From Fibrobacter sp. UWB16 (lineage in GTDB: Bacteria > Fibrobacterota > Fibrobacteria > Fibrobacterales > Fibrobacteraceae): a DNA stretch of 64,000 nt. The notes beneath the pieces are model-generated. The model did not search any database, was not told the DNA's origin, and was given only the letters and a program-made list of their open reading frames with translations. Both the position numbers and the translations under genes were made by a program. This document shows, piece after piece, positions 1-64,000 of this stretch (positions within the stretch are counted from its first letter, which is position 1; the number at the start of each line of letters is the position of its first letter). Location: the NCBI RefSeq assembly GCF_900215325.1, contig NZ_OCMS01000002.1, positions 992,001 through 1,056,000 on the forward strand. The letters run 5' to 3'.

Positions 1-578
1 GTGGAAAGGGCGATGTGACCGTCAAGGATGGCGTTGTGCATTTCGACATCAAGAAGGGCGGCAAGGATTCCTGGAATCTCCAGTTCAAGCAGCATTTCGC
101 GCTCCACAAGGGTGTAACGTACATCTTTAGCATGCGCGCCAAGGCTGACAAGCCGCGTACGCTCAACGTGAACATCAAGAAGGACTGCGAAAGCTATACA
201 CCGTATGCAAACGGCCGTATTCTCGACTTGAGCACGAGCTGGCAGAACTTCAGCTGGAAATTCACGATGAAGGAAGAGACCGACGTCGACGCCGTGCTCA
301 TCTTCGACATGGGCGGCGTGCCGATATCCTGGAATCTCGCAGACGTTTCGCTCGTTCACGCCCGCAGCGTTGCCGACCGTTTGAATAGAACGTTCCAGCG
401 CAACGTGCAAAAGAACTCCGGTTACTTCAACGCACCGAACGGCCCGTGGGAACTGCACCTGTACTCCACAGATGGCAAACTCCTCGAGATTCTCGACAAG
501 GGTAAGGGCGGGGAAGGCATGCGTCAATACCCGAAGATCGAACGCAGCGGCATCATGGTCATCAAAGACCTCGGATAA
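1..578 (+). CDS. C-terminal part of a secreted carbohydrate-active protein (CBM4/9-like domain), partial
   Basis: The reading frame is open from the first bases of the window to TAA at 576-578, so the 5' part of the gene lies outside. About 115 residues resemble a CBM4/9-type beta-sandwich: a bound-ligand style phrase about residue 20 (SWNLQFKQ), then strands ending in SWNLADVSLVH, a typical end of such modules. The last 70 residues form a separate tail ending in MVIKDLG, with a GKLLEIL-like strand as seen in C-terminal tails of secreted Fibrobacter enzymes. The protein is probably an extracellular glycoside hydrolase or binding protein, but the catalytic part is not visible. A strong hairpin terminator follows at 627-659. 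The domain call is by eye and the enzyme class is unknown. Confidence 0.6.
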   Translation, partial: GKGDVTVKDGVVHFDIKKGGKDSWNLQFKQHFALHKGVTYIFSMRAKADKPRTLNVNIKKDCESYTPYANGRILDLSTSWQNFSWKFTMKEETDVDAVLIFDMGGVPISWNLADVSLVHARSVADRLNRTFQRNVQKNSGYFNAPNGPWELHLYSTDGKLLEILDKGKGGEGMRQYPKIERSGIMVIKDLG

Positions 579-592
579 AACATCATTTTGTC

Positions 593-614
593 ATTCCGGC
601 CTCCGCGCCGGAAT
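593..614. repeat. Intergenic hairpin repeat (ATTCCGGC stem)
   Basis: Stem ATTCCGGC / GCCGGAAT preceded by GTC. It belongs to the family of GTCAT-flanked hairpins that recurs between genes in this window. Confidence 0.6.
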
Positions 615-626
615 CGCCTATTTACG

Positions 627-660
627 AAAAAGCGCAATCCCTCGTGGATTGCGCTTTTTC
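627..660. terminator. Bidirectional rho-independent terminator
   Basis: Perfect 14-bp stem AAAAAGCGCAATCC / GGATTGCGCTTTTT with a 5-nt loop. A-run and T-run sit on the two sides, so it can serve both the CBM gene (plus) and the toxin-antitoxin operon (minus). Confidence 0.9.
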
Positions 661-664
661 TTTG

Positions 665-1030
665 TCATTTCACGAAATCAAAAAATGCGGCAGGATCAGT
701 GCCAAAAATTTCACCGAGCTTAACAGCCATTTTTCGAGATACCGTTCTTCGACCGTTTTCCATAGCGCAAAGATTCTGCACCTGAATACCGAGTTTTTCT
801 GCAAGAGTCACTTGAGACCAATTGCGCAAATCCCTATTTGCGACAATCATTTCCCCTGGTGTAGTATCAAGCGATTTAAACCATTCCGTTTGTTCAAACG
901 GTTCAGATTCGTTGTCGTCGCTAACAATTACATTTTCGGGTTTATAAGTGTCACGCAAAAAGCGTACAAGTGGGGCAGGAATATGTTTCGCTCTGATTTC
1001 AATACGGGGCCTTTTCACGACTGCCAGCAT
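665..1030 (-). CDS. XRE-type antitoxin, HigA-like
   Basis: A 121-residue protein with a helix-turn-helix at about residues 68-110 (WSQVTLAEKLGIQVQNLCAME followed by GRRTVSRKMAVKLGEIFG), the Cro/CI fold of HigA and MqsA-type antitoxins. The N-terminal 65 residues are not recognised. The gene follows the toxin gene and overlaps it by 32 bases; its ATG at 1030 is preceded by GAGG inside the toxin gene. The expected role is to neutralise the partner toxin and repress the shared promoter. Toxin-first order is typical of higBA. The start is supported by the Shine-Dalgarno site; the pairing is inferred from overlap and family. Confidence 0.8.
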   Translation of the reverse strand: MLAVVKRPRIEIRAKHIPAPLVRFLRDTYKPENVIVSDDNESEPFEQTEWFKSLDTTPGEMIVANRDLRNWSQVTLAEKLGIQVQNLCAMENGRRTVSRKMAVKLGEIFGTDPAAFFDFVK

Positions 1031-1262
1031 AGTACACCTCTATATTTATAGATCCGTCTTTACATGTCCAGCATGCTACCCAATTTAAAGCGAGATGACA
1101 ATGGTATGTCTCGTTTCCAAGTTTTGAGTAATGCCAAAATAGTGGTTGAATCGGACCAGAAACTTTCAATGATTGCAGAAGAGCCTTAAACTTATTTTGT
1201 ACAGCTTTAGGCATAGTCATTGCATTTTTCTGAGCCCGTTTTGTTACGGTCACATTATACAT
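999..1262 (-). CDS. RelE/HigB-superfamily toxin
   Basis: An 87-residue protein with the layout of RelE/ParE-fold toxins: an N-terminal strand (YNVTVTKRAQ), two helices rich in Lys (MPKAVQNKFKALLQSLK), then strands (HCHLALNWVACWTC, INIEVYYAGSREKAPY). Such toxins usually act as ribosome-dependent mRNA interferases. It lies directly upstream of and overlaps an HTH antitoxin gene. The ATG at 1262 has no Shine-Dalgarno sequence; a 23-codon ORF with a very good one ends 18 bases upstream, so translational coupling is possible. Catalytic residues cannot be assigned by eye, so activity is inferred from fold and context. Confidence 0.7.
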   Translation of the reverse strand: MYNVTVTKRAQKNAMTMPKAVQNKFKALLQSLKVSGPIQPLFWHYSKLGNETYHCHLALNWVACWTCKDGSINIEVYYAGSREKAPY

Positions 1263-1280
1263 AATATAATCAATTTTTGA

Positions 1281-1352
1281 TTATTCGTCATTGATTATTT
1301 TTGTAAATGGCATCTTTATATTTTTAATGTCGTTTTGTGATGCATCTTTCAT
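1281..1352 (-). CDS. Possible 23-residue leader or remnant ORF upstream of the toxin
   Basis: Short ORF from ATG 1352 to TAA 1281 encoding a Lys/Asn-rich peptide starting MKDASQND. It has an excellent AAGGAG site 8 bases before the ATG and lies immediately downstream of a hairpin with a U-run. It may be a leader peptide coupled to toxin translation, or the remnant of a longer gene. No homolog is recognised. Confidence 0.4.
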   Translation of the reverse strand: MKDASQNDIKNIKMPFTKIINDE

Positions 1353-1372
1353 GCGCTTATCTCCTTAAATTA

Positions 1373-1399
1373 AAAAAGACATCCAAATTTTTGGATGTC
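1373..1399 (-). terminator. Terminator of the FNT channel gene
   Basis: On the minus strand the stem GACATCCAAA / TTTGGATGTC is followed by six T. It ends the transcript of the channel gene and sits just upstream of the Shine-Dalgarno site of the 23-codon ORF, so read-through would feed the toxin-antitoxin operon. Confidence 0.75.
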
Positions 1400-1490
1400 G
1401 CAGCGCATTATTCAGAAACGCAAAAGAAATGTAAGTTATATAGATTTTTTGGCAAGGCACCCATTGTAAAAAGGGTGTAAATTCGCTTAT

Positions 1491-2114
1491 TTACGCGTTC
1501 GCGGACTTGGCGTTTAGCTTTTGCATGAGTGGGATGAGTCCACCGCCAATGGAATTGCCAATCGTAATCGCGACAAGTGCCTTGAGCATTGTCGTTGAAA
1601 AATCGCCTGCCAGCGAGAAGTAGAACATGTCTGCAATGCAGTGTTCGAAACCGCTTAAGATAAAGACCATCACCGGGAGGAACACGATAAATACTTTCCC
1701 GACCTGGTTTTCTACGTTCTTGTAGCCGTCAGCAGCGATGAACATGAGCATCCCGCAGAAAATTCCGAGCACGAGCAAACTAGCAAAACCATCACCGTCC
1801 TTGATAACGCAAAGAGCATTTGCATTCGCTTGAAGTGCCGCTCCATAGCGAGTCGCTGCCATTAACTTCGCGAAAACGAACGTTCCAATGAAATTTCCGA
1901 GCCAGACAATTCCCAAAAAGCCCCAATAATTAATCTTTTTGTTGACGAAATAGCCGACCTTGCCTGTAAAAAGGTTGAATCCGAAATTCAAAATCGTAAA
2001 AAGCCCCAGTCCGAACAAGAACGACCCGAGGATCTTATTGTCGCAAGAAAGGTAAACCGTTCCGCCGAGCCCAATGCACAAACCGGAGTAAATAGACTTG
2101 ATAAAATTAATCAT
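1491..2114 (-). CDS. Formate/nitrite transporter (FNT) family channel
   Basis: Integral membrane protein of 207 residues from the ATG at 2114. It has about six hydrophobic segments and the FNT hallmarks: an early GLGGTVYL segment, FNLFTGKVGY in the position of the FocA LFTG motif, WLGNFIGT, and GFEHCIADMFYF, which matches the GFEHxIANM motif near the second half-helix. FNT channels are pentamers that pass formate, nitrite or hydrosulfide; the substrate here is not determined, though formate export would suit a fermentative anaerobe. A frame extension to TTG at 2141 is possible but unlikely. The ATG has no Shine-Dalgarno site; TAAATT lies 7 bases upstream, suggesting a leaderless transcript. 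It is shorter than FocA (about 280) because it lacks long termini. Confidence 0.85.
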   Translation of the reverse strand: MINFIKSIYSGLCIGLGGTVYLSCDNKILGSFLFGLGLFTILNFGFNLFTGKVGYFVNKKINYWGFLGIVWLGNFIGTFVFAKLMAATRYGAALQANANALCVIKDGDGFASLLVLGIFCGMLMFIAADGYKNVENQVGKVFIVFLPVMVFILSGFEHCIADMFYFSLAGDFSTTMLKALVAITIGNSIGGGLIPLMQKLNAKSANA

Positions 2115-2127
2115 GGCGCCAAATTTA
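2115..2127 (-). promoter_or_regulatory. Probable -10 element of the FNT gene, TSS at or next to the ATG
   Basis: Minus strand reads TAAATT-TGGCGCC-ATG. The same TAAATTTGGCGC string precedes the mnmG ATG. No clear -35 element is visible. Confidence 0.45.
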
Positions 2128-2141
2128 AAATTTTTAAACAA

Positions 2142-2560
2142 CGCTCATTTTCCAATTTTTGTCTACAAATACGTTATAAAACTTAAATTTTCACTACTTT
2201 ATGATTCTGAAGGCGTTTTTTGCGAAAACAAGGTCTTTATGGACGTTAATCTTTTGGCTAGAAATGTAAAAGTCTAGTTGAAAGCTCCAGTGATACTACA
2301 AAAAATGCATTTTTAGACAGAAAAGATGAAATTGGAAAATAAAGAATCTGAAAAACATAACACAGCATTCAAAGAAGTCTAATAAGAGCAAATTCATCAA
2401 ATTTAGATTTACGTATTTTGTAAAAATTCAAAATTTAATTTCAAAAACTGTAAACCGTGTTTGCGTCAAATTTTAGAGATTCTGTTCAGAAATTTCATTC
2501 TTTTACATTTTTAACCGCTTTTTCATGAATTGAAGCGGGCTTTACGCATTTTGTCGCGAG
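2142..2560. other. AT-rich divergent intergenic region
   Basis: No ORF of note. It carries the putative enhancer palindrome of gltB at 2409-2423 and several TGTAA half sites. A short inverted repeat CCGCTT / AAGCGG lies just upstream of the sigma-54 promoter. Confidence 0.6.
2409..2423. promoter_or_regulatory. Putative nitrogen enhancer site upstream of gltB
   Basis: TTAC-GTATTTT-GTAA, one mismatch from the palindrome TTACA-N5-TGTAA that also occurs upstream of dapF and glnK. Its centre is about 147 bp upstream of the -24 GG, a normal distance for an enhancer-binding protein. Confidence 0.5.
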
Positions 2561-2577
2561 TTGGCACAGTTTTTGCA
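2561..2577 (+). promoter_or_regulatory. Sigma-54 (-24/-12) promoter of gltBD
   Basis: TTGGCAC-AGTTT-TTGCA: GG at 2563-2564 and GC at 2575-2576, exactly 10 bases apart, matching the RpoN consensus TGGCAC-N5-TTGCW. The predicted start near 2588 leaves about 20 bases of leader before gltB. Confidence 0.85.
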
Positions 2578-2607
2578 TAAAGGGCGCAAAAACTAAAAAG
2601 GATTTCT

Positions 2608-5600
2608 ATGCAAGCACAAGCTCTTTATGATCCAGCCAACGAACATGACGCCTGCGGCGTCGGCTTGGTCGCCAATATAAATAATATCGCTTCTCACCAG
2701 ATTGTTGTCCAGGGTATCACCGTCTTAAAGCGCCTCCTCCATCGTGGTGCAACGGGTGGCGACCCGGAAACGGGTGATGGTGCCGGCCTTCTGCTTTCGA
2801 TGCCGCACAAGTTCTTCCACAAGATCTACAACGATCTTCCGAGCCGTTACGGCGTGGCGATGATCTTTGTCGAAAATACTGTGGCTGCCGATTCTGCCGA
2901 TGCAGAAATTGAAAAGCTCGCAGCTGCTGAAGGAGCTCCGGTCGTTAAGATCCGTGAAGTTCCGGTGGATCCGTCCGCTATCGGCCACACGGCTCGCGAA
3001 ACACTTCCGCACATCCGTCAGTACATTTTTGACGGTTCAAAGTTCGAATCGAACGAAGCGTTCGAAATCAAGCTGTTTGTGCTCCGCCGCTTGATCGAAA
3101 AGTCTGTCAAGAACCTCTATATCTGCTCTTGCAGCTCCAAGACGATTGTTTATAAGGGACTCTTGCTCGCCACACAGATCGAAGGCTTTTACAAGGATTT
3201 GAAGGATAACGATTTCGAAAGTGCTATCGCGCTTGTCCACCAGCGTTATTCGACCAACACGTTCCCGACCTGGCCTTTGGCCCATCCGTTCCGTTACCTC
3301 GCTCACAACGGCGAAATCAACACGCTCCGCGGTAACCTGAACAGCCTCAAGGCTCGTGAACCGTACCTCAAGAGCGACCGCATTGGCGAAGATTTGCAGA
3401 AGTGCTTGCCGCTGATTGCCGCAGGCCAGAGCGACTCCGCTAGCCTCGACAACATGTTTGAACTTTTGGTGGCCGCTGGCCGTAGCCTCCCGCATGCGAT
3501 GCTCATGATGATGCCGCAGGCTTGGGGTGCAAAGCATTACCTCGGCCGCGATGTGCGTGGTTTCTTCGAATACGAATCCATGTTGATGGAACCGTGGGAC
3601 GGCCCGGCAGCGGTCGCGTTCTCCGATGGCGTGAACGCTGGTGCCATTTTGGACCGCAACGGTCTCCGTCCGGCACGTTACACTTTATGTAAAGACGGTT
3701 TGTTTGTCATGGCATCCGAAACGGGTGTGCTTGACATCGACGACGACAAGGTTGAAGAAAAGGGTCGTTTAAAACCGGGTGAAATCATTTACCTCGATAT
3801 TGAAAACCACCGCATCTTGAAGAATGCGGAAATGAAGGCTCTCGTCGCCCGCAGCAAGCCATACCGCCGCTGGGTTGCCGAAAACAAGATGAGCGTTCGC
3901 GGCCTCTTCAGCGAAATCAATCCGTCTGACGTTCCTGCCGATTTGCTTATCCAGCAGAAGCGCTTTGGTTACTCTGCCGAAGACTTGAGCGTGATTTTGC
4001 AGCCGATGGCAAAGACGGGCGCAGAACCGCTCGGTTCCATGGGTAACGACGCCGCTCTCGCCGTGCTTTCTGACAAGCCGCAGCCGCTGTTCAATTATTT
4101 CAAGCAGCTGTTCGCTCAGGTGACGAACCCGCCGATCGACCCGATTCGTGAGGAACTCGTGATGAGCCTTACGACCTACATCGGTAACCACGGCAACATT
4201 CTCGAAGAAACTCCGGAACAGGCTCACCTCATCAAGATTCCGCGCCCGGTCGTGACCGAAGACGAAATCCGCCGTTTCGAAAACATCGGCGACAAGAGCT
4301 TTACTGCTAAGGTGCTCAAGATGCAGTTCCCGATTGGCGGCAATGGCGAAGTTCTCGAAGAAGCTTTGCAGAAGCTCGCTGGCGACGCCATCCGCGCCGT
4401 GCAGGACGGTTTCAACATCATCGTCCTTTCCGACAAGAACGTGGATTGGGGCTATGTCCCGATGCCGTCGCTCTTGGCTACCGCTTGCGTAAATCGCTCG
4501 CTCGTCGAAGCTGGCGTCCGCCCGGAAATCGGTTTGATTGTGCAGTCCGGTGAAGTCCGCGAAGTCATGCACTTTGCCCTTTTGCTCGGTTACGGCGCAA
4601 CGGTCATCAACCCGTACCTCGCTCTCGAAAGCATCACGAACATGTGCCATACCGGCGAAATCAATGTGGATCCGGTCACGGCTGCAGCCAACTACATCAA
4701 GGCTGTGGACAAGGGTCTCTTGAAGATCATGTCCAAGATGGGTATCTCTACGCTCCGCAGCTACCGCAGCGCTCAGATTTTCGAAGCCGTCGGTCTCAAC
4801 CGCGAATTTATCGACAAGTACCTCCCGGGTACTGCAAGCCGCATCGAAGGTATCGGCCTCAAGGAAATCGCTCAGGAAATCGACGCTCGTTGCCATATCG
4901 CTCTTGCCGACGCTAGCAGCGTCCTCAAGGAAGGCGGTCAGTACCGCTATCGCAGCGAAGGCGAACGCCACTTGTGGACTCCGCAGTCTATCGCTGCATT
5001 CCGCCAGGCTGTGCAGATGGGCGATTACGAAAAGTTCAAGGCTTACTCCAAACTCATTGACGACCAGTCCGAACGTCTCGCAACACTCCGCGGACTCTTC
5101 AAGTTCAAGGAAACGACTCCGATTGACATTTCCGAAGTCGAATCTCGTGAAAGCATTGTCAAGCACTTTGTCGCTGGCGCTATGAGCCTTGGCTCCTTGA
5201 GCCCGGAAGCTCACGAAACAATCGCTATCGCCATGAACAGCGTGGGTGCCATGAGCAACTGCGGTGAAGGTGGTGAAGACCCGGATCGCAATACTCCGGG
5301 GCCGAACGGTGAAATCCGCAGCTCTGCTATTCGCCAGATCGCTTCTGGTCGTTTCGGTGTGACAATTGACTATCTCCGTCACGCTAAGGATTTGCAAATC
5401 AAGATGGCTCAGGGTGCAAAGCCTGGTGAAGGTGGCCAGCTCCCGGCTCGTAAGGTGAACGAATTTGTGGCTCGCGTGCGTCACTCTATCCCGAATGTGT
5501 CGCTCATTTCTCCGCCGCCGCACCACGATATTTACTCCATCGAAGACTTGGCTCAGCTCATTTACGACTTGCACAACTCCAACCCGAAGGCTCGTGTTTC

Positions 5601-7029
5601 TGTGAAGCTCGTGTCTGAAGTCGGTGTCGGTACGATTGCAGCCGGTGTTGCCAAGGCTCACGCAAACGTCGTTCTCATCTCTGGTCACGATGGCGGTACG
5701 GGCGCATCTCCGCTCACTTCCATTAAGCATGCCGGTCTTCCGTGGGAACTTGGTATTGCTGAAGCGGAACAGACTCTCGTTTTGAACAATCTCCGTGGCC
5801 GCGTGAAGCTCCAGGTCGATGGTCAGCTCAAGACCGGTCGTGACGTTGTGATTGGCGCTCTCCTCGGTGCCGAAGAATTTGGCTTTGCCACGAACTTGCT
5901 CGTATCGCTCGGCTGCATTATGGACCGCCGCTGCCATACGAACCAGTGCCCGATGGGCCTTGCCACGCAGGATCCGGAACTCCGCAAGCACTTCAAGGGC
6001 AAGCCGGAATACGTCAAGAACTTCTTGTTCTTCATCGCTGACGAAGTCCGCGAAATCCTCGCAAGCCTCGGTCTCAAGAGCCTCCATGAAGCCTGCGGCC
6101 GTAGCGACTTGCTCGATGTGAACCACGCTATTGAATTCTACAAGGCAAAGCACCTCGACTTCAGCAAGGTCTTCCAGACTGTTGAAGGCTGCAAGTCCTT
6201 CGATGAAAATTATGAACCCGAAGAACTCGTCAACTTTGACCGCCGCGAAATTCTCCCGTTCGTGCAGGATTCCTTCAAGGAAGGCAAATCGGTTGAACTT
6301 TGCGCTATGATCCACAATACGGACCGTACGGTCGGTACAGAAACTTCTGGCTACGTGGATGACTTCTACGGTGCAAAGGGTCTCCCGGAAGATACGATCA
6401 AGATTCATTTGCAGGGTGTTGCTGGCCAGAGCTTCGGTGCATTCCTCGCTCCGGGTATTACTCTTGACCTTGAAGGTGAAGTCAACGACTTTATGGCTAA
6501 GGGACTCAGCGGTGGTAAGATCATCGTTCGCCCACCGCACAACGCAACGTTCAAGGCCGAAGACAACGTCATCGCTGGTAACGTCATCGGTTACGGTGGC
6601 ACGAGCGGTAAGGTGTTCATCAACGGTCTCGCTGGCGAACGCTTCGGTATCCGTAACTCCGGTATGCTCCTCGTTTCTGAAGGCGTGGGTGACCATGGTT
6701 GCGAATACATGACGGGTGGTCGCGTGGTCGTGCTCGGTCGCGTGGGCGTGAACTTCGCTGCCGGTATGACGGGTGGTCTCGCTTACGTCTACGACGAAAC
6801 AGGTCACTTTGACTTGAGCTGCAATGTGGATTCTGTGGACCTTGAAAGCGTGCTTCCGGGTACGGAAAGCGAAAAGGAACTCCTCGACATCATCAAGCAG
6901 CACGTCGAAGCTACTGGTTCTGCAAAGGGCAAGCGCATTCTCGAAGATTGGAATGATGCCCGTCCGAAATTTGTAAAGGTATTCCCGGTTGAATACCGTC
7001 ACGCTTTAGCTATGCACACTCAGAAGTAA
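2608..7029 (+). CDS. gltB: Glutamate synthase (GOGAT), large subunit
   Basis: 1473 residues, the usual length. The class II amidotransferase domain starts at Cys16 (HDACGVG) after a 15-residue propeptide that is removed to free the nucleophile. The central domain follows (about 440-740), then the FMN-binding synthase domain (about 790-1170), which contains the 3Fe-4S ligands Cys1103, Cys1109 and Cys1114 (C-X5-C-X4-C), and the GXGXG beta-helix (about 1240-1430). It takes ammonia from glutamine and transfers it through a tunnel to 2-oxoglutarate. It forms an operon with gltD, 18 bases downstream. A consensus sigma-54 promoter and a distal palindrome upstream point to nitrogen control. A long ORF on the opposite strand is a codon-bias shadow. 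Confidence 0.98.
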   Translation: MQAQALYDPANEHDACGVGLVANINNIASHQIVVQGITVLKRLLHRGATGGDPETGDGAGLLLSMPHKFFHKIYNDLPSRYGVAMIFVENTVAADSADAEIEKLAAAEGAPVVKIREVPVDPSAIGHTARETLPHIRQYIFDGSKFESNEAFEIKLFVLRRLIEKSVKNLYICSCSSKTIVYKGLLLATQIEGFYKDLKDNDFESAIALVHQRYSTNTFPTWPLAHPFRYLAHNGEINTLRGNLNSLKAREPYLKSDRIGEDLQKCLPLIAAGQSDSASLDNMFELLVAAGRSLPHAMLMMMPQAWGAKHYLGRDVRGFFEYESMLMEPWDGPAAVAFSDGVNAGAILDRNGLRPARYTLCKDGLFVMASETGVLDIDDDKVEEKGRLKPGEIIYLDIENHRILKNAEMKALVARSKPYRRWVAENKMSVRGLFSEINPSDVPADLLIQQKRFGYSAEDLSVILQPMAKTGAEPLGSMGNDAALAVLSDKPQPLFNYFKQLFAQVTNPPIDPIREELVMSLTTYIGNHGNILEETPEQAHLIKIPRPVVTEDEIRRFENIGDKSFTAKVLKMQFPIGGNGEVLEEALQKLAGDAIRAVQDGFNIIVLSDKNVDWGYVPMPSLLATACVNRSLVEAGVRPEIGLIVQSGEVREVMHFALLLGYGATVINPYLALESITNMCHTGEINVDPVTAAANYIKAVDKGLLKIMSKMGISTLRSYRSAQIFEAVGLNREFIDKYLPGTASRIEGIGLKEIAQEIDARCHIALADASSVLKEGGQYRYRSEGERHLWTPQSIAAFRQAVQMGDYEKFKAYSKLIDDQSERLATLRGLFKFKETTPIDISEVESRESIVKHFVAGAMSLGSLSPEAHETIAIAMNSVGAMSNCGEGGEDPDRNTPGPNGEIRSSAIRQIASGRFGVTIDYLRHAKDLQIKMAQGAKPGEGGQLPARKVNEFVARVRHSIPNVSLISPPPHHDIYSIEDLAQLIYDLHNSNPKARVSVKLVSEVGVGTIAAGVAKAHANVVLISGHDGGTGASPLTSIKHAGLPWELGIAEAEQTLVLNNLRGRVKLQVDGQLKTGRDVVIGALLGAEEFGFATNLLVSLGCIMDRRCHTNQCPMGLATQDPELRKHFKGKPEYVKNFLFFIADEVREILASLGLKSLHEACGRSDLLDVNHAIEFYKAKHLDFSKVFQTVEGCKSFDENYEPEELVNFDRREILPFVQDSFKEGKSVELCAMIHNTDRTVGTETSGYVDDFYGAKGLPEDTIKIHLQGVAGQSFGAFLAPGITLDLEGEVNDFMAKGLSGGKIIVRPPHNATFKAEDNVIAGNVIGYGGTSGKVFINGLAGERFGIRNSGMLLVSEGVGDHGCEYMTGGRVVVLGRVGVNFAAGMTGGLAYVYDETGHFDLSCNVDSVDLESVLPGTESEKELLDIIKQHVEATGSAKGKRILEDWNDARPKFVKVFPVEYRHALAMHTQK

Positions 7030-7047
7030 ACCGGTACGGAGGATATA

Positions 7048-8412
7048 ATGGAAACAGTACAGAGAATACAAGATGTTTACCGTCCGGTTGATGAACGTGT
7101 CAAGGACGTGAAAGAAGTTGAACGCTCGCTGACCGCTGTTGAAATTGTGGCTCAGGCCGGTCGCTGCTCGAATTGCGGCGTGCCGTTCTGCCACGGTGCA
7201 GGTTGCCCGCTCGGGAACCTCGTTCCGGAATTTAACGAAGCGGTTGCCGCAGGCGATATCCGCAAGGGTTACGATATCATTAGCAAGACGGCATTCTTCC
7301 CGGAATTCACGGGACGCGTTTGTCCGGCTCTTTGCGAATCTTGCTGCACACGTAACTTGAATGACGATGCAGTGATGGTCCGTCAGGTCGAAAAGTTCAT
7401 GATCGAAACAGCCTTCGAAGAAGGCTGGGTGAGCCTCCCGACAGCAGAACCGAACGGAAAGACTGCCGCCGTGATTGGCGCAGGTCCTGCGGGCTTGTTT
7501 GCTGCCGAAGCACTTCGTCGCAAAGGCTTTGCCGTGACGGTTTACGAAAAGCACGAAAAGCCGGGTGGACTCCTGCGTTACGGCATTCCGAACTGGAAGC
7601 TCGAAAAGCAGGTGATTGACCGCCGCGTAGCTCTCCTCGAAGCCGCTGGCATCAAGTTTATTTGCAATACCGAAATCGGCAAGGATATTTCTGCGGAATA
7701 CATCCACCGCAATTTCGATTACACGTTCCTCGCTATTGGTACGCCGAACGCTCGTGACTTGAAAATCCCGGGCCGTGAAGCCGAAGGCATTTACCTCGCT
7801 CTCGATTACTTGCACGGTGCCGAAATGCCTGATTGCAAAGATCCGGAAAAGTACAATGCCAAGGGCAAAAAAGTCTTGATCATTGGCGGTGGCGATACGG
7901 GTAACGACTGCGTGGGTAAAGCAATTCGTGAAGGATGCAAGAGCGTTCTCCAGGTGGAATTCATGCCGAAGCCGCCTGAGACTCGTTCTCCCTCTACGCC
8001 GTGGCCGGATTGGCCGTACTTGCTGCGCACAAGCTACGCACACCACGAAGGCGGCGAACGTCGCTGGAATGTTTCGTCCAAGCAGTTTATTGTCAAGGAC
8101 GGTCACGTGGCAGGTGTCGAAGCAGTCCGTGTCGAATGGGATATGTCTCCGCTCGGCAAGCCGCTCAAGCCGAATGAAGTTCCGAATTCTACGGAAATCA
8201 TCGAAGCTGATTTGGTCGTGCTCGCCATGGGCTTCACAGGCGTTCCGGCTGAAGGCCTCGTGAACGACTTGGGCTTGAAACTTACGCCGCGTACGGCAAT
8301 CATCCCAGACCCTGCACGTAACATTTACGCGGTCGGTGACTGTGCTAACGGAGCTTCGCTTGTGGTTCGCGCCATGGCAAGCGCCAAGCAGGTCGTAAAC
8401 CGACTCAAGTAA
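7048..8412 (+). CDS. gltD: Glutamate synthase, small (NADPH) subunit
   Basis: 454 residues. The N-terminal region has two cysteine clusters for 4Fe-4S clusters (Cys40, 43, 48, 53 and Cys92, 96, 99, 100). An FAD dinucleotide motif VIGAGPAGLFAAEAL lies near residue 140 and an NADPH motif IIGGGDTGND near 278; the C-terminal AVGDCANGASLVVRAM is the second FAD contact. It passes electrons from NAD(P)H through flavin and iron-sulfur clusters to GltB. A good GGAG site precedes the ATG, and the gene is cotranscribed with gltB. A hairpin terminator follows at 8435-8470. Confidence 0.97.
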   Translation: METVQRIQDVYRPVDERVKDVKEVERSLTAVEIVAQAGRCSNCGVPFCHGAGCPLGNLVPEFNEAVAAGDIRKGYDIISKTAFFPEFTGRVCPALCESCCTRNLNDDAVMVRQVEKFMIETAFEEGWVSLPTAEPNGKTAAVIGAGPAGLFAAEALRRKGFAVTVYEKHEKPGGLLRYGIPNWKLEKQVIDRRVALLEAAGIKFICNTEIGKDISAEYIHRNFDYTFLAIGTPNARDLKIPGREAEGIYLALDYLHGAEMPDCKDPEKYNAKGKKVLIIGGGDTGNDCVGKAIREGCKSVLQVEFMPKPPETRSPSTPWPDWPYLLRTSYAHHEGGERRWNVSSKQFIVKDGHVAGVEAVRVEWDMSPLGKPLKPNEVPNSTEIIEADLVVLAMGFTGVPAEGLVNDLGLKLTPRTAIIPDPARNIYAVGDCANGASLVVRAMASAKQVVNRLK

Positions 8413-8434
8413 TACATCTCCGTTCCTGAAACTC

Positions 8435-8470
8435 AAGAGTTTTACAATTTTTGTAAAACTCTTTTCTTGT
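8435..8470 (+). terminator. gltBD terminator that also contains an enhancer-like palindrome
   Basis: 13-bp stem AAGAGTTTTACAA / TTGTAAAACTCTT followed by TTCTTGTTTTT. The stem includes TTACA-ATTTT-TGTAA (8442-8456), one of the putative UAS copies for dapF. Confidence 0.75.
8442..8456. promoter_or_regulatory. Putative enhancer palindrome A upstream of dapF
   Basis: Perfect TTACA-N5-TGTAA. Centre about 124 bp upstream of the dapF -24 GG. Confidence 0.5.
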
Positions 8471-8472
8471 TT

Positions 8473-8487
8473 TTACACATTTTGTAA
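8473..8487. promoter_or_regulatory. Putative enhancer palindrome B upstream of dapF
   Basis: TTACA-CATTT-TGTAA, extended to TTTTACA / TGTAAAA. Centre about 93 bp upstream of the -24 GG, and 31 bp (three helical turns) from palindrome A. Confidence 0.55.
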
Positions 8488-8547
8488 AATATTTCATTTC
8501 CTGAAAATCTCTTAATTTTCAAAATCCTCGAAATTACTTCAAAATCA

Positions 8548-8574
8548 CCACTTTTACTGAAATTGTAAAAGTGG
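8548..8574. promoter_or_regulatory. Inverted repeat overlapping the dapF -24 element
   Basis: Perfect 10-bp arms CCACTTTTAC and GTAAAAGTGG separated by 7 bases. The core TTACT-N5-TGTAA is a one-mismatch version of the enhancer palindrome; the right arm supplies the GG of the -24 element, so occupation could block the promoter. Confidence 0.6.
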
Positions 8575-8587
8575 CACGATTTTTGCC
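8572..8587 (+). promoter_or_regulatory. Sigma-54 (-24/-12) promoter of dapF
   Basis: TGGCAC-GATTT-TTGCC with GG at 8573-8574 and GC at 8585-8586 (10-base spacing). The start is predicted near 8598, about 26 bases before the dapF ATG. Confidence 0.8.
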
Positions 8588-8623
8588 TATAGAGCGCGAA
8601 TAGCGTAAAAAGGATTACATTTT

Positions 8624-9430
8624 ATGTCTTTAAAATTTTCAAAATGGACTGGTCTCGGCAACGACTTCGTTCTCGTCGAACCTGGTGAGTCTTTCGACAT
8701 GACTCCGGGCAAGGCTCTGGAACAGCGTGTAATTGAACTTTGCGATAGACGCTTTGGCATTGGCGCTGATGGGGTAGTCGTCGTAACTCCGATAAACGAA
8801 AATGTAAAAAGTAACGAATTTGAAATGCGCATCTTCAACGCAGACGGTTCCGAAGCCGCCATGTGCGGTAACGCCACGCGTTGTGTTGCAAAGTTTATCC
8901 AAAGTCGCGGTCTTAGCGATGATAGCAATTTTGTTTTGCACACCAAAAGCGGTCTTGTAAAGCCATCCGTTCTGCCGGATGGCCGTGTTTGTGTAAATAT
9001 GGGCCTCCCGCGCGAATTCTTGGGAACGATCAAGCTCACAGCAGATACATTTGATTTTACGGGCGTAACAGTTTCTATGGGCAACCCGCATACCGTTATC
9101 TTCGTAGACGACATCGAAAAAATTCAGCTTGAAAATTGGGGACGCATCCTCGAAGTAGACAAGATTTTCCCTGACCGTTGCAACATCGAATTTGCACAAG
9201 TGATCAACGAAAATACGATTCGCATGCGCGTCTGGGAACGCGGTTGTGGCGTGACGATGGCTTGTGGCACCGGAAGCTGCGCAACGCTTGTTGCCGCTCA
9301 GCGCACAGGTCGCATCGGTCTCGAAGCAGACGTTGTCTTGGATGGCGGAACGCTTCACATCAAGCACGAAGAAGGCGGCCCAGTCTTTATGACCGGCCCC
9401 GCAAAAGAAGTCTTCAAAGGCGAAATCTAA
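8624..9430 (+). CDS. dapF: Diaminopimelate epimerase
   Basis: 268 residues, family length. The two catalytic cysteines are visible: Cys81 in NADGSEAAMCGNATR and Cys214 in TMACGTGSCATL. It interconverts LL- and meso-diaminopimelate by a two-base mechanism, supplying meso-DAP for lysine and peptidoglycan. The N-terminal KWTGLGNDFVLVE motif fixes the start at 8624. It is followed after 55 bases by the LL-DAP aminotransferase gene, so the last two steps of the pathway are linked. The upstream region carries a sigma-54 promoter and three copies of the nitrogen palindrome, an unusual arrangement for a lysine and cell-wall gene. Confidence 0.97.
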   Translation: MSLKFSKWTGLGNDFVLVEPGESFDMTPGKALEQRVIELCDRRFGIGADGVVVVTPINENVKSNEFEMRIFNADGSEAAMCGNATRCVAKFIQSRGLSDDSNFVLHTKSGLVKPSVLPDGRVCVNMGLPREFLGTIKLTADTFDFTGVTVSMGNPHTVIFVDDIEKIQLENWGRILEVDKIFPDRCNIEFAQVINENTIRMRVWERGCGVTMACGTGSCATLVAAQRTGRIGLEADVVLDGGTLHIKHEEGGPVFMTGPAKEVFKGEI

Positions 9431-9452
9431 ATCGTTTAAACGAGTGAGCTCC

Positions 9453-9485
9453 TAAAACCTATTACCTAAAACCGAATACTTAAAA
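9453..9485. repeat. CCTAAAACCTA-type intergenic repeat
   Basis: Tandem-like string CCTAAAACCTATTACC then TAAAACCGAATAC between dapF and dapL. A related string occurs at 59908-59931. Function unknown. Confidence 0.4.
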
Positions 9486-10694
9486 ATGAACAATTCAATC
9501 ATCAATCCGTACTACGATCGTCTTCCTGGCAGTTACCTTTTTTCAACGATTGCCAAGAAAATCAAGGAATACCAGGGCACCCACGAAAACGCAGACATCA
9601 TCCGCTTGGGTATTGGCGATGTGACTTCTCCGATTATCCCCGCTGTGATCGAGGCCATGCACAAGGCTGTAAACGAAATGGGTGTCAAGTGGACGTTCCG
9701 CGGTTACGGTCCAGAACAAGGTTATGATTTCCTCCGTGAAGCCATTATCCGTGGCGAATACACTCCGCGCGGCATTGAAATGGATCCGAACGATGTGTTC
9801 GTGAGCGATGGTTCCAAGTGCGATGTCGCAAATATCCAGGAACTCTTCTCGGCTGACGCCAAAATTGCAATCCCGGACCCGGTTTACCCTGTGTATCTCG
9901 ATAGCAACGTGATGGCTGGCCGTACGGGGGTTCTTCAGGACGACGGTCATTTCTCCGAAGTGACTTATCTCGCCTCAACGGCTGAAAACAACTTCCAGCC
10001 TGACTTGCCCAAGAATCCCGTCCAATTGATTTATCTTTGCAGCCCGAACAACCCGACCGGTACGGTGCTCACTCGAGAAACGCTCCAGAAGTTTGTGGAT
10101 TACGCCAACGAAACTGGTGCAATTATTTTGTTCGATGGTGCATACAATTGCTACATCCGCGACGAAAAGCTCCCGCACTCCATTTACGAAATTCCAGGCG
10201 CTCGCACTTGCGCCATTGAATTCCGCAGCTTCAGTAAGACCGCCGGATTCACGGGCGTTCGTTGTGCATACACAATTGTCCCGCACGAACTTGAAAAGCT
10301 CCGTGCCATGTGGAACCGCCGTCAGTGCACTAAGTTCAACGGCGTAAGCTACGTGACACAGCGCGCGGCAGAAGCCATTTACACTCCGGAAGGCTGGGAA
10401 CAGACAAAGGCCGTCATCAGCGGTTACATGGATACGGCTGCAAAAATCCGCAAGGAATTGACGGAATGTGGTTATACCGTTTTCGGTGGCGAACACGCTC
10501 CTTACATTTGGTGGAAGTTGCCCGAAGGCGAAAAATCGTTTGACTTTTTTGACCGCTTGCTTGCCACTTGCGAAGTTGTCGGCACGCCGGGTAGTGGTTT
10601 TGGTCCCTGCGGTGAAGGCTATTTCCGCCTGACCGCTTTTGGCGACCCAGACCAGACTGCAGTTGCCCTCAAGCGCATTAGGGAAAAGTTGTAA
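9486..10694 (+). CDS. dapL: LL-diaminopimelate aminotransferase
   Basis: 402 residues of a class I/II PLP aminotransferase. The start (MNNSIINPYYDRLPGSYLF) and the motif GVKWTFRGYGPEQGYDFLR are typical of DapL of chlamydiae, plants and cyanobacteria. The PLP lysine is Lys251 in SFSKTAGFTGVR, and the cofactor-binding SPNNPTGTV lies near residue 185. It converts tetrahydrodipicolinate directly to LL-DAP with glutamate as amino donor, bypassing the succinyl and acetyl routes. Its substrate connects it to GOGAT upstream. No Shine-Dalgarno is evident before the ATG; it is probably translated from the dapF transcript. Confidence 0.96.
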   Translation: MNNSIINPYYDRLPGSYLFSTIAKKIKEYQGTHENADIIRLGIGDVTSPIIPAVIEAMHKAVNEMGVKWTFRGYGPEQGYDFLREAIIRGEYTPRGIEMDPNDVFVSDGSKCDVANIQELFSADAKIAIPDPVYPVYLDSNVMAGRTGVLQDDGHFSEVTYLASTAENNFQPDLPKNPVQLIYLCSPNNPTGTVLTRETLQKFVDYANETGAIILFDGAYNCYIRDEKLPHSIYEIPGARTCAIEFRSFSKTAGFTGVRCAYTIVPHELEKLRAMWNRRQCTKFNGVSYVTQRAAEAIYTPEGWEQTKAVISGYMDTAAKIRKELTECGYTVFGGEHAPYIWWKLPEGEKSFDFFDRLLATCEVVGTPGSGFGPCGEGYFRLTAFGDPDQTAVALKRIREKL

Positions 10695-10697
10695 AAC

Positions 10698-10716
10698 GAA
10701 GTCATTAGTTATTGGT
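10698..10716. repeat. Half copy of the TAGTTATTAGTCATT repeat family
   Basis: GAAGTCATTAGTTATTGG, related to the imperfect palindromes at 14483-14582 and 42858-42938. Confidence 0.4.
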
Positions 10717-10760
10717 CAAAGCCCTTTAGTATATAACAATCATTTACTATTTTACAAATT

Positions 10761-12275
10761 ATGAAACAACCAATAGCTCCAGAAATCGCGGTCGTTCAAA
10801 AGATCAGTACAATCATCATCCACGAGAGAAACGTTGAAAAGCTCTTGGATAATGTGCTCACCATTTTGGATACCGACATGGGTATGCTGAATGGCACGTT
10901 TACTTTGCTGTTCGGTAATACCTTGAAAATTGAAGCATCGCATGGACTTGATGAAAAGAAAAAGCGCCTAGGCCAATATCAGGTGGGCGAAGGCATCACT
11001 GGACATGTGGCAGAAACAGGCCGCAGCCACGTGATTCCCGACTTGCGCAAGGATTCTCGATTCTTGAACCGCACGGGCGCTCGCAATTACGATAGCCAGG
11101 TTGCTTTTATCTGCGTTCCGCTGATTCATGATGAACAAATTATCGGAACGCTTTCAGTAGACCGCCCTGTCGATGTGACGACGGATCTGGACCGCGATGT
11201 CGCACTTTTGGAAATCATCGCCAACATCACGGGTGATGCCGCAAGCGAATGCCAGACAATGCTTGTGGAACGCCAGTCCTTGATTGACGAAAACCAGAAG
11301 TTGCGTGACATGCTCAGCGGTAAGCCGAGTGAACTTGTTGGCAACTGCCGCGAAATGCAGATTGTGTACGAACAAGTGCGTCAAGTCGCTCCGTCGGATG
11401 CGACCGTGCTTATTCGCGGTGGTAGCGGTACGGGTAAAGAGATGATCGCTCGTGCAATTGTGCAGCTTTCATCTCGTAAAGACAAGCCGTTTGTAACGCT
11501 TAACTGCGCAGCCCTTCCAGAGAATCTTGTGGAAAGCGAACTTTTCGGTCACGAAAAAGGCGCATTCACAGGAGCCATTAACATGCGCAAGGGTCGTGCA
11601 GAAATTGCCGATGGCGGAACGCTCTTCCTCGACGAAATTGGCGATTTGACAATGCAAACTCAGGTCAAGCTGCTGCGTTTTTTGCAAGAACGCACGTTCA
11701 GCCGAGTCGGCAGCAACGAAGAACTCCATTCCGATGTCCGCTTCTTGGCGGCCACAAGCCGTAACCTCGAAGAACTCATGGAAAAGAAGCTCTTCCGCGA
11801 AGACTTGTTCTACCGCTTGAATATTTTCCCGATTGCGATGCCGGATTTGGCAAAGCGCCAGAGCGACATTATTTTGCTTGCCGAGCATTTCATTGAAAAG
11901 ATGAATCTCAGGTACGGCAAAAAGATTGTTCGCTTGTCCACAACAGCAATTAATCTTTTGATGAGTTATCATTGGCCGGGTAACGTCCGTGAACTTGAAA
12001 ACTGCATTGAACGCGCCGTGCTTACGGCAACAGACGATTGCATCCATAGCTACAATCTTCCGCCTTCATTGCAGACTAGCTTAAGCACGGGTACCGGAAA
12101 GATTATTACCGATCACGCTCCGCTTGACGTGATGATGTGCAATTACGAAAAGGAATTGATCACAGAAGCTATCAAGCGCAACGACGGTAATATTTCGGCA
12201 GCGGGCCGCGAACTTGGCATTTCTCCGCGAATGATGAATTATCGAATGAATAAACTAGGATTGATTACAAAATAA
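10761..12275 (+). CDS. Sigma-54-dependent activator, GAF-AAA+-HTH (NifA-like)
   Basis: 504 residues. A GAF sensor domain covers about 15-165, as in NifA. The AAA+ domain has Walker A GGSGTGKE at 220-227, the sigma-54 contact loop GAFTGA at 267-272, and Walker [13 protein letters not shown] near 292. The C-terminal Fis-type HTH ([21 protein letters not shown]) lies near 480-500. Such proteins remodel RNA polymerase-sigma-54 bound at -24/-12 promoters from distal enhancers. It is the only such activator in the window and lies between the sigma-54-linked dapFL and glnK-amtB units, so it is the best candidate for binding the TTACA-N5-TGTAA sites. The GAF ligand is unknown. No Shine-Dalgarno is present; TATTTT lies 7 bases before the ATG. 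nadE follows after one base. Confidence 0.93.
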
Positions 12276-12276
12276 A

Positions 12277-14337
12277 ATGTTCGGTTTTTACAGAATCGCT
12301 TCTGTGTGCCCAACTTTGAAAGTTGCGGATACGGAATTCAATACTGATGAAATCATACGCTGCGGTCTCCTCGCCAAAAACGAAGGGGCCGCAGTTGTCG
12401 TTTTCCCTGAGCTCTGCATTACGGGTTACACCTGTAGTGATTTGTTCCATCAAGAGCTTTTGCTGAAGAAATCGCTTGCATCGCTTTTAAAAATTGCAAA
12501 GGCATTTGACGATTCCGACATGATTGTCGCTGTGGGGCTCCCGCTCCGAATGTTCGGTAAACTCTATAATTGCGCCGCCCTTTTGCAACGTGGAAAAATC
12601 ATAGGCATTACGCCCAAAATCCATTTGCCGAATCAACGTGAATTTTACGAAAAGCGCCATTTCAATAGCGGTCGCGATTTGCTAAGCGCAAACAGTGTTA
12701 AAACCGGCAATTATGGAAAAGCTCCGCTCACGTATTCGTTTGATGACTTGGGCGAGGTCCCGATAACAAACTTCTTTACGGTAAACGGTAGCGAAGAAAT
12801 ACGCATCGGCGTTGAACTTTGCGAAGACTTGTGGACCGCGGCACCGCCTAGCGGTGAACTCGCTTTGGCTGGCGCTAATGTGATTTTAAATTTGTCCGCA
12901 AGCGATGCGCTAGTAGGGAAGGGCAATTACCGTCGTAATCTCGTGATGAATCAGTCTGCACGCTGCATGGCAGCATATGTTTATGCATCTGCTGGCGTTC
13001 ACGAATCCACGACTGACATGGTCTTTAGCGGCCATTTGATGATTGCCGAAAACGGCTCCATGCTCGCCGAACGCAAGAATTACAGCCGCAAAAGTGAAAT
13101 CGTTTTTGCCGATATCGATGTGCAGCGCTTGAACGCTCAACGTTTAAGCGAGGGCAGCTTCCAAGATTTCGATTCCACAGAATATTTTGCAAAGGCCGCA
13201 AATTTCGCATCACTTCCCGTTGTTGCGAATGATTCTGAAAAGCCCACGGAAGGTCTTAAATACCGCTACATTGCGCCGATGCCTTTTGTTCCAAGCGACA
13301 TAGCACATCGCGATTCCAACTGCCACGAGATATTCAATATCCAATGCGCAGGGCTTGCGAAACGTCTGGAATCGTCGTATGCCAAACGTGCGGTTCTCGG
13401 GCTCAGTGGCGGTCTTGATTCAACGCTTGCATTGCTTGTCGTTGTCGAAACATTCAAGTTGCTGAATCGCCCGCTGAACAAAATTCTCGTGATTACAATG
13501 CCAGGATTCGGCACAACCAAACGCACAAAAAATAACGCTGTTGCGATGGCGGAGCTCTTGGGCGTTGAACTCCGAACAATCGACATCAAGCCCTCTTGCT
13601 TGCAGCATTTCAAAGACATCGGTCACGATGCAGCAAAGCTTGACGTGACGTACGAAAACGTACAGGCTCGCGAACGTACCAAGATTTTGATGAACTTAGC
13701 AAATAAAGAAGGCGGCATTGTCGTTGGAACGGGCGACCTTTCTGAAATAGCTCTTGGCTGGAGCACGTATAACGCCGATCATATGTCCATGTATGCCGTG
13801 AACTGCGATATTCCCAAGACGCTCGTGCGTCACGTTGTCGCATGGTACGCCGATCACGTACAGGAATTGATGGGGGAGAGTGCGGCAAATTCCCAGGATT
13901 CCGCGAAAGCCCTCGCCGATGTTCTCCGCGACATTTTGGATACGCCTGTTTCGCCAGAACTTTTGCCTGCAGACAGCAACGGACAAATCGCTCAAAAAAC
14001 GGAATCAATTCTCGGGGCTTATGAAATTCACGATTTCTATCTGTATCATTTTACAAAATATGGTGCAGAACCACGCAAATTGCTTTACTTAGCCGAGAAA
14101 GCTTTTGGGGCCAAAGTGGGCGAGGATGGCTCCGCAATTGAAGCGAAATACCCACATGAAGAGCTAGTTCGCGTTCTTAAGCTTTTCCTGAAGCGCTTTT
14201 TTGCGCAGCAATTCAAGCGCAGTTGCATCCCGGATGGTCCAAAGGTCGGAACGATTTCGCTCTCTCCGCGAGCCGACTGGCGAATGCCCAGCGATGCCTC
14301 CTCCGCGGATTGGCTCAAAGAAATCGAGAATCTCTGA
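12277..14337 (+). CDS. nadE: Glutamine-dependent NAD+ synthetase
   Basis: 686 residues, the long bacterial form. An N-terminal carbon-nitrogen hydrolase (glutaminase) domain covers about 1-300, with Glu in VVFPELCITGY (near 46) and the nucleophile Cys182 in GVELCEDLW. The C-terminal ammonia-dependent synthetase domain has the PPi-loop SGGLDS at 377-382. It amidates nicotinate adenine dinucleotide with ammonia from glutamine and ATP. It begins one base after the stop of the sigma-54 activator, so the two are translationally coupled, placing another glutamine-consuming step in the nitrogen block. A strong terminator follows. Confidence 0.96.
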   Translation: MFGFYRIASVCPTLKVADTEFNTDEIIRCGLLAKNEGAAVVVFPELCITGYTCSDLFHQELLLKKSLASLLKIAKAFDDSDMIVAVGLPLRMFGKLYNCAALLQRGKIIGITPKIHLPNQREFYEKRHFNSGRDLLSANSVKTGNYGKAPLTYSFDDLGEVPITNFFTVNGSEEIRIGVELCEDLWTAAPPSGELALAGANVILNLSASDALVGKGNYRRNLVMNQSARCMAAYVYASAGVHESTTDMVFSGHLMIAENGSMLAERKNYSRKSEIVFADIDVQRLNAQRLSEGSFQDFDSTEYFAKAANFASLPVVANDSEKPTEGLKYRYIAPMPFVPSDIAHRDSNCHEIFNIQCAGLAKRLESSYAKRAVLGLSGGLDSTLALLVVVETFKLLNRPLNKILVITMPGFGTTKRTKNNAVAMAELLGVELRTIDIKPSCLQHFKDIGHDAAKLDVTYENVQARERTKILMNLANKEGGIVVGTGDLSEIALGWSTYNADHMSMYAVNCDIPKTLVRHVVAWYADHVQELMGESAANSQDSAKALADVLRDILDTPVSPELLPADSNGQIAQKTESILGAYEIHDFYLYHFTKYGAEPRKLLYLAEKAFGAKVGEDGSAIEAKYPHEELVRVLKLFLKRFFAQQFKRSCIPDGPKVGTISLSPRADWRMPSDASSADWLKEIENL

Positions 14338-14368
14338 GCCGCGCGGAATTCACCAAAAGAACATTTCC

Positions 14369-14393
14369 AAGCCGCCTCGTGCGGCTTTTTTTT
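14369..14393 (+). terminator. nadE terminator
   Basis: Stem AAGCCGC / GCGGCTT followed by an eight-T run. Confidence 0.9.
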
Positions 14394-14432
14394 GTAGCAC
14401 AAAATCGAAAAATAGTCGCTACGCACAAACGT

Positions 14433-14459
14433 AAAACCCCGGAACATTCGTTCCGGGGT
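14433..14459 (-). terminator. amtB terminator (bidirectional)
   Basis: Stem ACCCCGGAAC / GTTCCGGGGT with TTTTAC on the minus strand. It separates the convergent nadE and amtB genes. Confidence 0.85.
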
Positions 14460-14482
14460 ACTTTAGTCAACAGAGATACTTT

Positions 14483-14582
14483 TTGTAGTTGTTAGTTATT
14501 GGTTGTTGGTCGCTAGTTTAAGGCTTGGAAACTTCAGTAAGTTTTTTAACTAATGACTATTGACTAATAACTAAGTGCTAAA
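14483..14582. repeat. Imperfect 100-bp palindromic repeat (TAGTTATTAGTCATT family)
   Basis: The left arm contains GTTAGTTATTGGTTGTTGG and the right arm ACTAATGACTATTGACTAAT, roughly inverted copies of each other around GGCTTGGAAACTTC. A second copy lies upstream of mnmG at 42858-42938 and a half copy at 10698. It is a miniature non-coding repeat by appearance; mobility is not shown. Confidence 0.55.
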
Positions 14583-15848
14583 TTACATGTTGCTGAAGAT
14601 TTGGAATCCGCTGTAAGCTTCTTGACCGTGTTCAGCTTGGTCAAGGCCGCGAAGTTCTTGCTTTTCAGTCACGCGGAGGCCCATGGTCTTCTTGATGATG
14701 AAGAAGATGAGGCTTGCGGCAGCGAAGCACGGGACAGCGTAGGCGAGGACACCAACAGCCTGAGTGCCGAGCGTGTAGTCACCGGTGATATCGAAGATAC
14801 CGACAGCGAGCGTACCCCAGACACCGTTCACGAGGTGGACAGAGAGAGCACCGACCGGGTCATCCAAGTGCAAGCGGTCGAACATGAAGACTGCACCGAC
14901 AACGAGCACACCAGCGATTGCACCGATAATCCAGGAAGAAAGCGGGGTCACGACGTCTGCACCAGCGGTGATAGCGACGAGACCAGCAAGGCATCCGTTG
15001 AGAGCCATGGTGGCGTCCGGCTTCTTGGAAACGATCCAGCTTGTGAGCGTTGCAGTGATGATGCCTGCGACAGCAGCGAGGTTCGTGGTCACGAGAATCC
15101 AGCTAGTAGCCTTCGGGTCGCCATTGAGAGCAGAACCGGCGTTGAATCCCCACCAACCGAACCAGAGCATGAACACACCGATTGTTGCAAGCGGAATGTT
15201 GTGAGCCGGGATAGCGTGAACCTTGCCACCGACATACTTACCGATACGCGGTCCGAGAATCATGACGCCAGCGAGAGCTGCCCAACCACCCACAGAGTGG
15301 ACGAGGGTAGAACCGGCGAGGTCGTGGAAACCGTGAGCACCGAAGGTGGAGAGCCAGCCGCCGCCCCATGTCCAGCTACCGACAACCGGGTAGACGAGAG
15401 CCACGTAGGCGATGGTGAAAACGAGGAAGGAGTTGAGCTTCACACGTTCAGCAACGGCACCAGACACGATCGTTGCGGCGGTTGCTGCAAACATTGCCTG
15501 GAACAGCCAGTCTGTGAACAACGTAAAGTGTCCGTTGTAGGCTGCGGTGAAGTTTGCCGGATTTGCCCAGTCGCCAATGCCGAAGCCTGCGAAACCGAGA
15601 ATGCCGTTGAAAGTACCCGGGTACATAAGGCCAAAGCCGAGCAAGGCGTACATCGTGATACCGATTGCCGGCACAGCGATGTTTTTGAAAGCGACGTTTG
15701 CAGAGCACTTAGCACGCACAAGGCCTGCTTCGACACATGCAAATCCGAGACCCATGATGAACACCAACATGGCGCTGATCATGATCCAAATGTTTTCCGT
15801 CATAAAGATGGCGTCGTTGACGGTTGCGACTGTTGCTACTTCGTTCAT
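14583..15848 (-). CDS. amtB: Ammonium transporter
   Basis: 421 residues with about eleven hydrophobic segments. The Amt signature is clear: AGSTLVHSVGGWAALAGVMILGP contains the first pore histidine, and FGWWGFNAGSAL precedes the conserved Asn. The C-terminal tail RVTEKQELRGLDQAEHGQEAYSGFQ is the cytoplasmic segment that usually contacts GlnK. It conducts ammonium across the inner membrane. It lies downstream of the PII gene on the same strand, 56 bases apart, and is probably driven by the glnK sigma-54 promoter. The order glnK-amtB is the classic pairing. Confidence 0.97.
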   Translation of the reverse strand: MNEVATVATVNDAIFMTENIWIMISAMLVFIMGLGFACVEAGLVRAKCSANVAFKNIAVPAIGITMYALLGFGLMYPGTFNGILGFAGFGIGDWANPANFTAAYNGHFTLFTDWLFQAMFAATAATIVSGAVAERVKLNSFLVFTIAYVALVYPVVGSWTWGGGWLSTFGAHGFHDLAGSTLVHSVGGWAALAGVMILGPRIGKYVGGKVHAIPAHNIPLATIGVFMLWFGWWGFNAGSALNGDPKATSWILVTTNLAAVAGIITATLTSWIVSKKPDATMALNGCLAGLVAITAGADVVTPLSSWIIGAIAGVLVVGAVFMFDRLHLDDPVGALSVHLVNGVWGTLAVGIFDITGDYTLGTQAVGVLAYAVPCFAAASLIFFIIKKTMGLRVTEKQELRGLDQAEHGQEAYSGFQIFSNM

Positions 15849-15867
15849 TTGTATAAATCCTTTTTGA

Positions 15868-15904
15868 AAATTTTAGTTTCTAATTCTGAATTCCTGATTC
15901 CGAA
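15868..15904. repeat. GAATTC/GATTCCGAATT intergenic string
   Basis: Degenerate string TTCTGAATTCCTGATTCCG between glnK and amtB; related strings occur at 53888-53940 and 59837-59852. Function unknown. Confidence 0.35.
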
Positions 15905-16246
15905 TTAACCAATCGCTTCCGGTCCAGTTTCACCCGTGCGGATGCGAACACACTGTTCAAGCGACGTGACGAAAATCTTTCCATCGCCGATTTCACCCGT
16001 ACGAGCGCCCTTGATGATGGCATCAATGCAAGGCTGTACGAATTCATCATTCACAGCAATCTTCAGACAAATTTTCTTGAGCAAATTAACTTCAGTAACA
16101 ACGCCACGGAAACGTTGATTGTAACCCTTCTGCTGGCCGCAACCAAGAACGTTAGTGACAGACATCTTGTAGATCTTGTTCTCATATAGCGATTGCTTTA
16201 CGCTATTGAGCTTTTCAGGTTGAATGTAAGCTGTGACGAGCTTCAT
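15905..16246 (-). CDS. glnK: PII-family nitrogen regulator without Tyr51
   Basis: 113 residues from the ATG at 16246, which has AAAGGA upstream; the frame extends further 5' but PII proteins begin with MKLVTAY-like sequence. Gly37, Gln39, Lys40, Gly41 and Lys58 match the ATP/2-oxoglutarate site, and [11 protein letters not shown] is the second signature. The T-loop is unusual: position 46 is Phe, 51 is Thr and 54 is Asn, so the uridylylation site Tyr51 is missing. The loop can still sense ATP/ADP and 2-oxoglutarate and probably plugs the neighbouring AmtB. It has a sigma-54 promoter and an upstream palindrome. Confidence 0.93.
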
Positions 16247-16290
16247 GTTGGTATCCTTTTTTTGAGGTTTCTTTTTGTTCGCACTCGTAT

Positions 16291-16308
16291 TTGCAAAATG
16301 CGTGCCAA
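16291..16308 (-). promoter_or_regulatory. Sigma-54 (-24/-12) promoter of glnK-amtB
   Basis: Minus strand TTGGCAC-GCATT-TTGCA with exact GG-N10-GC spacing. The predicted start lies about 33 bases before the glnK ATG. Confidence 0.85.
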
Positions 16309-16400
16309 AAATTTTTCCAACACATAAAAAAGCCCGCAATCCCTTATTCTATGCGGGTTGCGGGGCAGTGTAGGGGAGAGACTTTCCTCAAATGAAAGAT

Positions 16401-16415
16401 TTACAAGAATTGTAA
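16401..16415. promoter_or_regulatory. Putative nitrogen enhancer site upstream of glnK
   Basis: Perfect TTACA-AGAAT-TGTAA. Centre about 103 bp upstream of the glnK -24 GG. A weaker copy (TTACA-N5-TGAAA) lies at 16430-16444. Confidence 0.55.
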
Positions 16416-16518
16416 GAAAGGCTTTTTATTTACAGAGTGTGAAACTACTTTTTGTATATTTTTCTACCGTAAAAATTTCTACGTAGGCTTTTCTTGCACA
16501 AATCTGTAATATTAAAAC

Positions 16519-17187
16519 ATGAAACTCCTTAAAATTTTACCTATAATCGTTATTGCACTCCTCGCTGCCTGCAAATCGACTGTACCGCAGACTGAAAGTT
16601 TGCTTGAGGAACGTGTTTCGACAGCACAAGAAAATAGATCAAGCTCTGCGGAGATGTCTGTAAAAAGCGAAAAAGATTCTACAGTTATTTTTGACCGTAT
16701 AAAAAACTATGTCATTGATTCAGTTAAAACTGACATGACTACAAACTTCACCGTTGAAGAATGTATTTGTTGTCATTGTGCGCCATCTACTTATTTATGG
16801 GGTGAAGTTCAATACGACAGTACGCAAATCCATTTAGACATGACAAGCAGTGATCTGAAATATCAATTTATCTTGAATATTGAAAAAGGAATTGCAATTG
16901 CTAGAAAAAAATACACCGATTACGGCAAAGAAAAAATAAATGAATTGTGCTTCCAACACAAAAGCGATTCAACAAAGAAAAACGTCGATTGCGTTGACAA
17001 TACTATAACATTCACGTTCAAAGACAATTTTAGCGGTTATGACTTAAGTCAACTAGGTCGAAATCTTCTATATGAATGTGATTTAATAACATCAAAACCT
17101 TCTTACAGTTGTGCCTGGTGGGTAAAGTTTCCTTGCGAACGTATGGAGCGAGAAAAAGAAATGCTTCCTTTAGAAGACGATTTGTAA
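16519..17187 (+). CDS. Lipoprotein of unknown function
   Basis: 222 residues with an N-terminal signal and lipobox ending LLAAC (lipid-modified Cys at 19). The mature part is Lys/Asp-rich with several cysteines, including the pair in ECICCHC near residue 84, and shows no domain I recognise. It is probably anchored in the outer membrane. The gene stands alone between the glnK and grpE promoters. The ATG has no Shine-Dalgarno; TAATAT lies six bases upstream, suggesting a leaderless transcript. Its base composition is more AT-rich than the neighbouring housekeeping genes, compatible with a lineage-specific gene. Confidence 0.65.
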   Translation: MKLLKILPIIVIALLAACKSTVPQTESLLEERVSTAQENRSSSAEMSVKSEKDSTVIFDRIKNYVIDSVKTDMTTNFTVEECICCHCAPSTYLWGEVQYDSTQIHLDMTSSDLKYQFILNIEKGIAIARKKYTDYGKEKINELCFQHKSDSTKKNVDCVDNTITFTFKDNFSGYDLSQLGRNLLYECDLITSKPSYSCAWWVKFPCERMEREKEMLPLEDDL

Positions 17188-17349
17188 TGGTTGAATAAAA
17201 ATGAAATCGATAATTAACGCAATTCTTTAGTTTACATAACGCAGATTATCGGAAAATTAAATTTAGGAAGGGGAGTCCGACGTTTCTTTTACCATAAACC
17301 CAATCTGTCATGCACGCCGCCGAGCGGGCATCAGCATTTTTGGTGTGTT

Positions 17350-17366
17350 TGTTTCACATTAAAACA
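17350..17366. promoter_or_regulatory. Palindrome shared by grpE and dnaK promoters
   Basis: TGTTTC-ACATT-AAAACA starts 36 bp upstream of the grpE -24 GG. The dnaK promoter has TGTTTC-AGAAC-GAAACA starting 38 bp upstream of its GG. Candidate site for a dedicated activator or repressor. Confidence 0.55.
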
Positions 17367-17383
17367 ATTTTTGACGTTTTTTG

Positions 17384-17400
17384 TTGGCATGGTATTTGCT
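17384..17400 (+). promoter_or_regulatory. Sigma-54-type promoter of grpE
   Basis: TTGGCAT-GGTAT-TTGCT with GG at 17386-17387 and GC at 17398-17399. No sigma-70 pair with good spacing is apparent, and no CIRCE element is present. Confidence 0.7.
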
Positions 17401-17466
17401 ATCTTTATATCGAAATTGTAAAACAGATGTCCGCACGGACAATTATTAAAGGAATATTGATATATC

Positions 17467-18156
17467 ATGGCTGAAGAAAAGAATCCGGAACAGAATATTG
17501 AACCGAACGATGCTGAACGTGCTCAATTTGAACAGGATGTGCTGAAAGCCGCCCAGGACGCAATGAATCTCGAAGCCAATGCCAATGCTTCGGCAGGCTC
17601 AGCAACCGACAATGCCAACGCCGAAAAGCCCGCTGACGTAGAAGGTCAAAATGCCGAAGCGCCAAAGGACGACGAAAAAGCCGCCGAACAGCCCGCAGCA
17701 CCTTCCGCCGAAGAAATTTTGAAACAGCAGCTCGCCGAATCCAACGATCGCTTCGTTCGTTTGATGGCTGAATTCGAAAACTTCCGCCGCCGTAATGCCA
17801 AGGAACAGCTTGAACTCATCGAAACCGCGAACGGCAAGCTTCTCGAAAAGCTCTCTGAAGTCCAGGACAATTTCGAACGTGCTTTCGCCAGCGAAAACAA
17901 AGCCAAGGATCTCGAAGCCTTCGAAAAAGGCATGCAGATGATTTACAACCAGTTCGCTAAGGTTCTCACGGACGCAGGCCTCGAACAAATCGACCCGACC
18001 GGCAAGGAATTCGACCCGAACCTCCACGAAGCTCTGATGCAGCAGCCCTCCGAAACCATCCCGGAAGGTCACGTCGTCACCGTATTCCAGAAGGGTTACA
18101 AGCTCAAGAACAAAATCTTGAAGACCGCAAAAGTCATCGTATCCTCCGGGAAATAA
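17467..18156 (+). CDS. grpE: Nucleotide exchange factor GrpE
   Basis: 229 residues. A long acidic and Ala-rich N-terminal segment (about 1-85) precedes the coiled coil (ESNDRFVRLMAEFENFRRR) and the C-terminal beta domain ending GYKLKNKILKTAKVIVSSGK, the family signature. It releases ADP from DnaK. The gene stands apart from dnaK-dnaJ, separated by a toxin-antitoxin pair and a GH43 gene, but shares with dnaK a sigma-54 promoter and a palindrome. RBS AAAGGA is present 13 bases upstream. The acidic N-terminal extension is longer than in E. coli GrpE. Confidence 0.95.
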   Translation: MAEEKNPEQNIEPNDAERAQFEQDVLKAAQDAMNLEANANASAGSATDNANAEKPADVEGQNAEAPKDDEKAAEQPAAPSAEEILKQQLAESNDRFVRLMAEFENFRRRNAKEQLELIETANGKLLEKLSEVQDNFERAFASENKAKDLEAFEKGMQMIYNQFAKVLTDAGLEQIDPTGKEFDPNLHEALMQQPSETIPEGHVVTVFQKGYKLKNKILKTAKVIVSSGK

Positions 18157-18177
18157 CCCCCATATCCCCCGCCTTTA

Positions 18178-18208
18178 TGCCCGCCACTCCCCCGTGAGCG
18201 GGCTTTTC
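18178..18208 (+). terminator. grpE terminator
   Basis: Stem GCCCGC / GCGGGC with a 13-base loop, followed by TTTTC. Confidence 0.75.
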
Positions 18209-18210
18209 TA

Positions 18211-18507
18211 TTATGCAGGAACAAAAGTTTTGATTTTCTCAAGTTCCTCTGCCAATTCAATTTTTAGATTGCGAATATCAATATCGTCTTGTAGCGAGAT
18301 GAAATAATCATCAGATACTCCAAAGAACTTGGCTAATCTTAAAGACGTATCGACAGTAATCCTTCTACGGTCATGAAGAATATCTTGAATCCTAGAAATG
18401 GGAACATTTATAGCCTGAGCGACCTTGTAAGCGGACAACCCCATAGGAATCAAAAATTCTTCGTTCAATATTTCTCCGATAGTCGGTGTTTCAATATGCT
18501 TGTTCAT
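18211..18507 (-). CDS. higA: HigA-type antitoxin
   Basis: 98 residues with the VapI/HigA layout: HIETPTIGEILNEEFLIPMGLSAYKVAQAINVPISRIQDILHDRRRITVDTSLRLAKFFG, a complete XRE helix-turn-helix that starts with the family-typical GEIL-EEFL-P-GLS segment. It binds the HigB toxin and represses the operon. It lies nine bases after higB. The pair sits between grpE and its partner dnaK and is oriented against them, so it looks like an insertion into the chaperone region. Confidence 0.92.
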   Translation of the reverse strand: MNKHIETPTIGEILNEEFLIPMGLSAYKVAQAINVPISRIQDILHDRRRITVDTSLRLAKFFGVSDDYFISLQDDIDIRNLKIELAEELEKIKTFVPA

Positions 18508-18516
18508 AACTAACTC

Positions 18517-18798
18517 CTAGTGGTAGTCTACAATTTCAACATTGTAAAAGTGACCATCATACATTCTAAAACATATACGCCATTGGTCATTTATGCGAAT
18601 AGAGTATTGCCCAATTCTATCTCCATGTAACTGTTCCAAACGATTGTTTGGCGGAATACGTAAATCATCAAGACATTTGGCATTATCTATCATCATTAAT
18701 TTTCTTAAAGCAACCTTTTGAATCGTGTTTGGCAATCGCCTTGAAAATTCCTGGTTATAGATGAGCTCTGAGTCTTTATCTGCAAAGCTTTTTATCAT
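18517..18798 (-). CDS. higB: HigB-type toxin (RelE superfamily)
   Basis: 93 residues with the canonical HigB pattern: MIKSFADKDSELIYN start, central NNRLEQLHGDRIGQYSIRINDQWRICFR and end YNVEIVDYH. HigB enzymes cleave mRNA on the ribosome. A good sigma-70 promoter (TTGACG-N17-TATATT) ends only five bases before the ATG, so the transcript should be leaderless or nearly so. No Shine-Dalgarno site is visible, in agreement. Confidence 0.92.
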   Translation of the reverse strand: MIKSFADKDSELIYNQEFSRRLPNTIQKVALRKLMMIDNAKCLDDLRIPPNNRLEQLHGDRIGQYSIRINDQWRICFRMYDGHFYNVEIVDYH

Positions 18799-18803
18799 AG
18801 TCT

Positions 18804-18832
18804 AATATACCTTTTTCATGTGTATACGTCAA
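18804..18832 (-). promoter_or_regulatory. higBA promoter
   Basis: TTGACG (18832-18827), 17-base spacer, TATATT (18809-18804). The surrounding CACCTACTTGACGTATACAC is repeated in inverted orientation near 18884-18903, a possible HigA operator pair. Confidence 0.75.
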
Positions 18833-19057
18833 GTAGGTGTATTTATTTTGGAATAGAATGTCTAAACATAGTTTGCACCCTACTTATATACACGCTTTTT
18901 TAAGGCTTTTGTCTCAATTTTTATTGGGTAAATGTTTTTTACAATCCTTCCCTTTTGATAAAATGACAATAGAGATTTACGCAAGCGATTAACCGCAAAC
19001 ATTTTCAGATATATCTTTGTTATTGGGTGTAGGAATTAACAAGGAATGGAGATCAAG

Positions 19058-21160
19058 ATGTTTGGTAAAAACCTAATCGTTTCTTCCGTATTGGCCTTGG
19101 CTTGTACGGGTTTCGCTCAGAAAATTGTAATCACGACGAACTATACGGCGGACCCGGCGCCCTATGTCCATGGGGATACGGTTTACCTGTACACGACCCA
19201 CGACGAGGACAATGCCGACGGGTTCATGATGTACGACTGGCTGTTGCATACTTCCACGGACATGGTCAACTGGACCAGTCACGGTGCCGTGGCAAGCCTG
19301 GGAGACATCAAGTGGAGCACAAAGACTAACGGGGCCTGGGCGGAACAGGTCATCGAGCGCGACGGCAAGTGGTTCATGTACGTCCCCATTCACGGCAATG
19401 GCATTTCCGTCTTGGTGGCGGACAGCCCTTATGGCCCTTTCAAGGAACCTTTGAACAAGGCGCTAGTCTGGCAGCGCGAGCACTGGAACGATATCGACCC
19501 TACCGTCTGGATTGACGACGACGGACAGGCCTACATGTACTGGGGCAACCCCGATTTGTACATGATCAAGTTGAATAAGGACATGATTAGTACTCAGGGG
19601 TCCATCGTCACCTACCCCAAAATCAAGGATTACCAAGAAGGCCCCTGGGTCTATAAGCACGGCGACCATTACTACATGACTTTCGCATCCACCTGCTGTG
19701 CCGAAGGTATCGGGTATGCCATGAGCGACAAGATTACGGGCCCCTGGACCTACAAGGGCGACATTATGCCGCATTCTTCGCGCAGTAACGGAAACCACCC
19801 GGGCATCATCGATTTCAAGGGAAAATCCTACGTTTTCGGCCTCAATTACGAACTTTGGCGTTACAAGTCCGAGAAAATGGGCCAGAAATACCAACACAAG
19901 GAGCGTCGTTCTGTCGGCCTTTCTGAAATGAAGTATAACGCCGACGGAACTATTCAAAAAATTGACTATTGGCCGGACAATGGCGTGACCCAGCTGGAAG
20001 ATTTCGACCCGTACAAGCGCGTGGAAGCGGAAACCATGTCGTGGGGCGAAGACGTGAGGGTCCGTAAGAGCGGTACCGCCGGCAATACGGTCATCACCAA
20101 TCTTTCCGAAGGAAAATACACCAAAATTAGCGGCGTGGAATTCGGCGATGCAGGCGCAGAAAGCTTCTCGGCGTCCGTTCTGAACGTCAAGAAGGCGTCG
20201 AGCATCACCGTCCGTCTGGACAAGGTGAACGGCGAAATTGTTGGCAAGGCGGAATTTAACGCTGATGGCCTTGTGACCGTGCCGCTCACAGGTGCCGTTG
20301 GCAAGCACGACGTATTCTTTGTATTTGAAGGCGACTTCGAAGCCGACTACTGGGAATTCGAGGACAGCAAGACAGCCATTCCGCAAAGCCCGTTCTGCAA
20401 GGAAAAACTCAAAGATGCAGAAGCCAAGTGTGATGTACCAGCCGTAGGTGCAAGCGTTGAAGGCCCCGCAAACTTCATCGACTTCGAAAACTATGACGTG
20501 GGCGGTGCCGGCAAGGCCTACTACGACATGGATTCCGAAAATCAAGGCAAGGAATACCGCGAAGATCGCGTGGACATCGTGAAAAACGGCGACGGCTTTG
20601 CCGTGGGCTACACGCAGAAGGGTGAATGGCTGGAATACACTGTGAACGTCGAAACTAGCGGAACCCTCCCCTTCGAACTTTCTTACGCAACAGGCATGGA
20701 AAGCGCAAGCGTACGATTCTTCATGGACAATGAACCCATCACCGATACACTCTCGCTTTCTGGAACCGATGACTTCGATACATACGCTACGTACAAAGGC
20801 AAAACGACCAAGGAACTCACCAAAGGCGAACACGTGCTCAAAGTCCTAATAACAAGCGATTACGTGAACCTCGACTGGATTGCCTTCGGTAAAATTGATG
20901 GCGATATTATGGACAAGCGCAATGGCACCACGGGCATCTTGCCGAAATTTGCTTCGGATGCTGCAAACGCTTTCGCAACGACCGCCGGCGAATACAAAGT
21001 CTTTGACTTGATGGGCAACATGCTTGGCAAAGTCCGCCTGAACGCCGGAGCTTCACTAACGGACATTAAGACGAGCCTCAAGATTGCTGGTTATCACAAC
21101 GGAGCTTATATCGTTCGCAACTCCGTCGGACAGACCTTTAGAGTTAACTTCGGAAAATAA
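19058..21160 (+). CDS. Secreted GH43 glycosidase with two CBM6-like modules
   Basis: About 700 residues from the ATG at 19058 (GGAG seven bases upstream); an ATG at 19046 is possible. Signal peptide MFGKNLIVSSVLALACTGFA. The five-blade GH43 domain (about 20-315) has the catalytic base Asp in TADPAPYVHGD, the second Asp in NDIDPTVW and the acid Glu in YQEGPWVY. Two beta-sandwich CBM6-like modules follow (about 325-445 and 470-610), the second starting FIDFENYD and ending YVNLDWIAFG. The final 70 residues, ending YIVRNSVGQTFRVNFGK, resemble a secretion tail. It probably removes arabinose or xylose from xylan outside the cell; the exact activity is not predicted. A terminator follows at 21214-21256. 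Confidence 0.9.
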   Translation: MFGKNLIVSSVLALACTGFAQKIVITTNYTADPAPYVHGDTVYLYTTHDEDNADGFMMYDWLLHTSTDMVNWTSHGAVASLGDIKWSTKTNGAWAEQVIERDGKWFMYVPIHGNGISVLVADSPYGPFKEPLNKALVWQREHWNDIDPTVWIDDDGQAYMYWGNPDLYMIKLNKDMISTQGSIVTYPKIKDYQEGPWVYKHGDHYYMTFASTCCAEGIGYAMSDKITGPWTYKGDIMPHSSRSNGNHPGIIDFKGKSYVFGLNYELWRYKSEKMGQKYQHKERRSVGLSEMKYNADGTIQKIDYWPDNGVTQLEDFDPYKRVEAETMSWGEDVRVRKSGTAGNTVITNLSEGKYTKISGVEFGDAGAESFSASVLNVKKASSITVRLDKVNGEIVGKAEFNADGLVTVPLTGAVGKHDVFFVFEGDFEADYWEFEDSKTAIPQSPFCKEKLKDAEAKCDVPAVGASVEGPANFIDFENYDVGGAGKAYYDMDSENQGKEYREDRVDIVKNGDGFAVGYTQKGEWLEYTVNVETSGTLPFELSYATGMESASVRFFMDNEPITDTLSLSGTDDFDTYATYKGKTTKELTKGEHVLKVLITSDYVNLDWIAFGKIDGDIMDKRNGTTGILPKFASDAANAFATTAGEYKVFDLMGNMLGKVRLNAGASLTDIKTSLKIAGYHNGAYIVRNSVGQTFRVNFGK

Positions 21161-21213
21161 GCTCACAAGACATTTCCGAGTCACCCCTATATAATATATC
21201 ACTGAATCTTTTC

Positions 21214-21256
21214 CGCCCTGCGGTTGTCTTGATGACGCTGTGGGGCGTTATTTTTT
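21214..21256 (+). terminator. Probable terminator after the GH43 gene
   Basis: GU-containing stem CGCCCTGCGG / CTGTGGGGCG with inner pairing, followed by TTATTTTTTG. Confidence 0.6.
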
Positions 21257-21296
21257 GAAACAGCCCTAAATTTGCCCGTTTTTAGCTCAAAAAAAA

Positions 21297-21313
21297 TGTT
21301 TCAGAACGAAACA
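21297..21313. promoter_or_regulatory. Palindrome shared by dnaK and grpE promoters
   Basis: Perfect arms TGTTTC and GAAACA around AGAAC. It starts 38 bp upstream of the dnaK -24 GG, matching the grpE arrangement within two bases. Confidence 0.6.
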
Positions 21314-21332
21314 AAAAGGGCGCTTTTCGGGG

Positions 21333-21350
21333 TTGGCACGGCTTTTGCTA
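21333..21350 (+). promoter_or_regulatory. Sigma-54 promoter of dnaK
   Basis: TTGGCAC-GGCTT-TTGCT, a full RpoN consensus with GG at 21335-21336 and GC at 21347-21348. The start is predicted near 21360, giving a leader of about 65 bases. Confidence 0.85.
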
Positions 21351-21413
21351 ATGTATCGGCGTAAAAAACTCCCCACTCAAACAAAAACACTGGGGATCAA
21401 GAATTTAAAATAG

Positions 21414-23327
<1,914 letters not shown>

Positions 23328-23350
23328 TTTCAACCTTCAAAAAACAAATA

Positions 23351-23386
23351 GGATTCGCCTCTCAAAAGGGGGCAATCCTTTTGTTG
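23351..23386 (+). terminator. Hairpin between dnaK and dnaJ
   Basis: Imperfect stem AGGATTCGCCTCTC / AGGGGGCAATCCTT followed by TTGTTG. Probably attenuates read-through into dnaJ. Confidence 0.55.
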
Positions 23387-23437
23387 TAAAATAACGATTT
23401 TTGATTTTTTATATGATGAGTTTGCCCGGAGGGCAAA

Positions 23438-24580
23438 ATGGCTGAAAAACGAGATTATTACGAAGTTTTGGGCGTCGGCAAGGACGCAAGTGCTGATGAG
23501 ATTAAGCACGCTTATAAGAAGCTTGCTATCAAGTACCATCCGGACAAGAACCCGGGCGACAAGGAAGCTGAAGAAAAGTTCAAGGAAGCTGCCGAAGCTT
23601 ACGACGTACTCTCTAATCCTGAAAAGCGCAAGAACTACGACCAGTTCGGCTTCAACGCTCCTGGTGGCGGTTTTGGCGGCGGCGGATTCAGTGGTGCCGG
23701 ATTCGACATCAACGATATCTTCAGCCAGTTTGGCGATATCTTTGGTGGCGGCTTTGGTTTCGGTGGCGGTGGCCGCAGAAGTTCTCGCAAGGCAGGTCCT
23801 CCGCGTGGTAACGACTTGCAGATCAAGGTGGCGCTCAGCTACAAGGAAATTTTCGAAGGTTGCACCAAGAAGGTTCGCTTAAAACGCTATACGCCGTGTA
23901 CGGAATGTAACGGCAAGGGCGGTACGAACGTCAAAACTTGCGATACCTGCCATGGCACGGGTCGTGTACGTCGTGTGTCCGGCGGATTTTTCCAGATGGT
24001 TTCCGAAAGCGTCTGCCCCACTTGCAGTGGCATGGGCGAAGTAATCGCTAATCCGTGCTCACATTGCCACGGCGAGGGCCGCGTACAGGAAACCGAAGAG
24101 ATTTCCATCAAGATTCCGGCGGGCGTAAGCGAAGGCCAGTACCTGAACCTCCGTGGCGAAGGCAACTGCGGTCCGCGTGGTGGCGCTTGCGGCGACTTGC
24201 TCGTCGTGATTGCCGAAAAACCGGACGATTTCTTCAGCCGTGAAGGCGACGACTTGCATTGCGAAGTCAAGGTTCCAGTCCACAAGCTGGTTCTTGGCGG
24301 TACGCAGCGCATCCCGACCATCAGCGGTGATGAAATCCAGATCAAGATTGCCGCTGGCACTCAGGCTGGCAGCGTTCTCCGTCTGCGCGATCAGGGCTTG
24401 TGGCCTCTCAAGAAACAGGGCGATCGCGGAAGCCTCTACGTACAAATTGGCGTAGACATTCCGAAGGACATTTCCCGCGAAGAGAAGGAGCTTTACCAGA
24501 AGCTCGCTGAACTCCGCAAGGACAAGGAAACTGCCCAAGAAGAAAGTTTTCTTGAACGGGTGAAAAATATCTTCAAGTAA
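23438..24580 (+). CDS. dnaJ: Chaperone DnaJ (Hsp40)
   Basis: 380 residues. J domain (1-70) with HPD in YHPDKNPGD, which stimulates DnaK ATPase. A Gly/Phe-rich linker (about 73-115) is followed by four zinc-finger repeats [24 protein letters not shown] and CSHCHGEG (about 150-215) and the C-terminal substrate-binding domains. RBS GGAGGG precedes the ATG. It works with DnaK and GrpE, completing the chaperone set in the window. A strong terminator follows. Confidence 0.98.
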
Positions 24581-24586
24581 AACAAC

Positions 24587-24614
24587 ATGTCATCCTGAGC
24601 GAAGTCGAAGGATC
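24587..24614. repeat. TGAGCGAAG-type intergenic repeat
   Basis: GTCATCCTGAGCGAAGTCG and AAGGATCCAG; a related copy lies at 53982-54010. This string is a common intergenic decoration in several bacterial phyla. Confidence 0.55.
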
Positions 24615-24622
24615 CAGTAATC

Positions 24623-24657
24623 TCCCGAACGTTCAAAAAAGCGTTCGGGATTTTTTT
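24623..24657 (+). terminator. dnaJ terminator
   Basis: Stem TCCCGAACG / CGTTCGGGA with a 10-base loop and a seven-T run. Confidence 0.9.
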
Positions 24658-24792
24658 ATAGTAACACATTTCCGCTCCTTAGGTGTTTAATAAGTAAAAG
24701 CTTAGAAAGCACATGCAAAATACGTCATTGCGAACGTCGCAGAAGCGCGGCAATCTCGAATAGCTTTTATGAATTTATTAAGGAGTCTGAAA

Positions 24793-25380
24793 TTGAAGTA
24801 CGTTATTTTGAATGCAAGCCCTCGCCCAAATAGCAATATCAGCCAAATGCTTGGGATAGTCCGCAATGAATTGTTAGCCTGTGGCGATAGAGTCCTTTAC
24901 GTTGATGTTTGCAAATTGCAATTCCGCCCATGCATCGGCTGCATGAAATGCCGTAGCACACATGATTGTGTTATGCCCGATGACGAAGCCAAACAAGTTC
25001 TGCAGCTCGTGCAAGATTGCGATGCTCTAATCGTGGGCTCGCCGTGCTATTGGGGTAATATGACGGGGCAACTCAAAATGCTTTTTGACCGCTGGGTTTA
25101 TGGCATGATGGACCATAGCGAAAGCGGCTATCCAATTCCGCTTCTCAAAGGCAAAAAAGCAGTCATTATCACCACGTGCTCTACCCCGTGGCCATTCAAC
25201 ATTCTCTTCAAACAATCCGAAGGGACTGTCCGCGCACTCAAGGAAGTTCTTTGCTGGAGCGGTTTCAAAATTGCAGGCGTGTTGCAAAAAGGTGGAACCC
25301 TCAAGAACAAAGAACTCACCTCACGCGAAATCGCCAAATGTCGTAGCTTCGCCAACAAGCTTCACCACAAGCATTCGTAA
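24793..25380 (+). CDS. NAD(P)H-dependent flavin reductase, iron-sulfur flavoprotein type
   Basis: 195 residues from a TTG start at 24793, chosen because AAGGAG lies seven bases upstream and the protein then starts with the family-typical KYVILNASPRPNSNI. A flavodoxin-like fold is indicated by the FMN phosphate loop ASPRPNSN and by GSPCYWGNMTGQLKMLFDR. Between them lies a compact cysteine motif C-X2-C-X2-C-X5-C (CIGCMKCRSTHDC), as in archaeal and clostridial iron-sulfur flavoproteins that bind a 4Fe-4S cluster next to FMN. It probably transfers electrons in anaerobic redox or oxygen-stress metabolism. It has no operon partner. Confidence 0.8.
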   Translation: MKYVILNASPRPNSNISQMLGIVRNELLACGDRVLYVDVCKLQFRPCIGCMKCRSTHDCVMPDDEAKQVLQLVQDCDALIVGSPCYWGNMTGQLKMLFDRWVYGMMDHSESGYPIPLLKGKKAVIITTCSTPWPFNILFKQSEGTVRALKEVLCWSGFKIAGVLQKGGTLKNKELTSREIAKCRSFANKLHHKHS

Positions 25381-25395
25381 AGTTCAAAGCTCCCC

Positions 25396-25428
25396 AAAAA
25401 GAGAATCCTCGCATTCGCGAGGATCTCT
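25396..25428 (-). terminator. Terminator of the GH30 gene (bidirectional)
   Basis: Stem GAGATCCTCGC / GCGAGGATTCTC, followed by TTTTT on the minus strand. Confidence 0.8.
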
Positions 25429-25433
25429 ATAAG

Positions 25434-27458
25434 TTATTTGAATTTCTTCTGATAAATAGCCTTTCCAGCGCTCTTGATTCGTACAATATACGGCGTTTTT
25501 GCCAAGTGCGCAACTGGCAAAACCGCAGAACCTTCAATGGAGCGACGCATCAGAAGCACGCCTTGCAAGTCGTGAATCGTGAGCTGTAGCGGCGCATTCC
25601 CGGACTGCGAGTACTTCCCGGACTGTGCGAGATTCCCCGACGCATTCCCTGCGTTCACTAGCAAGTCTCCCCCGCTTCTCATGACTGAGACTTTCCCAGC
25701 ACTTTGCGCGACTCTCGAAGCAATCCGCGTTGTGCCAGAATTCGGTTTCTCCGGTTCCACATACGGATGTTCCGGGTCATCGACAATGACCTTGATATCG
25801 ACCGTACTTTCGCAGCCATACGGATTCACATACGTTCCCGTGTAAACGCCGCTGCTCTGCCATTGCAAATTCTTGAAGCGCACTTCACGACCCAAGTAAT
25901 AAAAGTCATTCGGACCTTTCCAAGTCCAGCGTCCGCCGTCGTACGGATGCGGACCAATCACAAGAGAATCACCTGGATTTACCTTGACTTCGGTAGTCTC
26001 GTTCCAGCCACCATCGTGAATCTTGGCATATGGAATGATTGAGCTAGCTTCGCATACGCCACCGGTTGCATTTTCAATGACCATCGTAACGATGGATTGG
26101 GCACCCGCTGTGACCGTAATTGCATTGTTCGTAACGTCAATATCAGAATCGGCTTTGAGCGCTGCCGGGAGCGTAAAGCGATGGATTTTGGCCTTCTTGC
26201 CAATCGTTGCGAACTTGCTCAAGTCAAACGTGTATTTTGCATCGCTAGAGCCCGTATTCAGCACCACTAGCACAAGCGAACTGTCTTCGCGAATGGCAGC
26301 AAGCGTGTTGCTGTTGTCGCTATCGATAAAACGAGAACCCGGTCGAATAGCACGGCTAAACGCAGCATGCATATAGAATCGCGGCGCATAAGAGAATGTC
26401 TGCTTTTTGTGGTCTGCGATAATTGTGCGCCAATTCTCGGCAGGGTCTGAAAGTTGCCAATCGACCCAAGCGCTCGCATGCATATCGCGGAGGTCATGCA
26501 ATATCACATCCGCCATCCAAAGCGTAATTTCGAGACTTCCACTGCGGTGGAGCGGTCCCGATTCGGATTGCCAAACGCGCTTGTCGGCGGCAAAAGCTGC
26601 ATTATAAAGCTTGGCTCGGGAATCGTAGCCAGAATAGCTATGCGTATTCACTTGAAACATGTAAGAACGTGCTTCGGCACTGTAGCTATTGAAACGCGCC
26701 AAAGCATCGCCAATGTTCGATTCATCGGCAGCACTCACAGAAGTTGCAGGGAACAGATCTTTCGCTTTAAGAGCCTTGCCGAGTTCCACAATCATTTCAG
26801 ATTGCTTGTTCTTAAAGCCGCAACCTTCCTGGTCACCGTTAGCTTTCCACCAGCCTGCACTTGGCTCGTTGAACGGCTCAATCGTGCGGAATGTGATGCC
26901 CCATTCTTCCTTGAAGTGCTTAGCGACTTCGGAGAGGTAATCGGCGAAATCGTCAAAGTAATCGGACTTGAGATTGTCGGCACCATTGACTCCTCCCGAA
27001 ACACAACCGCTGTTTGTCATCCACCATGGTGGGGAATTCGAAAAAGCTTCGAAAATCGGATCTTTCGCCATTTTTGCAAGAGCAAAAGCAATGTTGCGCT
27101 GGTTCGGGTCCGCCGTCCAGTCGTAATCGCCTTTTTCCGTTGGCTTGTAGCCAGGAATCGCGGCTCCCCCATCGCCCTTGGTCAAATGGTTATGACCGGG
27201 CTGGTCGCCACCGCCGATATTGTAACGGAAAATATTATAGCCAAGACCCGTGTCCGGATCGGCCACTGCACCCAAAAGTTTCGTATAGTTTGCCTTGTCC
27301 CAACCACCGGCGAGTTCTGCCCACCAGCAAAGACTTGTACCCCAGCCTTCAAAAAGTTGGTATTTTTTGCCCGGGTCCACGACGACCTTCGTCTGGGCCT
27401 GTGCGGCGCCGCAAGCTAGCGCAGCGGCCGTTACAACAAAAATCAGTTTACTCTTCAA
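25434..27458 (-). CDS. Secreted GH30 glycanase (endo-beta-1,6-galactanase-like)
   Basis: 674 residues. Signal peptide MKSKLIFVVTAAALACGAAQA. The GH30 barrel plus beta-sandwich covers about 25-475, starting with YQLFEGWGTSLCWWAE, which is typical of subfamily 5 endo-beta-1,6-galactanases. The acid/base is Glu198 (EPFNEPSAGWW) and the nucleophile Glu299 (VWQSESGPLHR). An Ig-like module of about 95 residues follows, then a linker and a tail ending YIVRIKSAGKAIYQKKFK that resembles those of the other secreted enzymes here. It probably cuts side chains of arabinogalactan-type plant polymers. Substrate is inferred from subfamily resemblance only. Monocistronic. Confidence 0.88.
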   Translation of the reverse strand: MKSKLIFVVTAAALACGAAQAQTKVVVDPGKKYQLFEGWGTSLCWWAELAGGWDKANYTKLLGAVADPDTGLGYNIFRYNIGGGDQPGHNHLTKGDGGAAIPGYKPTEKGDYDWTADPNQRNIAFALAKMAKDPIFEAFSNSPPWWMTNSGCVSGGVNGADNLKSDYFDDFADYLSEVAKHFKEEWGITFRTIEPFNEPSAGWWKANGDQEGCGFKNKQSEMIVELGKALKAKDLFPATSVSAADESNIGDALARFNSYSAEARSYMFQVNTHSYSGYDSRAKLYNAAFAADKRVWQSESGPLHRSGSLEITLWMADVILHDLRDMHASAWVDWQLSDPAENWRTIIADHKKQTFSYAPRFYMHAAFSRAIRPGSRFIDSDNSNTLAAIREDSSLVLVVLNTGSSDAKYTFDLSKFATIGKKAKIHRFTLPAALKADSDIDVTNNAITVTAGAQSIVTMVIENATGGVCEASSIIPYAKIHDGGWNETTEVKVNPGDSLVIGPHPYDGGRWTWKGPNDFYYLGREVRFKNLQWQSSGVYTGTYVNPYGCESTVDIKVIVDDPEHPYVEPEKPNSGTTRIASRVAQSAGKVSVMRSGGDLLVNAGNASGNLAQSGKYSQSGNAPLQLTIHDLQGVLLMRRSIEGSAVLPVAHLAKTPYIVRIKSAGKAIYQKKFK

Positions 27459-27586
27459 TTTCTCAACCCCATGTCTTGGCGCATCTCAAAGTGCGCGGTT
27501 CTTTACTCTCTAAAAATCCATTATTTTACGGAAAAGCGGACACCCCAACACAAGAAATTATTGACGAATTGTCATTTTCCTGCGCA

Positions 27587-27627
27587 ATAGATAAAAAGAA
27601 TCCCGCTTCACTTAGTGAAGCGGGATC
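27587..27627 (-). terminator. Terminator of the Wzc-like kinase gene
   Basis: Stem TCCCGCTTCAC / GTGAAGCGGGA, followed on the minus strand by TTCTTTTTATC. Confidence 0.85.
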
Positions 27628-27666
27628 TTGTACTTCACGAGCATTGCCCGTTACTAAGATATATTG

Positions 27667-29838
27667 CTAATTTTTATGCTTTTTAGATTTGCTACCGTAG
27701 TAACCGTAACCGTAACCGTAACCGTAACCGTAACCGTAACCGTAACCGTGTCTGTGTTCGCAATGGTTCAACACAAAAGCCTTGGGTTTATCACAATAGC
27801 GTTCCAAGGTATGTAAGGATTCCTTAATAGAATCCATAGAATGGCGACCATAATGCAACACAACGAGTGCAAAATCGATCAACGGGCAAATCATGTATGC
27901 ATCAGTCACCAAATTCGTCGGCGGAGTATCAATAATAATTGCATCGTACTGCGGACGAATTTCGTCAATCAACTTCTTAAGCATGTCACCACGCAATAGT
28001 TCAAATGCAGAAAGCGTAAACTTGCCAGATTCCAAGATATCAAGATTCGGAAGGTTCGGACTCGAGATTTTAGCATTTTCAAAAGCGACCTTACCCATAA
28101 GAACATCGGCAAGGCCAACCTTCGTAAAGCGGCACGTGGCTTTTCTCATATCAGCATCAATAAACAAGGTCTTCTTACCGACCATCGCAAAAGTAGCAGC
28201 GAGGTTCGTCGAGATAAAGCTCTTACCGACACCAGGCGTAATACCAGAAACCATAATCACCTGATGTTCCTTATTCATATTGAAAGAGAAATCAATCGCC
28301 GTAAGAATCGAACGAATCGATTCGCTAAGAGGATCATCAGGATCTGTTTGGACATGAGTTTTTCTTGTCTTTCTAAATTTCAAGTTCAAGCCGGTATCAG
28401 GATATTGAGGAACCTTTGCAAGCACGCTTGTATTCGTTTCACGTTCAATTTCCGTAACACTGCGAACACCGTTATGCATCATACGCAAGAGGAATACCAA
28501 GAGTACTCCAAGCATAAACGAAGCAGCCACAGAGCAGATAATGATGTTCATTTTCTTCGGCTTGCTCGGAGCTCCGTTAATCTGCGCGAAGTCAACTATA
28601 CGGACATTGCCTACTTCACCAGCACGCACAACACGCAACTGCTGAATGTTATTCAACATAGTCGTATAAATTTCATTATTGACCGCCACATCTTCCTTCA
28701 AACGAGCGACTTCCTGTTGCGTCAAAGGCATTTTTTCAGCTGTTTTTTTCAACTTGGCAAGTTCAGCCCTCAAACGATTCTGCTGACGAATGAGCGTCTG
28801 AACGCTCGGATGTTCTTCCTTAAACAAACGCATGGCAGCTTGTTTCTGCTGTTCCAAATCCAAAATTTGTCTCTGGATTTCACTTTCCTTGTTCAAGTGA
28901 GCGTGCGTTTCGCCCGTCATGTCCACAGACCCGATGCTGTAACGGTAATCGGCTAAAATCTTTTCGACACTGTCAAGTTTAGCCTTCACACCAGGGAGCT
29001 GCTTTTCCAAGAATTCGAGAGTCTTAGCGGCTTCGGCGCTGCGCATTTCAACGTTTTGACGCAAGTATGTCTTTGCCACCGTATTCAAGATCGATGCAGC
29101 CCTATCAGGATAGCGATGGTTGAAGCTAGCCTCGATAATGCCACTTTTCTTGCCCTTTTCGGCAACTTTAAGTCCACCCTTCAATGCGGCAATAGCACCA
29201 AGCATACCCGATTGAGAAAGAACAAATTCCTGCCCCGGCTGAGCAAGCATCTTTGAAACATGAATATCGAGAGTATCGCCAGCGTAGGGAGCCTTGTACA
29301 ATTCACCGACTTTACCTTCCAAGATGACCTGTTCTTCAGGCGAAATGACTTCGTATGTATTTTCATCGACGGCTCTAGCCATCCACTTTTCTGCACGAGC
29401 GAGCGTAGGAATATAGAGGGAATCCAAGTCCATGCGCCCCTCTTTGTGCGTAAAGCGGTCAACGGCACCAACAGGCGTTGCATTGAAGCAAAGGCGTTCG
29501 GCTTCAACCACATAGCTCAACACCATGCGGCTCTTGATAAGTTCGATTTCAGCATCGGCCGGGCTTGCCACATCAAGGATGGAGCCCATCTCACCCATAG
29601 CCTTCGTCGCGTTACCACCCTTCGCGTCGATTTGCAACAAGATGTCGCTAGTGTACTGCGGACGTAGCCAGTTTGCAATCGAAAATCCGACAAGGCCGCC
29701 CACCAGAATGAACAGCAATAACGTGAATTTCTTTTCCCAAAGGATTTGCATTGCTTCAAGCAACGTAATTGTATTGTTGTCTGGAGGCAACTGAATTGTA
29801 GCTTGGCTAACAACTTTTTTTTCTTCTTTTTCAGCCAT
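27667..29838 (-). CDS. Wzc-like polysaccharide copolymerase / tyrosine autokinase
   Basis: 723 residues. A Wzz-type domain has transmembrane segments at about 36-56 and 435-458, with long coiled-coil helices (about 215-390) between them in the periplasm. The C-terminal BY-kinase domain has Walker A (SGITPGVGKS), Walker A' (TLFIDADMRK) and Walker B (DAIIIDTPP). The extreme C-terminus is a tyrosine cluster of eight Gly-Tyr repeats plus YGSKSKKHKN, encoded by eight perfect copies of a hexanucleotide. In Wzc such tyrosines are autophosphorylated and their phosphorylation controls polymer length and export. It lies 12 bases after the aminotransferase gene. A change in repeat number would change the tail without a frameshift. 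Confidence 0.93.
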   Translation of the reverse strand: MAEKEEKKVVSQATIQLPPDNNTITLLEAMQILWEKKFTLLLFILVGGLVGFSIANWLRPQYTSDILLQIDAKGGNATKAMGEMGSILDVASPADAEIELIKSRMVLSYVVEAERLCFNATPVGAVDRFTHKEGRMDLDSLYIPTLARAEKWMARAVDENTYEVISPEEQVILEGKVGELYKAPYAGDTLDIHVSKMLAQPGQEFVLSQSGMLGAIAALKGGLKVAEKGKKSGIIEASFNHRYPDRAASILNTVAKTYLRQNVEMRSAEAAKTLEFLEKQLPGVKAKLDSVEKILADYRYSIGSVDMTGETHAHLNKESEIQRQILDLEQQKQAAMRLFKEEHPSVQTLIRQQNRLRAELAKLKKTAEKMPLTQQEVARLKEDVAVNNEIYTTMLNNIQQLRVVRAGEVGNVRIVDFAQINGAPSKPKKMNIIICSVAASFMLGVLLVFLLRMMHNGVRSVTEIERETNTSVLAKVPQYPDTGLNLKFRKTRKTHVQTDPDDPLSESIRSILTAIDFSFNMNKEHQVIMVSGITPGVGKSFISTNLAATFAMVGKKTLFIDADMRKATCRFTKVGLADVLMGKVAFENAKISSPNLPNLDILESGKFTLSAFELLRGDMLKKLIDEIRPQYDAIIIDTPPTNLVTDAYMICPLIDFALVVLHYGRHSMDSIKESLHTLERYCDKPKAFVLNHCEHRHGYGYGYGYGYGYGYGYYGSKSKKHKN
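27701..27748. repeat. Hexanucleotide tandem repeat (TAACCG)8
   Basis: Eight perfect copies, 48 bp, within the 3' end of the Wzc-like gene, encoding (Gly-Tyr)8 on the minus strand. Slippage would add or remove Gly-Tyr pairs in frame. Confidence 0.95.
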
Positions 29839-29850
29839 ACGTTATCCTAA

Positions 29851-31122
29851 TTAAGTAAAGCAATTACGAATTGTTTGAATAATAATGTCCTGCTGTTCGG
29901 GTGTCATCTTGTTGTCACTCGGCAAGCAAAGGCCACGTTCAAAAATATCAGCACCAACGTCTTCGCATCCACCTGCAATATAAGCATTCGTACGAGCACG
30001 GCCGTTGCCTTGAACCGTGATAAACGGATTCATGCGGTAAATCGGTTGCATATGCATCGGCTTCCAGATTGGGCGTCCTTCGGCATTAATCTCAGCAATC
30101 TTTTCGAGGATTTCAGTCGGGCAGCTCTTGCCCTTTTCATGAATATAAAGACAATCCGTTTCACCGCGGACCTGTTTGCACATGGCGTCCTTGTCAATAA
30201 TCAGGCAACTCAGCCAATAGTTCGGTTCGCTATTCTTTTCGTCAAACGGATTCATCTGCACAGGAAGCCCACGAAGCCCCTCACGGTAACGTTCGTAAAT
30301 AGCCTTTTTCTGGGCAATATGCTCTTCAAGATAAGGCATCTGTCCACGCACAACACCTGCAATCACATTGCTCATGCGGTAATTGTAGCCAACTTCTTCA
30401 TGCTGGTACCAAGAGGCTGCTTCACGGGATTGCGTACTCCACTTGCGAACTTTGTCTGCATCATCCTTGCTATCCGTAAGGAACATGCCACCACTTGAAC
30501 CAGTAATAATCTTATTTCCATTAAAGCTGATAGCGCTATAATCGCCAAACATGCCGGTTTGTACGCCTTTATATGTAGCGCCAAAACTTTCTGCGGCATC
30601 CTCGATCATCAGTGCGCCATGCTTTTTGCAAACAGAACGGAGTTCATCTACCTTGCCCGGTGTGCCGTACAAATGAGCCACGACCACAAGGCGAACATTG
30701 GGATAAATTTCAAAAGCCTTTTCCAGAGCCACAGGATCCATATTCCAGGTCTCTCGCTCCGTATCAATAAAAACGGCTTCACCATTTTCGTATGCAACAG
30801 GATTGACAGTCGCATCAAAGGTCATGTCACTACAAAAGACCTTGTGTCCGCGTAAAGACCCCTCGCCCGTCTTGGACATTCCATAAAGGGCTTCACCAGC
30901 AAGTTTGGTGCAAAGGTGGAGCGCGGCAGTACCTGCGCTAAGAGCAACAGCATACTTACAGCCAACCTTTTCGGCAACAAGACGTTCAACTTCATTGATG
31001 TTTTTACCAACAGTACTCATCCAGTTGGTTTCGTACGCTTCGGTCACGTACTTGATTTCATCGCCATGCATCGTCGGGCTGCTAAGCCAAACCTTATTTT
31101 CAAATCGAGTCATTAAAGCCAT
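29851..31122 (-). CDS. DegT/DnrJ/EryC1/StrS-type sugar aminotransferase
   Basis: 423 residues of the PLP-dependent nucleotide-sugar aminotransferase family. Hallmarks are SAGTAALHLCTKLAG (cofactor phosphate site), DAAESFGATYKGVQTG and the PLP lysine Lys204 in ISFNGNKIITGSSGGM. These enzymes aminate a keto-sugar made by a 4,6-dehydratase such as the CapD-like protein encoded upstream; the product would be an aminodeoxy sugar for surface polysaccharide. The start may be ATG 31122 or ATG 31113 (MTRFENK), which fits the family better; neither has a strong Shine-Dalgarno. It forms a unit with the kinase gene downstream and is separated from ompA by a terminator. Confidence 0.9.
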   Translation of the reverse strand: MALMTRFENKVWLSSPTMHGDEIKYVTEAYETNWMSTVGKNINEVERLVAEKVGCKYAVALSAGTAALHLCTKLAGEALYGMSKTGEGSLRGHKVFCSDMTFDATVNPVAYENGEAVFIDTERETWNMDPVALEKAFEIYPNVRLVVVAHLYGTPGKVDELRSVCKKHGALMIEDAAESFGATYKGVQTGMFGDYSAISFNGNKIITGSSGGMFLTDSKDDADKVRKWSTQSREAASWYQHEEVGYNYRMSNVIAGVVRGQMPYLEEHIAQKKAIYERYREGLRGLPVQMNPFDEKNSEPNYWLSCLIIDKDAMCKQVRGETDCLYIHEKGKSCPTEILEKIAEINAEGRPIWKPMHMQPIYRMNPFITVQGNGRARTNAYIAGGCEDVGADIFERGLCLPSDNKMTPEQQDIIIQTIRNCFT

Positions 31123-31206
31123 CCAAAAAGCATTTGAATTATGGGAAATATTAGTTTATTTTTCGCTGACATTCAACTTAGTTTTTTCATAAACAAGCTG
31201 ATTTAT

Positions 31207-31245
31207 AAAAAAAGCTACCCAACCATTTATGTTGGATAGCTTTTA
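31207..31245 (-). terminator. Terminator of the OmpA-TSP3 gene
   Basis: Stem AAAAGCTATCCAAC / GTTGGGTAGCTTTT, seven-base loop, U-run on the minus strand. Confidence 0.85.
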
Positions 31246-31271
31246 CTTTGTCTAACTTACCAAATTACTCA

Positions 31272-33248
31272 TTACTTTGCAAAAGGAACGAGTTCTACGC
31301 GACGGTTTTGGGCACGGCCAGCAGCATCACCGTTATCGGCGATCGGCTTGGACGGACCATAACCCACAGCACGCAAGCGGTTGCTATTCACACCGCGCTT
31401 TTCGAGATAAGCGACAACAGCCTGAGCACGAGATTCAGAGAGCTTCTGATTCTTAGCATCAGAGCCCTTGTTATCGGTATGGCCCTGAACTTCGAGATTT
31501 GCTTCCGGAATCTTGTTCATAAGATCGGCAATGTCGTTAAGAGTGCTATAGCTGTTCTTGGTGAGCTTTGCAGAACCCGTCTTAAACTGAATACCCTTCT
31601 TAAGCTGATCAAGGTCTTCCTTCTTATTGATCGGGCAGCCTTCACCATCAACACGGACACCCGGAAGTGTATTCGGGCACTTGTCGATAATATCGGCAAC
31701 ACCATCCTTATCGAAGTCCGGCAAGCAACCAGTCGAGTCTACAGCATGGCCAGCCGGAGTACCCGGGCACTTATCCTTAAAGTCTGCTATGCCATCCTTA
31801 TCGCTATCAAGCATGCAGCCGTTCGGGCCAACTTCAGCACCGCGTTGGGTGTTCGGGCACTTGTCGAGGTAATCGGCAACGCCATCCTTGTCAAAGTCCA
31901 TCGGGCAACCCGTAGAATCCACAGGAATGCCGGCCGGAGTGTTCGGGCACTTGTCAAGGTTGTCAGCAACGCCATCCTTATCAAAGTCAAGCATGCAACC
32001 CGTAGAATCCACAGAAATACCGGCAGCCGTATTCGGGCACTTGTCGCTTATATTAGGAATACCGTCGTTGTCTGTATCAACACGGGCGAGAGAGTCAGCA
32101 ATAGCTCTTTCACGAGCAAGTTTTGCATCATCAATCGGGCAACCTTCAGCATCGACCTTTACGCTGGCTTCGGTACGAGCGCACTTGTCTTCGCTATCCG
32201 GGATGCCATCGCCATCGGAATCTACCGGCTTACCAGCAGCATCAAACTTGAAGCTCAAGAGGGCAGAACCGGAAATAAGGGGAACGCCGGTATAGCCATA
32301 CTTGGCCTTGACACCTCTCTGGCCCTGATAGTAGATGGTATGATCCTTACCATACTTGATATCAGCATGGTGATCGAAACCACTCTGGAAGAAACGGGCA
32401 GCAAAGTCCACGCCAAAAGCAAAATCAATATCATACGGGAGGTGGAAACGGAAACCCGGAGTGATGAGCATCGGGTCAACAAGCGGGTCGAAGGAGTAAC
32501 GACCGTTATCCTGCAAGCGCATTTCGCCAGAGAATTCCACAAACGGAGTCATCCAGGATGTGGCGTTCCAGTTCAAGCCCGTGCTATAGACGAGCGTCTG
32601 AGTCAAGTTATAGCTAGCCGGAGAAACATAGCTTGCCGCCAAGTTCCACACAATCGGAGCACCAACCTTGTTGAAGTCGAACGTGAATGCGAGACCCGCA
32701 GCAAAAGCCCACCTATCAGCAGTAAACGGATGCGTATAGCTGCTACCATCCAAATACCAGGCATGACGGGGACGCACACCGGCGCTTTCTTCACCCGTCG
32801 GAACATAGAGGTCAAGCATCAAGGCCATGCTATAGACGCCAGCCGATGCAAACGGGAGACCGATCTTTGCAAAGACATCCAAGTCACCGCGGCTAGTCGT
32901 CCACATATTTGCCATTCCACCCCACTTGGAATTGGCATGTTCATAATAAAGCGGAAGTGACATACCGACATCAATGAAATCCAGGACACCAACTTCTACA
33001 AAGACGTTGCCTGAAAGAGAAGCATCAGCATCATTAAATGCGTACCTCTTCCCCTTTACTTCATAGATACCGCCACGAGACAAACCCCAGGAGCCAAACG
33101 TAAGATTTCCGCTTGCACCGAAGTTGACTTGCCACTGACCAAGGGTCTTTGCATTGATTTCATGCAGGCCCTCCGAGCCACCCAGCATTCCAGCCTGTGC
33201 AAAAGCTAGAGTACTAGATAACAAACCTAGAGTGATGATCTTTTTCAT
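31272..33248 (-). CDS. OmpA-family outer membrane protein with thrombospondin type 3 repeats
   Basis: 658 residues. Signal peptide MKKIITLGLLSSTLAFAQA. The N-terminal half (about 20-335) alternates short strands typical of an outer membrane beta-barrel. Six calcium-binding TSP3-type repeats follow (about 345-535), with the pattern DxDxDGIxDxxDKCP and a terminal Cys pair in each. The OmpA C-terminal domain (about 545-658) has LEVQGHTDNKG and LSESRAQAVVAYLEKRGV, which bind peptidoglycan. It links the outer membrane to the wall across a long calcium-stiffened spacer. RBS AAGGAT precedes the ATG. It sits inside the polysaccharide region but has its own terminator. Confidence 0.93.
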   Translation of the reverse strand: MKKIITLGLLSSTLAFAQAGMLGGSEGLHEINAKTLGQWQVNFGASGNLTFGSWGLSRGGIYEVKGKRYAFNDADASLSGNVFVEVGVLDFIDVGMSLPLYYEHANSKWGGMANMWTTSRGDLDVFAKIGLPFASAGVYSMALMLDLYVPTGEESAGVRPRHAWYLDGSSYTHPFTADRWAFAAGLAFTFDFNKVGAPIVWNLAASYVSPASYNLTQTLVYSTGLNWNATSWMTPFVEFSGEMRLQDNGRYSFDPLVDPMLITPGFRFHLPYDIDFAFGVDFAARFFQSGFDHHADIKYGKDHTIYYQGQRGVKAKYGYTGVPLISGSALLSFKFDAAGKPVDSDGDGIPDSEDKCARTEASVKVDAEGCPIDDAKLARERAIADSLARVDTDNDGIPNISDKCPNTAAGISVDSTGCMLDFDKDGVADNLDKCPNTPAGIPVDSTGCPMDFDKDGVADYLDKCPNTQRGAEVGPNGCMLDSDKDGIADFKDKCPGTPAGHAVDSTGCLPDFDKDGVADIIDKCPNTLPGVRVDGEGCPINKKEDLDQLKKGIQFKTGSAKLTKNSYSTLNDIADLMNKIPEANLEVQGHTDNKGSDAKNQKLSESRAQAVVAYLEKRGVNSNRLRAVGYGPSKPIADNGDAAGRAQNRRVELVPFAK

Positions 33249-33280
33249 ATTTTATCCTTCTTTTGAGTTTGTCGTTGTTG

Positions 33281-35245
33281 TTAAGACTTTTGTTCCACGG
33301 GTTCAGACTTCTTTAAAATTGCACTGTTGAACTTTTCAGGAGTCGTGAACGTCGGGACAATTTCGTGCAAAGCGCGAATAGCGATTTCAACATCGTTTTC
33401 TGAAGCCGCGCTCTTAAGCTTCCACAGTTCATTGATGAACTTAGAAGTATCAATATCGATTTGCTTGCCAATGAAGATAAGCTTGTTCTTTGTCTTCTTC
33501 AAACCTTCTTCGTTCATCAGGAGCTCTTCCTTAATCTTTTCCCCAGGACGGAGCCCCGTGAACTTGATCGGAACATCCTTGTACGGAACCTTTCCATACA
33601 TACGGATCAAGTTTTCTGCAAGCGTCACAATCTTTACCGGCATGCCCATATCGAGCACAAAGATTTCACCACCATGAGCGATACTAGCCGCTTCGAGCAC
33701 AAGGCTCACAGCTTCAGGAATCGTCATGAAGTAACGAATGATTTCCGGGTGTGTAACCGTCACAGGCTTGCCCTGTTCAATCTGGCGTTTGAAAAGAGGA
33801 ATCACGCTACCATTTGAACCAAGCACATTGCCAAAGCGAGTCACAACAAATTCCGTATTACTATCCTTCTGCATGGACATAAAGCGGACAATCATTTCGC
33901 AGCAGCGCTTGGAAGCTCCCATGACATTTGTCGGGTTCACCGCCTTGTCGGTACTGATCATCACAAACTTTTTCACATTGTTGAACATGGCAAGCGTCGC
34001 AACGTTAAACGTACCAATAACGTTGTTCTTAATCGCTTCCATCGGATTGTTTTCCATCAGTGGCACATGCTTATGAGCGGCAGCATGGAAAATCACTTCA
34101 GGATTGTAGGTCTTGAAAATTTGGTTCATGCGGAAATAGTCACGGACACTTGCGATAAGAGTCACAAGGTTCAAAGACTTTCCGTATTCCATCACCAGTT
34201 CTTGCTGGATATCGTAAGCGTTATTTTCGTAAATATCGACAATAATAATTTGTTTAGGATTATACTTTGCAATCTGACGAACAAGTTCACTACCGATACT
34301 ACCACCACCGCCAGTCACCATACAAACTTTGTTTTCGATATAGGCACGGATGTCCTTGTTATCGAACTTGATAGGATCGCGACCAAGTAAATCTTCGACC
34401 TTGATATCACGGATTTGCGTTGCAAAATTAGTCGAGCCATCGCCAACATTGGAAGAATCCAAAAGAGTACCAACAAAAGGAAGAACCTTCACCGGAAGTC
34501 CGGTCTTACCACACAAGTCCATGATGACTTGACGGTCTTTGGGAGGGCAACTCGGAATCGAAAAAAGAATCTGCTCAATATTTTCTTGCTTTGCAATTTT
34601 AGGAATGTCACTTGTCGTGCCTGCAACAAGAACCCCTTCGAACGGTTTCCCGATTTTAAAGCGGTCATCATCAATGAGGCAAACAGGATTGATTTTTGCA
34701 GCTTCCGAAGTAGAAAGCCCCTTTTCCGCATCCTTGGTGCTGTTCTTGATTTCATCGAGCAAAAGCTTAGTCGCATTACCGGCACCGATAATCATGGTGC
34801 GCTTTTTCATCGCTTCACGGTGACCCGTGTTAATAATCGAAATAAAGGCATTACGGAACATGTAGCGGAAAAGACACACGCCAAAACTCGCCATCAAAGC
34901 TTGGACAAGGCCAAATTCCCAATAAAGCTTTCCACGAACCAAATAGAAGAAAAAATAAGTTACGACAAGGCCTACAAAAACGCCTTTACAGCAGCTTAAA
35001 AAGTCATAGCGGTTAAGATAGCGCCACAGCTTATTGTAAGCTCCAAAAAAGAGAAGCCCACTAAAGCACATAATGACACACAAAAAGAAAATGGCAAAAA
35101 GGTCAGCACGTCCAATCGGTTCTGCATATAATGGGAGTAGGTAATTTGCAAATAAACCAGCAACAACAACAATAAAAGCATCCGCCAACGCCAATACACG
35201 TTTGCGAATCCTAAAACTAGTGAACAATCCCATCAATTTGGACAT
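33281..35245 (-). CDS. Membrane-bound nucleotide-sugar 4,6-dehydratase (CapD/FlaA1/WbpM type)
   Basis: About 654 residues from the ATG at 35245. Four to five transmembrane helices (about 20-135) are followed by a CoA-binding-like Rossmann domain (about 150-280) and an extended SDR catalytic domain starting near 308 with the NAD motif VTGGGGSIGSELVRQ. STDKAVNPTNVMGASKR holds the catalytic region of the WbpM/CapD subfamily, where Met replaces the usual Tyr of Y-X3-K. It removes water from UDP-GlcNAc or a similar sugar at C4-C6, providing the keto-sugar for the downstream aminotransferase. A TTG two codons upstream is an alternative start. Confidence 0.92.
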   Translation of the reverse strand: MSKLMGLFTSFRIRKRVLALADAFIVVVAGLFANYLLPLYAEPIGRADLFAIFFLCVIMCFSGLLFFGAYNKLWRYLNRYDFLSCCKGVFVGLVVTYFFFYLVRGKLYWEFGLVQALMASFGVCLFRYMFRNAFISIINTGHREAMKKRTMIIGAGNATKLLLDEIKNSTKDAEKGLSTSEAAKINPVCLIDDDRFKIGKPFEGVLVAGTTSDIPKIAKQENIEQILFSIPSCPPKDRQVIMDLCGKTGLPVKVLPFVGTLLDSSNVGDGSTNFATQIRDIKVEDLLGRDPIKFDNKDIRAYIENKVCMVTGGGGSIGSELVRQIAKYNPKQIIIVDIYENNAYDIQQELVMEYGKSLNLVTLIASVRDYFRMNQIFKTYNPEVIFHAAAHKHVPLMENNPMEAIKNNVIGTFNVATLAMFNNVKKFVMISTDKAVNPTNVMGASKRCCEMIVRFMSMQKDSNTEFVVTRFGNVLGSNGSVIPLFKRQIEQGKPVTVTHPEIIRYFMTIPEAVSLVLEAASIAHGGEIFVLDMGMPVKIVTLAENLIRMYGKVPYKDVPIKFTGLRPGEKIKEELLMNEEGLKKTKNKLIFIGKQIDIDTSKFINELWKLKSAASENDVEIAIRALHEIVPTFTTPEKFNSAILKKSEPVEQKS

Positions 35246-35319
35246 AGTCAAGCCCTACTTTTTTAGTTCAGAAAAGTCTTAAAAAACGGTTTCTTATGTT
35301 ATAAGATAATTACAAAAGA

Positions 35320-36810
35320 CTACCAAAACAAGGTAGTACGTACAAAAATGGCCTTTATTTCGCCTAAAATGAGCTCTAATTCATAAGAAGCATGATATCC
35401 ACTATAGTTTACAGACGGAGCAATTGTGTATTGGAGCGGAGCTTTATCGGTAAATTTTTTGCGAACGGTCTTATACGGGTCATTGATATCGCTACCTCGA
35501 TCAATACCTTTCCAAAGCCACTTGTTGTGCAAACCAAAGAAGATACTTGCTGAATGGTTCCAGAAGAGGCGGCTGTAAAGAGTCCAGTCAATGGCAAGCG
35601 AGTTCGGACCATTCGGATTCCCTAGCGGGAGTCCAAGGTGCGCCATCTGAGCCTGAGCCGTGTCGTAATGGCAATAGGTATAAGGTTCAACACGCGCAAT
35701 TTCTGCGATAGTTCCGAGCTGTAAAAGTTTACCATTTACTTCCATGTCATGAGCCACCTGAAAGCCAAGCATTGCGGCCCAGCGGTTATTGCTGTAACGA
35801 TTTTGATAAACGGCATAAGGCGATTCCATGTCATCCAAGAAGAATTCACCATAGACACGAGCCAGCTTGAAGAGCTGCACATTAAAATCCACCGCCAAGG
35901 CACCGTTGTTTACGCGTTCGGAATAATTCCCCTTTTCAATGAAAAGCGGAGCTACCGGAACAAAAAGCCAAGGCTTATTTTCGTTGTAAAGAATCTGAAG
36001 TTCAGAAATACCAAAGGTCACATTTTTGAGAGCTAGCTCATAACGGTGAGCATAAAGATTGCGATCGTTCAGGTTGTCTTTGCTATAGCTCCAGGAATTC
36101 ACACGAAGATCCGCATACACACTATAAATTCGTAACGGTCCAAATGTAAGGTCGAGCGAAAGCATGTTGTACGGGAGCGCAAACTGGTTCAGCGAGAGGT
36201 TGTTGTAGTACCCCGGCCCCCAGTGTAGCACATCACGAGCAAGCTGCAAACGAGCCCATGCATAGTTGAGAGCCAAGTGAGCGCGGTAACGTGCAAAGCT
36301 CACATAGTCAATTCCTCCATCGCCACGATCCTTGGACTGCACGTCAAAAACTTCGTGGTCGTAACTCTTGGGCTTCTTGGCGGCATGCCCTTCAGAGTAA
36401 ATACGCGCATCAAGATCAAAGTCGAGGGAATCAGCAAAGCCGCGGATAAAAAGTCCACCATCAATAGCTGGCCATATAGTATCGCCAAGAGCCGAAGACG
36501 ATTTGTAATCAATACCGAGGATTGGACTTACCGCAATAGCGAACTTATGCGAAGACGCGCTATCACTTTCAAAAAACGCCATCGCATTTCCATGATTCTT
36601 GTAAAAATCCTTCTGGAACGTTGTATCGCGACGTGGATAAATAAAGAAGTGGCGGCCATCGTCTACAGTCTGTCTATGATACTCAAAAAGCATCGGAGCA
36701 TAATCGAGCCCGCGCAGGTTACGAGTGCGTTCAGAACTGATAACTGGCGAACGACCTGTTTCTGCAAAAACAATCGTTGCTAAAATAAGACTAGCGAAAA
36801 AAGCTTTCAT
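35320..36810 (-). CDS. Wzi-like capsule assembly outer membrane protein
   Basis: About 496 residues from ATG 36810, preceded by GGAGGGGAG. Signal peptide MKAFFASLILATIVFA. The rest is rich in amphipathic strands with aromatic ends, ending FVRTTLFW with a C-terminal aromatic residue as in outer membrane barrels. The phrase LARDVLHWGPGYYNNLSL is characteristic of the capsule assembly Wzi family. In E. coli Wzi is an 18-strand porin-lectin that anchors capsule at the surface. With the kinase, dehydratase and aminotransferase it defines a polysaccharide export and attachment unit. It starts 17 bases after coaX, probably in the same transcript. Confidence 0.85.
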   Translation of the reverse strand: MKAFFASLILATIVFAETGRSPVISSERTRNLRGLDYAPMLFEYHRQTVDDGRHFFIYPRRDTTFQKDFYKNHGNAMAFFESDSASSHKFAIAVSPILGIDYKSSSALGDTIWPAIDGGLFIRGFADSLDFDLDARIYSEGHAAKKPKSYDHEVFDVQSKDRGDGGIDYVSFARYRAHLALNYAWARLQLARDVLHWGPGYYNNLSLNQFALPYNMLSLDLTFGPLRIYSVYADLRVNSWSYSKDNLNDRNLYAHRYELALKNVTFGISELQILYNENKPWLFVPVAPLFIEKGNYSERVNNGALAVDFNVQLFKLARVYGEFFLDDMESPYAVYQNRYSNNRWAAMLGFQVAHDMEVNGKLLQLGTIAEIARVEPYTYCHYDTAQAQMAHLGLPLGNPNGPNSLAIDWTLYSRLFWNHSASIFFGLHNKWLWKGIDRGSDINDPYKTVRKKFTDKAPLQYTIAPSVNYSGYHASYELELILGEIKAIFVRTTLFW

Positions 36811-36827
36811 TCTCCCCTCCATCAAAA

Positions 36828-37652
36828 TTATTCTTCGGCGTCCTTGTCGATAACTTCTGCCGCTGAATCCCCGTGAAGAGCCACCAAACGAATACCGTCA
36901 AGCGTCAGATACGGATCGTAAGTGTCTATGATTTTGGTATGGCTTGCAATTGTGCGGCCCCAGCCACCAGTTGCAAAAACAGGAACATCTTTCTTACCCA
37001 TTTCCTGTTTGATTTTAGCAACAAGCGTTTCCAGTTCAGCCATAAAGCCAAACAGAAGACCCGCGCGGATAGCATCATCGGTATTGTTCGCAATTAAATG
37101 CTTGGGCCATTCGATACTTACCGGCAAAAGACGAGCCGCTTTTTGCGTAAGCACATCGAGACTAGCACTAATGCCAGGAACGATGATACCACCAGCAAAG
37201 CCGCCATCCTTCATGACATCAAAAGTCGTAGCAGTCCCCATGTCAATAACAATGGCATCGTTGTAGCCGCGTTCCTTAAGCGCAATCACATTGCAAAGAC
37301 GGTCTGCACCAAGCGAACTCGGGTTCGGGTAAGCAATCGGGCAATTGAGGCAGTTTGATGAACTCACCACCTGCACCGGGCGTTTTAAAAGCGTCTGCAA
37401 AGCCTTGACCCACGGGCGTTCCAAAGACGGCACAACCGTCGAAAGGCCAACATGCGTTACAGCTTCAAGTTTGATTTTTGAAAGATGGATAAGGCCACCC
37501 ACACGATTCATCACTTCGTCCGAAGTTGTTTCCTTGCGGGTTGTAAGCCTCCAATGATCTACAACTTTGTCGCCCTTGTAAATTCCAAGAACGGTGTGCG
37601 AGTTACCCACATCGACCACAAACGACAAAGTATTCTTTAAATTCTTTTTCAT
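36828..37652 (-). CDS. coaX: Type III pantothenate kinase
   Basis: 274 residues of the ASKHA-fold CoaX family. Motifs seen: VVDVGNSHTVLGIY (phosphate-binding, near 13-26), SLGADRLCNVIA with the conserved GADR near 115, and VIDMGTATTFDV near 135. It phosphorylates pantothenate in the first step of coenzyme A synthesis and needs a monovalent cation. It is positioned 15 bases downstream of thiE and 17 bases upstream of the Wzi-like gene, so a vitamin-cofactor pair opens a transcript that continues into envelope genes. Length is slightly above the family norm of about 255. Confidence 0.95.
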   Translation of the reverse strand: MKKNLKNTLSFVVDVGNSHTVLGIYKGDKVVDHWRLTTRKETTSDEVMNRVGGLIHLSKIKLEAVTHVGLSTVVPSLERPWVKALQTLLKRPVQVVSSSNCLNCPIAYPNPSSLGADRLCNVIALKERGYNDAIVIDMGTATTFDVMKDGGFAGGIIVPGISASLDVLTQKAARLLPVSIEWPKHLIANNTDDAIRAGLLFGFMAELETLVAKIKQEMGKKDVPVFATGGWGRTIASHTKIIDTYDPYLTLDGIRLVALHGDSAAEVIDKDAEE

Positions 37653-37667
37653 CGGAATGAAAGATAG

Positions 37668-38300
37668 TTATTTATTCAAATTCAAAAACGCTTGCTTCAA
37701 TTCTCGTGTTGCTTTTTCCGGGTCTGCGGATTTCATGATAGCAGAAACGGCACAAATTCCTGAAATGCCAGAACCCTTAAGCACATCGATATTGTCCTTA
37801 TTGAGCCCGCCAATGGCATTCACCTTAATCGGCACCGCCTTCACGATAGCTTTGAGCGTATCGACACTCGTGAGGATAGTGACAACTTTAGTCGTTGTCG
37901 GATAGATAGCCCCAACACCAAGATAATCGGCCCCCTGTTCGTAAGCCTCCAAAGCCTGAGGAACAGTCTTCGTCGTTGCGCCAATTATTTTATCTGCACC
38001 CATCAACTGACGTGCGATTTTCACAGGCATGTCTGTTTGCCCCACGTGTACACCTTCTGCATCAATAGCAAGAGCCACATCAACGCGGTCATCGATAATC
38101 AGCGGGACATTATAACGCTTGGTAATTTCGTGAGTCGCAGTTGCAAGTTCCATATATTCACGAGTCGAGCGATTTTTTTCACGAAGTTGAATGAGCGTCG
38201 CTCCACCTTTGCAAGCGGCTTCAACAGTTGGCAAAAAACGTTCAGAAGGCACACTAGTGCTATCGGTAATGAAGTAGAGCGTTGTATCAAGATTTTTCAT
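37668..38300 (-). CDS. thiE: Thiamine-phosphate synthase
   Basis: 210 residues from ATG 38300; the frame is open upstream but ThiE proteins start just before LYFITD. The TIM barrel has GGATLIQLREKN (diphosphate and pyrimidine site), IIDDRVDVALAIDAEGVHVGQTDMP and VGAIYPTTTK, followed by AIGGLN. It joins hydroxymethylpyrimidine diphosphate with thiazole phosphate. It lies apart from the thiSFGH operon and has no riboswitch. The ATG has no Shine-Dalgarno; TACCTT is seven bases upstream, compatible with a leaderless message. Confidence 0.94.
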   Translation of the reverse strand: MKNLDTTLYFITDSTSVPSERFLPTVEAACKGGATLIQLREKNRSTREYMELATATHEITKRYNVPLIIDDRVDVALAIDAEGVHVGQTDMPVKIARQLMGADKIIGATTKTVPQALEAYEQGADYLGVGAIYPTTTKVVTILTSVDTLKAIVKAVPIKVNAIGGLNKDNIDVLKGSGISGICAVSAIMKSADPEKATRELKQAFLNLNK

Positions 38301-38479
38301 GTTTTTAAAGGTAGAAAAAATTGCTCTAGTTTGGAATAGAACATCTTGAAGCTTTAAATTTGTGCGCTTTCTCACGTTTATTACTTTTTTATCATAGAAA
38401 TATGTCAATTCAAAATTGCAATATATAGATTTCCATTATAAGGGTTACAAAACCCAATTAAACTATATGGAGCGATATT

Positions 38480-39256
38480 ATGAATACTATAAATTCAAAG
38501 AGGGGTATTACCCTTATGGAGCTTATGGTGGTTATCGCTATTATGGGCGTTCTTTCCTCCGTAGCGATGCCAAAGCTTTTCGGGTTCGGTGAAAAAGCAC
38601 GTGAAAAAATCGACCTGATGAAGCTTTATGACCTCAGAAACGCTATCAACATAGCGCTCATTGAAGATAGTGAAGCCATGTCAAACTATTCTCCTGTACA
38701 ATCTCAAAATGATTCAACCCGAAATAGTTTTATCACCAAACTTCACAATGGGTTATCATCAAATGGTGGTGCAGCGTTGTTTGTGATTGAATTGCGTAGC
38801 GACCTTTCAATCAATGTACAAGGTAAGCACTGGAAAGCCAATAACACGTATAACGTTTGTGAAATGGTCGGTACAGACGGAACATTCTATTCGGCTTTGA
38901 AAACCGCAAACTTTGATGGCGTTGCAGACATCATCGCCGCAAGACTTAGCGGTAATTCATGGAAATCTAGCGGAGATACTTATACTTCGAAAGAATACAA
39001 AAACGCCGAAAATAAATCGGACTACCGTACGGCTCCGAAAAAGAAGCTGTTCCAGAGTAGAGCTTTAAATATCGGAAAGTATGAGGACAATACACGTTAT
39101 ACAATGAATGTTCGTTGGACCGATCCAGACGATCCATATTCTGTCGAAGTGTTCTTGCTACCTCAAGATGGTAATTGGGAAACCGCCTATCGTTCCGATA
39201 ATGGAACATGCTTCTCTACTTACGGTAATAGAGGTTGTCGTAAGAAGAAAAAATAA
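38480..39256 (+). CDS. Type IV pilin-like prepilin
   Basis: 258 residues. A short leader ends at Gly9, followed by ITLMELMVVIAIMGVLSSVAMPKLFGFG: the prepilin peptidase site with Glu at mature position 5 and the N-terminal hydrophobic helix of type IV pilins and pseudopilins. The remaining 200 residues are a lineage-specific globular part with a cysteine near the end (CFSTYGNRGC) that could form a terminal loop. RBS GGAG is 9 bases upstream. It stands alone without pilus assembly genes. It may be part of a surface pilus used for adhesion to fibre, or of a secretion pseudopilus; context does not decide. Confidence 0.88.
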   Translation: MNTINSKRGITLMELMVVIAIMGVLSSVAMPKLFGFGEKAREKIDLMKLYDLRNAINIALIEDSEAMSNYSPVQSQNDSTRNSFITKLHNGLSSNGGAALFVIELRSDLSINVQGKHWKANNTYNVCEMVGTDGTFYSALKTANFDGVADIIAARLSGNSWKSSGDTYTSKEYKNAENKSDYRTAPKKKLFQSRALNIGKYEDNTRYTMNVRWTDPDDPYSVEVFLLPQDGNWETAYRSDNGTCFSTYGNRGCRKKKK

Positions 39257-39272
39257 TTTGCCAGAAATAACG

Positions 39273-39302
39273 AAACGCCCCGGATTTATCCGAAGCGTTT
39301 TC
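39273..39302 (+). terminator. Pilin gene terminator
   Basis: Interrupted stem AAACGC...CGGAT / ATCCG...GCGTTT followed by TCTAG. Confidence 0.7.
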
Positions 39303-39353
39303 TAGTAACTGCGGCAAGAGCACGAACTTAATAGAAACGGTGCCGAAAGCGCA

Positions 39354-40616
39354 TTACACGTACAAGTAGTCGTTCAGCACGGGCTGCATGCCTTCGCTGC
39401 TCATGTCGGCGTACATCTTGTCGATGCTGCGGCCGTCATTGATTTCGAACTGTTCATCGCCACCTTCCCCATCGTCGTGACCACTGTATTTGCTTTCGTG
39501 GTCGCCAATGCCGGTCGAGACGCCTGCGGAAATCTTCGTGGCAGCAATTTTCACAATGCCATTGCGGAATTCCTTGCTTTCGCGGCTCGAAACAGTGATA
39601 CCCACGAACGGAAGGAAAATGCGGTAGGCGCATAGCACCTGACAAAGTTCCTTTTCGTGAACGTCAAGCGGACTGATTTTTTCGTTGTTCACAATCGGGC
39701 GGAGACGCGGGCAGCTGAGGCTCATTTCGGCATGCGGGTACTTCTTTTGCAAGTAGTAAACATGCAGAGCACTTGCGAGTGCATCACGGCGGAAGTCCGA
39801 AAGTCCAAGAAGTGCCGAAAATCCGCAGCCGCGCATGCCACCCATGAGGGCGCGTTCCTGAGAATCAAAGCGGTACGGGAATACGCGCTTGTGACCGAGT
39901 AAATGAAGTTGTTCGTAACGCTTGCGGTCATACGTTTCCTGGAATACGGTTACGTAATCGACGCCACATTCATGCAGGTACTTGTATTCGTCGACATTCA
40001 CCGGGTAGACTTCGACACCCACGAGCTTGAAGTACTTGCGGGCAAGCTTGCAGGCTTCACCGATGTATTCGACACTGCTTTTAGCGCGGCTTTCGCCCGT
40101 GAGCAACAAGACTTCTTCCATGCCACTGTCGGCGATGACCTTCATCTCGTGCTCAATCTGTTCCATGTTCAACTGCATACGCTTAATGTGATTGTAGCAG
40201 TTGAAACCGCAATAGACGCAGTAGTTTTCGCAGTAGTTTGCAATATAGAGCGGCGTAAAGAGATAGACGTTATTGCCAAAATGGCGGCCCGTCTCAATCT
40301 TTGCCTTGGCTGCCATCTGTTCAAGGAACGGAGCAGCCGCAGGAGAAAGCAAAGCCTTGAAATCTTCAATAGAGCAAGTGTCATGCTGCAAGGCGAATTG
40401 AACATCGCGTGCGGTGTACTTGGACGCATCATAGCTTTCAAATGCGTCAAGAACCTTGTCGCGAATGTCGGATTGAATCACTTCCATTCCCGGCAAGTAT
40501 TCCATGATGTCCGTACGGACAGACGGATCTGTTTCAATTCTGTGCTTGCGTTCTAGAGCCGCCGGCGAGAGATTTCCAGAATCAAAAAAGTAATTGTTGT
40601 CTTTGCGTTCGGCCAT
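39354..40616 (-). CDS. thiH: 2-iminoacetate synthase (radical SAM)
   Basis: 420 residues. The radical SAM cluster motif C-X3-C-X2-C appears as YCENYCVYCGFN near residue 134, and the C-terminal ThiH/BATS domain follows. It cleaves tyrosine to dehydroglycine and p-cresol, giving the glycine-imine for the thiazole, the anaerobic alternative to ThiO. It begins one base after thiG and is the last gene of thiSFGH. Confidence 0.96.
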   Translation of the reverse strand: MAERKDNNYFFDSGNLSPAALERKHRIETDPSVRTDIMEYLPGMEVIQSDIRDKVLDAFESYDASKYTARDVQFALQHDTCSIEDFKALLSPAAAPFLEQMAAKAKIETGRHFGNNVYLFTPLYIANYCENYCVYCGFNCYNHIKRMQLNMEQIEHEMKVIADSGMEEVLLLTGESRAKSSVEYIGEACKLARKYFKLVGVEVYPVNVDEYKYLHECGVDYVTVFQETYDRKRYEQLHLLGHKRVFPYRFDSQERALMGGMRGCGFSALLGLSDFRRDALASALHVYYLQKKYPHAEMSLSCPRLRPIVNNEKISPLDVHEKELCQVLCAYRIFLPFVGITVSSRESKEFRNGIVKIAATKISAGVSTGIGDHESKYSGHDDGEGGDEQFEINDGRSIDKMYADMSSEGMQPVLNDYLYV

Positions 40617-40617
40617 T

Positions 40618-41394
40618 TTAATCCCTCAAGAATCCTGTAAGCGGATCAGAGGCAGATGCCCCACGAGAAAGCACACGGCCAAGCCCGGCGAGATAAGCCT
40701 TGCGGCCTGCTTCAATAGCAAGTTTGAATGCAGAAGCCATCTGCGTAATGTCGCCCGCTGTTGCAAGAGCGGTGTTAGCCATAATGGCGGCTGCGCCCAT
40801 TTCCATGGCAGCACAAGCTTCGGACGGTTTGCCAATACCCGCATCCACGATAATCGGGAGTTCGATTTCGTCAATCAAAATCTGGATAAAGTCTCTCGTG
40901 CAAAGACCCTTGTTTGAACCAATCGGCGATGCAAGAGGCATCACGGCAGCTGCACCGGCATTCACGAGGTCGCGAGCCACATTCAAATCCGGGTACATGT
41001 ACGGCATCACCACAAAGCCTTCCTTTGCAAGCGTTTCGGTAGCTTTGATGGTTTCGGCATTGTCCGGGAGCAAGTACTTGGTATCGCGCATGATTTCAAT
41101 CTTCACGAAGTCGCCGCAACCGAGTTCACGGGAAAGTCTTGCAATGCGCACAGCTTCTTCGGCATTGCGAGCGCCCGACGTATTCGGCAAAAGCGTAACA
41201 TTTTTCGGAATGTAGTCAAGGATGTTTTCGTGTTCCTTCGTGTTTGCACGGCGAACGGCAAGCGTTACAATTTGAGCGCCTGCATCCTTGACCGCAGCTT
41301 CAATGAGCTTGAGGGAATACTTTCCAGAACCGAGAATAAAACGAGAATCAAATTCATGACCGCCAATAACAAGTTTGTCAGAATTCATTTGCAT
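40618..41394 (-). CDS. thiG: Thiazole synthase
   Basis: 258 residues of a TIM barrel: FILGSGKYS at the start, Lys98 in [10 protein letters not shown] forms the imine with deoxyxylulose phosphate, and [27 protein letters not shown] holds the phosphate site. It assembles the thiazole ring from deoxyxylulose phosphate, iminoacetate and ThiS thiocarboxylate. ATG 41394 follows AAAGGA; a second ATG two codons on is an alternative. It follows thiF by 10 bases. Confidence 0.96.
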
Positions 41395-41404
41395 GTCCTT
41401 TATG

Positions 41405-42052
41405 TTAAACTTCTAGACCGGCAATAATCCGGATAATCGTGAGCGCCTCATGCGCTGCGCAAATCTGCACGCGTGGAGCTAGGAGCGCAAGTCCTTGAGT
41501 CACGTCGCTCTTGCCATCGCCACAGAGGTAAAAATGTTTTGAAATCTTACGTGTCTTGATGGAATTCGCATCGTCCGTGCCTGCCATTCCAGAGGCGGCA
41601 ACGAGATATTTTTGCGGATACTTTTCAAGCACAGCGTTTACAAGCATCGACTTTGTTTCGGGATTATCAAATGCTTCGCATACAACATCGGCGTTAGTCA
41701 CGAACTTGTCGATGTTTTCTTCCGTGATTTTTTCGTCGTATGCTTCAAACTCTGTGTACGGTGCTATTTCTTTCAAATTTTCGACGAGCGCAAACGCTTT
41801 AGGCTCTCCAACCTGAGATGCCTTGTACTGCTGGCGTTGCAAGTTCGTCACGTCAATACGGTCAAAATCCACGAGAATGAGCTTCTTGATGCCTGCGCGA
41901 GCGAGATTGATGGCGACGTTAGAGCCTAGTCCACCAACGCCACAAATTGCAACTGTGGTCTGTTCAAGTTTCTGAACGATTTGTTCGCCCTGCTTTTGTA
42001 CGAGTGCGCGTCGGAACTCTTCCCTGCTCGGGATTTTATTGCAGGTCATCAC
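41405..42052 (-). CDS. thiF: ThiS adenylyltransferase
   Basis: 215 residues of the E1/MoeB/ThiF family with [20 protein letters not shown] (ATP loop) and [17 protein letters not shown]. It adenylates the C-terminal glycine of ThiS. It is shorter than E. coli ThiF and lacks the zinc-binding CXXC pair and the C-terminal sulfur-relay region, as in the short clostridial ThiF paralogs. Its ATG overlaps the thiS stop by four bases. Confidence 0.93.
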
Positions 42053-42255
42053 CCGCCTCCAACAAAGTTCACAACTTCGACGACATCCCCCGCTTCGAGG
42101 ACGACCTCAGCATACTTTGATTTGGGGACGATTTCCAAATTGCGCTCAACGGCGATGCGTTTTGTATCGTAATTTGCGGACGCCAAATATTCGGCAATGG
42201 TCATGCCTGCTGCCGCGACGTTTTCACCGTTGATTTTGACTGGATTTGAGTTCAA
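42049..42255 (-). CDS. thiS: Sulfur carrier protein ThiS, TTG start
   Basis: 68 residues with the ubiquitin-like fold and the functional C-terminus ending VVNFVGGG, whose last Gly-Gly is activated by ThiF and loaded with sulfur. The start is TTG at 42255; GGGAGG lies five bases upstream and forms part of the 3' strand of riboswitch stem P1. First gene of thiSFGH. Confidence 0.9.
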   Translation of the reverse strand: MNSNPVKINGENVAAAGMTIAEYLASANYDTKRIAVERNLEIVPKSKYAEVVLEAGDVVEVVNFVGGG

Positions 42256-42261
42256 TGGAAC

Positions 42262-42343
42262 CTCCCTACGTTGGCATTATCCAAATCAGGTTCGGTCGAA
42301 GTTTTCAACTTCCTCTCAGCCCGTTTTACGAGCTCCCGTAAGC
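42262..42343 (-). ncRNA. TPP riboswitch
   Basis: Minus strand contains the thi-box core: GGGCTGAGAGG (pyrimidine-binding J3-2) and later ACCTGATTTGGATAATGCCA then GTAGGGA (diphosphate-binding arm). P1 pairs CTTACG with CGTAGG; P2 pairs AGCTCG with CGGGCT. The Shine-Dalgarno of thiS (GGGAGG) abuts and overlaps the 3' side of P1 and there is no terminator between the aptamer and thiS, so control is most likely translational. Confidence 0.95.
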
Positions 42344-42349
42344 GCCATA

Positions 42350-42378
42350 AAATTAACTATTGGAGATGTATTTGGCAA
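42350..42378 (-). promoter_or_regulatory. Promoter of the thiSFGH operon
   Basis: Minus strand TTGCCA, 17-base spacer, TAATTT, then TATGGCGC leading directly into the riboswitch. Confidence 0.65.
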
Positions 42379-42413
42379 CTAACTTGGGGCTTTGCCACGC
42401 TTTTTCTAAAAGC

Positions 42414-42444
42414 AAAAATGCCCCGCAGTGCGGAGCATTTTCAA
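42414..42444 (-). terminator. Terminator of the small basic protein gene
   Basis: Stem AAAATGCTCCGC / GCGGGGCATTTT, three-base loop, followed by TTGCTTTT on the minus strand. Confidence 0.85.
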
Positions 42445-42463
42445 AAGATTTTGAGAAGTAAGA

Positions 42464-42772
42464 TTACTTATCCTTAGCAAATTTCTTAGAGGCGGCCTTG
42501 ACCTTCGGATCGTTCTGAGCGTCCTTGATCTTCTGCTTGATACCATCTTCGATGGACTTCTTGAGCTTTGCGGCAAGGTTGGGGAAACGATCTTCCAGGG
42601 AATCACTAAAGACAGCCGGCTTCTTTGCAGCAGCAGGAGCACCACCCTTGCGCTTGCCGTTGAACGGGCGCTTTTTCTTGGACGGAGCCTTCTTTACTTG
42701 AGATTTTTCTTGGGATTTTGTTTCCTGAGGCTTAACTTCTTCTGTGGATTTGACTTCTGCTTCTTCTGCCAT
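42464..42772 (-). CDS. Small Lys/Ala-rich basic protein, unknown
   Basis: 102 residues. The first 50 are low-complexity Glu, Lys, Pro and Ser (with KKKRPFNGKRKGGAPAAAKK in the middle), the second half is a predicted helix (LEDRFPNLAAKLKKSIEDGIKQKIKDA). Strongly basic centre suggests nucleic-acid binding, but no family is recognised. A good promoter (TTGCAA-N16-TATCTT) and SD AGAGG lie upstream, and a terminator lies downstream, so it is a real single-gene unit. Confidence 0.7.
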   Translation of the reverse strand: MAEEAEVKSTEEVKPQETKSQEKSQVKKAPSKKKRPFNGKRKGGAPAAAKKPAVFSDSLEDRFPNLAAKLKKSIEDGIKQKIKDAQNDPKVKAASKKFAKDK

Positions 42773-42812
42773 ATATATACCTCTTGGAAAATTGTTTAAG
42801 TTGACGGGCGCA

Positions 42813-42840
42813 AAGATAGTAAAAAACTATGAAATTGCAA
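42813..42840 (-). promoter_or_regulatory. Promoter of the small basic protein gene
   Basis: Minus strand TTGCAA, 16-base spacer, TATCTT, then TGCGCC. The leader is about 35 bases and contains AAGAGG before the ATG. Confidence 0.6.
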
Positions 42841-42857
42841 GTGAACACGCTATGGTC

Positions 42858-42938
42858 CTTAGTTATTAGTCAGTAGTCGTTAGCCAAATTGCCGTACCTT
42901 TTGAGGCATCATCAACTATTGACCAATGACTATTGACT
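42858..42938. repeat. Imperfect palindromic repeat (TAGTTATTAGTCATT family), second copy
   Basis: Left arm CCTTAGTTATTAGTCAGTAG and right arm AACTATTGACCAATGACTAT then TGACTAGG are approximate inverted copies. Related to 14483-14582. It lies just downstream of mnmG. Confidence 0.55.
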
Positions 42939-44838
42939 AGGTTCTAGATTCAATCCAATGCGCGAGGACTGTGATGTCGGCGGGGCGCACACCAGGCACG
43001 CGGCTAGCTTGCCCAAGCGTTAGCGGTTTGTGGGCGTTGAGGCGCTGGCGGCTTTCGATGCTGATGGCCGTAATGGACATGTAATCGAAGTCCGGCGAGA
43101 GCTTGACCTTTTCCATCTTCTTCTGGTCGTCAATTTCGCGTTCCTGGCGATCGAAGAAACCGGCATAGAGTTCTTCGGCGTACATGTACCACTGGTCACG
43201 GCGCGTGATTTTTGCATCCGGTGCAGCCACCTTGAAGAAGGTTTCGGGGTCGATTCCCGGACGGCGGAGCACGTTGATCCAGCGGGTACGTTCGGAGGCG
43301 AGAGCCTGACCGCCCGCTTCAAGAATCGTATTTGCTTCTTCCGGCGTTGCAGATGTTTCCGTAAATTGCGTCTTGAGACTTGCCATGAGGTCGCGGCGGC
43401 GAGTCCAGTCTTCCCAATCGCGGTCGCTGATCATTCCAATCTTGCGGGCTTTTTCCTTGAGGCGCATTTCGGCATTGTCGCTGCGGAGGAACAGACGGTA
43501 TTCCGCACGGCTCGTAAACATGCGATACGGTTCATCGAGCAAAATGTTCACGAGGTCATCGACCATCACGCCGAGATAGCTTTCGGAGCGCCCGAGAATG
43601 AACGGTTCCTCGCCCTTGACCTTGAGTGCAGCGTTGATACCAGCCATAAGGCCCTGACCGGCGGCTTCTTCGTAACCGCTTGTGCCGCAGACCTGACCTG
43701 CAAAATAGAGTCCAGGAACATTCTTGCATTCGAACGTCGGGTAAAGTTGCGTGGCATCAACGGAATCGTATTCCACAGCGTAACCGATTTGGAGCACTTT
43801 CGCGCGGGTAAGGCCCGGAATCGTGTGGATGGCAGCAAGCTGGATGTCTGCCGGCAAGCTCGAACTGAAACCGTTGATGTACACACGTCCGATGTCAGCC
43901 TGTTCCGGTTCGAGGAACAGCTGGTGCCCGTCGCGGTCGCCGAAACGGTTGATTTTATCTTCGATACTCGGGCAGTAGCGCGGGCCCTTGCCGTGGATAC
44001 GGCCGCTGAACATCGGGCTATCCTTAAAGCCACTGCGCAGAATATCATGCGTCTTGATGTTTGTGCGCGTAATCCAGCAGACGCAATCGTTGCGTATAAA
44101 CTTGTTAATTTGGTCACCCCAGAACTTGTCGGGAGTTGCACCGTCAAAATGGCGGTCGCTCATCGGCCACGGGTGCTCGTCGCCGTGCTGCACGTCGCAT
44201 TCGTTAAAGTCGATAGAATCTGGATCCAAACGGCTTGGCGTACCTGTTTTAAGGCGGCGCAAGCGGATGCCGTTTTTCGCAAGGCATTCCGAAAGTTTGT
44301 CTGCACTCGGTTCTCCCACTCGCCCACCGATGCTCGTTTCAAGCCCGGTGAACATCTTGGAGGCAAGGAACGTTCCGCTCGTCACCACAATCGCACGAGT
44401 GATATAGCGGTCGCCGTTTAAAAGCGTGAGTTCCAAGCGGCCGTCGTTCATGCGTTCAAACGATGCAAGTTCGCCTTGAATCAGCGTGAGTCCCGGCAAG
44501 CTTTCCATTGTCTCGCGGGCAACTTCGCTGTAATACTTCATATCGCATTGCGCACGCGGTCCCCAGACAGCGGGGCCCTTGCTCATGTTGAGCATGCGGA
44601 ACTGGATGCCCGCCTTGTCAGTCAAAAGCCCCATGAGACCACCGAGAGCATCGATATCGCGAACAATTTGACCTTTAGCAACGCCACCCACAGCAGGGTT
44701 GCACGACATTCTACCAATTGCGTTCAAATCCATCGTGAGCATGGCGGTTTTGACACCAATCTTCCATGCGGCATGCGTGGCTTCAATACCGGCGTGACCG
44801 CCACCGACGACGACAACATCAAATTCTGCGATAATCAT
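42937..44838 (-). CDS. mnmG: tRNA uridine-5-carboxymethylaminomethyl modification enzyme MnmG
   Basis: 633 residues. FAD motif VVVVGGGHAGIEATHAAWK at the start, NPAVGGVAKGQIVRDIDALGG (near 48) and RLKTGTPSRL (near 198), all MnmG signatures; GLYFAGQVCGTSGYEEAAGQGL is the second FAD contact. With MnmE it modifies U34 of tRNAs using methylene-THF and glycine. The ATG at 44838 has no Shine-Dalgarno; TAAATT-TGGCGC directly precedes it, suggesting a leaderless transcript. Confidence 0.97.
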   Translation of the reverse strand: MIIAEFDVVVVGGGHAGIEATHAAWKIGVKTAMLTMDLNAIGRMSCNPAVGGVAKGQIVRDIDALGGLMGLLTDKAGIQFRMLNMSKGPAVWGPRAQCDMKYYSEVARETMESLPGLTLIQGELASFERMNDGRLELTLLNGDRYITRAIVVTSGTFLASKMFTGLETSIGGRVGEPSADKLSECLAKNGIRLRRLKTGTPSRLDPDSIDFNECDVQHGDEHPWPMSDRHFDGATPDKFWGDQINKFIRNDCVCWITRTNIKTHDILRSGFKDSPMFSGRIHGKGPRYCPSIEDKINRFGDRDGHQLFLEPEQADIGRVYINGFSSSLPADIQLAAIHTIPGLTRAKVLQIGYAVEYDSVDATQLYPTFECKNVPGLYFAGQVCGTSGYEEAAGQGLMAGINAALKVKGEEPFILGRSESYLGVMVDDLVNILLDEPYRMFTSRAEYRLFLRSDNAEMRLKEKARKIGMISDRDWEDWTRRRDLMASLKTQFTETSATPEEANTILEAGGQALASERTRWINVLRRPGIDPETFFKVAAPDAKITRRDQWYMYAEELYAGFFDRQEREIDDQKKMEKVKLSPDFDYMSITAISIESRQRLNAHKPLTLGQASRVPGVRPADITVLAHWIESRT

Positions 44839-44850
44839 GCGCCAAATTTA
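44839..44850 (-). promoter_or_regulatory. Probable -10 element of mnmG, TSS at the ATG
   Basis: Minus strand TAAATT-TGGCGC-ATG, identical to the FNT gene for 12 bases. Confidence 0.45.
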
Positions 44851-44946
44851 AAAAATATGAATCAATACGGCTATAGAAAAAACGCACTACAAAAAAGAAC
44901 ACATCCCGCGTTTACGAGATGCGTTTTAACAAGACTGTGTAAGGGG

Positions 44947-45080
44947 ATTCCCGCTCGGAGGCGGGAATGACAAGTGTCGAGCGAGCCAAGCACAGAAAGT
45001 TCAGAGGATTCCCGCTTACTTCGACTGCGAACACTTCGACATTGCTCAGTACAGGCAGCACAGGCTCAGGCGGGAATGAC
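44947..45080. repeat. Two GTCAT-flanked hairpin repeats (ATTCCCGC stems)
   Basis: First: ATTCCCGC 44947-44954 with GCGGGAAT 44961-44968. Second: ATTCCCGC 45008-45015 with GCGGGAAT 45070-45077, whose 54-base loop contains ACTTCGAC and CAGGCAGCACAGGC strings. Both end GCGGGAATGAC. Confidence 0.65.
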
Positions 45081-45099
45081 TGAATGCCGAGACCAAAGA

Positions 45100-46416
45100 T
45101 TACTTCTTGGCCTTTGCCTTAGCGTCTTTCTTTACTTCCTGCTTCGGTTCGACCTTTGCAGAATCAGCAGCCGGCTTCTTGACTTCGATCTTCCATTCGA
45201 CGTTCTTGCCTTGGAGAAGTTCAGCAATTTCCTTCTTCAAGTCATCCTTTTCGCGTTCGAATGCAGCGTACTGCTTGTACGAGCCATCCGGGTTCACGAG
45301 ATAGACCTTTGGAACGTAGCCATCGCTATAAAGTTCACCGAACTGGCGGGATTCATCCCACATAACGCTGATCGTTTCGTCAAACTTGGCATCGTCGATA
45401 AAGCGACGAATACCCGGCTTATTGTTTCCACCGCTAGCGATAGCAACTGTGGTAAGACCCTTCGGAGCAAATTCCTTTGCAATTTCGAGAATCTGCGGAG
45501 CGGCGTGTGCGCAGTGACCACAAGTAGCGGAGAAGTAGAACATGAGGAGCGGCTTACCTGCATAAGCACTCAAGTCTTCGCCCTTGACCGTAACGCCAGA
45601 AGCCTTCACCTTGAAATTCATCTTGGCCGGCATACCATTGGCAAGCGTGTCACCACGGAGAGATGCGACTTCTGCTTTGAGCTTTTCTTCTTCTTCCTGC
45701 TGCTTCTTATTCATTTCTTCACGGATTGTCTTCAATTTTTCTGTAAAGCGATCACCCACAGCCTTAAGAGAATCATCCGAGAGAACCAACGTTACCGTCG
45801 AATCACGATGCTTCTTGCCAGCATCGCGAAGACCGAGAACAAAATATTCCGCATCAAATTGAGTCTGGAACTGGCGGCCAATGCTAAAGAACTGGTTACC
45901 GAACTGAGCACCGACAACATAGGAGAACTTCTGCTGTTCAGAAGCATTTGCCTGGAGCATGACCTTTTCGTTCTTGACTGCCGGAGCGGCTTCAACCGGC
46001 AAAGCCTTGCGGAGAGAATCCACATAAGCACGGATTTGCTCGTCGTTCATACCCTTAACAACAGCGGTATCCGGCTGGGTTTTGAAATAACGTTCACGCA
46101 TAGATTGCTGAACACGTCTGCTAACAGCAGCAATGGAATCCTGCGGAAGCTGGAGCTTAGCCGTAGAATCGTTCAAGTTTGCCAAAGCATCGCGGAAACC
46201 CTGAACCGTAACATCTTCATCAATGCCATGACCCGTCTGCCACGGAAGATTCGTAAAATTCTGAAGACCGAACTGAGCACCAAGCATGTAGGCAAACTTT
46301 TCGTCATCTGTAGAGTTCGGCGTAACAGCAGCAACCTTAGCAATCGGTTTCTGGGCTTCACCGCATGCAACCAAAGCAAGAGCGGCTGCACCAAGAGCAA
46401 TCTTTTTCAGTTTCAT
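45100..46416 (-). CDS. Lipoprotein with two FKBP_N-like domains fused to a TlpA-type thioredoxin
   Basis: 438 residues. Lipoprotein signal ending ALVACG (Cys at about 18). Two consecutive copies of an FKBP_N/Mip-type dimerisation domain follow: DDEKFAYMLGAQFGLQ...VQGFRDALANL (about 35-115) and EQQKFSYVVGAQFGNQ...VLGLRDAG (about 160-240). A charged coiled coil (MNKKQQEEEEKLKAEV) leads into a TlpA/ResA-like domain (about 260-405) with redox motif Cys299-Gly-His-Cys302 and VPKVYLVNPDGS. The C-terminus is Lys-rich. No FKBP PPIase catalytic domain is present. It probably acts on disulfides in the periplasm as a dimer. CGHC is the motif of eukaryotic PDI. Domain calls are by eye. Confidence 0.8.
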   Translation of the reverse strand: MKLKKIALGAAALALVACGEAQKPIAKVAAVTPNSTDDEKFAYMLGAQFGLQNFTNLPWQTGHGIDEDVTVQGFRDALANLNDSTAKLQLPQDSIAAVSRRVQQSMRERYFKTQPDTAVVKGMNDEQIRAYVDSLRKALPVEAAPAVKNEKVMLQANASEQQKFSYVVGAQFGNQFFSIGRQFQTQFDAEYFVLGLRDAGKKHRDSTVTLVLSDDSLKAVGDRFTEKLKTIREEMNKKQQEEEEKLKAEVASLRGDTLANGMPAKMNFKVKASGVTVKGEDLSAYAGKPLLMFYFSATCGHCAHAAPQILEIAKEFAPKGLTTVAIASGGNNKPGIRRFIDDAKFDETISVMWDESRQFGELYSDGYVPKVYLVNPDGSYKQYAAFEREKDDLKKEIAELLQGKNVEWKIEVKKPAADSAKVEPKQEVKKDAKAKAKK

Positions 46417-46490
46417 TTTTTTAGACTCCTAAGTCAAAAAATCTTTAGGAATGCACCCATTCCTATTATCGCGCTTTAATATACATATTT

Positions 46491-47609
46491 TTAGCGTAGG
46501 GAATCACGGACAAAACCTTTTTTAGGCATTCCTTCAAGCACTTTAAATGAAGTCGAACCGATAACAGCCCCATCTTTATATGCTGTTTCTACACGATAAT
46601 CCCCTGTTGGGATATTTTTCTTTTTGGAATAGCTGCGATACCCAGCATCTCGCCCTCCACGAATGACCATTCGACTCGACGAAATCTTATCCGTCAACTT
46701 AAATTTTCCCGTAGAAGGTTCTTTGTAGTACCATCGGAATTCAACAGGGGCCTTGAGCTCTGCCGGGCCATAGACCGACGACATAAAATAAATTTCGTCC
46801 CCTTCATCTTTATGGATAGTCGCCTGACTAAAGCCATTCCGTTGCCAAAAATTGAGCCGATCAGCATCACACGAGTATGTTTCGTTATCAAAGTTCTTGC
46901 AGACAATTTGCTGTTTCAGAACTAGCGGAACAGGCGGAATCCAATTGACGATATAGGCAATAGAAAGCAAGACGCTTATAGCGACAGGAGCAATCAAGAC
47001 TCGCTTATGGCGTTCCGATTTAAACCAAAGTAAATAACAGATTGCAGCAGAAACAAACGTACTTAAAAAGAACCAGAAAGCCCCCATCCCATGAACCAAA
47101 TGCGGAATTAAAAAATTAAAGAACATCGTTCCAAGCAGGCAAAAGAACGCAAGGCTTACGCCAAATTTTTCATATTTCTTTTTCAAGAATTCATTTCCAA
47201 CTAGGAGCGCAACTAGGATTAATACGATGATAAACGCTGCAATAGAACCGGAGCTTTTGAAATAGCAAATGACAAGCGCACTATAAAGGTTACCAAAGCA
47301 AAATTGCACAGCCCAGGTCAATCGATCAATCCAAGACGAATCCCATTCGTGATTCAAGACTCTGCTAAAAAAAGATGATTCTACATCAATTTGATTTTCA
47401 TCTTTGACAACACTTTTTGAGGCAATAAAAAATATCGAAACTAAAGCAAGCAAATAATAGAACGACAAGAAAATCAAATCGCTCCCATAGACCTTACTCC
47501 CGATAGTCATCGAGTCCCAGCTAAATCCACCCAAAAATGCTACAGCCGGGATAAACTTTTCAAGTTTTTGAACTGCGGCTTTTTCCCGCAATCTGTCTAA
47601 AAATTCCAT
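46491..47609 (-). CDS. Polytopic membrane protein with C-terminal DUF2914-like domain
   Basis: 372 residues. Seven hydrophobic segments between about 20 and 235, then a periplasmic region of about 130 residues with paired cysteines (VCKNFDNETYSCDADRLN) and a pattern rich in Trp, Arg and Gly: WYYKEPSTGKFKL, then SSRMVIRGGRDAGYRSYSKKKNIPTGDYRVETAYKDG and FKVLEG. This pattern fits DUF2914. Function unknown. It lies 74 bases upstream of the FKBP_N-thioredoxin gene on the same strand, but no functional link is shown. Confidence 0.7.
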   Translation of the reverse strand: MEFLDRLREKAAVQKLEKFIPAVAFLGGFSWDSMTIGSKVYGSDLIFLSFYYLLALVSIFFIASKSVVKDENQIDVESSFFSRVLNHEWDSSWIDRLTWAVQFCFGNLYSALVICYFKSSGSIAAFIIVLILVALLVGNEFLKKKYEKFGVSLAFFCLLGTMFFNFLIPHLVHGMGAFWFFLSTFVSAAICYLLWFKSERHKRVLIAPVAISVLLSIAYIVNWIPPVPLVLKQQIVCKNFDNETYSCDADRLNFWQRNGFSQATIHKDEGDEIYFMSSVYGPAELKAPVEFRWYYKEPSTGKFKLTDKISSSRMVIRGGRDAGYRSYSKKKNIPTGDYRVETAYKDGAVIGSTSFKVLEGMPKKGFVRDSLR

Positions 47610-47647
47610 GATAGCAAAATAAAAAAAATCCCATAAAGATTAATAAT

Positions 47648-47760
47648 CTTTCGTCTCTCGCCTTTGCACATTCACTTCGTTCATGTGCCAAACGCTAGCC
47701 TCGGCCATAACAATACAAGTATTGTTTCGGCACTCGACTTACGCATTTGTCGTCTATTTT
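47648..47760. repeat. Intergenic palindromic region upstream of proS
   Basis: Contains CTTTCGTCTCTCG (47648-47660), which recurs inverted at 49528-49540 after proS, CACAT...ATGTG around CACTTCGTTC, and the palindrome AACAATACAAGTATTGTT. No ORF. Confidence 0.5.
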
Positions 47761-47799
47761 CTACATTTACGCCGTAAAAAATTTTAAAAGGCAAAAACA

Positions 47800-49494
47800 A
47801 TGAAACTCTCCAAGTACTTTTACGTCACGCTCCGCGAAACGCCGAGCGATGCCACCATGCCCTCCCACATCTTCCTCATGCGCGGCGGCTATATCAAGCC
47901 TGTTTCTACCGGTATCTATTCCATGATGCCGATCGGTTACCGCGTCATCCAGAAGATCGTAAACATCATCCGCGAAGAAATGAACAAGATTGGCGGTATC
48001 GAAGTGGATCTCCCGGTGGTGCAGACCGCTGAACTCTGGAGCGAATCGGGCCGTTACCAGGCTATTGGCGAAGAACTCCTCCGCTTCAAGGATCGCAACA
48101 ACCACAACATGGTGCTCGCCATGACGCACGAAGAAGCCATGACCGACCTCGTGCGCTACGTGCTCAACAGCTACAAGCAGCTGCCGGTGATGCTCTACCA
48201 GTTCAAGACCAAGTACCGTGACGAAGCCCGTGCCCGTGGCGGTCTTATCCGCGTCCGCGAATTCTTGATGAAGGATGCTTACAGTTTCCACACCAGCCAG
48301 GAAGACCTCGACCGTCACTACCAGGAAGAATACGACGCCTACCTCCGCATCTACCGTCGCGTGGGCATTGAACCGGTGGTGGTGCAGAGCGATACGGGTA
48401 TCATGGGCGGCAAGGTCGCTCACGAATTCATGCTGGATACTCCGAACGGCGAAGACTACTTGATCCTTTGCAAGAAGTGCGGCTACCAGGCCAATCGCGA
48501 AATCGCCAAGTTCCAGCGTGTGCCGTTCAAGGGCGACGAAAATGCAGCTCTCGAAAAGGTCGCTACGCCGAACAGCGAAAGCATCGACGAACTCACCAAG
48601 TTCCTGAACGTGCCTGCCGAATCGACCGCCAAGTGCGTGTTCTTCGACTTCGAAGGCAAGCTCATCACGGTTGTGGTTCCGGGCAACCTCGATGTTTCCG
48701 AAATCAAGCTCCACAACCTCTTGAAGGCCAAGGAACTCTATCCGGCTGAAGACAGCCTCATCAAATCTTGCGGCATGGTTCCGGGCTTTGCTTCCCCGAT
48801 TAACGCTCACGACACGCGCATCATTGTCGATGAAGCTATCGCTGATTCCTTCGACCTCGTCACCGGCGCAAACGAAGAAGGCTATCACTTCAAGCATTGC
48901 AACCCGAAGCGCGACTTCCCGAAGTTCGAAGTGGCGGACATCGCAGAAGCTTCCGAAGTTTGCAAGTGCCCCTGCTGCGGCGAACTCCTCACCGAAACTC
49001 GCGGCATCGAAATGGGCAACATCTTCAAGCTCGGCACCAAGTTCTCAGAATCCATGGGCGCCAAGTTCCTCACCGCCGAAAAGACGACCGCTCCGGCCAT
49101 CATGGGCTGCTACGGCATTGGCGTGGGTCGCTTGATGGCATCCGTCGTGGAAAACAGCCACGATGACTTCGGACCGATCTGGCCCAAGTCCATCGCTCCG
49201 TTCCAGGTGGAAATCGTCCCCATCGGCAAGGAAGCCGAACTCATGGAACTCGCTGAAAAGTTCGAAAAGGAACTTGAAGCCGCCGGCATCGACGTGCTCG
49301 TGGACGACCGCGACGAACGTCCGGGCGTGAAGTTCAAGGACGCCGACCTCTGGGGTTCTCCGGTGCGCATCGCCATCGGCAAGAAGGGCCTCGCAAACGG
49401 CGAAGTCGAATGGAAGTTCCGCAACGAAAAGCAGTTCACCATGGTCAAGGTCGAAGACGTCATCGCCAAGGCCAAGGAATACTTCGCAGAATAA
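47800..49494 (+). CDS. proS: Prolyl-tRNA synthetase
   Basis: 564 residues, bacterial form. Class II catalytic core with motif 2 (YRDEARARGGLIRVREFLMKDAYSFH near 133-160) and motif 3 (MGCYGIGVGRLMASVVE near 435). The INS editing domain lies between (about 220-390) and should deacylate Ala-tRNA-Pro. A CKCPCCGELL segment near 385 may bind zinc. The C-terminal anticodon-binding domain has DDRDERPGVKFKDADLWG. Codon use is strongly biased, as expected for high expression. Confidence 0.97.
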   Translation: MKLSKYFYVTLRETPSDATMPSHIFLMRGGYIKPVSTGIYSMMPIGYRVIQKIVNIIREEMNKIGGIEVDLPVVQTAELWSESGRYQAIGEELLRFKDRNNHNMVLAMTHEEAMTDLVRYVLNSYKQLPVMLYQFKTKYRDEARARGGLIRVREFLMKDAYSFHTSQEDLDRHYQEEYDAYLRIYRRVGIEPVVVQSDTGIMGGKVAHEFMLDTPNGEDYLILCKKCGYQANREIAKFQRVPFKGDENAALEKVATPNSESIDELTKFLNVPAESTAKCVFFDFEGKLITVVVPGNLDVSEIKLHNLLKAKELYPAEDSLIKSCGMVPGFASPINAHDTRIIVDEAIADSFDLVTGANEEGYHFKHCNPKRDFPKFEVADIAEASEVCKCPCCGELLTETRGIEMGNIFKLGTKFSESMGAKFLTAEKTTAPAIMGCYGIGVGRLMASVVENSHDDFGPIWPKSIAPFQVEIVPIGKEAELMELAEKFEKELEAAGIDVLVDDRDERPGVKFKDADLWGSPVRIAIGKKGLANGEVEWKFRNEKQFTMVKVEDVIAKAKEYFAE

Positions 49495-49504
49495 GACGAA
49501 AGAA

Positions 49505-49576
49505 CGCCCGCATTAGCGGGCTACAGACGAGAGACGAAAGCGTGTACAGATGTCATGCCGCACTCTGTTGCGGCAT
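49505..49576. repeat. Hairpin repeats after proS
   Basis: GCCCGC ATTA GCGGGC (49505-49520) may act as terminator; the inverted copy CGAGAGACGAAAG lies at 49528-49540, and the GTCAT-flanked hairpin ATGCCGCA / TGCGGCAT at 49555-49576. Confidence 0.6.
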
Positions 49577-49605
49577 CGCCATTTCAACACAGACTTTTAA
49601 ATTGC

Positions 49606-49633
49606 AAGCCTGCCATCGTGGCAGGCTTTTTTC
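49606..49633 (+). terminator. proS downstream terminator
   Basis: Stem AAGCCTGCCA / TGGCAGGCTT with a three-base loop and a T-run. Confidence 0.88.
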
Positions 49634-49680
49634 TTTGCTCTATTGTCCCACCCCTGTAAAATTGATTATCTTATAAACGT

Positions 49681-50973
49681 ATGATGAACTCGATTGACTG
49701 GTCTGTGGGTTGGTGCTATGTCTGCACCGTACTCTTGCTATTATTAATTGTCACCATTTTGCTGTTGCTCGACTACTGGAAAAGGCAAAAGCTTTATACG
49801 CTTTTCGCGGGCAACCTCGGTGAGTTCATCGTCGTACTTTCCGACAAGTTTGAATTTATCAGTTCTCTGCCGCAGTTCATGTCGGACCCGCTCTTTGACA
49901 ACTTGAGCAAGGACCGCTTGTTCCGAGACATTCTTCCGCCAAAGGACTGGGCTCGCCTTAAGCTTTACTTCGATGACATTGACAAGCACCCTGAAATGCC
50001 GTTTATGTTCTCGTACAAGCGCGATGATGGTACTACGCTCTGGTTTGAAATGCGATGCCAGCACCAGCGTCTTTCGATGGACGAATCTCGTTATATCTGC
50101 TTGATTAAGAATATTTCGAACACCGTCGAAAACCAGCACCGCCTAGACGAAGCCGAAACAAAGCTCAAGTCCTTGCTCCGCAATACCGGCGATTTCCTGT
50201 GGAAATTCGATTTCGAAAGCCGACAGCTCTTTTTGCTCACACCGATGATGGACGATGACTACCGCGACGTTCCTCGCTCTGGCGGCGTTGTCGATATCGA
50301 ATCGCTCATGCCAGAAGACGATTTCAAGTTGCTTGAACGCGTGATGAACGAATGCATGATGAAGGCCGGTGGCGAAGCCGCTTATGATGACAAAGGGCAC
50401 TTGCTCGATGAACAAAGCCAGCTCAACCGCCTCGCCAATGAAAACGCCCGCTTCGGCACGCTCAAGATTCGTTGCTGGAACAGTGAAAAGAACCTCGTGT
50501 GGTACGACTTCCGTGGCCACCTCGCCCCCGATGATGAAGACCGCATTGTGATGATGGGGTCTGCCCGCCGTGTTGAAACATCCCCAGAAATTCCGTTCCT
50601 CATGAAAAGCGGCGTCGAGGAATCTTTGATAAATTCACTTTTCAACTTCCCAAACATCGGTATTTTCTGGGTCGACCGCAACTTCACCATTCTCGGCTGC
50701 AACAACGCGTTCGCCACAGATTCTGGCTTTGCCAAAACGGACGAAGTCGTCAATCAATCTTTGAAAGACGTCATCTCCGTCAAGTACCTTCCCTATTACG
50801 ATTCCATGATCAGGGACGTATTCGATAACGGCTCGCCCAAAAGCTGGAAGGGTAAATTTGATGATAGCAATCTAATTTGTACCATCAACGTGGTTCCCAT
50901 GCTTAAATCGCTTCTCAAATCCGGTTATACCGTAAGTCGTGTACTTTGCGTTTATATGCGAATTTCAGGATAA
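49681..50973 (+). CDS. Membrane-anchored PAS-domain protein without an output domain
   Basis: 430 residues. One transmembrane helix (about 11-31) with a short N-terminus, then three regions that resemble PAS domains: about 45-155 (ending RYICLIKNISNTVENQHRLDEAE, a PAS-PAC exit), about 165-300 and about 310-428. The last has NIGIFWVDRNFTILGCNNAF. The protein ends shortly after the third, so no kinase, cyclase or methyl-accepting part is present. It may sense a signal and act by binding a partner, or be an incomplete histidine kinase. Intergenic repeats, not a kinase remnant, follow. Confidence 0.7.
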   Translation: MMNSIDWSVGWCYVCTVLLLLLIVTILLLLDYWKRQKLYTLFAGNLGEFIVVLSDKFEFISSLPQFMSDPLFDNLSKDRLFRDILPPKDWARLKLYFDDIDKHPEMPFMFSYKRDDGTTLWFEMRCQHQRLSMDESRYICLIKNISNTVENQHRLDEAETKLKSLLRNTGDFLWKFDFESRQLFLLTPMMDDDYRDVPRSGGVVDIESLMPEDDFKLLERVMNECMMKAGGEAAYDDKGHLLDEQSQLNRLANENARFGTLKIRCWNSEKNLVWYDFRGHLAPDDEDRIVMMGSARRVETSPEIPFLMKSGVEESLINSLFNFPNIGIFWVDRNFTILGCNNAFATDSGFAKTDEVVNQSLKDVISVKYLPYYDSMIRDVFDNGSPKSWKGKFDDSNLICTINVVPMLKSLLKSGYTVSRVLCVYMRISG

Positions 50974-51316
50974 AACGCCTTTAAGTATAAATTCAAAATT
51001 CCATTGCGAACACAACGGGAATTTTTGTATAAAAAACACCAGCCTCGTAAGAGACTGGCGCTTTTGAAATGTTCAAGATTCTCCGAGAAGGAGGAGCCCG
51101 CTCGATGGCGGGCATGACATCCTCATTCAAGAAATACAGAGAGCAAAAAAAGTCTGCCTCGTTTGAAGCAGACCTAACATTTCGAATTTGGATTAGAACG
51201 AATCTTCTCATTCAAGAAACACAGAGAGCCTAGCGAGAGCAGGAAAGATCGCCCGTAGCGTAGTTTCCTACGTGAGGGCGAGATTGACGAACTATCGCGA
51301 CGGCTATATGTGTTTC
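50974..51316. repeat. Intergenic region of terminators and repeats between the PAS and GH94 genes
   Basis: No gene. Terminator hairpins for both strands at 51029-51060; GCCCGC / GCGGGC hairpin with ATGAC at 51096-51118; direct repeat CTCATTCAAGAAAYACAGAG at 51123-51142 and 51207-51226. Confidence 0.6.
51147..51174 (-). terminator. Candidate terminator of the GH94 gene
   Basis: Minus strand stem GTCTGC / GCAGAC followed by seven T. Confidence 0.7.
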
Positions 51317-53845
51317 TTAACCCAAAGTGACTTCGACCTTGTGCACACCCTTCGTAAAGATCGGAGCGACGTTGGAATCGATTTCCTGACCGTCAACAAC
51401 CATCTTTGCAACGCCCTTGCAGACGTGATCCGGGTTCTTCACCGTGATCTGGTAAGTAGCACCGCGGAACTTACGGGTAGCTTCGAAGCCAGCCCATGCG
51501 CTCGGGATGCAAGGATCGACAACGAGACCGTTGAAGCTTGCGCGGATACCGAGGATGAACTGCGTTGCTGCCTGGTAAGTCCAAGTAGAAGTACCGGAGA
51601 GCCATGCGTTACGGCCCATACCGAACTGCTTGTGTTCGTCACCGAGGATGTTCTGCGGATAGCAGTACGGTTCAGATTCGAACACGTCAAGGATGCCATT
51701 CTTGGAAGCCGGGTTGATCTGGTTATAATACTGGAATGCGTTGTCGCCACGGCCGAGGATCGTTTCGGCAATCATCACCCACGGGTTCGTGTGGAGGAAG
51801 ATACCGCCGTTTTCCTTTGCTCCAGGAGGATAGGTGGAGATGCCACCGACAGCCGGTTCAAAGCCACGGTAACCCGGAGTAGAGCTCTTCACACCGTACT
51901 TGGTGTTGAGAAGCTTGTTCAAGCTGTCCATGCCCTGCACTGCGCGGTCGCCGAAAGCGATGCCAGCGATGACCGGCCAGGACTGGCCGTTGCAGTAAAT
52001 CTTGCCGTACTTGGCAGAGGAAACACCGTAGCCGTTGCCGTCCTTGTCGAACCAACGAGTCCACCACTTGCCGTCCCAAGCGCTGTCGTTGAATGCCTTC
52101 TTGACATCTTCGTACCAGCCCTTGTACATTTCAACGGCTTCCTTGTCGCCGAGAGCTTCTTCAATGCCCATCATTTCGAGCAATGCCTTAGCGTACAAAG
52201 CAGTGTTGAACGTAGATTCTGCACCGAGCGGGAGGTTCATGCAGTCGTTCCAGTCGGCAAAGCCGAGGAGCGGGAGGTTGTGCTGACCGAGGTGTTCGCG
52301 AGTGAACTTGAGAGCGCGCTTCAAGTGTTCGAGAACAGTGCCCTTCGGACGTTCAGCATGCTTCTTGCCTGCAACGTAGAACGGAATTTCTTCGTTGAGG
52401 AGGTCCATCTTGCCGGTTTCCTTGAGGTAGGTAGCGACAGTGAGGACGATCCAGAGGTGGTCATCGCCGTACCAGTCAGCGTATGCCGGATTGCCGTTAG
52501 CGTCGAGAACGCCAGCCTTTTCGCGGGAGTCACCGGCGTTAGCTTCGTTACCCGTGTCTTCAGCAAGGGCGAGCGGAGCGTACTGGTGCATAGCGTTACC
52601 TTCCGGACGCTGCACGGAGATGAGGTTCTTGGTGAGAACGAGAGCTTCTTCAGGCATGTGGCTCATGACGCCCATGAGGTCCTGAGTAGAGTCACGGTAA
52701 CCGATACCGCGGCTGGTGCCGTAGCCCAACTGATAGAGGGACAAGTAGCGGCTCCAGTTCTTGGTGGTGTGGCACTGACGCGGGTTGTGCACATTCACCA
52801 TCGTGTTAAAAGATGCATCCGGGGTCTTGACCTGGATCGTGGAGAGGTAGTTTTCCCAGAACTTTGCGAGTTCTTCGAAAGCCTTGTCCACGTTCTTGAG
52901 ATCGCGGTACTTCTTGATAGCCTTGGCTGCAACCTTGAGGCTCTGTTCCTGACCGAGCTGGGTGCAGGTACGGAAAGTCTTCTTGGCAGCGATCTTGCCA
53001 GCGTGGATCATGAGAGCGGCAATGTTGTCGCCACGGTCGCATTCGCTGTTAGCAAGTTCCTTGTTCTGGAGGCTGAGCGGATTTGCCCAGGAACCCATTT
53101 CGTTCTGGCCGAGGAATACGCGGCGGTCACCATCGAAGGAACCAACCTTGCAGTCAGCAGTAACGTAGTTCACGGCGTAGTCACGCTTCATGTAAGCGTA
53201 CTGTTCCAAAACAACGTGGCCGTCCTTTTCCCAGTGGCCCTTGAGGGTCATGGTCTGCGGAACCCAGTCGGCGTTCGTGAGCTGCTTTTCAGCTTCGAAG
53301 TGGCTGAATTCATAAACCGGGATGATGTCCACTTCCTTAGAACCACCGGCGATGTTCGTCACCTGGATGTCCTGGAGGAGAGTGTTGGAGCCCGTCGGGA
53401 CAAAAATCGTCACCTGAACGCGGAGGCCGTAAACTTCGGCAATCCAGCGCATGTAGGAAAGACCCACGTGGCATTCCCACTTGTCGAGCTTGACGAGAGT
53501 CGGAACGTAGAACGGGGAGAAAATCTTGTAGCTCTTGCCATCCTTGATACGGATGTAGATAGTGCTGGCCTTGAAGTCAGAGCACGGCATCTGTGCAATG
53601 TACTTGGTGATACGGTTGAGAGCCGGGTCGCCTTTGCAAACGAGAGTGCCGCCGGTCGTATCGACGATACCGCCGAAGTTGAGTGTACCGACGTAGTTGC
53701 ACCACTTGATCGGGGTTGCCGGGGTGGTGAGCACGTATTCTTTTGCAGCGTCATCAAAGTAGCCATACTTCGGGGCAGCGACCTTAGCGGTCTTCTTTGC
53801 CGGGGCCTTCTTTGCAGCGCTCTTCTTCACTGTTTTTGTAGCCAT
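51317..53845 (-). CDS. GH94 phosphorylase, cellobiose phosphorylase type, with basic N-terminal tail
   Basis: 842 residues. The body from about residue 25 is a GH94 phosphorylase: YGYFDDAAKEYVLTTPATPIKWCNYVG start, N-terminal beta-sandwich, then the (alpha/alpha)6 barrel with GYRDSTQDLMG and the catalytic Asp534 in GFADWNDCMN. The enzyme cleaves cellobiose with phosphate to glucose 1-phosphate and glucose in the cytoplasm. No signal peptide. The N-terminus is an unusual Lys/Ala repeat (KKSAAKKAPAKK) resembling histone H1 tails. Cellobiose is the likely substrate; cellodextrin or another disaccharide cannot be excluded. The 866-codon ORF on the opposite strand is a shadow. Confidence 0.93.
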   Translation of the reverse strand: MATKTVKKSAAKKAPAKKTAKVAAPKYGYFDDAAKEYVLTTPATPIKWCNYVGTLNFGGIVDTTGGTLVCKGDPALNRITKYIAQMPCSDFKASTIYIRIKDGKSYKIFSPFYVPTLVKLDKWECHVGLSYMRWIAEVYGLRVQVTIFVPTGSNTLLQDIQVTNIAGGSKEVDIIPVYEFSHFEAEKQLTNADWVPQTMTLKGHWEKDGHVVLEQYAYMKRDYAVNYVTADCKVGSFDGDRRVFLGQNEMGSWANPLSLQNKELANSECDRGDNIAALMIHAGKIAAKKTFRTCTQLGQEQSLKVAAKAIKKYRDLKNVDKAFEELAKFWENYLSTIQVKTPDASFNTMVNVHNPRQCHTTKNWSRYLSLYQLGYGTSRGIGYRDSTQDLMGVMSHMPEEALVLTKNLISVQRPEGNAMHQYAPLALAEDTGNEANAGDSREKAGVLDANGNPAYADWYGDDHLWIVLTVATYLKETGKMDLLNEEIPFYVAGKKHAERPKGTVLEHLKRALKFTREHLGQHNLPLLGFADWNDCMNLPLGAESTFNTALYAKALLEMMGIEEALGDKEAVEMYKGWYEDVKKAFNDSAWDGKWWTRWFDKDGNGYGVSSAKYGKIYCNGQSWPVIAGIAFGDRAVQGMDSLNKLLNTKYGVKSSTPGYRGFEPAVGGISTYPPGAKENGGIFLHTNPWVMIAETILGRGDNAFQYYNQINPASKNGILDVFESEPYCYPQNILGDEHKQFGMGRNAWLSGTSTWTYQAATQFILGIRASFNGLVVDPCIPSAWAGFEATRKFRGATYQITVKNPDHVCKGVAKMVVDGQEIDSNVAPIFTKGVHKVEVTLG

Positions 53846-53887
53846 TGTATCTCCGTTAGAGAGGGGGGTTAGTTAAAATCGTAAGTA

Positions 53888-54058
53888 GGAATTTGGAATC
53901 CAAAATTGCGAATCAGGGATTCGAAGTTCTGGATTCGGAAATATCCTTTAAACTTTTGCGGGGTAAATATAGTTTTTTATTTCGTCATTCTGAGCGAAGC
54001 GAAGAATCCAGTCAAAGAATGCACTGGATCCTTCCACCTACGGTGTCAGGATGACGAG
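53888..54058. repeat. Intergenic repeats between GH94 and the PadR gene
   Basis: GAATTC/GGAATTTGGAATCC-type string at 53888-53940; TGAGCGAAG-type repeat at 53982-54010 with an inverted GGATCCTTCC...GTCAGGATGACG partner ending 54058. Confidence 0.55.
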
Positions 54059-54072
54059 TTTTCGTCTAAACT

Positions 54073-54669
54073 CTACTCATCAAACTTTTCGAAATCGCGG
54101 TTACCGAAATTGATATAGAAGTATCCACCGAGTTTCTTGCTACGGACCGGGTCGCGCAAAATGCCGATGGCAGCACGCACGTACTTGAGTTCCACAAGAA
54201 TGTGGTCACGGCTCATGCAGTTGAGGAACGGTCCTTCGGGGTAAAGCGTCGGGCGCGGTTCTTCGGCAATCATCTTTTCAAGATTTTCGATTTCCTGAAC
54301 CAGTCTACGTTCATGCACTTCGAGCGTACGGATAACTTCCTTGTTGTCGGCACCGTAGAGGAAAGCAAAACCAAGCGTACGCGGATCGTCATTGAAACCA
54401 GTCAAATGCTTCAGGACCTCTTTGCGGAGAACGTCCTTACCCTTGTCCGTGATGTTGAACACCATGCGTTCCGGGCGGTTTCCGTCGCGTTCGGAATGAC
54501 CGACAATGCATTCATTCTTTTCGAGCGTTATCAGTCTATTATAAACGGTCGAAGTGCTAATCTTAGCCCAGCGGTCAAGTTCACGGTCACGAATCTCCGT
54601 GATGATATCGTACCCACTGCGTTCGTGTTCCAAAATAAGGCCGAGCAATACTAGATCGTAACGATTCAT
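54073..54669 (-). CDS. PadR-family transcriptional regulator
   Basis: 198 residues. Winged helix at 1-90: MNRYDLVLLGLILEHERSGYDIITEIRDRELDRWAKISTSTVYNRLITLEKNECI, with the typical Y-G-Y-D/I and S-TVY-L elements, then a C-terminal helical dimerisation domain with VHERRLVQEIENLEKMI. PadR proteins usually repress detoxification or transport genes and their own promoter. A perfect 17-bp palindrome (54693-54709) lies 24 bases upstream of its start and is a likely operator. The ligand and other targets are unknown. Confidence 0.88.
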   Translation of the reverse strand: MNRYDLVLLGLILEHERSGYDIITEIRDRELDRWAKISTSTVYNRLITLEKNECIVGHSERDGNRPERMVFNITDKGKDVLRKEVLKHLTGFNDDPRTLGFAFLYGADNKEVIRTLEVHERRLVQEIENLEKMIAEEPRPTLYPEGPFLNCMSRDHILVELKYVRAAIGILRDPVRSKKLGGYFYINFGNRDFEKFDE

Positions 54670-54692
54670 TTATATTCCTTGATTTTGCTACT

Positions 54693-54709
54693 ATTCCAAG
54701 TTGGAATAA
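54693..54709. promoter_or_regulatory. Palindromic operator upstream of the PadR gene
   Basis: TATTCCAA-G-TTGGAATA, perfect 8-bp arms. It lies between the divergent PadR and histidine kinase genes and could regulate either. Confidence 0.6.
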
Positions 54710-54809
54710 TTGACTTAACAGAAAACTACATTATTTTTGCAAAAAAAATTAACCATCCCAAAAAAATCCGAAAAAAAATGATTTACATCGAGATTTAGTT
54801 ATATTTCTA

Positions 54810-57410
54810 ATGAAAAAAAGGCTGGGGAGCAACGTGCAAACTTTTCAAAAATCGCAAAAAAAGAATAATCGCTTAAAGCACTCCGTTATAAGGTTTGCTC
54901 CTCTTATCGTCGTCATTTACTTAGTCATTGCAGCATTTACGACATTCCAGGACGAAGACCGAACGGCAGTTGCGGCACGAAACAAGGACTATATTAAAGA
55001 TATCACCTTGGCCATGGCCGATAAAATCGACGACATTTTATCCAACTCCCTCAAATCAATCGAAGCACTCGCAAAGCTCAGTTCAGATGTCATCGAAAAC
55101 GGCCAGATGAACAGCGTTTTTCTAGCCGAACTCGAAAAGATGGTGCAATTCGACCATGTGCAATTCATCGATACGAACGGAATAGCTCAGATGTCATCGG
55201 GCGAAAAAATGGAATCCGCAAACAAGCCTTACTACATCGAGGGGATGAACGGCAACAGCGGTATTTCTGTCATAATGCCAACAAACACATCAATGGCCTA
55301 CATTCTTTTTTATGCCCCCGTATTCAACCACGATAAAATCATCGGCATCCTCACCACCTCGTTTGACGAAAATACAATCAAGAGACTTCTCGATTACAAG
55401 GTTTACGGCGCACACGCATCAGCAGGCATCGTAAACGTCGAAGGCAAAAGTTTCATCGCTCTAGAAACCATGAAAATCCATCAAACTTCGATTCAAGGTC
55501 TCCCCCGCGACAACTTCAAAAGTTTTCTCTACACATCAAAATTTGACGAAGAAAACCGCAACAACATCATCCGCGCTTACGCAACACGCACCCAATCACA
55601 TTACAAATACCAAGGTTCATCCGATGAAATTCACGGTTACATAGCTCCGCTGCGCACAGTCCCTTTAAGCGTTTATTCAAACTTTCCTATCGAGGCCGCC
55701 AAAAGTCTTTATTCCATGGGCATCCAAGCCGGCCGCACTTTGCAGTTTTTGCTCATTTGCATATTCGGTAGCTACATAGCCTACCTCATGATCGTGCAAA
55801 TTATTATCAGGCGCAAGGAAGCACGCCAAAAGCGCCTCGAAAGCTACATCGCCAAAGCAGAAAACGCCATCGCAAGAGCAATGATCTTTGTCGATGCCGA
55901 GAAAGGAACCTTCGAAGACCTGTCCTTCATGCCAATGCCATTCCCCAAAACAGGGAATCTCGAAAATCTAAAAGAAGGCTTCATCCGCTACAATGACGAT
56001 ATGCAAAACGGAGAGGAGTTTAGAAACTTCTTCGAAGTCGTCATCAAAGAACGCAAGGTTCTCAACCGCATACCAAGTGTCGTATTCTGCAGTACCCAGC
56101 CTGATGGATCCAAAGAATATATCACAATGGTCTATATCCCTGTAGAAGTTAAGAGCAACCTTGTTCACAAAGGAATTATTTTATTTAGAAATATCACTAC
56201 AGAGAAATCAAAAGAAATCGAAGCGAACAAAAAGCTTTCTCAAGCCCTAGCCGCAGCACGTGATGCAAGTAATGCCAAGACGACATTTCTGTTCAACATG
56301 TCCCATGACATCCGAACCCCAATGAATGCAGTCATGGGCTTTACCGCAATGGCCAAAAAGCACATCACAGATACAGAAACCACCAAGAAATATCTGGACA
56401 AGATCGATATTGCCGGCAAGCAGCTTTTGTCATTGGTAAATCAGGTTCTCGAAATGTCTCGAATAGAATCTGGAAAGATTCTTCTAAACGAACAGAAATG
56501 CGACCTAGAAAGCATCATCAAAGCAATATCAACCACATACGGAACACATGCAGAGTCCAAGGGAATCCTGTTCTCGGCAACAATTTCAAATGTTATCCAT
56601 AAGTTTGTTCTAGTTGACGCAGACCGCCTCAACCAAATTGCAGCAAATATTATCGGCAACGCCATCAAGTACACAAAAGAAAACGGAACAATCACATGTT
56701 CATTCAGCGAACAGGAATGCGACCGCGAAGGCTACGGGCTTTACACGCTTACCGTAGAAGATTCAGGTATCGGAATGAGCCAAGACTTTTTGGAGCACAT
56801 CTACGACGAGTTTACTCGCGAAAGGTCTAGCACAGTCAGCCGAATCCAGGGAACAGGCCTAGGCATGACGATTGTAAAAAAGCTCACCGATCTCATGGAA
56901 GGCACAATCCATATTGAATCCCAAATCGGACAAGGGACAAAGATTTCCGTAATCTTACCAATCAAGTGGTGCGATGACCTTCATCCTGAAAACTCCGAGC
57001 AGAAAACGGTTACGACCATCCCTCTTAACGGAATGAAGGTTCTGCTTGTCGAAGATAACGAAATGAACCGCGAAATTGCAGAAGAAATTTTGACCGAGAA
57101 CGGCCTTGTCGTCGATACGGCAAATGATGGAGACATCGCCGTCGATAAAGTGCGCAAAGCACCAGCAGGCACTTATGAGCTCATCTTGATGGATGTGCAG
57201 ATGCCTCATATGAACGGTTACGAAGCCACTAAGGAAATCCGCAAGTTAAGCGACCCTGGCAAGTCAAGCATTCCAATTATCGCCATGACCGCAAACGCCT
57301 TCGAAGAAGATAAGAAAAATGCACTTGCAGCAGGGATGAACAGCCATCTGGCAAAGCCTATCGATGTTCAAAAGCTCATACAAACGCTTAGTGACTTTAA
57401 ACAGAACTGA
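54810..57410 (+). CDS. Hybrid sensor histidine kinase
   Basis: 866 residues. TM1 at about 30-47, an extracytoplasmic double CACHE-like sensor (about 50-305), TM2 at about 313-333, a PAS-like region (about 345-465), then HisKA with phospho-acceptor His499 (FNMSHDIRTPMNAVMG), HATPase (N box NIIGNAIKYTKENG, GTGLGMTIVKKL), and a C-terminal receiver domain with Asp795 (LILMDVQMPHMNGYEA). Phosphate would move from His499 to Asp795 and then to an external partner, which is not in the window. The ATG at 54810 lacks a Shine-Dalgarno. It is divergent from the PadR gene. Confidence 0.93.
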   Translation: MKKRLGSNVQTFQKSQKKNNRLKHSVIRFAPLIVVIYLVIAAFTTFQDEDRTAVAARNKDYIKDITLAMADKIDDILSNSLKSIEALAKLSSDVIENGQMNSVFLAELEKMVQFDHVQFIDTNGIAQMSSGEKMESANKPYYIEGMNGNSGISVIMPTNTSMAYILFYAPVFNHDKIIGILTTSFDENTIKRLLDYKVYGAHASAGIVNVEGKSFIALETMKIHQTSIQGLPRDNFKSFLYTSKFDEENRNNIIRAYATRTQSHYKYQGSSDEIHGYIAPLRTVPLSVYSNFPIEAAKSLYSMGIQAGRTLQFLLICIFGSYIAYLMIVQIIIRRKEARQKRLESYIAKAENAIARAMIFVDAEKGTFEDLSFMPMPFPKTGNLENLKEGFIRYNDDMQNGEEFRNFFEVVIKERKVLNRIPSVVFCSTQPDGSKEYITMVYIPVEVKSNLVHKGIILFRNITTEKSKEIEANKKLSQALAAARDASNAKTTFLFNMSHDIRTPMNAVMGFTAMAKKHITDTETTKKYLDKIDIAGKQLLSLVNQVLEMSRIESGKILLNEQKCDLESIIKAISTTYGTHAESKGILFSATISNVIHKFVLVDADRLNQIAANIIGNAIKYTKENGTITCSFSEQECDREGYGLYTLTVEDSGIGMSQDFLEHIYDEFTRERSSTVSRIQGTGLGMTIVKKLTDLMEGTIHIESQIGQGTKISVILPIKWCDDLHPENSEQKTVTTIPLNGMKVLLVEDNEMNREIAEEILTENGLVVDTANDGDIAVDKVRKAPAGTYELILMDVQMPHMNGYEATKEIRKLSDPGKSSIPIIAMTANAFEEDKKNALAAGMNSHLAKPIDVQKLIQTLSDFKQN

Positions 57411-57461
57411 CAAAGAAACAAATATTTTATTATAATAAGGACATGAAGAAAAGGAGATAAT

Positions 57462-58139
57462 ATGAAAACCAAATTCTCACACCTTACTCTATCATTCGTT
57501 ATCGCAGGTGTTCTCGCACTTGTCGCAACAACCTTCACCGGCTGCTCGCTCTTCAAGAAGATTCAGGCAGCTAAAGTCCTCATCCAGACAAAAATGGAAT
57601 ACAAGGACCTCACCTTCGATAACGTCGATGTTTACGAGGACGTTATGGAACTCGTGAATAACGGAATGGACGGTTTCTTGCCGAACCCGAAGGCCGTTAT
57701 GCTGGTCAAGGACTTGTCTCAGAACATCATCAACAAGAGCCTCGGTAATGCAAACTTTGACGTTTACCTGAACGCCAACAACACAACCAAGGATACCTTG
57801 TGGATCAACAAGCTCCAGATCGAAATCAAGTTCGATACGCTTGTGACTGTTCCGCTGACACTCAAAGACACCGTCAGACTTGCTCCGGGTGACAACGACT
57901 TGCACTTCAATGCTGCGTTCCCTCTGGACGCCAATGTCTTTAAGATTAACCAAATCACGTACTACGGCATTGCCGGCTTTATCGACGTATCCCTCACCGA
58001 AGGTGGCGAACCGGTCACTCAGGACTTCGAAATCAAGAGAGACGTAAAGCCTGAAGACGTCGAAAAGCTCCAGAACCTCGTCCGCGACAGATTGTTCGAT
58101 CTCCTCGTGAACAAATGGCTCGGAAAAATTATTAAATAA
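57462..58139 (+). CDS. Lipoprotein, possibly LEA14-like
   Basis: 225 residues with a signal peptide and lipobox (TFTGC, Cys at about 28). The central part (NFDVYLNANNTTKDTLWINKLQIEIKFD...VTVPLTLKDTVRLAPGDNDLHFNAAFPLD) alternates strands like the water-stress LEA2 fold, which in bacteria often appears as periplasmic lipoproteins. The C-terminus is helical and charged. Strong RBS AAGGAG. It precedes the peptidase gene by 6 bases and is probably cotranscribed. Role unknown. Confidence 0.65.
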   Translation: MKTKFSHLTLSFVIAGVLALVATTFTGCSLFKKIQAAKVLIQTKMEYKDLTFDNVDVYEDVMELVNNGMDGFLPNPKAVMLVKDLSQNIINKSLGNANFDVYLNANNTTKDTLWINKLQIEIKFDTLVTVPLTLKDTVRLAPGDNDLHFNAAFPLDANVFKINQITYYGIAGFIDVSLTEGGEPVTQDFEIKRDVKPEDVEKLQNLVRDRLFDLLVNKWLGKIIK

Positions 58140-58145
58140 TAGCAC

Positions 58146-59840
58146 ATGAAAAAACGCAACTTTGTTCCGGAGAATTTGAATCCGGATGATGAAAAAGAAA
58201 TCTCTAAACTATATCGCGCTCTCTTGCAGCGCGATATTCCTGTAAACGTTGAAACCCTCCGTCAATGGGTAATGGACTGGAGCGAACTGGAATCGGTACT
58301 CGGTGAAGTTAGCTCTAGACGTTACGTAGCCATGACCTGCGATACCCGCGACGAAAAGGCAGCCAAGGCTTATTCAGATTTTGTCGAAAATATTCAGCCG
58401 CTCATGATTGAATACGATGACAAGCTGAACAGGAAGCTCATGGCGCACCCGTCCAAGGACGCACTCAAAGGCGAATTTGGCGAATGGCTCAAGGGCGTGC
58501 AAGTTTCTCTAGACTTGTTCTCCCCCGACAACATTCCTCTTGAAACCGAAGAGAACAAGGCTATTCAGGCCTACCAGAAAATCACTGGTGGCATGAGCGT
58601 CGAATTCGACGGCGAAGTCAAGACCATGCAGCAGCTCGCTGCCTACATGGAAAAGACTGATAGAGATCTCCGCGAACGCGCCTGGCGAGCCATGTGGGAA
58701 CGCCGCCTCCAGGACAAAGAAGCGTTAGACAATTCTTACGATAAGTTGTTCGAAATTCGCAAGCAGATTGCCAAGAATGCTAACTGTAAGGATTTCATCG
58801 ACTACATCTTCCTTGCAAAGCACCGTTTCGACTACACTCCGGCAGACTGTGAAGCTTTCCACGAAAGCATCGAGAAATTCGTACTGCCGTTGCAGAAAGA
58901 AATGTACAAGCGCCGCGCCAAGAAGATGGGACTTGATCGTTTGCGCCCGTGGGACTTGGATGTCGATCCGCTGAGCAGACCACCTCTCAAGCCGTACCAG
59001 AGCGGTGACGAGCTGATTGAAAAAGTCGATTCCATTTTTGAAAGCATCCATTCGCAAGCCGGCAAGTGGGCTCGTGAAATGCAGGCGAAAAAGCTTATCG
59101 ATCCGGATTCCAGACTGGGCAAAGCTCCGGGCGGATACCAGATTGGTTTTGATGAAAGCCGCCTCCCCTTCATTTTCATGAACTCCGCCAATACGGACCG
59201 CGACATTTACACGTTGTTGCATGAATCCGGCCATTCGTTCCATCAGTTTGCACTTGCAAACCAGCCGATTTTTGCTTACCGCGATGTTCCTGCTGAATTT
59301 GCCGAAGTCGCAAGCATGAGTATGGAACTCATCGGCATGTCGAACTTGAAGCCGTTCTACGGTGACGACCACGAAGCGATTGTCCGCAGCACCGAAGGCG
59401 AACTCGCCGACGTGATTTGGTTGTTCCCGTGGGTGGCAAGCATCGACAGCTTCCAGCATCGTCTGTACAACTTTCCGACGCACACCGCCGAAGACCGCAG
59501 CGATATCTGGAGCGAAATCATGGACCGTTACGATGCAGGCGTGGATTACAGCGGACTTGAAGCCGTTCGCCGTAACCTGTGGCAAAAGCAGCTCCATCTC
59601 TTCGAATGCCCGTTCTACTATATCGAATACGGCATCGCACAGATTGGCGCTTTGCAGGTCTGGGCAAACTTCAAGAAGGACCCGCAAAAGGCAATCGACG
59701 ACTTGTTCAAGGCCGAAAGCCTGGGCAGCAGCCGTCCGATTCCAGAACTCTTCGCTACGGCCAACATCAAGTTCGATTTCACGCCCAAGACGTTAGAACC
59801 CTTGATGCAAGTTGTGTGGGATGAGCTTGGTAAATTATGA
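58146..59840 (+). CDS. M3-family oligoendopeptidase
   Basis: 564 residues, helical throughout. Zinc site His359-Glu360-Ser-Gly-His363 (LLHESGHSFHQF), with the third ligand Glu expected in PAEFAEVASMSMELIG about 25 residues later, as in PepF/thimet-type enzymes. The C-terminal NIKFDFTPKTLEPLM closes the fold. It cuts short peptides in the cytoplasm; no signal peptide is present. Confidence 0.92.
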   Translation: MKKRNFVPENLNPDDEKEISKLYRALLQRDIPVNVETLRQWVMDWSELESVLGEVSSRRYVAMTCDTRDEKAAKAYSDFVENIQPLMIEYDDKLNRKLMAHPSKDALKGEFGEWLKGVQVSLDLFSPDNIPLETEENKAIQAYQKITGGMSVEFDGEVKTMQQLAAYMEKTDRDLRERAWRAMWERRLQDKEALDNSYDKLFEIRKQIAKNANCKDFIDYIFLAKHRFDYTPADCEAFHESIEKFVLPLQKEMYKRRAKKMGLDRLRPWDLDVDPLSRPPLKPYQSGDELIEKVDSIFESIHSQAGKWAREMQAKKLIDPDSRLGKAPGGYQIGFDESRLPFIFMNSANTDRDIYTLLHESGHSFHQFALANQPIFAYRDVPAEFAEVASMSMELIGMSNLKPFYGDDHEAIVRSTEGELADVIWLFPWVASIDSFQHRLYNFPTHTAEDRSDIWSEIMDRYDAGVDYSGLEAVRRNLWQKQLHLFECPFYYIEYGIAQIGALQVWANFKKDPQKAIDDLFKAESLGSSRPIPELFATANIKFDFTPKTLEPLMQVVWDELGKL

Positions 59841-59875
59841 ATTCGGAATTAGGATGGATGAATTGATTCTCTAGC

Positions 59876-59905
59876 ATGCCCGCCTCCGTGCGGGCATCTT
59901 CTTTT
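59876..59905 (+). terminator. Terminator after the M3 peptidase gene
   Basis: ATGCCCGC / GCGGGCAT stem followed by CTTCTTTTTCC; also a member of the hairpin repeat family. Confidence 0.75.
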
Positions 59906-59907
59906 TC

Positions 59908-59931
59908 CTAAAACCTAATACCAGACACCTA
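59908..59931. repeat. CCTAAAACCTA-type repeat, second copy
   Basis: TCCTAAAACCTAATACCAGA, similar to 9453-9485. Confidence 0.4.
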
Positions 59932-59978
59932 AAAAATCAAAAAAAATGAAATTTTTTTCGTTTTTTCGCCCATATCCC

Positions 59979-60007
59979 TTGACAAAGCAAAAATAAAAAG
60001 TTATAAT
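59979..60007 (+). promoter_or_regulatory. Consensus sigma-70 promoter of tRNA-Ser and rpoZ
   Basis: TTGACA, 17-base spacer, TATAAT: a perfect consensus, followed by TGGCGCA. The start is about 60014, ten bases before the tRNA. Confidence 0.92.
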
Positions 60008-60023
60008 TGGCGCACATCCTAAT

Positions 60024-60108
60024 GGAGGGATGGCCGAGTGGTTGAAGGCGCACGCTTGGAAAGCGTGTTTACCTTACGGTAACGAGGGTTCGAATCCCTC
60101 TCCCTCTT
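60024..60108 (+). tRNA. tRNA-Ser (anticodon GGA)
   Basis: 85-nt cloverleaf with long variable arm: acceptor GGAGGGA / TCCCTCT, T8-G9, D-arm GCC..GGC, anticodon arm CACGC-TTGGAAA-GCGTG (GGA at 34-36), variable arm with TTACCTTACGGTAA, T-arm GAGGG-TTCGAAT-CCCTC. CCA is not encoded. The 1-72 pair is G-U and position 73 is T, whereas bacterial tRNA-Ser normally has G73. Confidence 0.93.
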
Positions 60109-60131
60109 CTAAAAATTTTTCGAGGTACCTA

Positions 60132-60446
60132 ATGGCTGAATCTCAAAGAGTTTATCTTGACGATATTTATGCTAGTGAAGAATGCCAGGGTTCGGTTTTC
60201 CGCGCCGTTGTCATGATGGCTCACGAAGCCCGCTTCATTAACAATCAGTCCAAGCAAGGTTACATTCAGCTCACTCAGAAGCCGACAACTATTGCTATGA
60301 ACCGTTTCAAGGAACATAAGCTTACGATGGTTGAAAAGGGCGTTAATGACGTGACTGAAGATGCAGTAAAGGCATCCGTTGCAGAAGTTGCTCCGACTGC
60401 TGAAGCTGTTGCAGAAGCAAGCGAAGCCGCAACTGACGCATTCTAA
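60132..60446 (+). CDS. rpoZ: RNA polymerase omega subunit (RpoZ/Rpb6 type)
   Basis: 104 residues from ATG 60132; the frame runs back into the tRNA but AGGT before the ATG and the protein pattern favour this start. The conserved part SVFRAVVMMAHEARFINNQ...QKPTTIAMNRFKEHKL matches the short helix-loop-helix core of omega, with the KP-T-A-+-F motif; the last 35 residues are an Ala/Glu-rich tail. It helps assemble RNA polymerase and binds ppGpp in some bacteria. It lies 23 bases after tRNA-Ser with no promoter or terminator between, so both come from the same consensus promoter. Confidence 0.7.
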   Translation: MAESQRVYLDDIYASEECQGSVFRAVVMMAHEARFINNQSKQGYIQLTQKPTTIAMNRFKEHKLTMVEKGVNDVTEDAVKASVAEVAPTAEAVAEASEAATDAF

Positions 60447-60471
60447 TCTTCGAAAAATAAGATTTCAAAAG

Positions 60472-60498
60472 AGACCGCTTTCGAGCGGTCTTTTTTTG
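60472..60498 (+). terminator. rpoZ terminator
   Basis: Stem AGACCGCT / AGCGGTCT with TTCG tetraloop and seven T. Confidence 0.93.
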
Positions 60499-60518
60499 TT
60501 TTGTCGTCATAATGATTC

Positions 60519-60645
60519 ATCACCGTCATACTGAGTAGCGAATAGTCGCGAAGTATCCAAAGCTGAACAAAGTCATGCCCGGCACGGACCGGGCATCTCC
60601 CATTTATTAACGAGAAGGAGATTCCCGCTTTCGCGGGAATGACAA
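60519..60645. repeat. Cluster of GTCAT-flanked hairpin repeats
   Basis: TGAGTAGCGAA-type string at 60519-60560, ATGCCCGG / CCGGGCAT at 60575-60596, ATTCCCGC-TTTC-GCGGGAAT at 60621-60640 followed by GACA. Confidence 0.65.
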
Positions 60646-60699
60646 AAAAAACTACTCCGGAGAGTCGGAATTTTTAGATTACAGGCATCACCCTTTCAA

Positions 60700-61857
60700 T
60701 TAATTTCTTTTCAAGATTCTCGACGTTACACCGCGACGAATTTGGCCGGCAGCACGCCCTAAAGCGTCAAACAATCGCTCCGGCACAGAAACATCCGAAA
60801 TCTTATTAGGAATTCTTCGCTTGGCAATAGACACCGGCCCATCCTTTGAAGAGGTGTCCTGCCCAGCTTCTACAATCTGCCAAGTGAAATCGGGCTGCGG
60901 TTCCGAGCTTACAGATAAAACCAACTTATTCTGAACCACATTTTTTCCAACAGCCTGCAAATAAAGTCCGCTTTTGAAATTTTTGAGGAAAAAGACATTC
61001 GGCATGTTTGCTCTAGGCGCACCAGCTTTTTCAAACACGTAACGCTGGTGAGCACCGCCGTTGTAACCGTAAGTCGAAGCGACAACGCCCGCCGCCGTCG
61101 ATTCGTTCGGGATATCGACCACGCGGTTCCCGAGCTGGATGCGGTAAGTAACAGGATTCTCGCCTACCGAATAAATTTTCACGAAAGTAGCCGAATCAGT
61201 GCAGCTCATCAATTCAAGAGCATTAGATGACGTAATCCCCATGCAAGTTTTTTCATCGAGGAGAGACACGACCCTCCCCTGCATGTAGAACGCTTCCTTG
61301 AAGATGTCTTGATACATGGCGTTCACGATTTTTACGTGATTGATCAAATCCTGTTCGGAATGGACTTCGCTCTTGTAATTGATGCCATATGGCCAGAAAT
61401 GCTGGCTATCGCCCTTGAGTACGGCATCCGGACCATCAATTTCCTTGATAAGCGCTTGGGCTTTTTCGCCCAGGAACACGCCATCCTTAAACATAGCCTT
61501 GTATTCCGAGGTCGTACCCATGCCCATGGTATGCGCCATTTCGTGCATGGCAGTGCCCACATACATATAATTGCGATCCTTACCAAAACGTAAGTCGCCA
61601 TTGCTGCTCGCTTCAGCTGTAGGAACGCCCGTGCTGTAGTAAACTTCGATATGCTTTGAAAGGTCTGAATATTTATTGTACAGGAATACCGCCGAATCCA
61701 TCGCCGCCGTAATATGTTCGTAGGCGTCCAGTTCGTCCTGGGTAGGGTTCGCTGATTTATTCAAATGGTATTCAACGTTGCCGGCAAAAACGCTAGACAA
61801 CGGAAGCAGGAAGGAGAAAATTCCTATAAAACTTGATTTTTTTACAAAAAGATTCAT
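60700..61857 (-). CDS. Secreted HEXXH protein with ricin-like lectin domain
   Basis: 385 residues from ATG 61857, preceded by AGGAAGG; the longer frame upstream is not needed. Signal peptide MNLFVKKSSFIGIFSFLLPLSSVFA. The N-terminal part has a zinc-protease-like motif H105-E-M-A-H109 followed by TMGMGT, similar to the metzincin HEXXHXXGXXH but with Thr in the third-ligand position. About residues 205-345 resemble a ricin B trefoil (LLDEKTCMGI..., GLYLQAVGKN...). The C-terminus is basic, ending RGVTSRILKRN. It may be a secreted metallopeptidase or an inactive binding protein. Monocistronic. Confidence 0.65.
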   Translation of the reverse strand: MNLFVKKSSFIGIFSFLLPLSSVFAGNVEYHLNKSANPTQDELDAYEHITAAMDSAVFLYNKYSDLSKHIEVYYSTGVPTAEASSNGDLRFGKDRNYMYVGTAMHEMAHTMGMGTTSEYKAMFKDGVFLGEKAQALIKEIDGPDAVLKGDSQHFWPYGINYKSEVHSEQDLINHVKIVNAMYQDIFKEAFYMQGRVVSLLDEKTCMGITSSNALELMSCTDSATFVKIYSVGENPVTYRIQLGNRVVDIPNESTAAGVVASTYGYNGGAHQRYVFEKAGAPRANMPNVFFLKNFKSGLYLQAVGKNVVQNKLVLSVSSEPQPDFTWQIVEAGQDTSSKDGPVSIAKRRIPNKISDVSVPERLFDALGRAAGQIRRGVTSRILKRN

Positions 61858-62000
61858 AAAAAACCTTCCTATACACACTTTCAATCTACACAAATACCTA
61901 TATATATGCAAGTAAAAAAAGTTTTCGTGAGAATGAAAGAACTTTTTAACAAACCAAAATGTAATTTTAACGCGGAATATCAATCATAGGAGAAGCCCCA

Positions 62001-62384
62001 ATGAAGGCTAAAATATTCGCATGTTGTTCTGCCCTTGCTCTCGTAGCCCTCACCGGCTGTTCGAGCAGCCAAAATGCTGTCAACCGTTCTCTTGGCCAGG
62101 CCGAAGCGACCCGCACGCTCGCCAGCGACACAGAACTTGACAAAAACATCACATCAAGCGCAAACTCCAAGCTTGAAAATGCCAAAGCTCTCAAGAAAGA
62201 TGGCAAAGAAGAAGAAGCACAGGCTCTTGCAGAACAGAGTGAACTCGAAATGCGACTCGCTATAGCCAAGTCCGAAAACGAAATGGCCAAAAACGAAGAC
62301 AAGAAACTCGAAGAAGCCCTCCGCGCAGATGAAGAACGCAAGGAACTGTATCAGAGCGTTCTCAACAAGGAAACTAAGAAGTAA
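62001..62384 (+). CDS. Small helical lipoprotein, DUF4398-like
   Basis: 127 residues. Lipoprotein signal ending ALTGC (Cys at about 20). The mature part is one long charged helix (NSKLENAKALKKDGKEEEAQALAEQSELEMRLAIAKSENEM), like the DUF4398 lipoproteins that often precede an OmpA gene. RBS AGGAG. The OmpA gene follows after 12 bases, so the two are likely partners in the periplasm. Confidence 0.75.
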   Translation: MKAKIFACCSALALVALTGCSSSQNAVNRSLGQAEATRTLASDTELDKNITSSANSKLENAKALKKDGKEEEAQALAEQSELEMRLAIAKSENEMAKNEDKKLEEALRADEERKELYQSVLNKETKK

Positions 62385-62396
62385 GGAGCCGCAAAG

Positions 62397-63278
62397 ATGA
62401 AGAAGATTTTGACACTCGGCACACTCGCCCTCGCTGCCACCATGAGCTTTGCTGAAGAAGCTCCCTCCGTCACTCCAGTGGACCAGTGCCGCCTTGCCCT
62501 CGACAACGCCAAGGCATCGCTCCCGGCAAACGCCTACTCCGCAAAGCTTACACTCGCCGAAGGTTACGGCACGTTGAGCGCCCTCGAAACAATCTATGCA
62601 GACGATGACGATTCCAAGCTCATCCCGACCGTCTTGGAAAACTGCAACAAGTATGCAGAAATCGCCAAGCTCCAGGGTGAAACGCAGGCCGTCCGCAACC
62701 ACATTGCTGAAAACTGGGAAAGGCGCGCTGCCACGAACCGCACCATCGAAGCCATCCAGGAACAGATTGGCAACGCCCGTAGCGGTAAGGTCTTGGACCT
62801 CGAAGCCGAAAAGCAGGCCATTAAGGCCCAGAAGGACAAGCTCGAAGCAAGCAAGCAAGAAGCTATGGACAAGCTGAACGCCCTCCAGTCCCAGATGATC
62901 CAGGTGACAAAGGACGCTCGCGGCATCATCCTCTCGATGTCTGACATTTTGTTTGAAATCGGCCAGGCCTCCTTGAAGACCGACCTCAAGACAAGCCTTG
63001 CAAAGATTGCCGGTATCCTCTCCGTTTACCAGCAGTTCGACGTCTCTATCGAAGGCAACACCGACAACGTCGGTTCCGAAGAATTCAACTTGAAGCTTTC
63101 TCAGCAGCGCGCCGAGAACGTGATGAACTTCCTCGTGGAACAGGGCATTGCCGAAAACCGCCTCTCCGCCAAGGGGCTTGGCATGTCGATGCCGATTGCC
63201 GACAACGCCACCAAGGAAGGTCGTCAGAAGAACCGCCGCGTGGACCTCGTCATCACCGACAGAACGCAGAAGAAGTAA
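62397..63278 (+). CDS. OmpA-family protein with periplasmic coiled coil
   Basis: 293 residues. Signal peptide MKKILTLGTLALAATMSFA. A helical region (about 70-175, with ANLE- and Gln/Lys-rich coiled coil) precedes the OmpA peptidoglycan-binding domain (about 180-293): FDVSIEGNTDNVGSEEFNLKLSQQRAENVMNFLVEQGI and NRRVDLVI. No barrel is present, so it is periplasmic or lipoprotein-associated. It pairs with the upstream lipoprotein. RBS AAGGAG. Confidence 0.9.
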   Translation: MKKILTLGTLALAATMSFAEEAPSVTPVDQCRLALDNAKASLPANAYSAKLTLAEGYGTLSALETIYADDDDSKLIPTVLENCNKYAEIAKLQGETQAVRNHIAENWERRAATNRTIEAIQEQIGNARSGKVLDLEAEKQAIKAQKDKLEASKQEAMDKLNALQSQMIQVTKDARGIILSMSDILFEIGQASLKTDLKTSLAKIAGILSVYQQFDVSIEGNTDNVGSEEFNLKLSQQRAENVMNFLVEQGIAENRLSAKGLGMSMPIADNATKEGRQKNRRVDLVITDRTQKK

Positions 63279-63292
63279 TTCGGAATTATTTT

Positions 63293-63330
63293 GGAGTCAT
63301 CCCGGCCTTAGTGCCGGGGTCTCTTTTTAT
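63293..63330 (+). terminator. Terminator after the OmpA gene
   Basis: CCCGGC / GCCGGGG stem with GTCAT-type flank and CTCTTTTT tail. Confidence 0.75.
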
Positions 63331-63453
63331 ACAGGAAAAATCATCAACTTTTTGATAGAAAAGCCTTTTAATCGAGCCTATTTTTTCTAAATTAAGGCAT
63401 GTAACTTTTAAACCGGCGGCGCAAGTCGCCAATCAAAAACAAGAGGTAAAACA

Positions 63454-64000
63454 AATGGCAGTTTCTTACAAGGAACTCGGCTTGGTTAACACCAAGGAAA
63501 TGTTTGCTAAGGCAGTTAAGGGTGGCTATGCTATCCCGGCTTTCAACTTCAACACCATGGAACAGATGCAGGCCATCGTGCAGGCCGCCGTTGAAACCAA
63601 GTCTCCGGTGATCATGCAGGTCTCTAAGGGTGCTCGTAACTACGCTAACGGCACCATCCTCCGCTACATGGCTCAGGGTGCTGTTGAATACGCCAAGGAA
63701 CTCGGCTGCGCAAATCCGCAGATCGTGCTCCACCTCGACCACGGTGACTCTTTCGAACTCTGCAAGGACTGCATCGACAACGGTTTCTCTTCCGTGATGA
63801 TCGACGGTTCTGCTCTTCCGTACGAAGAAAACATCGCCCTCACCAAGAAGGTTGTTGAATACGCTCACGCTCACGACGTTACCGTCGAAGCTGAACTCGG
63901 TGTTCTCGCCGGTGTTGAAGACGAAGTTGCTTCTGAAGTTTCTCACTACACGAAGCCGGAAGAAGTGATCGACTTCGCTACCCGTACGGGCTGCGACTCC
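63454..64000 (+). CDS. fba: Fructose-bisphosphate aldolase class II, partial (5' part)
   Basis: 182 codons before the window ends; the gene continues outside. MAVSYKELGLVNTKEMFAKAVKGGYAIPAFNF is the family start, the LHLDHGDSFELCKDCIDNGFSSVMIDGS segment contains the zinc ligand His and the catalytic Asp, and VEAELGVLAGVED carries the next ligand region. It cleaves fructose 1,6-bisphosphate in glycolysis. RBS AAGAGG is about 9 bases upstream. A GGCGGCGCAAGTCGCC stem-loop lies in the leader. Confidence 0.95.

Follow-up and report, generated by a model that had tools for sequence, protein, structure and literature searches.

Wzc-type kinases time polysaccharide polymerisation in many bacteria, and whether the number of tyrosines in their tails acts as the setting of that timer is an open question. 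The question is raised in a concrete form by a kinase gene in the 64,000-nucleotide stretch of Fibrobacter sp. UWB16 DNA analysed here (the window), in which a tandem hexanucleotide encodes the tyrosine tail. The locus offers a natural length series, with arrays of 5 and 8 units and, across the genus, tails of 1-10 YxY steps. As the repeat unit would correspond to one ratchet step in this series, the tyrosine-number question becomes directly testable.

A kinase with a repeat-encoded tyrosine tail

The gene (Table 1) is assigned to the Wzc-type BY-kinases because of its Pfam domains (PF02706, PF23607, PF13807 and PF13614, all above cut-off), its match to the PRK11519 Wzc profile (E=1.7e-116, under the equivalog cut-off) and the alignment of residues 52-721 with Escherichia coli Wzc (7nhr; E=3.4e-92). 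A Wzz-type periplasmic domain, a GNVR region and a BY-kinase domain are combined in a single chain, as expected of a PCP-2a protein. Using the BY-kinase consensus for the Walker motifs (PMC12220298), we located motif A at residue 532 (GITPGVGKS), A' at 558 (LFIDADMRK) and B at 634 (IIIDTPP). Two transmembrane segments around the periplasmic domain are predicted from hydropathy maxima near residues 38-58 and 430-452, and nine tyrosines lie beyond residue 690, forming a tyrosine-rich tail. Similarity to the solved Wzc structure is sufficient to assign the fold; the tail is probably flexible.

Table 1. Features of the kinase locus, in window coordinates
Feature	Position	Strand	Basis or remark
Intrinsic-terminator-like hairpin, then T run, past the kinase stop codon	27603..27632	-	RNA fold
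Wzc-type BY-kinase (PCP-2a), 723 aa: Wzz, GNVR and AAA_31 kinase domains, tyrosine tail	27667..29838	-	Pfam, Wzc profile, 7nhr match
Post-array tail: Tyr Gly Ser and Lys-rich end (YGSKSKKHKN)	27670..27699	-	DNA identical in sister species
Pure hexanucleotide array (GGTTAC)8 / (Gly-Tyr)8	27700..27747	-	Residues 698-713; sequence, translation, repeat finder
Conserved pre-array junction NHCEHRH	27748..27768	-	NHCEH/NHCER-type motif starts most recovered Fibrobacter tails
DegT/LegC-family sugar aminotransferase, immediately upstream of kinase	29851..31122	-	PF01041 E=3.5e-71; best NCBIfam is LegC family, below cut-off
OmpA-family protein with thrombospondin type 3 repeats, conserved neighbour	31272..33248	-	PF00691, PF02412; synteny
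WbpM/PseB-like membrane nucleotide-sugar 4,6-dehydratase, conserved neighbour	33281..35251	-	PF02719 E=2.6e-120; synteny
Conserved neighbour of 501 aa, predicted to be secreted or located in the outer membrane; resembles Wzi in position only	35320..36825	-	Synteny

Read directly, the minus-strand sequence of the array is (GGTTAC)8, which codes for (Gly-Tyr)8, and the translated C terminus runs ...NHCEHRH(GY)8YGSKSKKHKN to the stop codon. On the plus strand the array appears as GTAACC x8 at 27700-27747 or, equivalently, TAACCG x8 at 27701-27748; Tandem Repeats Finder reported 27700-27749 (period 6, 8.3 copies, 100% match). A preliminary description of this DNA had proposed eight perfect TAACCG copies encoding (Gly-Tyr)8 in the tail of a Wzc-like kinase, which the sequence, the repeat finder, the translation, the domains and the 7nhr match all bear out. 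The span it assigned to the repeat, 27667-27760, does take in the stop codon and the greater part of the tail, but the repeat proper is confined to the narrower interval of Table 1.

The exact pattern (GGTTAC)4 occurs at no other site in the 3.56 Mb genome. Moreover, the array was the sole perfect short repeat detected in 143.6 kb of that genome, comprising the window and four other stretches (counting units of 2 or more bases present in at least 3.5 copies and spanning 20 bases or more, and homopolymers of 20 or more), which gives no indication that contingency repeats are abundant in this organism.

One explanation for the purity of the array is that GGT and TAC are favoured in the tail for translation or mRNA reasons, uniformity being incidental. 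Both are the commonest codons for their residue in the kinase body (GGT for 19 of 37 Gly, TAC for 9 of 16 Tyr), yet even at these frequencies the probability of an 8-unit run is about 5e-5. Taking the 26 long ORFs of the window as background (GGT 34%, TAC 60%), the probability that all 16 codons of a (GY)8 tract are GGT or TAC is 3.4e-6, and that any single hexamer is used throughout is 3.1e-5; the codon pool from other Fibrobacter (GY)n tails gives 2.4e-5. The codon purity of the array is unlikely to be due to chance (P about 3e-6 to 3e-5). Codon choice would further have to accommodate the mixed codons that encode the same peptide in relatives and paralogues, and it leaves unexplained why two arrays with identical flanks differ by 18 bp in length (see below). 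We also considered RNA structure as the cause of the repeat and rejected it, as most of the fold signal (z -2.7 over 211 nt) comes from the terminator hairpin. Taken together, codon choice is a very improbable explanation.

Tail length between species and across the genus

Relatives were compared using one genome per species, with G000 denoting this genome (kinase L001) and G008 that of a sister species (kinase L005). A scan of genome contigs found no relative nearer than G008, whose kinase is 97% identical to L001 in protein and 95% in DNA. The tail of L005 is encoded by (GGTTAC)5 and that of L001 by (GGTTAC)8; these three units, amounting to 18 bp in frame, are the sole tail difference. The flanks are identical over the 51 upstream bases shown and over the 33 bases of tail end and stop codon, and alignment of the 640-residue kinase body revealed zero internal gaps. 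The second kinase paralogue (L002 in G000, L129 in G008) has the same tail protein, NKCERHAGYGYGSYGYYGYHKKY, in both genomes.

The array is therefore a pure short tandem repeat within a surface-structure gene whose unit number varies between close relatives (8 versus 5, in different species-level genomes) against constant flanks, two features by which contingency loci are recognized. A length change through in-frame slippage between the two species is well supported by these alignments, slippage itself being the mechanism we infer. As the preliminary description had anticipated, the six-base unit preserves the frame, so that slips would gain or lose phosphorylation sites with the gene intact. 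Repeats are open to miscounting, and an assembly or sequencing artefact in the unit number would produce the same picture; however, the 50-bp array is shorter than a common read length, its flanks are clean and both genomes are rated 100% complete, which makes an artefact scarcely credible. The shared purity of the two arrays is not significant across the G000/G008 split: the rest of the gene, with differences at 5 of its 51 Gly/Tyr codons, predicts about 1.3 codon changes, against 0 seen (P about 0.27). At a DNA divergence of about 5%, one change of three units can arise without a high rate of slippage.

The intergenic DNA between the kinase and the GH30 gene pairs L001 with L006 and L005 with L007, opposite to kinase similarity, and this grouping suggests recombination near the tail.

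Kinase relatives were recovered from all 80 genus genomes, 24 of which contain a run of four or more Gly-Tyr codon pairs, and every tract examined closely lies in a BY-kinase tail. At the level of the phylum, tracts of at least five Gly-Tyr occur in 2 of 41 genera. Pure arrays were found in G000 and G008 only, while the other 26 tracts of at least four GY units use mixed codons, with identical runs of three or fewer. On this codon evidence, the pure array is of recent origin and restricted to the lineage of these two species. In the other tails, identical neighbouring hexamers were seen 14 times against 21 expected, a weak signal from related sequences (P 0.03-0.05). Impure (GY)7-14 tails in other species indicate that long tails are possible without slippage-prone DNA.

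Across 83 kinases, the tail contains 5-12 tyrosines and the longest YxY ladder (two-residue spacing) has 1-10 steps, so tail length is evolutionarily labile. The tails of L006, L007 and L008, at 90-92% protein identity, are interrupted, and L006 carries a different tandem duplication, of an 18-bp unit (GGTTACTACGGCTATTAC), at the same tail position; these comparisons mark the kinase tail as a region of fast in-frame length change. Codon-interrupted tails in close relatives had been named beforehand as evidence against an adjustable tail. Such tails are indeed present at 90-92% identity, but not in the nearest relative at 97%.

Other Gly-Tyr tails and repeats were encountered during these searches. 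Two divergent BY-kinases, L128 (G048:C8) and L127 (G014:C16), have different Gly-Tyr tails, and the G048 tail, with 14 Gly-Tyr pairs in succession in mixed codons, is the genus maximum found. A separate Fibrobacter kinase paralogue (L118, L119, L122, L123, L121 and L124) carries SYGYGYGYGYGYG...YRYRYG as its tail, and its ladders reach 10 tyrosines in strict two-residue spacing. Matches to (GGTTAC)5 in viral contigs were set aside, as most fall in short Gly-Tyr/Ser/Asp dipeptide-repeat frames unrelated to kinases; in contigs L049-L067, short frames of Gly-Tyr, Gly-Ser or Gly-Asp dipeptide repeats are encoded by hexamer repeats. The kinase-tail junction was searched for in the viral contigs and not found.

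The array might simply be a neutral microsatellite in a tolerant tail, where enough tyrosines suffice and slippage expansion leads to slow drift in length with no selected switching. The broad variation of tyrosine number and ladder length across a genus that retains the gene is in keeping with this, as are the dispensability of any single tyrosine in E. coli Wzc (PMC8285477) and the lack of further short-repeat loci in the 143.6 kb. However, of the 20 pairs of kinases whose bodies are 97% or more identical, L001/L005 is the only one in which tyrosine number differs. These pairs form about seven clusters besides L001/L005 and, since L041/L108 represent one and the same genome, about six independent control clusters; that all of these hold their tyrosine number exactly suggests some constraint. 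In addition, regulation of polymerisation by Wzc is known to reside in its tyrosine content. Neutral drift falls a little short of an even prospect.

The polysaccharide locus

The order 501-aa protein - dehydratase - OmpA-family protein - (aminotransferase) - kinase - GH30 is conserved across species. The 501-aa protein has zero Pfam or NCBIfam matches, and, judging from its position, it may act at the outer membrane in the assembly of polysaccharide. A LegC-like aminotransferase is also present upstream of the kinase in L039 and as a fragment in L040, and there was no hit in L034-L038, the flanking genes being conserved; this gene appears to have been gained and lost at a single spot. In the OmpA-family gene, 90-bp tandem repeats (31672-32045) encode the thrombospondin type 3 repeats, and its product is possibly another length-variable surface protein. 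Elsewhere in the window, two small adjoining genes on the minus strand (18211-18798) resemble, by eye, a HigBA-type toxin-antitoxin pair.

Wza, Wzb, Wzx and Wzy are absent from the kinase locus, where the neighbours are the aminotransferase, the OmpA-family protein, the dehydratase, the 501-aa protein and CoaX. The locus thereby differs from a Group 1-type capsule locus, in which wza, wzb, wzx, wzy and glycosyltransferase genes lie beside wzc. A Wzb-Wza pair is encoded on contig C5 (L074:9559-11147), between dTDP-sugar and mannose-nucleotide (ManC-type) genes; the Wzb is a low-molecular-weight tyrosine phosphatase beside wza, with no Wzc there. The kinase matches of the genome are on contigs other than C5, and the low-molecular-weight phosphatase genes of the genome, including the one on C5, lie away from the kinase locus. 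As the C5 pair lacks a Wzc and the Wzc of the window lacks a phosphatase and Wza, a split export system is likely, in which the kinase would pair in trans with the C5 Wzb-Wza. We refer to its polymer as a surface or secreted polysaccharide rather than as a capsule.

Tail length as a candidate timer

Wzc tails are phosphorylated sequentially from the C to the N terminus by the neighbouring subunit, with the tyrosine two residues upstream (i-2) held in a pocket and then fed to the active site (PMC11986026). The E. coli octamer dissociates upon the fourth phosphorylation, and N711Y, a tyrosine that fills a gap in the YxY spacing, brought back CPS in a 3YE mutant (PMC11986026). No single tyrosine of E. 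coli Wzc is essential or sufficient, and fewer tyrosines result in less phosphorylation (PMC8285477). It is the extent of phosphorylation that matters rather than any individual tyrosine (PMC11986026, PMC8285477), which lends partial support to the preliminary description, where tail tyrosine number was linked to polysaccharide output.

On the basis of these reports, we propose the following. In one small Fibrobacter lineage, the tyrosine cluster would have come under the coding of a young, pure hexanucleotide repeat, in which replication slippage may add or remove Gly-Tyr units in frame, leaving G000 with 8 and its sister species with 5. Each unit supplies one tyrosine two residues from the next, presumably one step of the YxY ladder. 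Because the Gly-Tyr unit holds the YxY register exactly, each six-base unit is a candidate ratchet step, a plausible role by analogy with E. coli Wzc, where the ladder is threaded through the active site of the neighbouring subunit from the C to the N terminus until the octamer falls apart. With more units, the tail would be phosphorylated more times before the octamer dissociates and polymerisation would last longer in each cycle, which could in turn shift polysaccharide amount or chain length. Overall, it is probable that the tyrosine cluster of this Wzc-type BY-kinase is encoded by a young slippage-prone array whose added units would prolong the polymerisation phase.

The effect of added units would depend on what ends the cycle. 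If dissociation is set by how far the tail is drawn in, more units would lengthen the cycle; if it is set by a fixed phosphate count, extra units would be silent. The sequence is compatible with either model. Tyrosines beyond those needed for the four phosphorylations that precede dissociation in E. coli Wzc might have no added function. Of the ratchet-pocket residues in E. coli K30 Wzc, P536 aligns with Pro535 and E675 with Ser670, next to Asp669, so that conservation of the pocket is partial and uncertain.

In the literature searched, mostly outside subscription journals, we found no description of a repeat-encoded, length-variable BY-kinase tail, and no report of phase variation in Fibrobacter, a gut cellulose degrader. 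The closest precedents are the capsule glycosyltransferase Gtr76 of Acinetobacter baumannii, where in-frame 6-bp slippage in a TAAATT x4 repeat removed two residues and changed phage sensitivity (PMC9247103), and Klebsiella, where spontaneous Wzc variants tune capsule chain length (PMC10597399). Both lend weight to the reading given in the preliminary description, a true contingency locus with frequent, reversible changes in unit number and graded surface polysaccharide within populations, as do the pure 8-unit, in-frame 6-bp array within a regulatory tail and the length difference in the closest pair. However, the array is restricted to 2 of 80 genus genomes, in a comparison of one genome per species, and a contingency locus is rather unlikely. 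Graded phase variation is a possible, testable hypothesis and not a result. A slippage-tuned timer, with the hexamer as one ratchet step and slippage setting the number of phosphorylations before octamer dissociation, would give populations with graded chain lengths; we consider this full scheme unlikely. If switching does occur, it would act as a rheostat instead of an on/off phase-variation switch, in a rumen-type Fibrobacter.

The kinase resembles E. coli Wzc in its domain order, Walker motifs, two predicted transmembrane segments and YxY-spaced C-terminal tyrosines. In contrast to the short, irregular E. coli ladder (Y708, 713, 715 and 717), the Fibrobacter kinase has eight tyrosines spaced exactly two residues apart, for which a pure DNA repeat codes, and its locus is without wza or wzb. 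In E. coli and Salmonella mutL, in-frame gain or loss of a hexamer in 6-bp tandem repeats toggles protein function; there the protein is unrelated and the change inactivates, whereas a change in the Fibrobacter tail would tune. The A. baumannii Gtr76 gene shares the hexanucleotide tandem repeat and the in-frame change, but its loss alters a transferase linker, while the Fibrobacter unit would itself be the phosphorylation site (PMC9247103). Finally, Streptococcus pneumoniae CpsD, named in the reference list of PMC4574921, is likewise a capsule-controlling BY-kinase with a repetitive tyrosine tail, (YGX)4, although it belongs to a split two-protein system and its repeat spans three residues.
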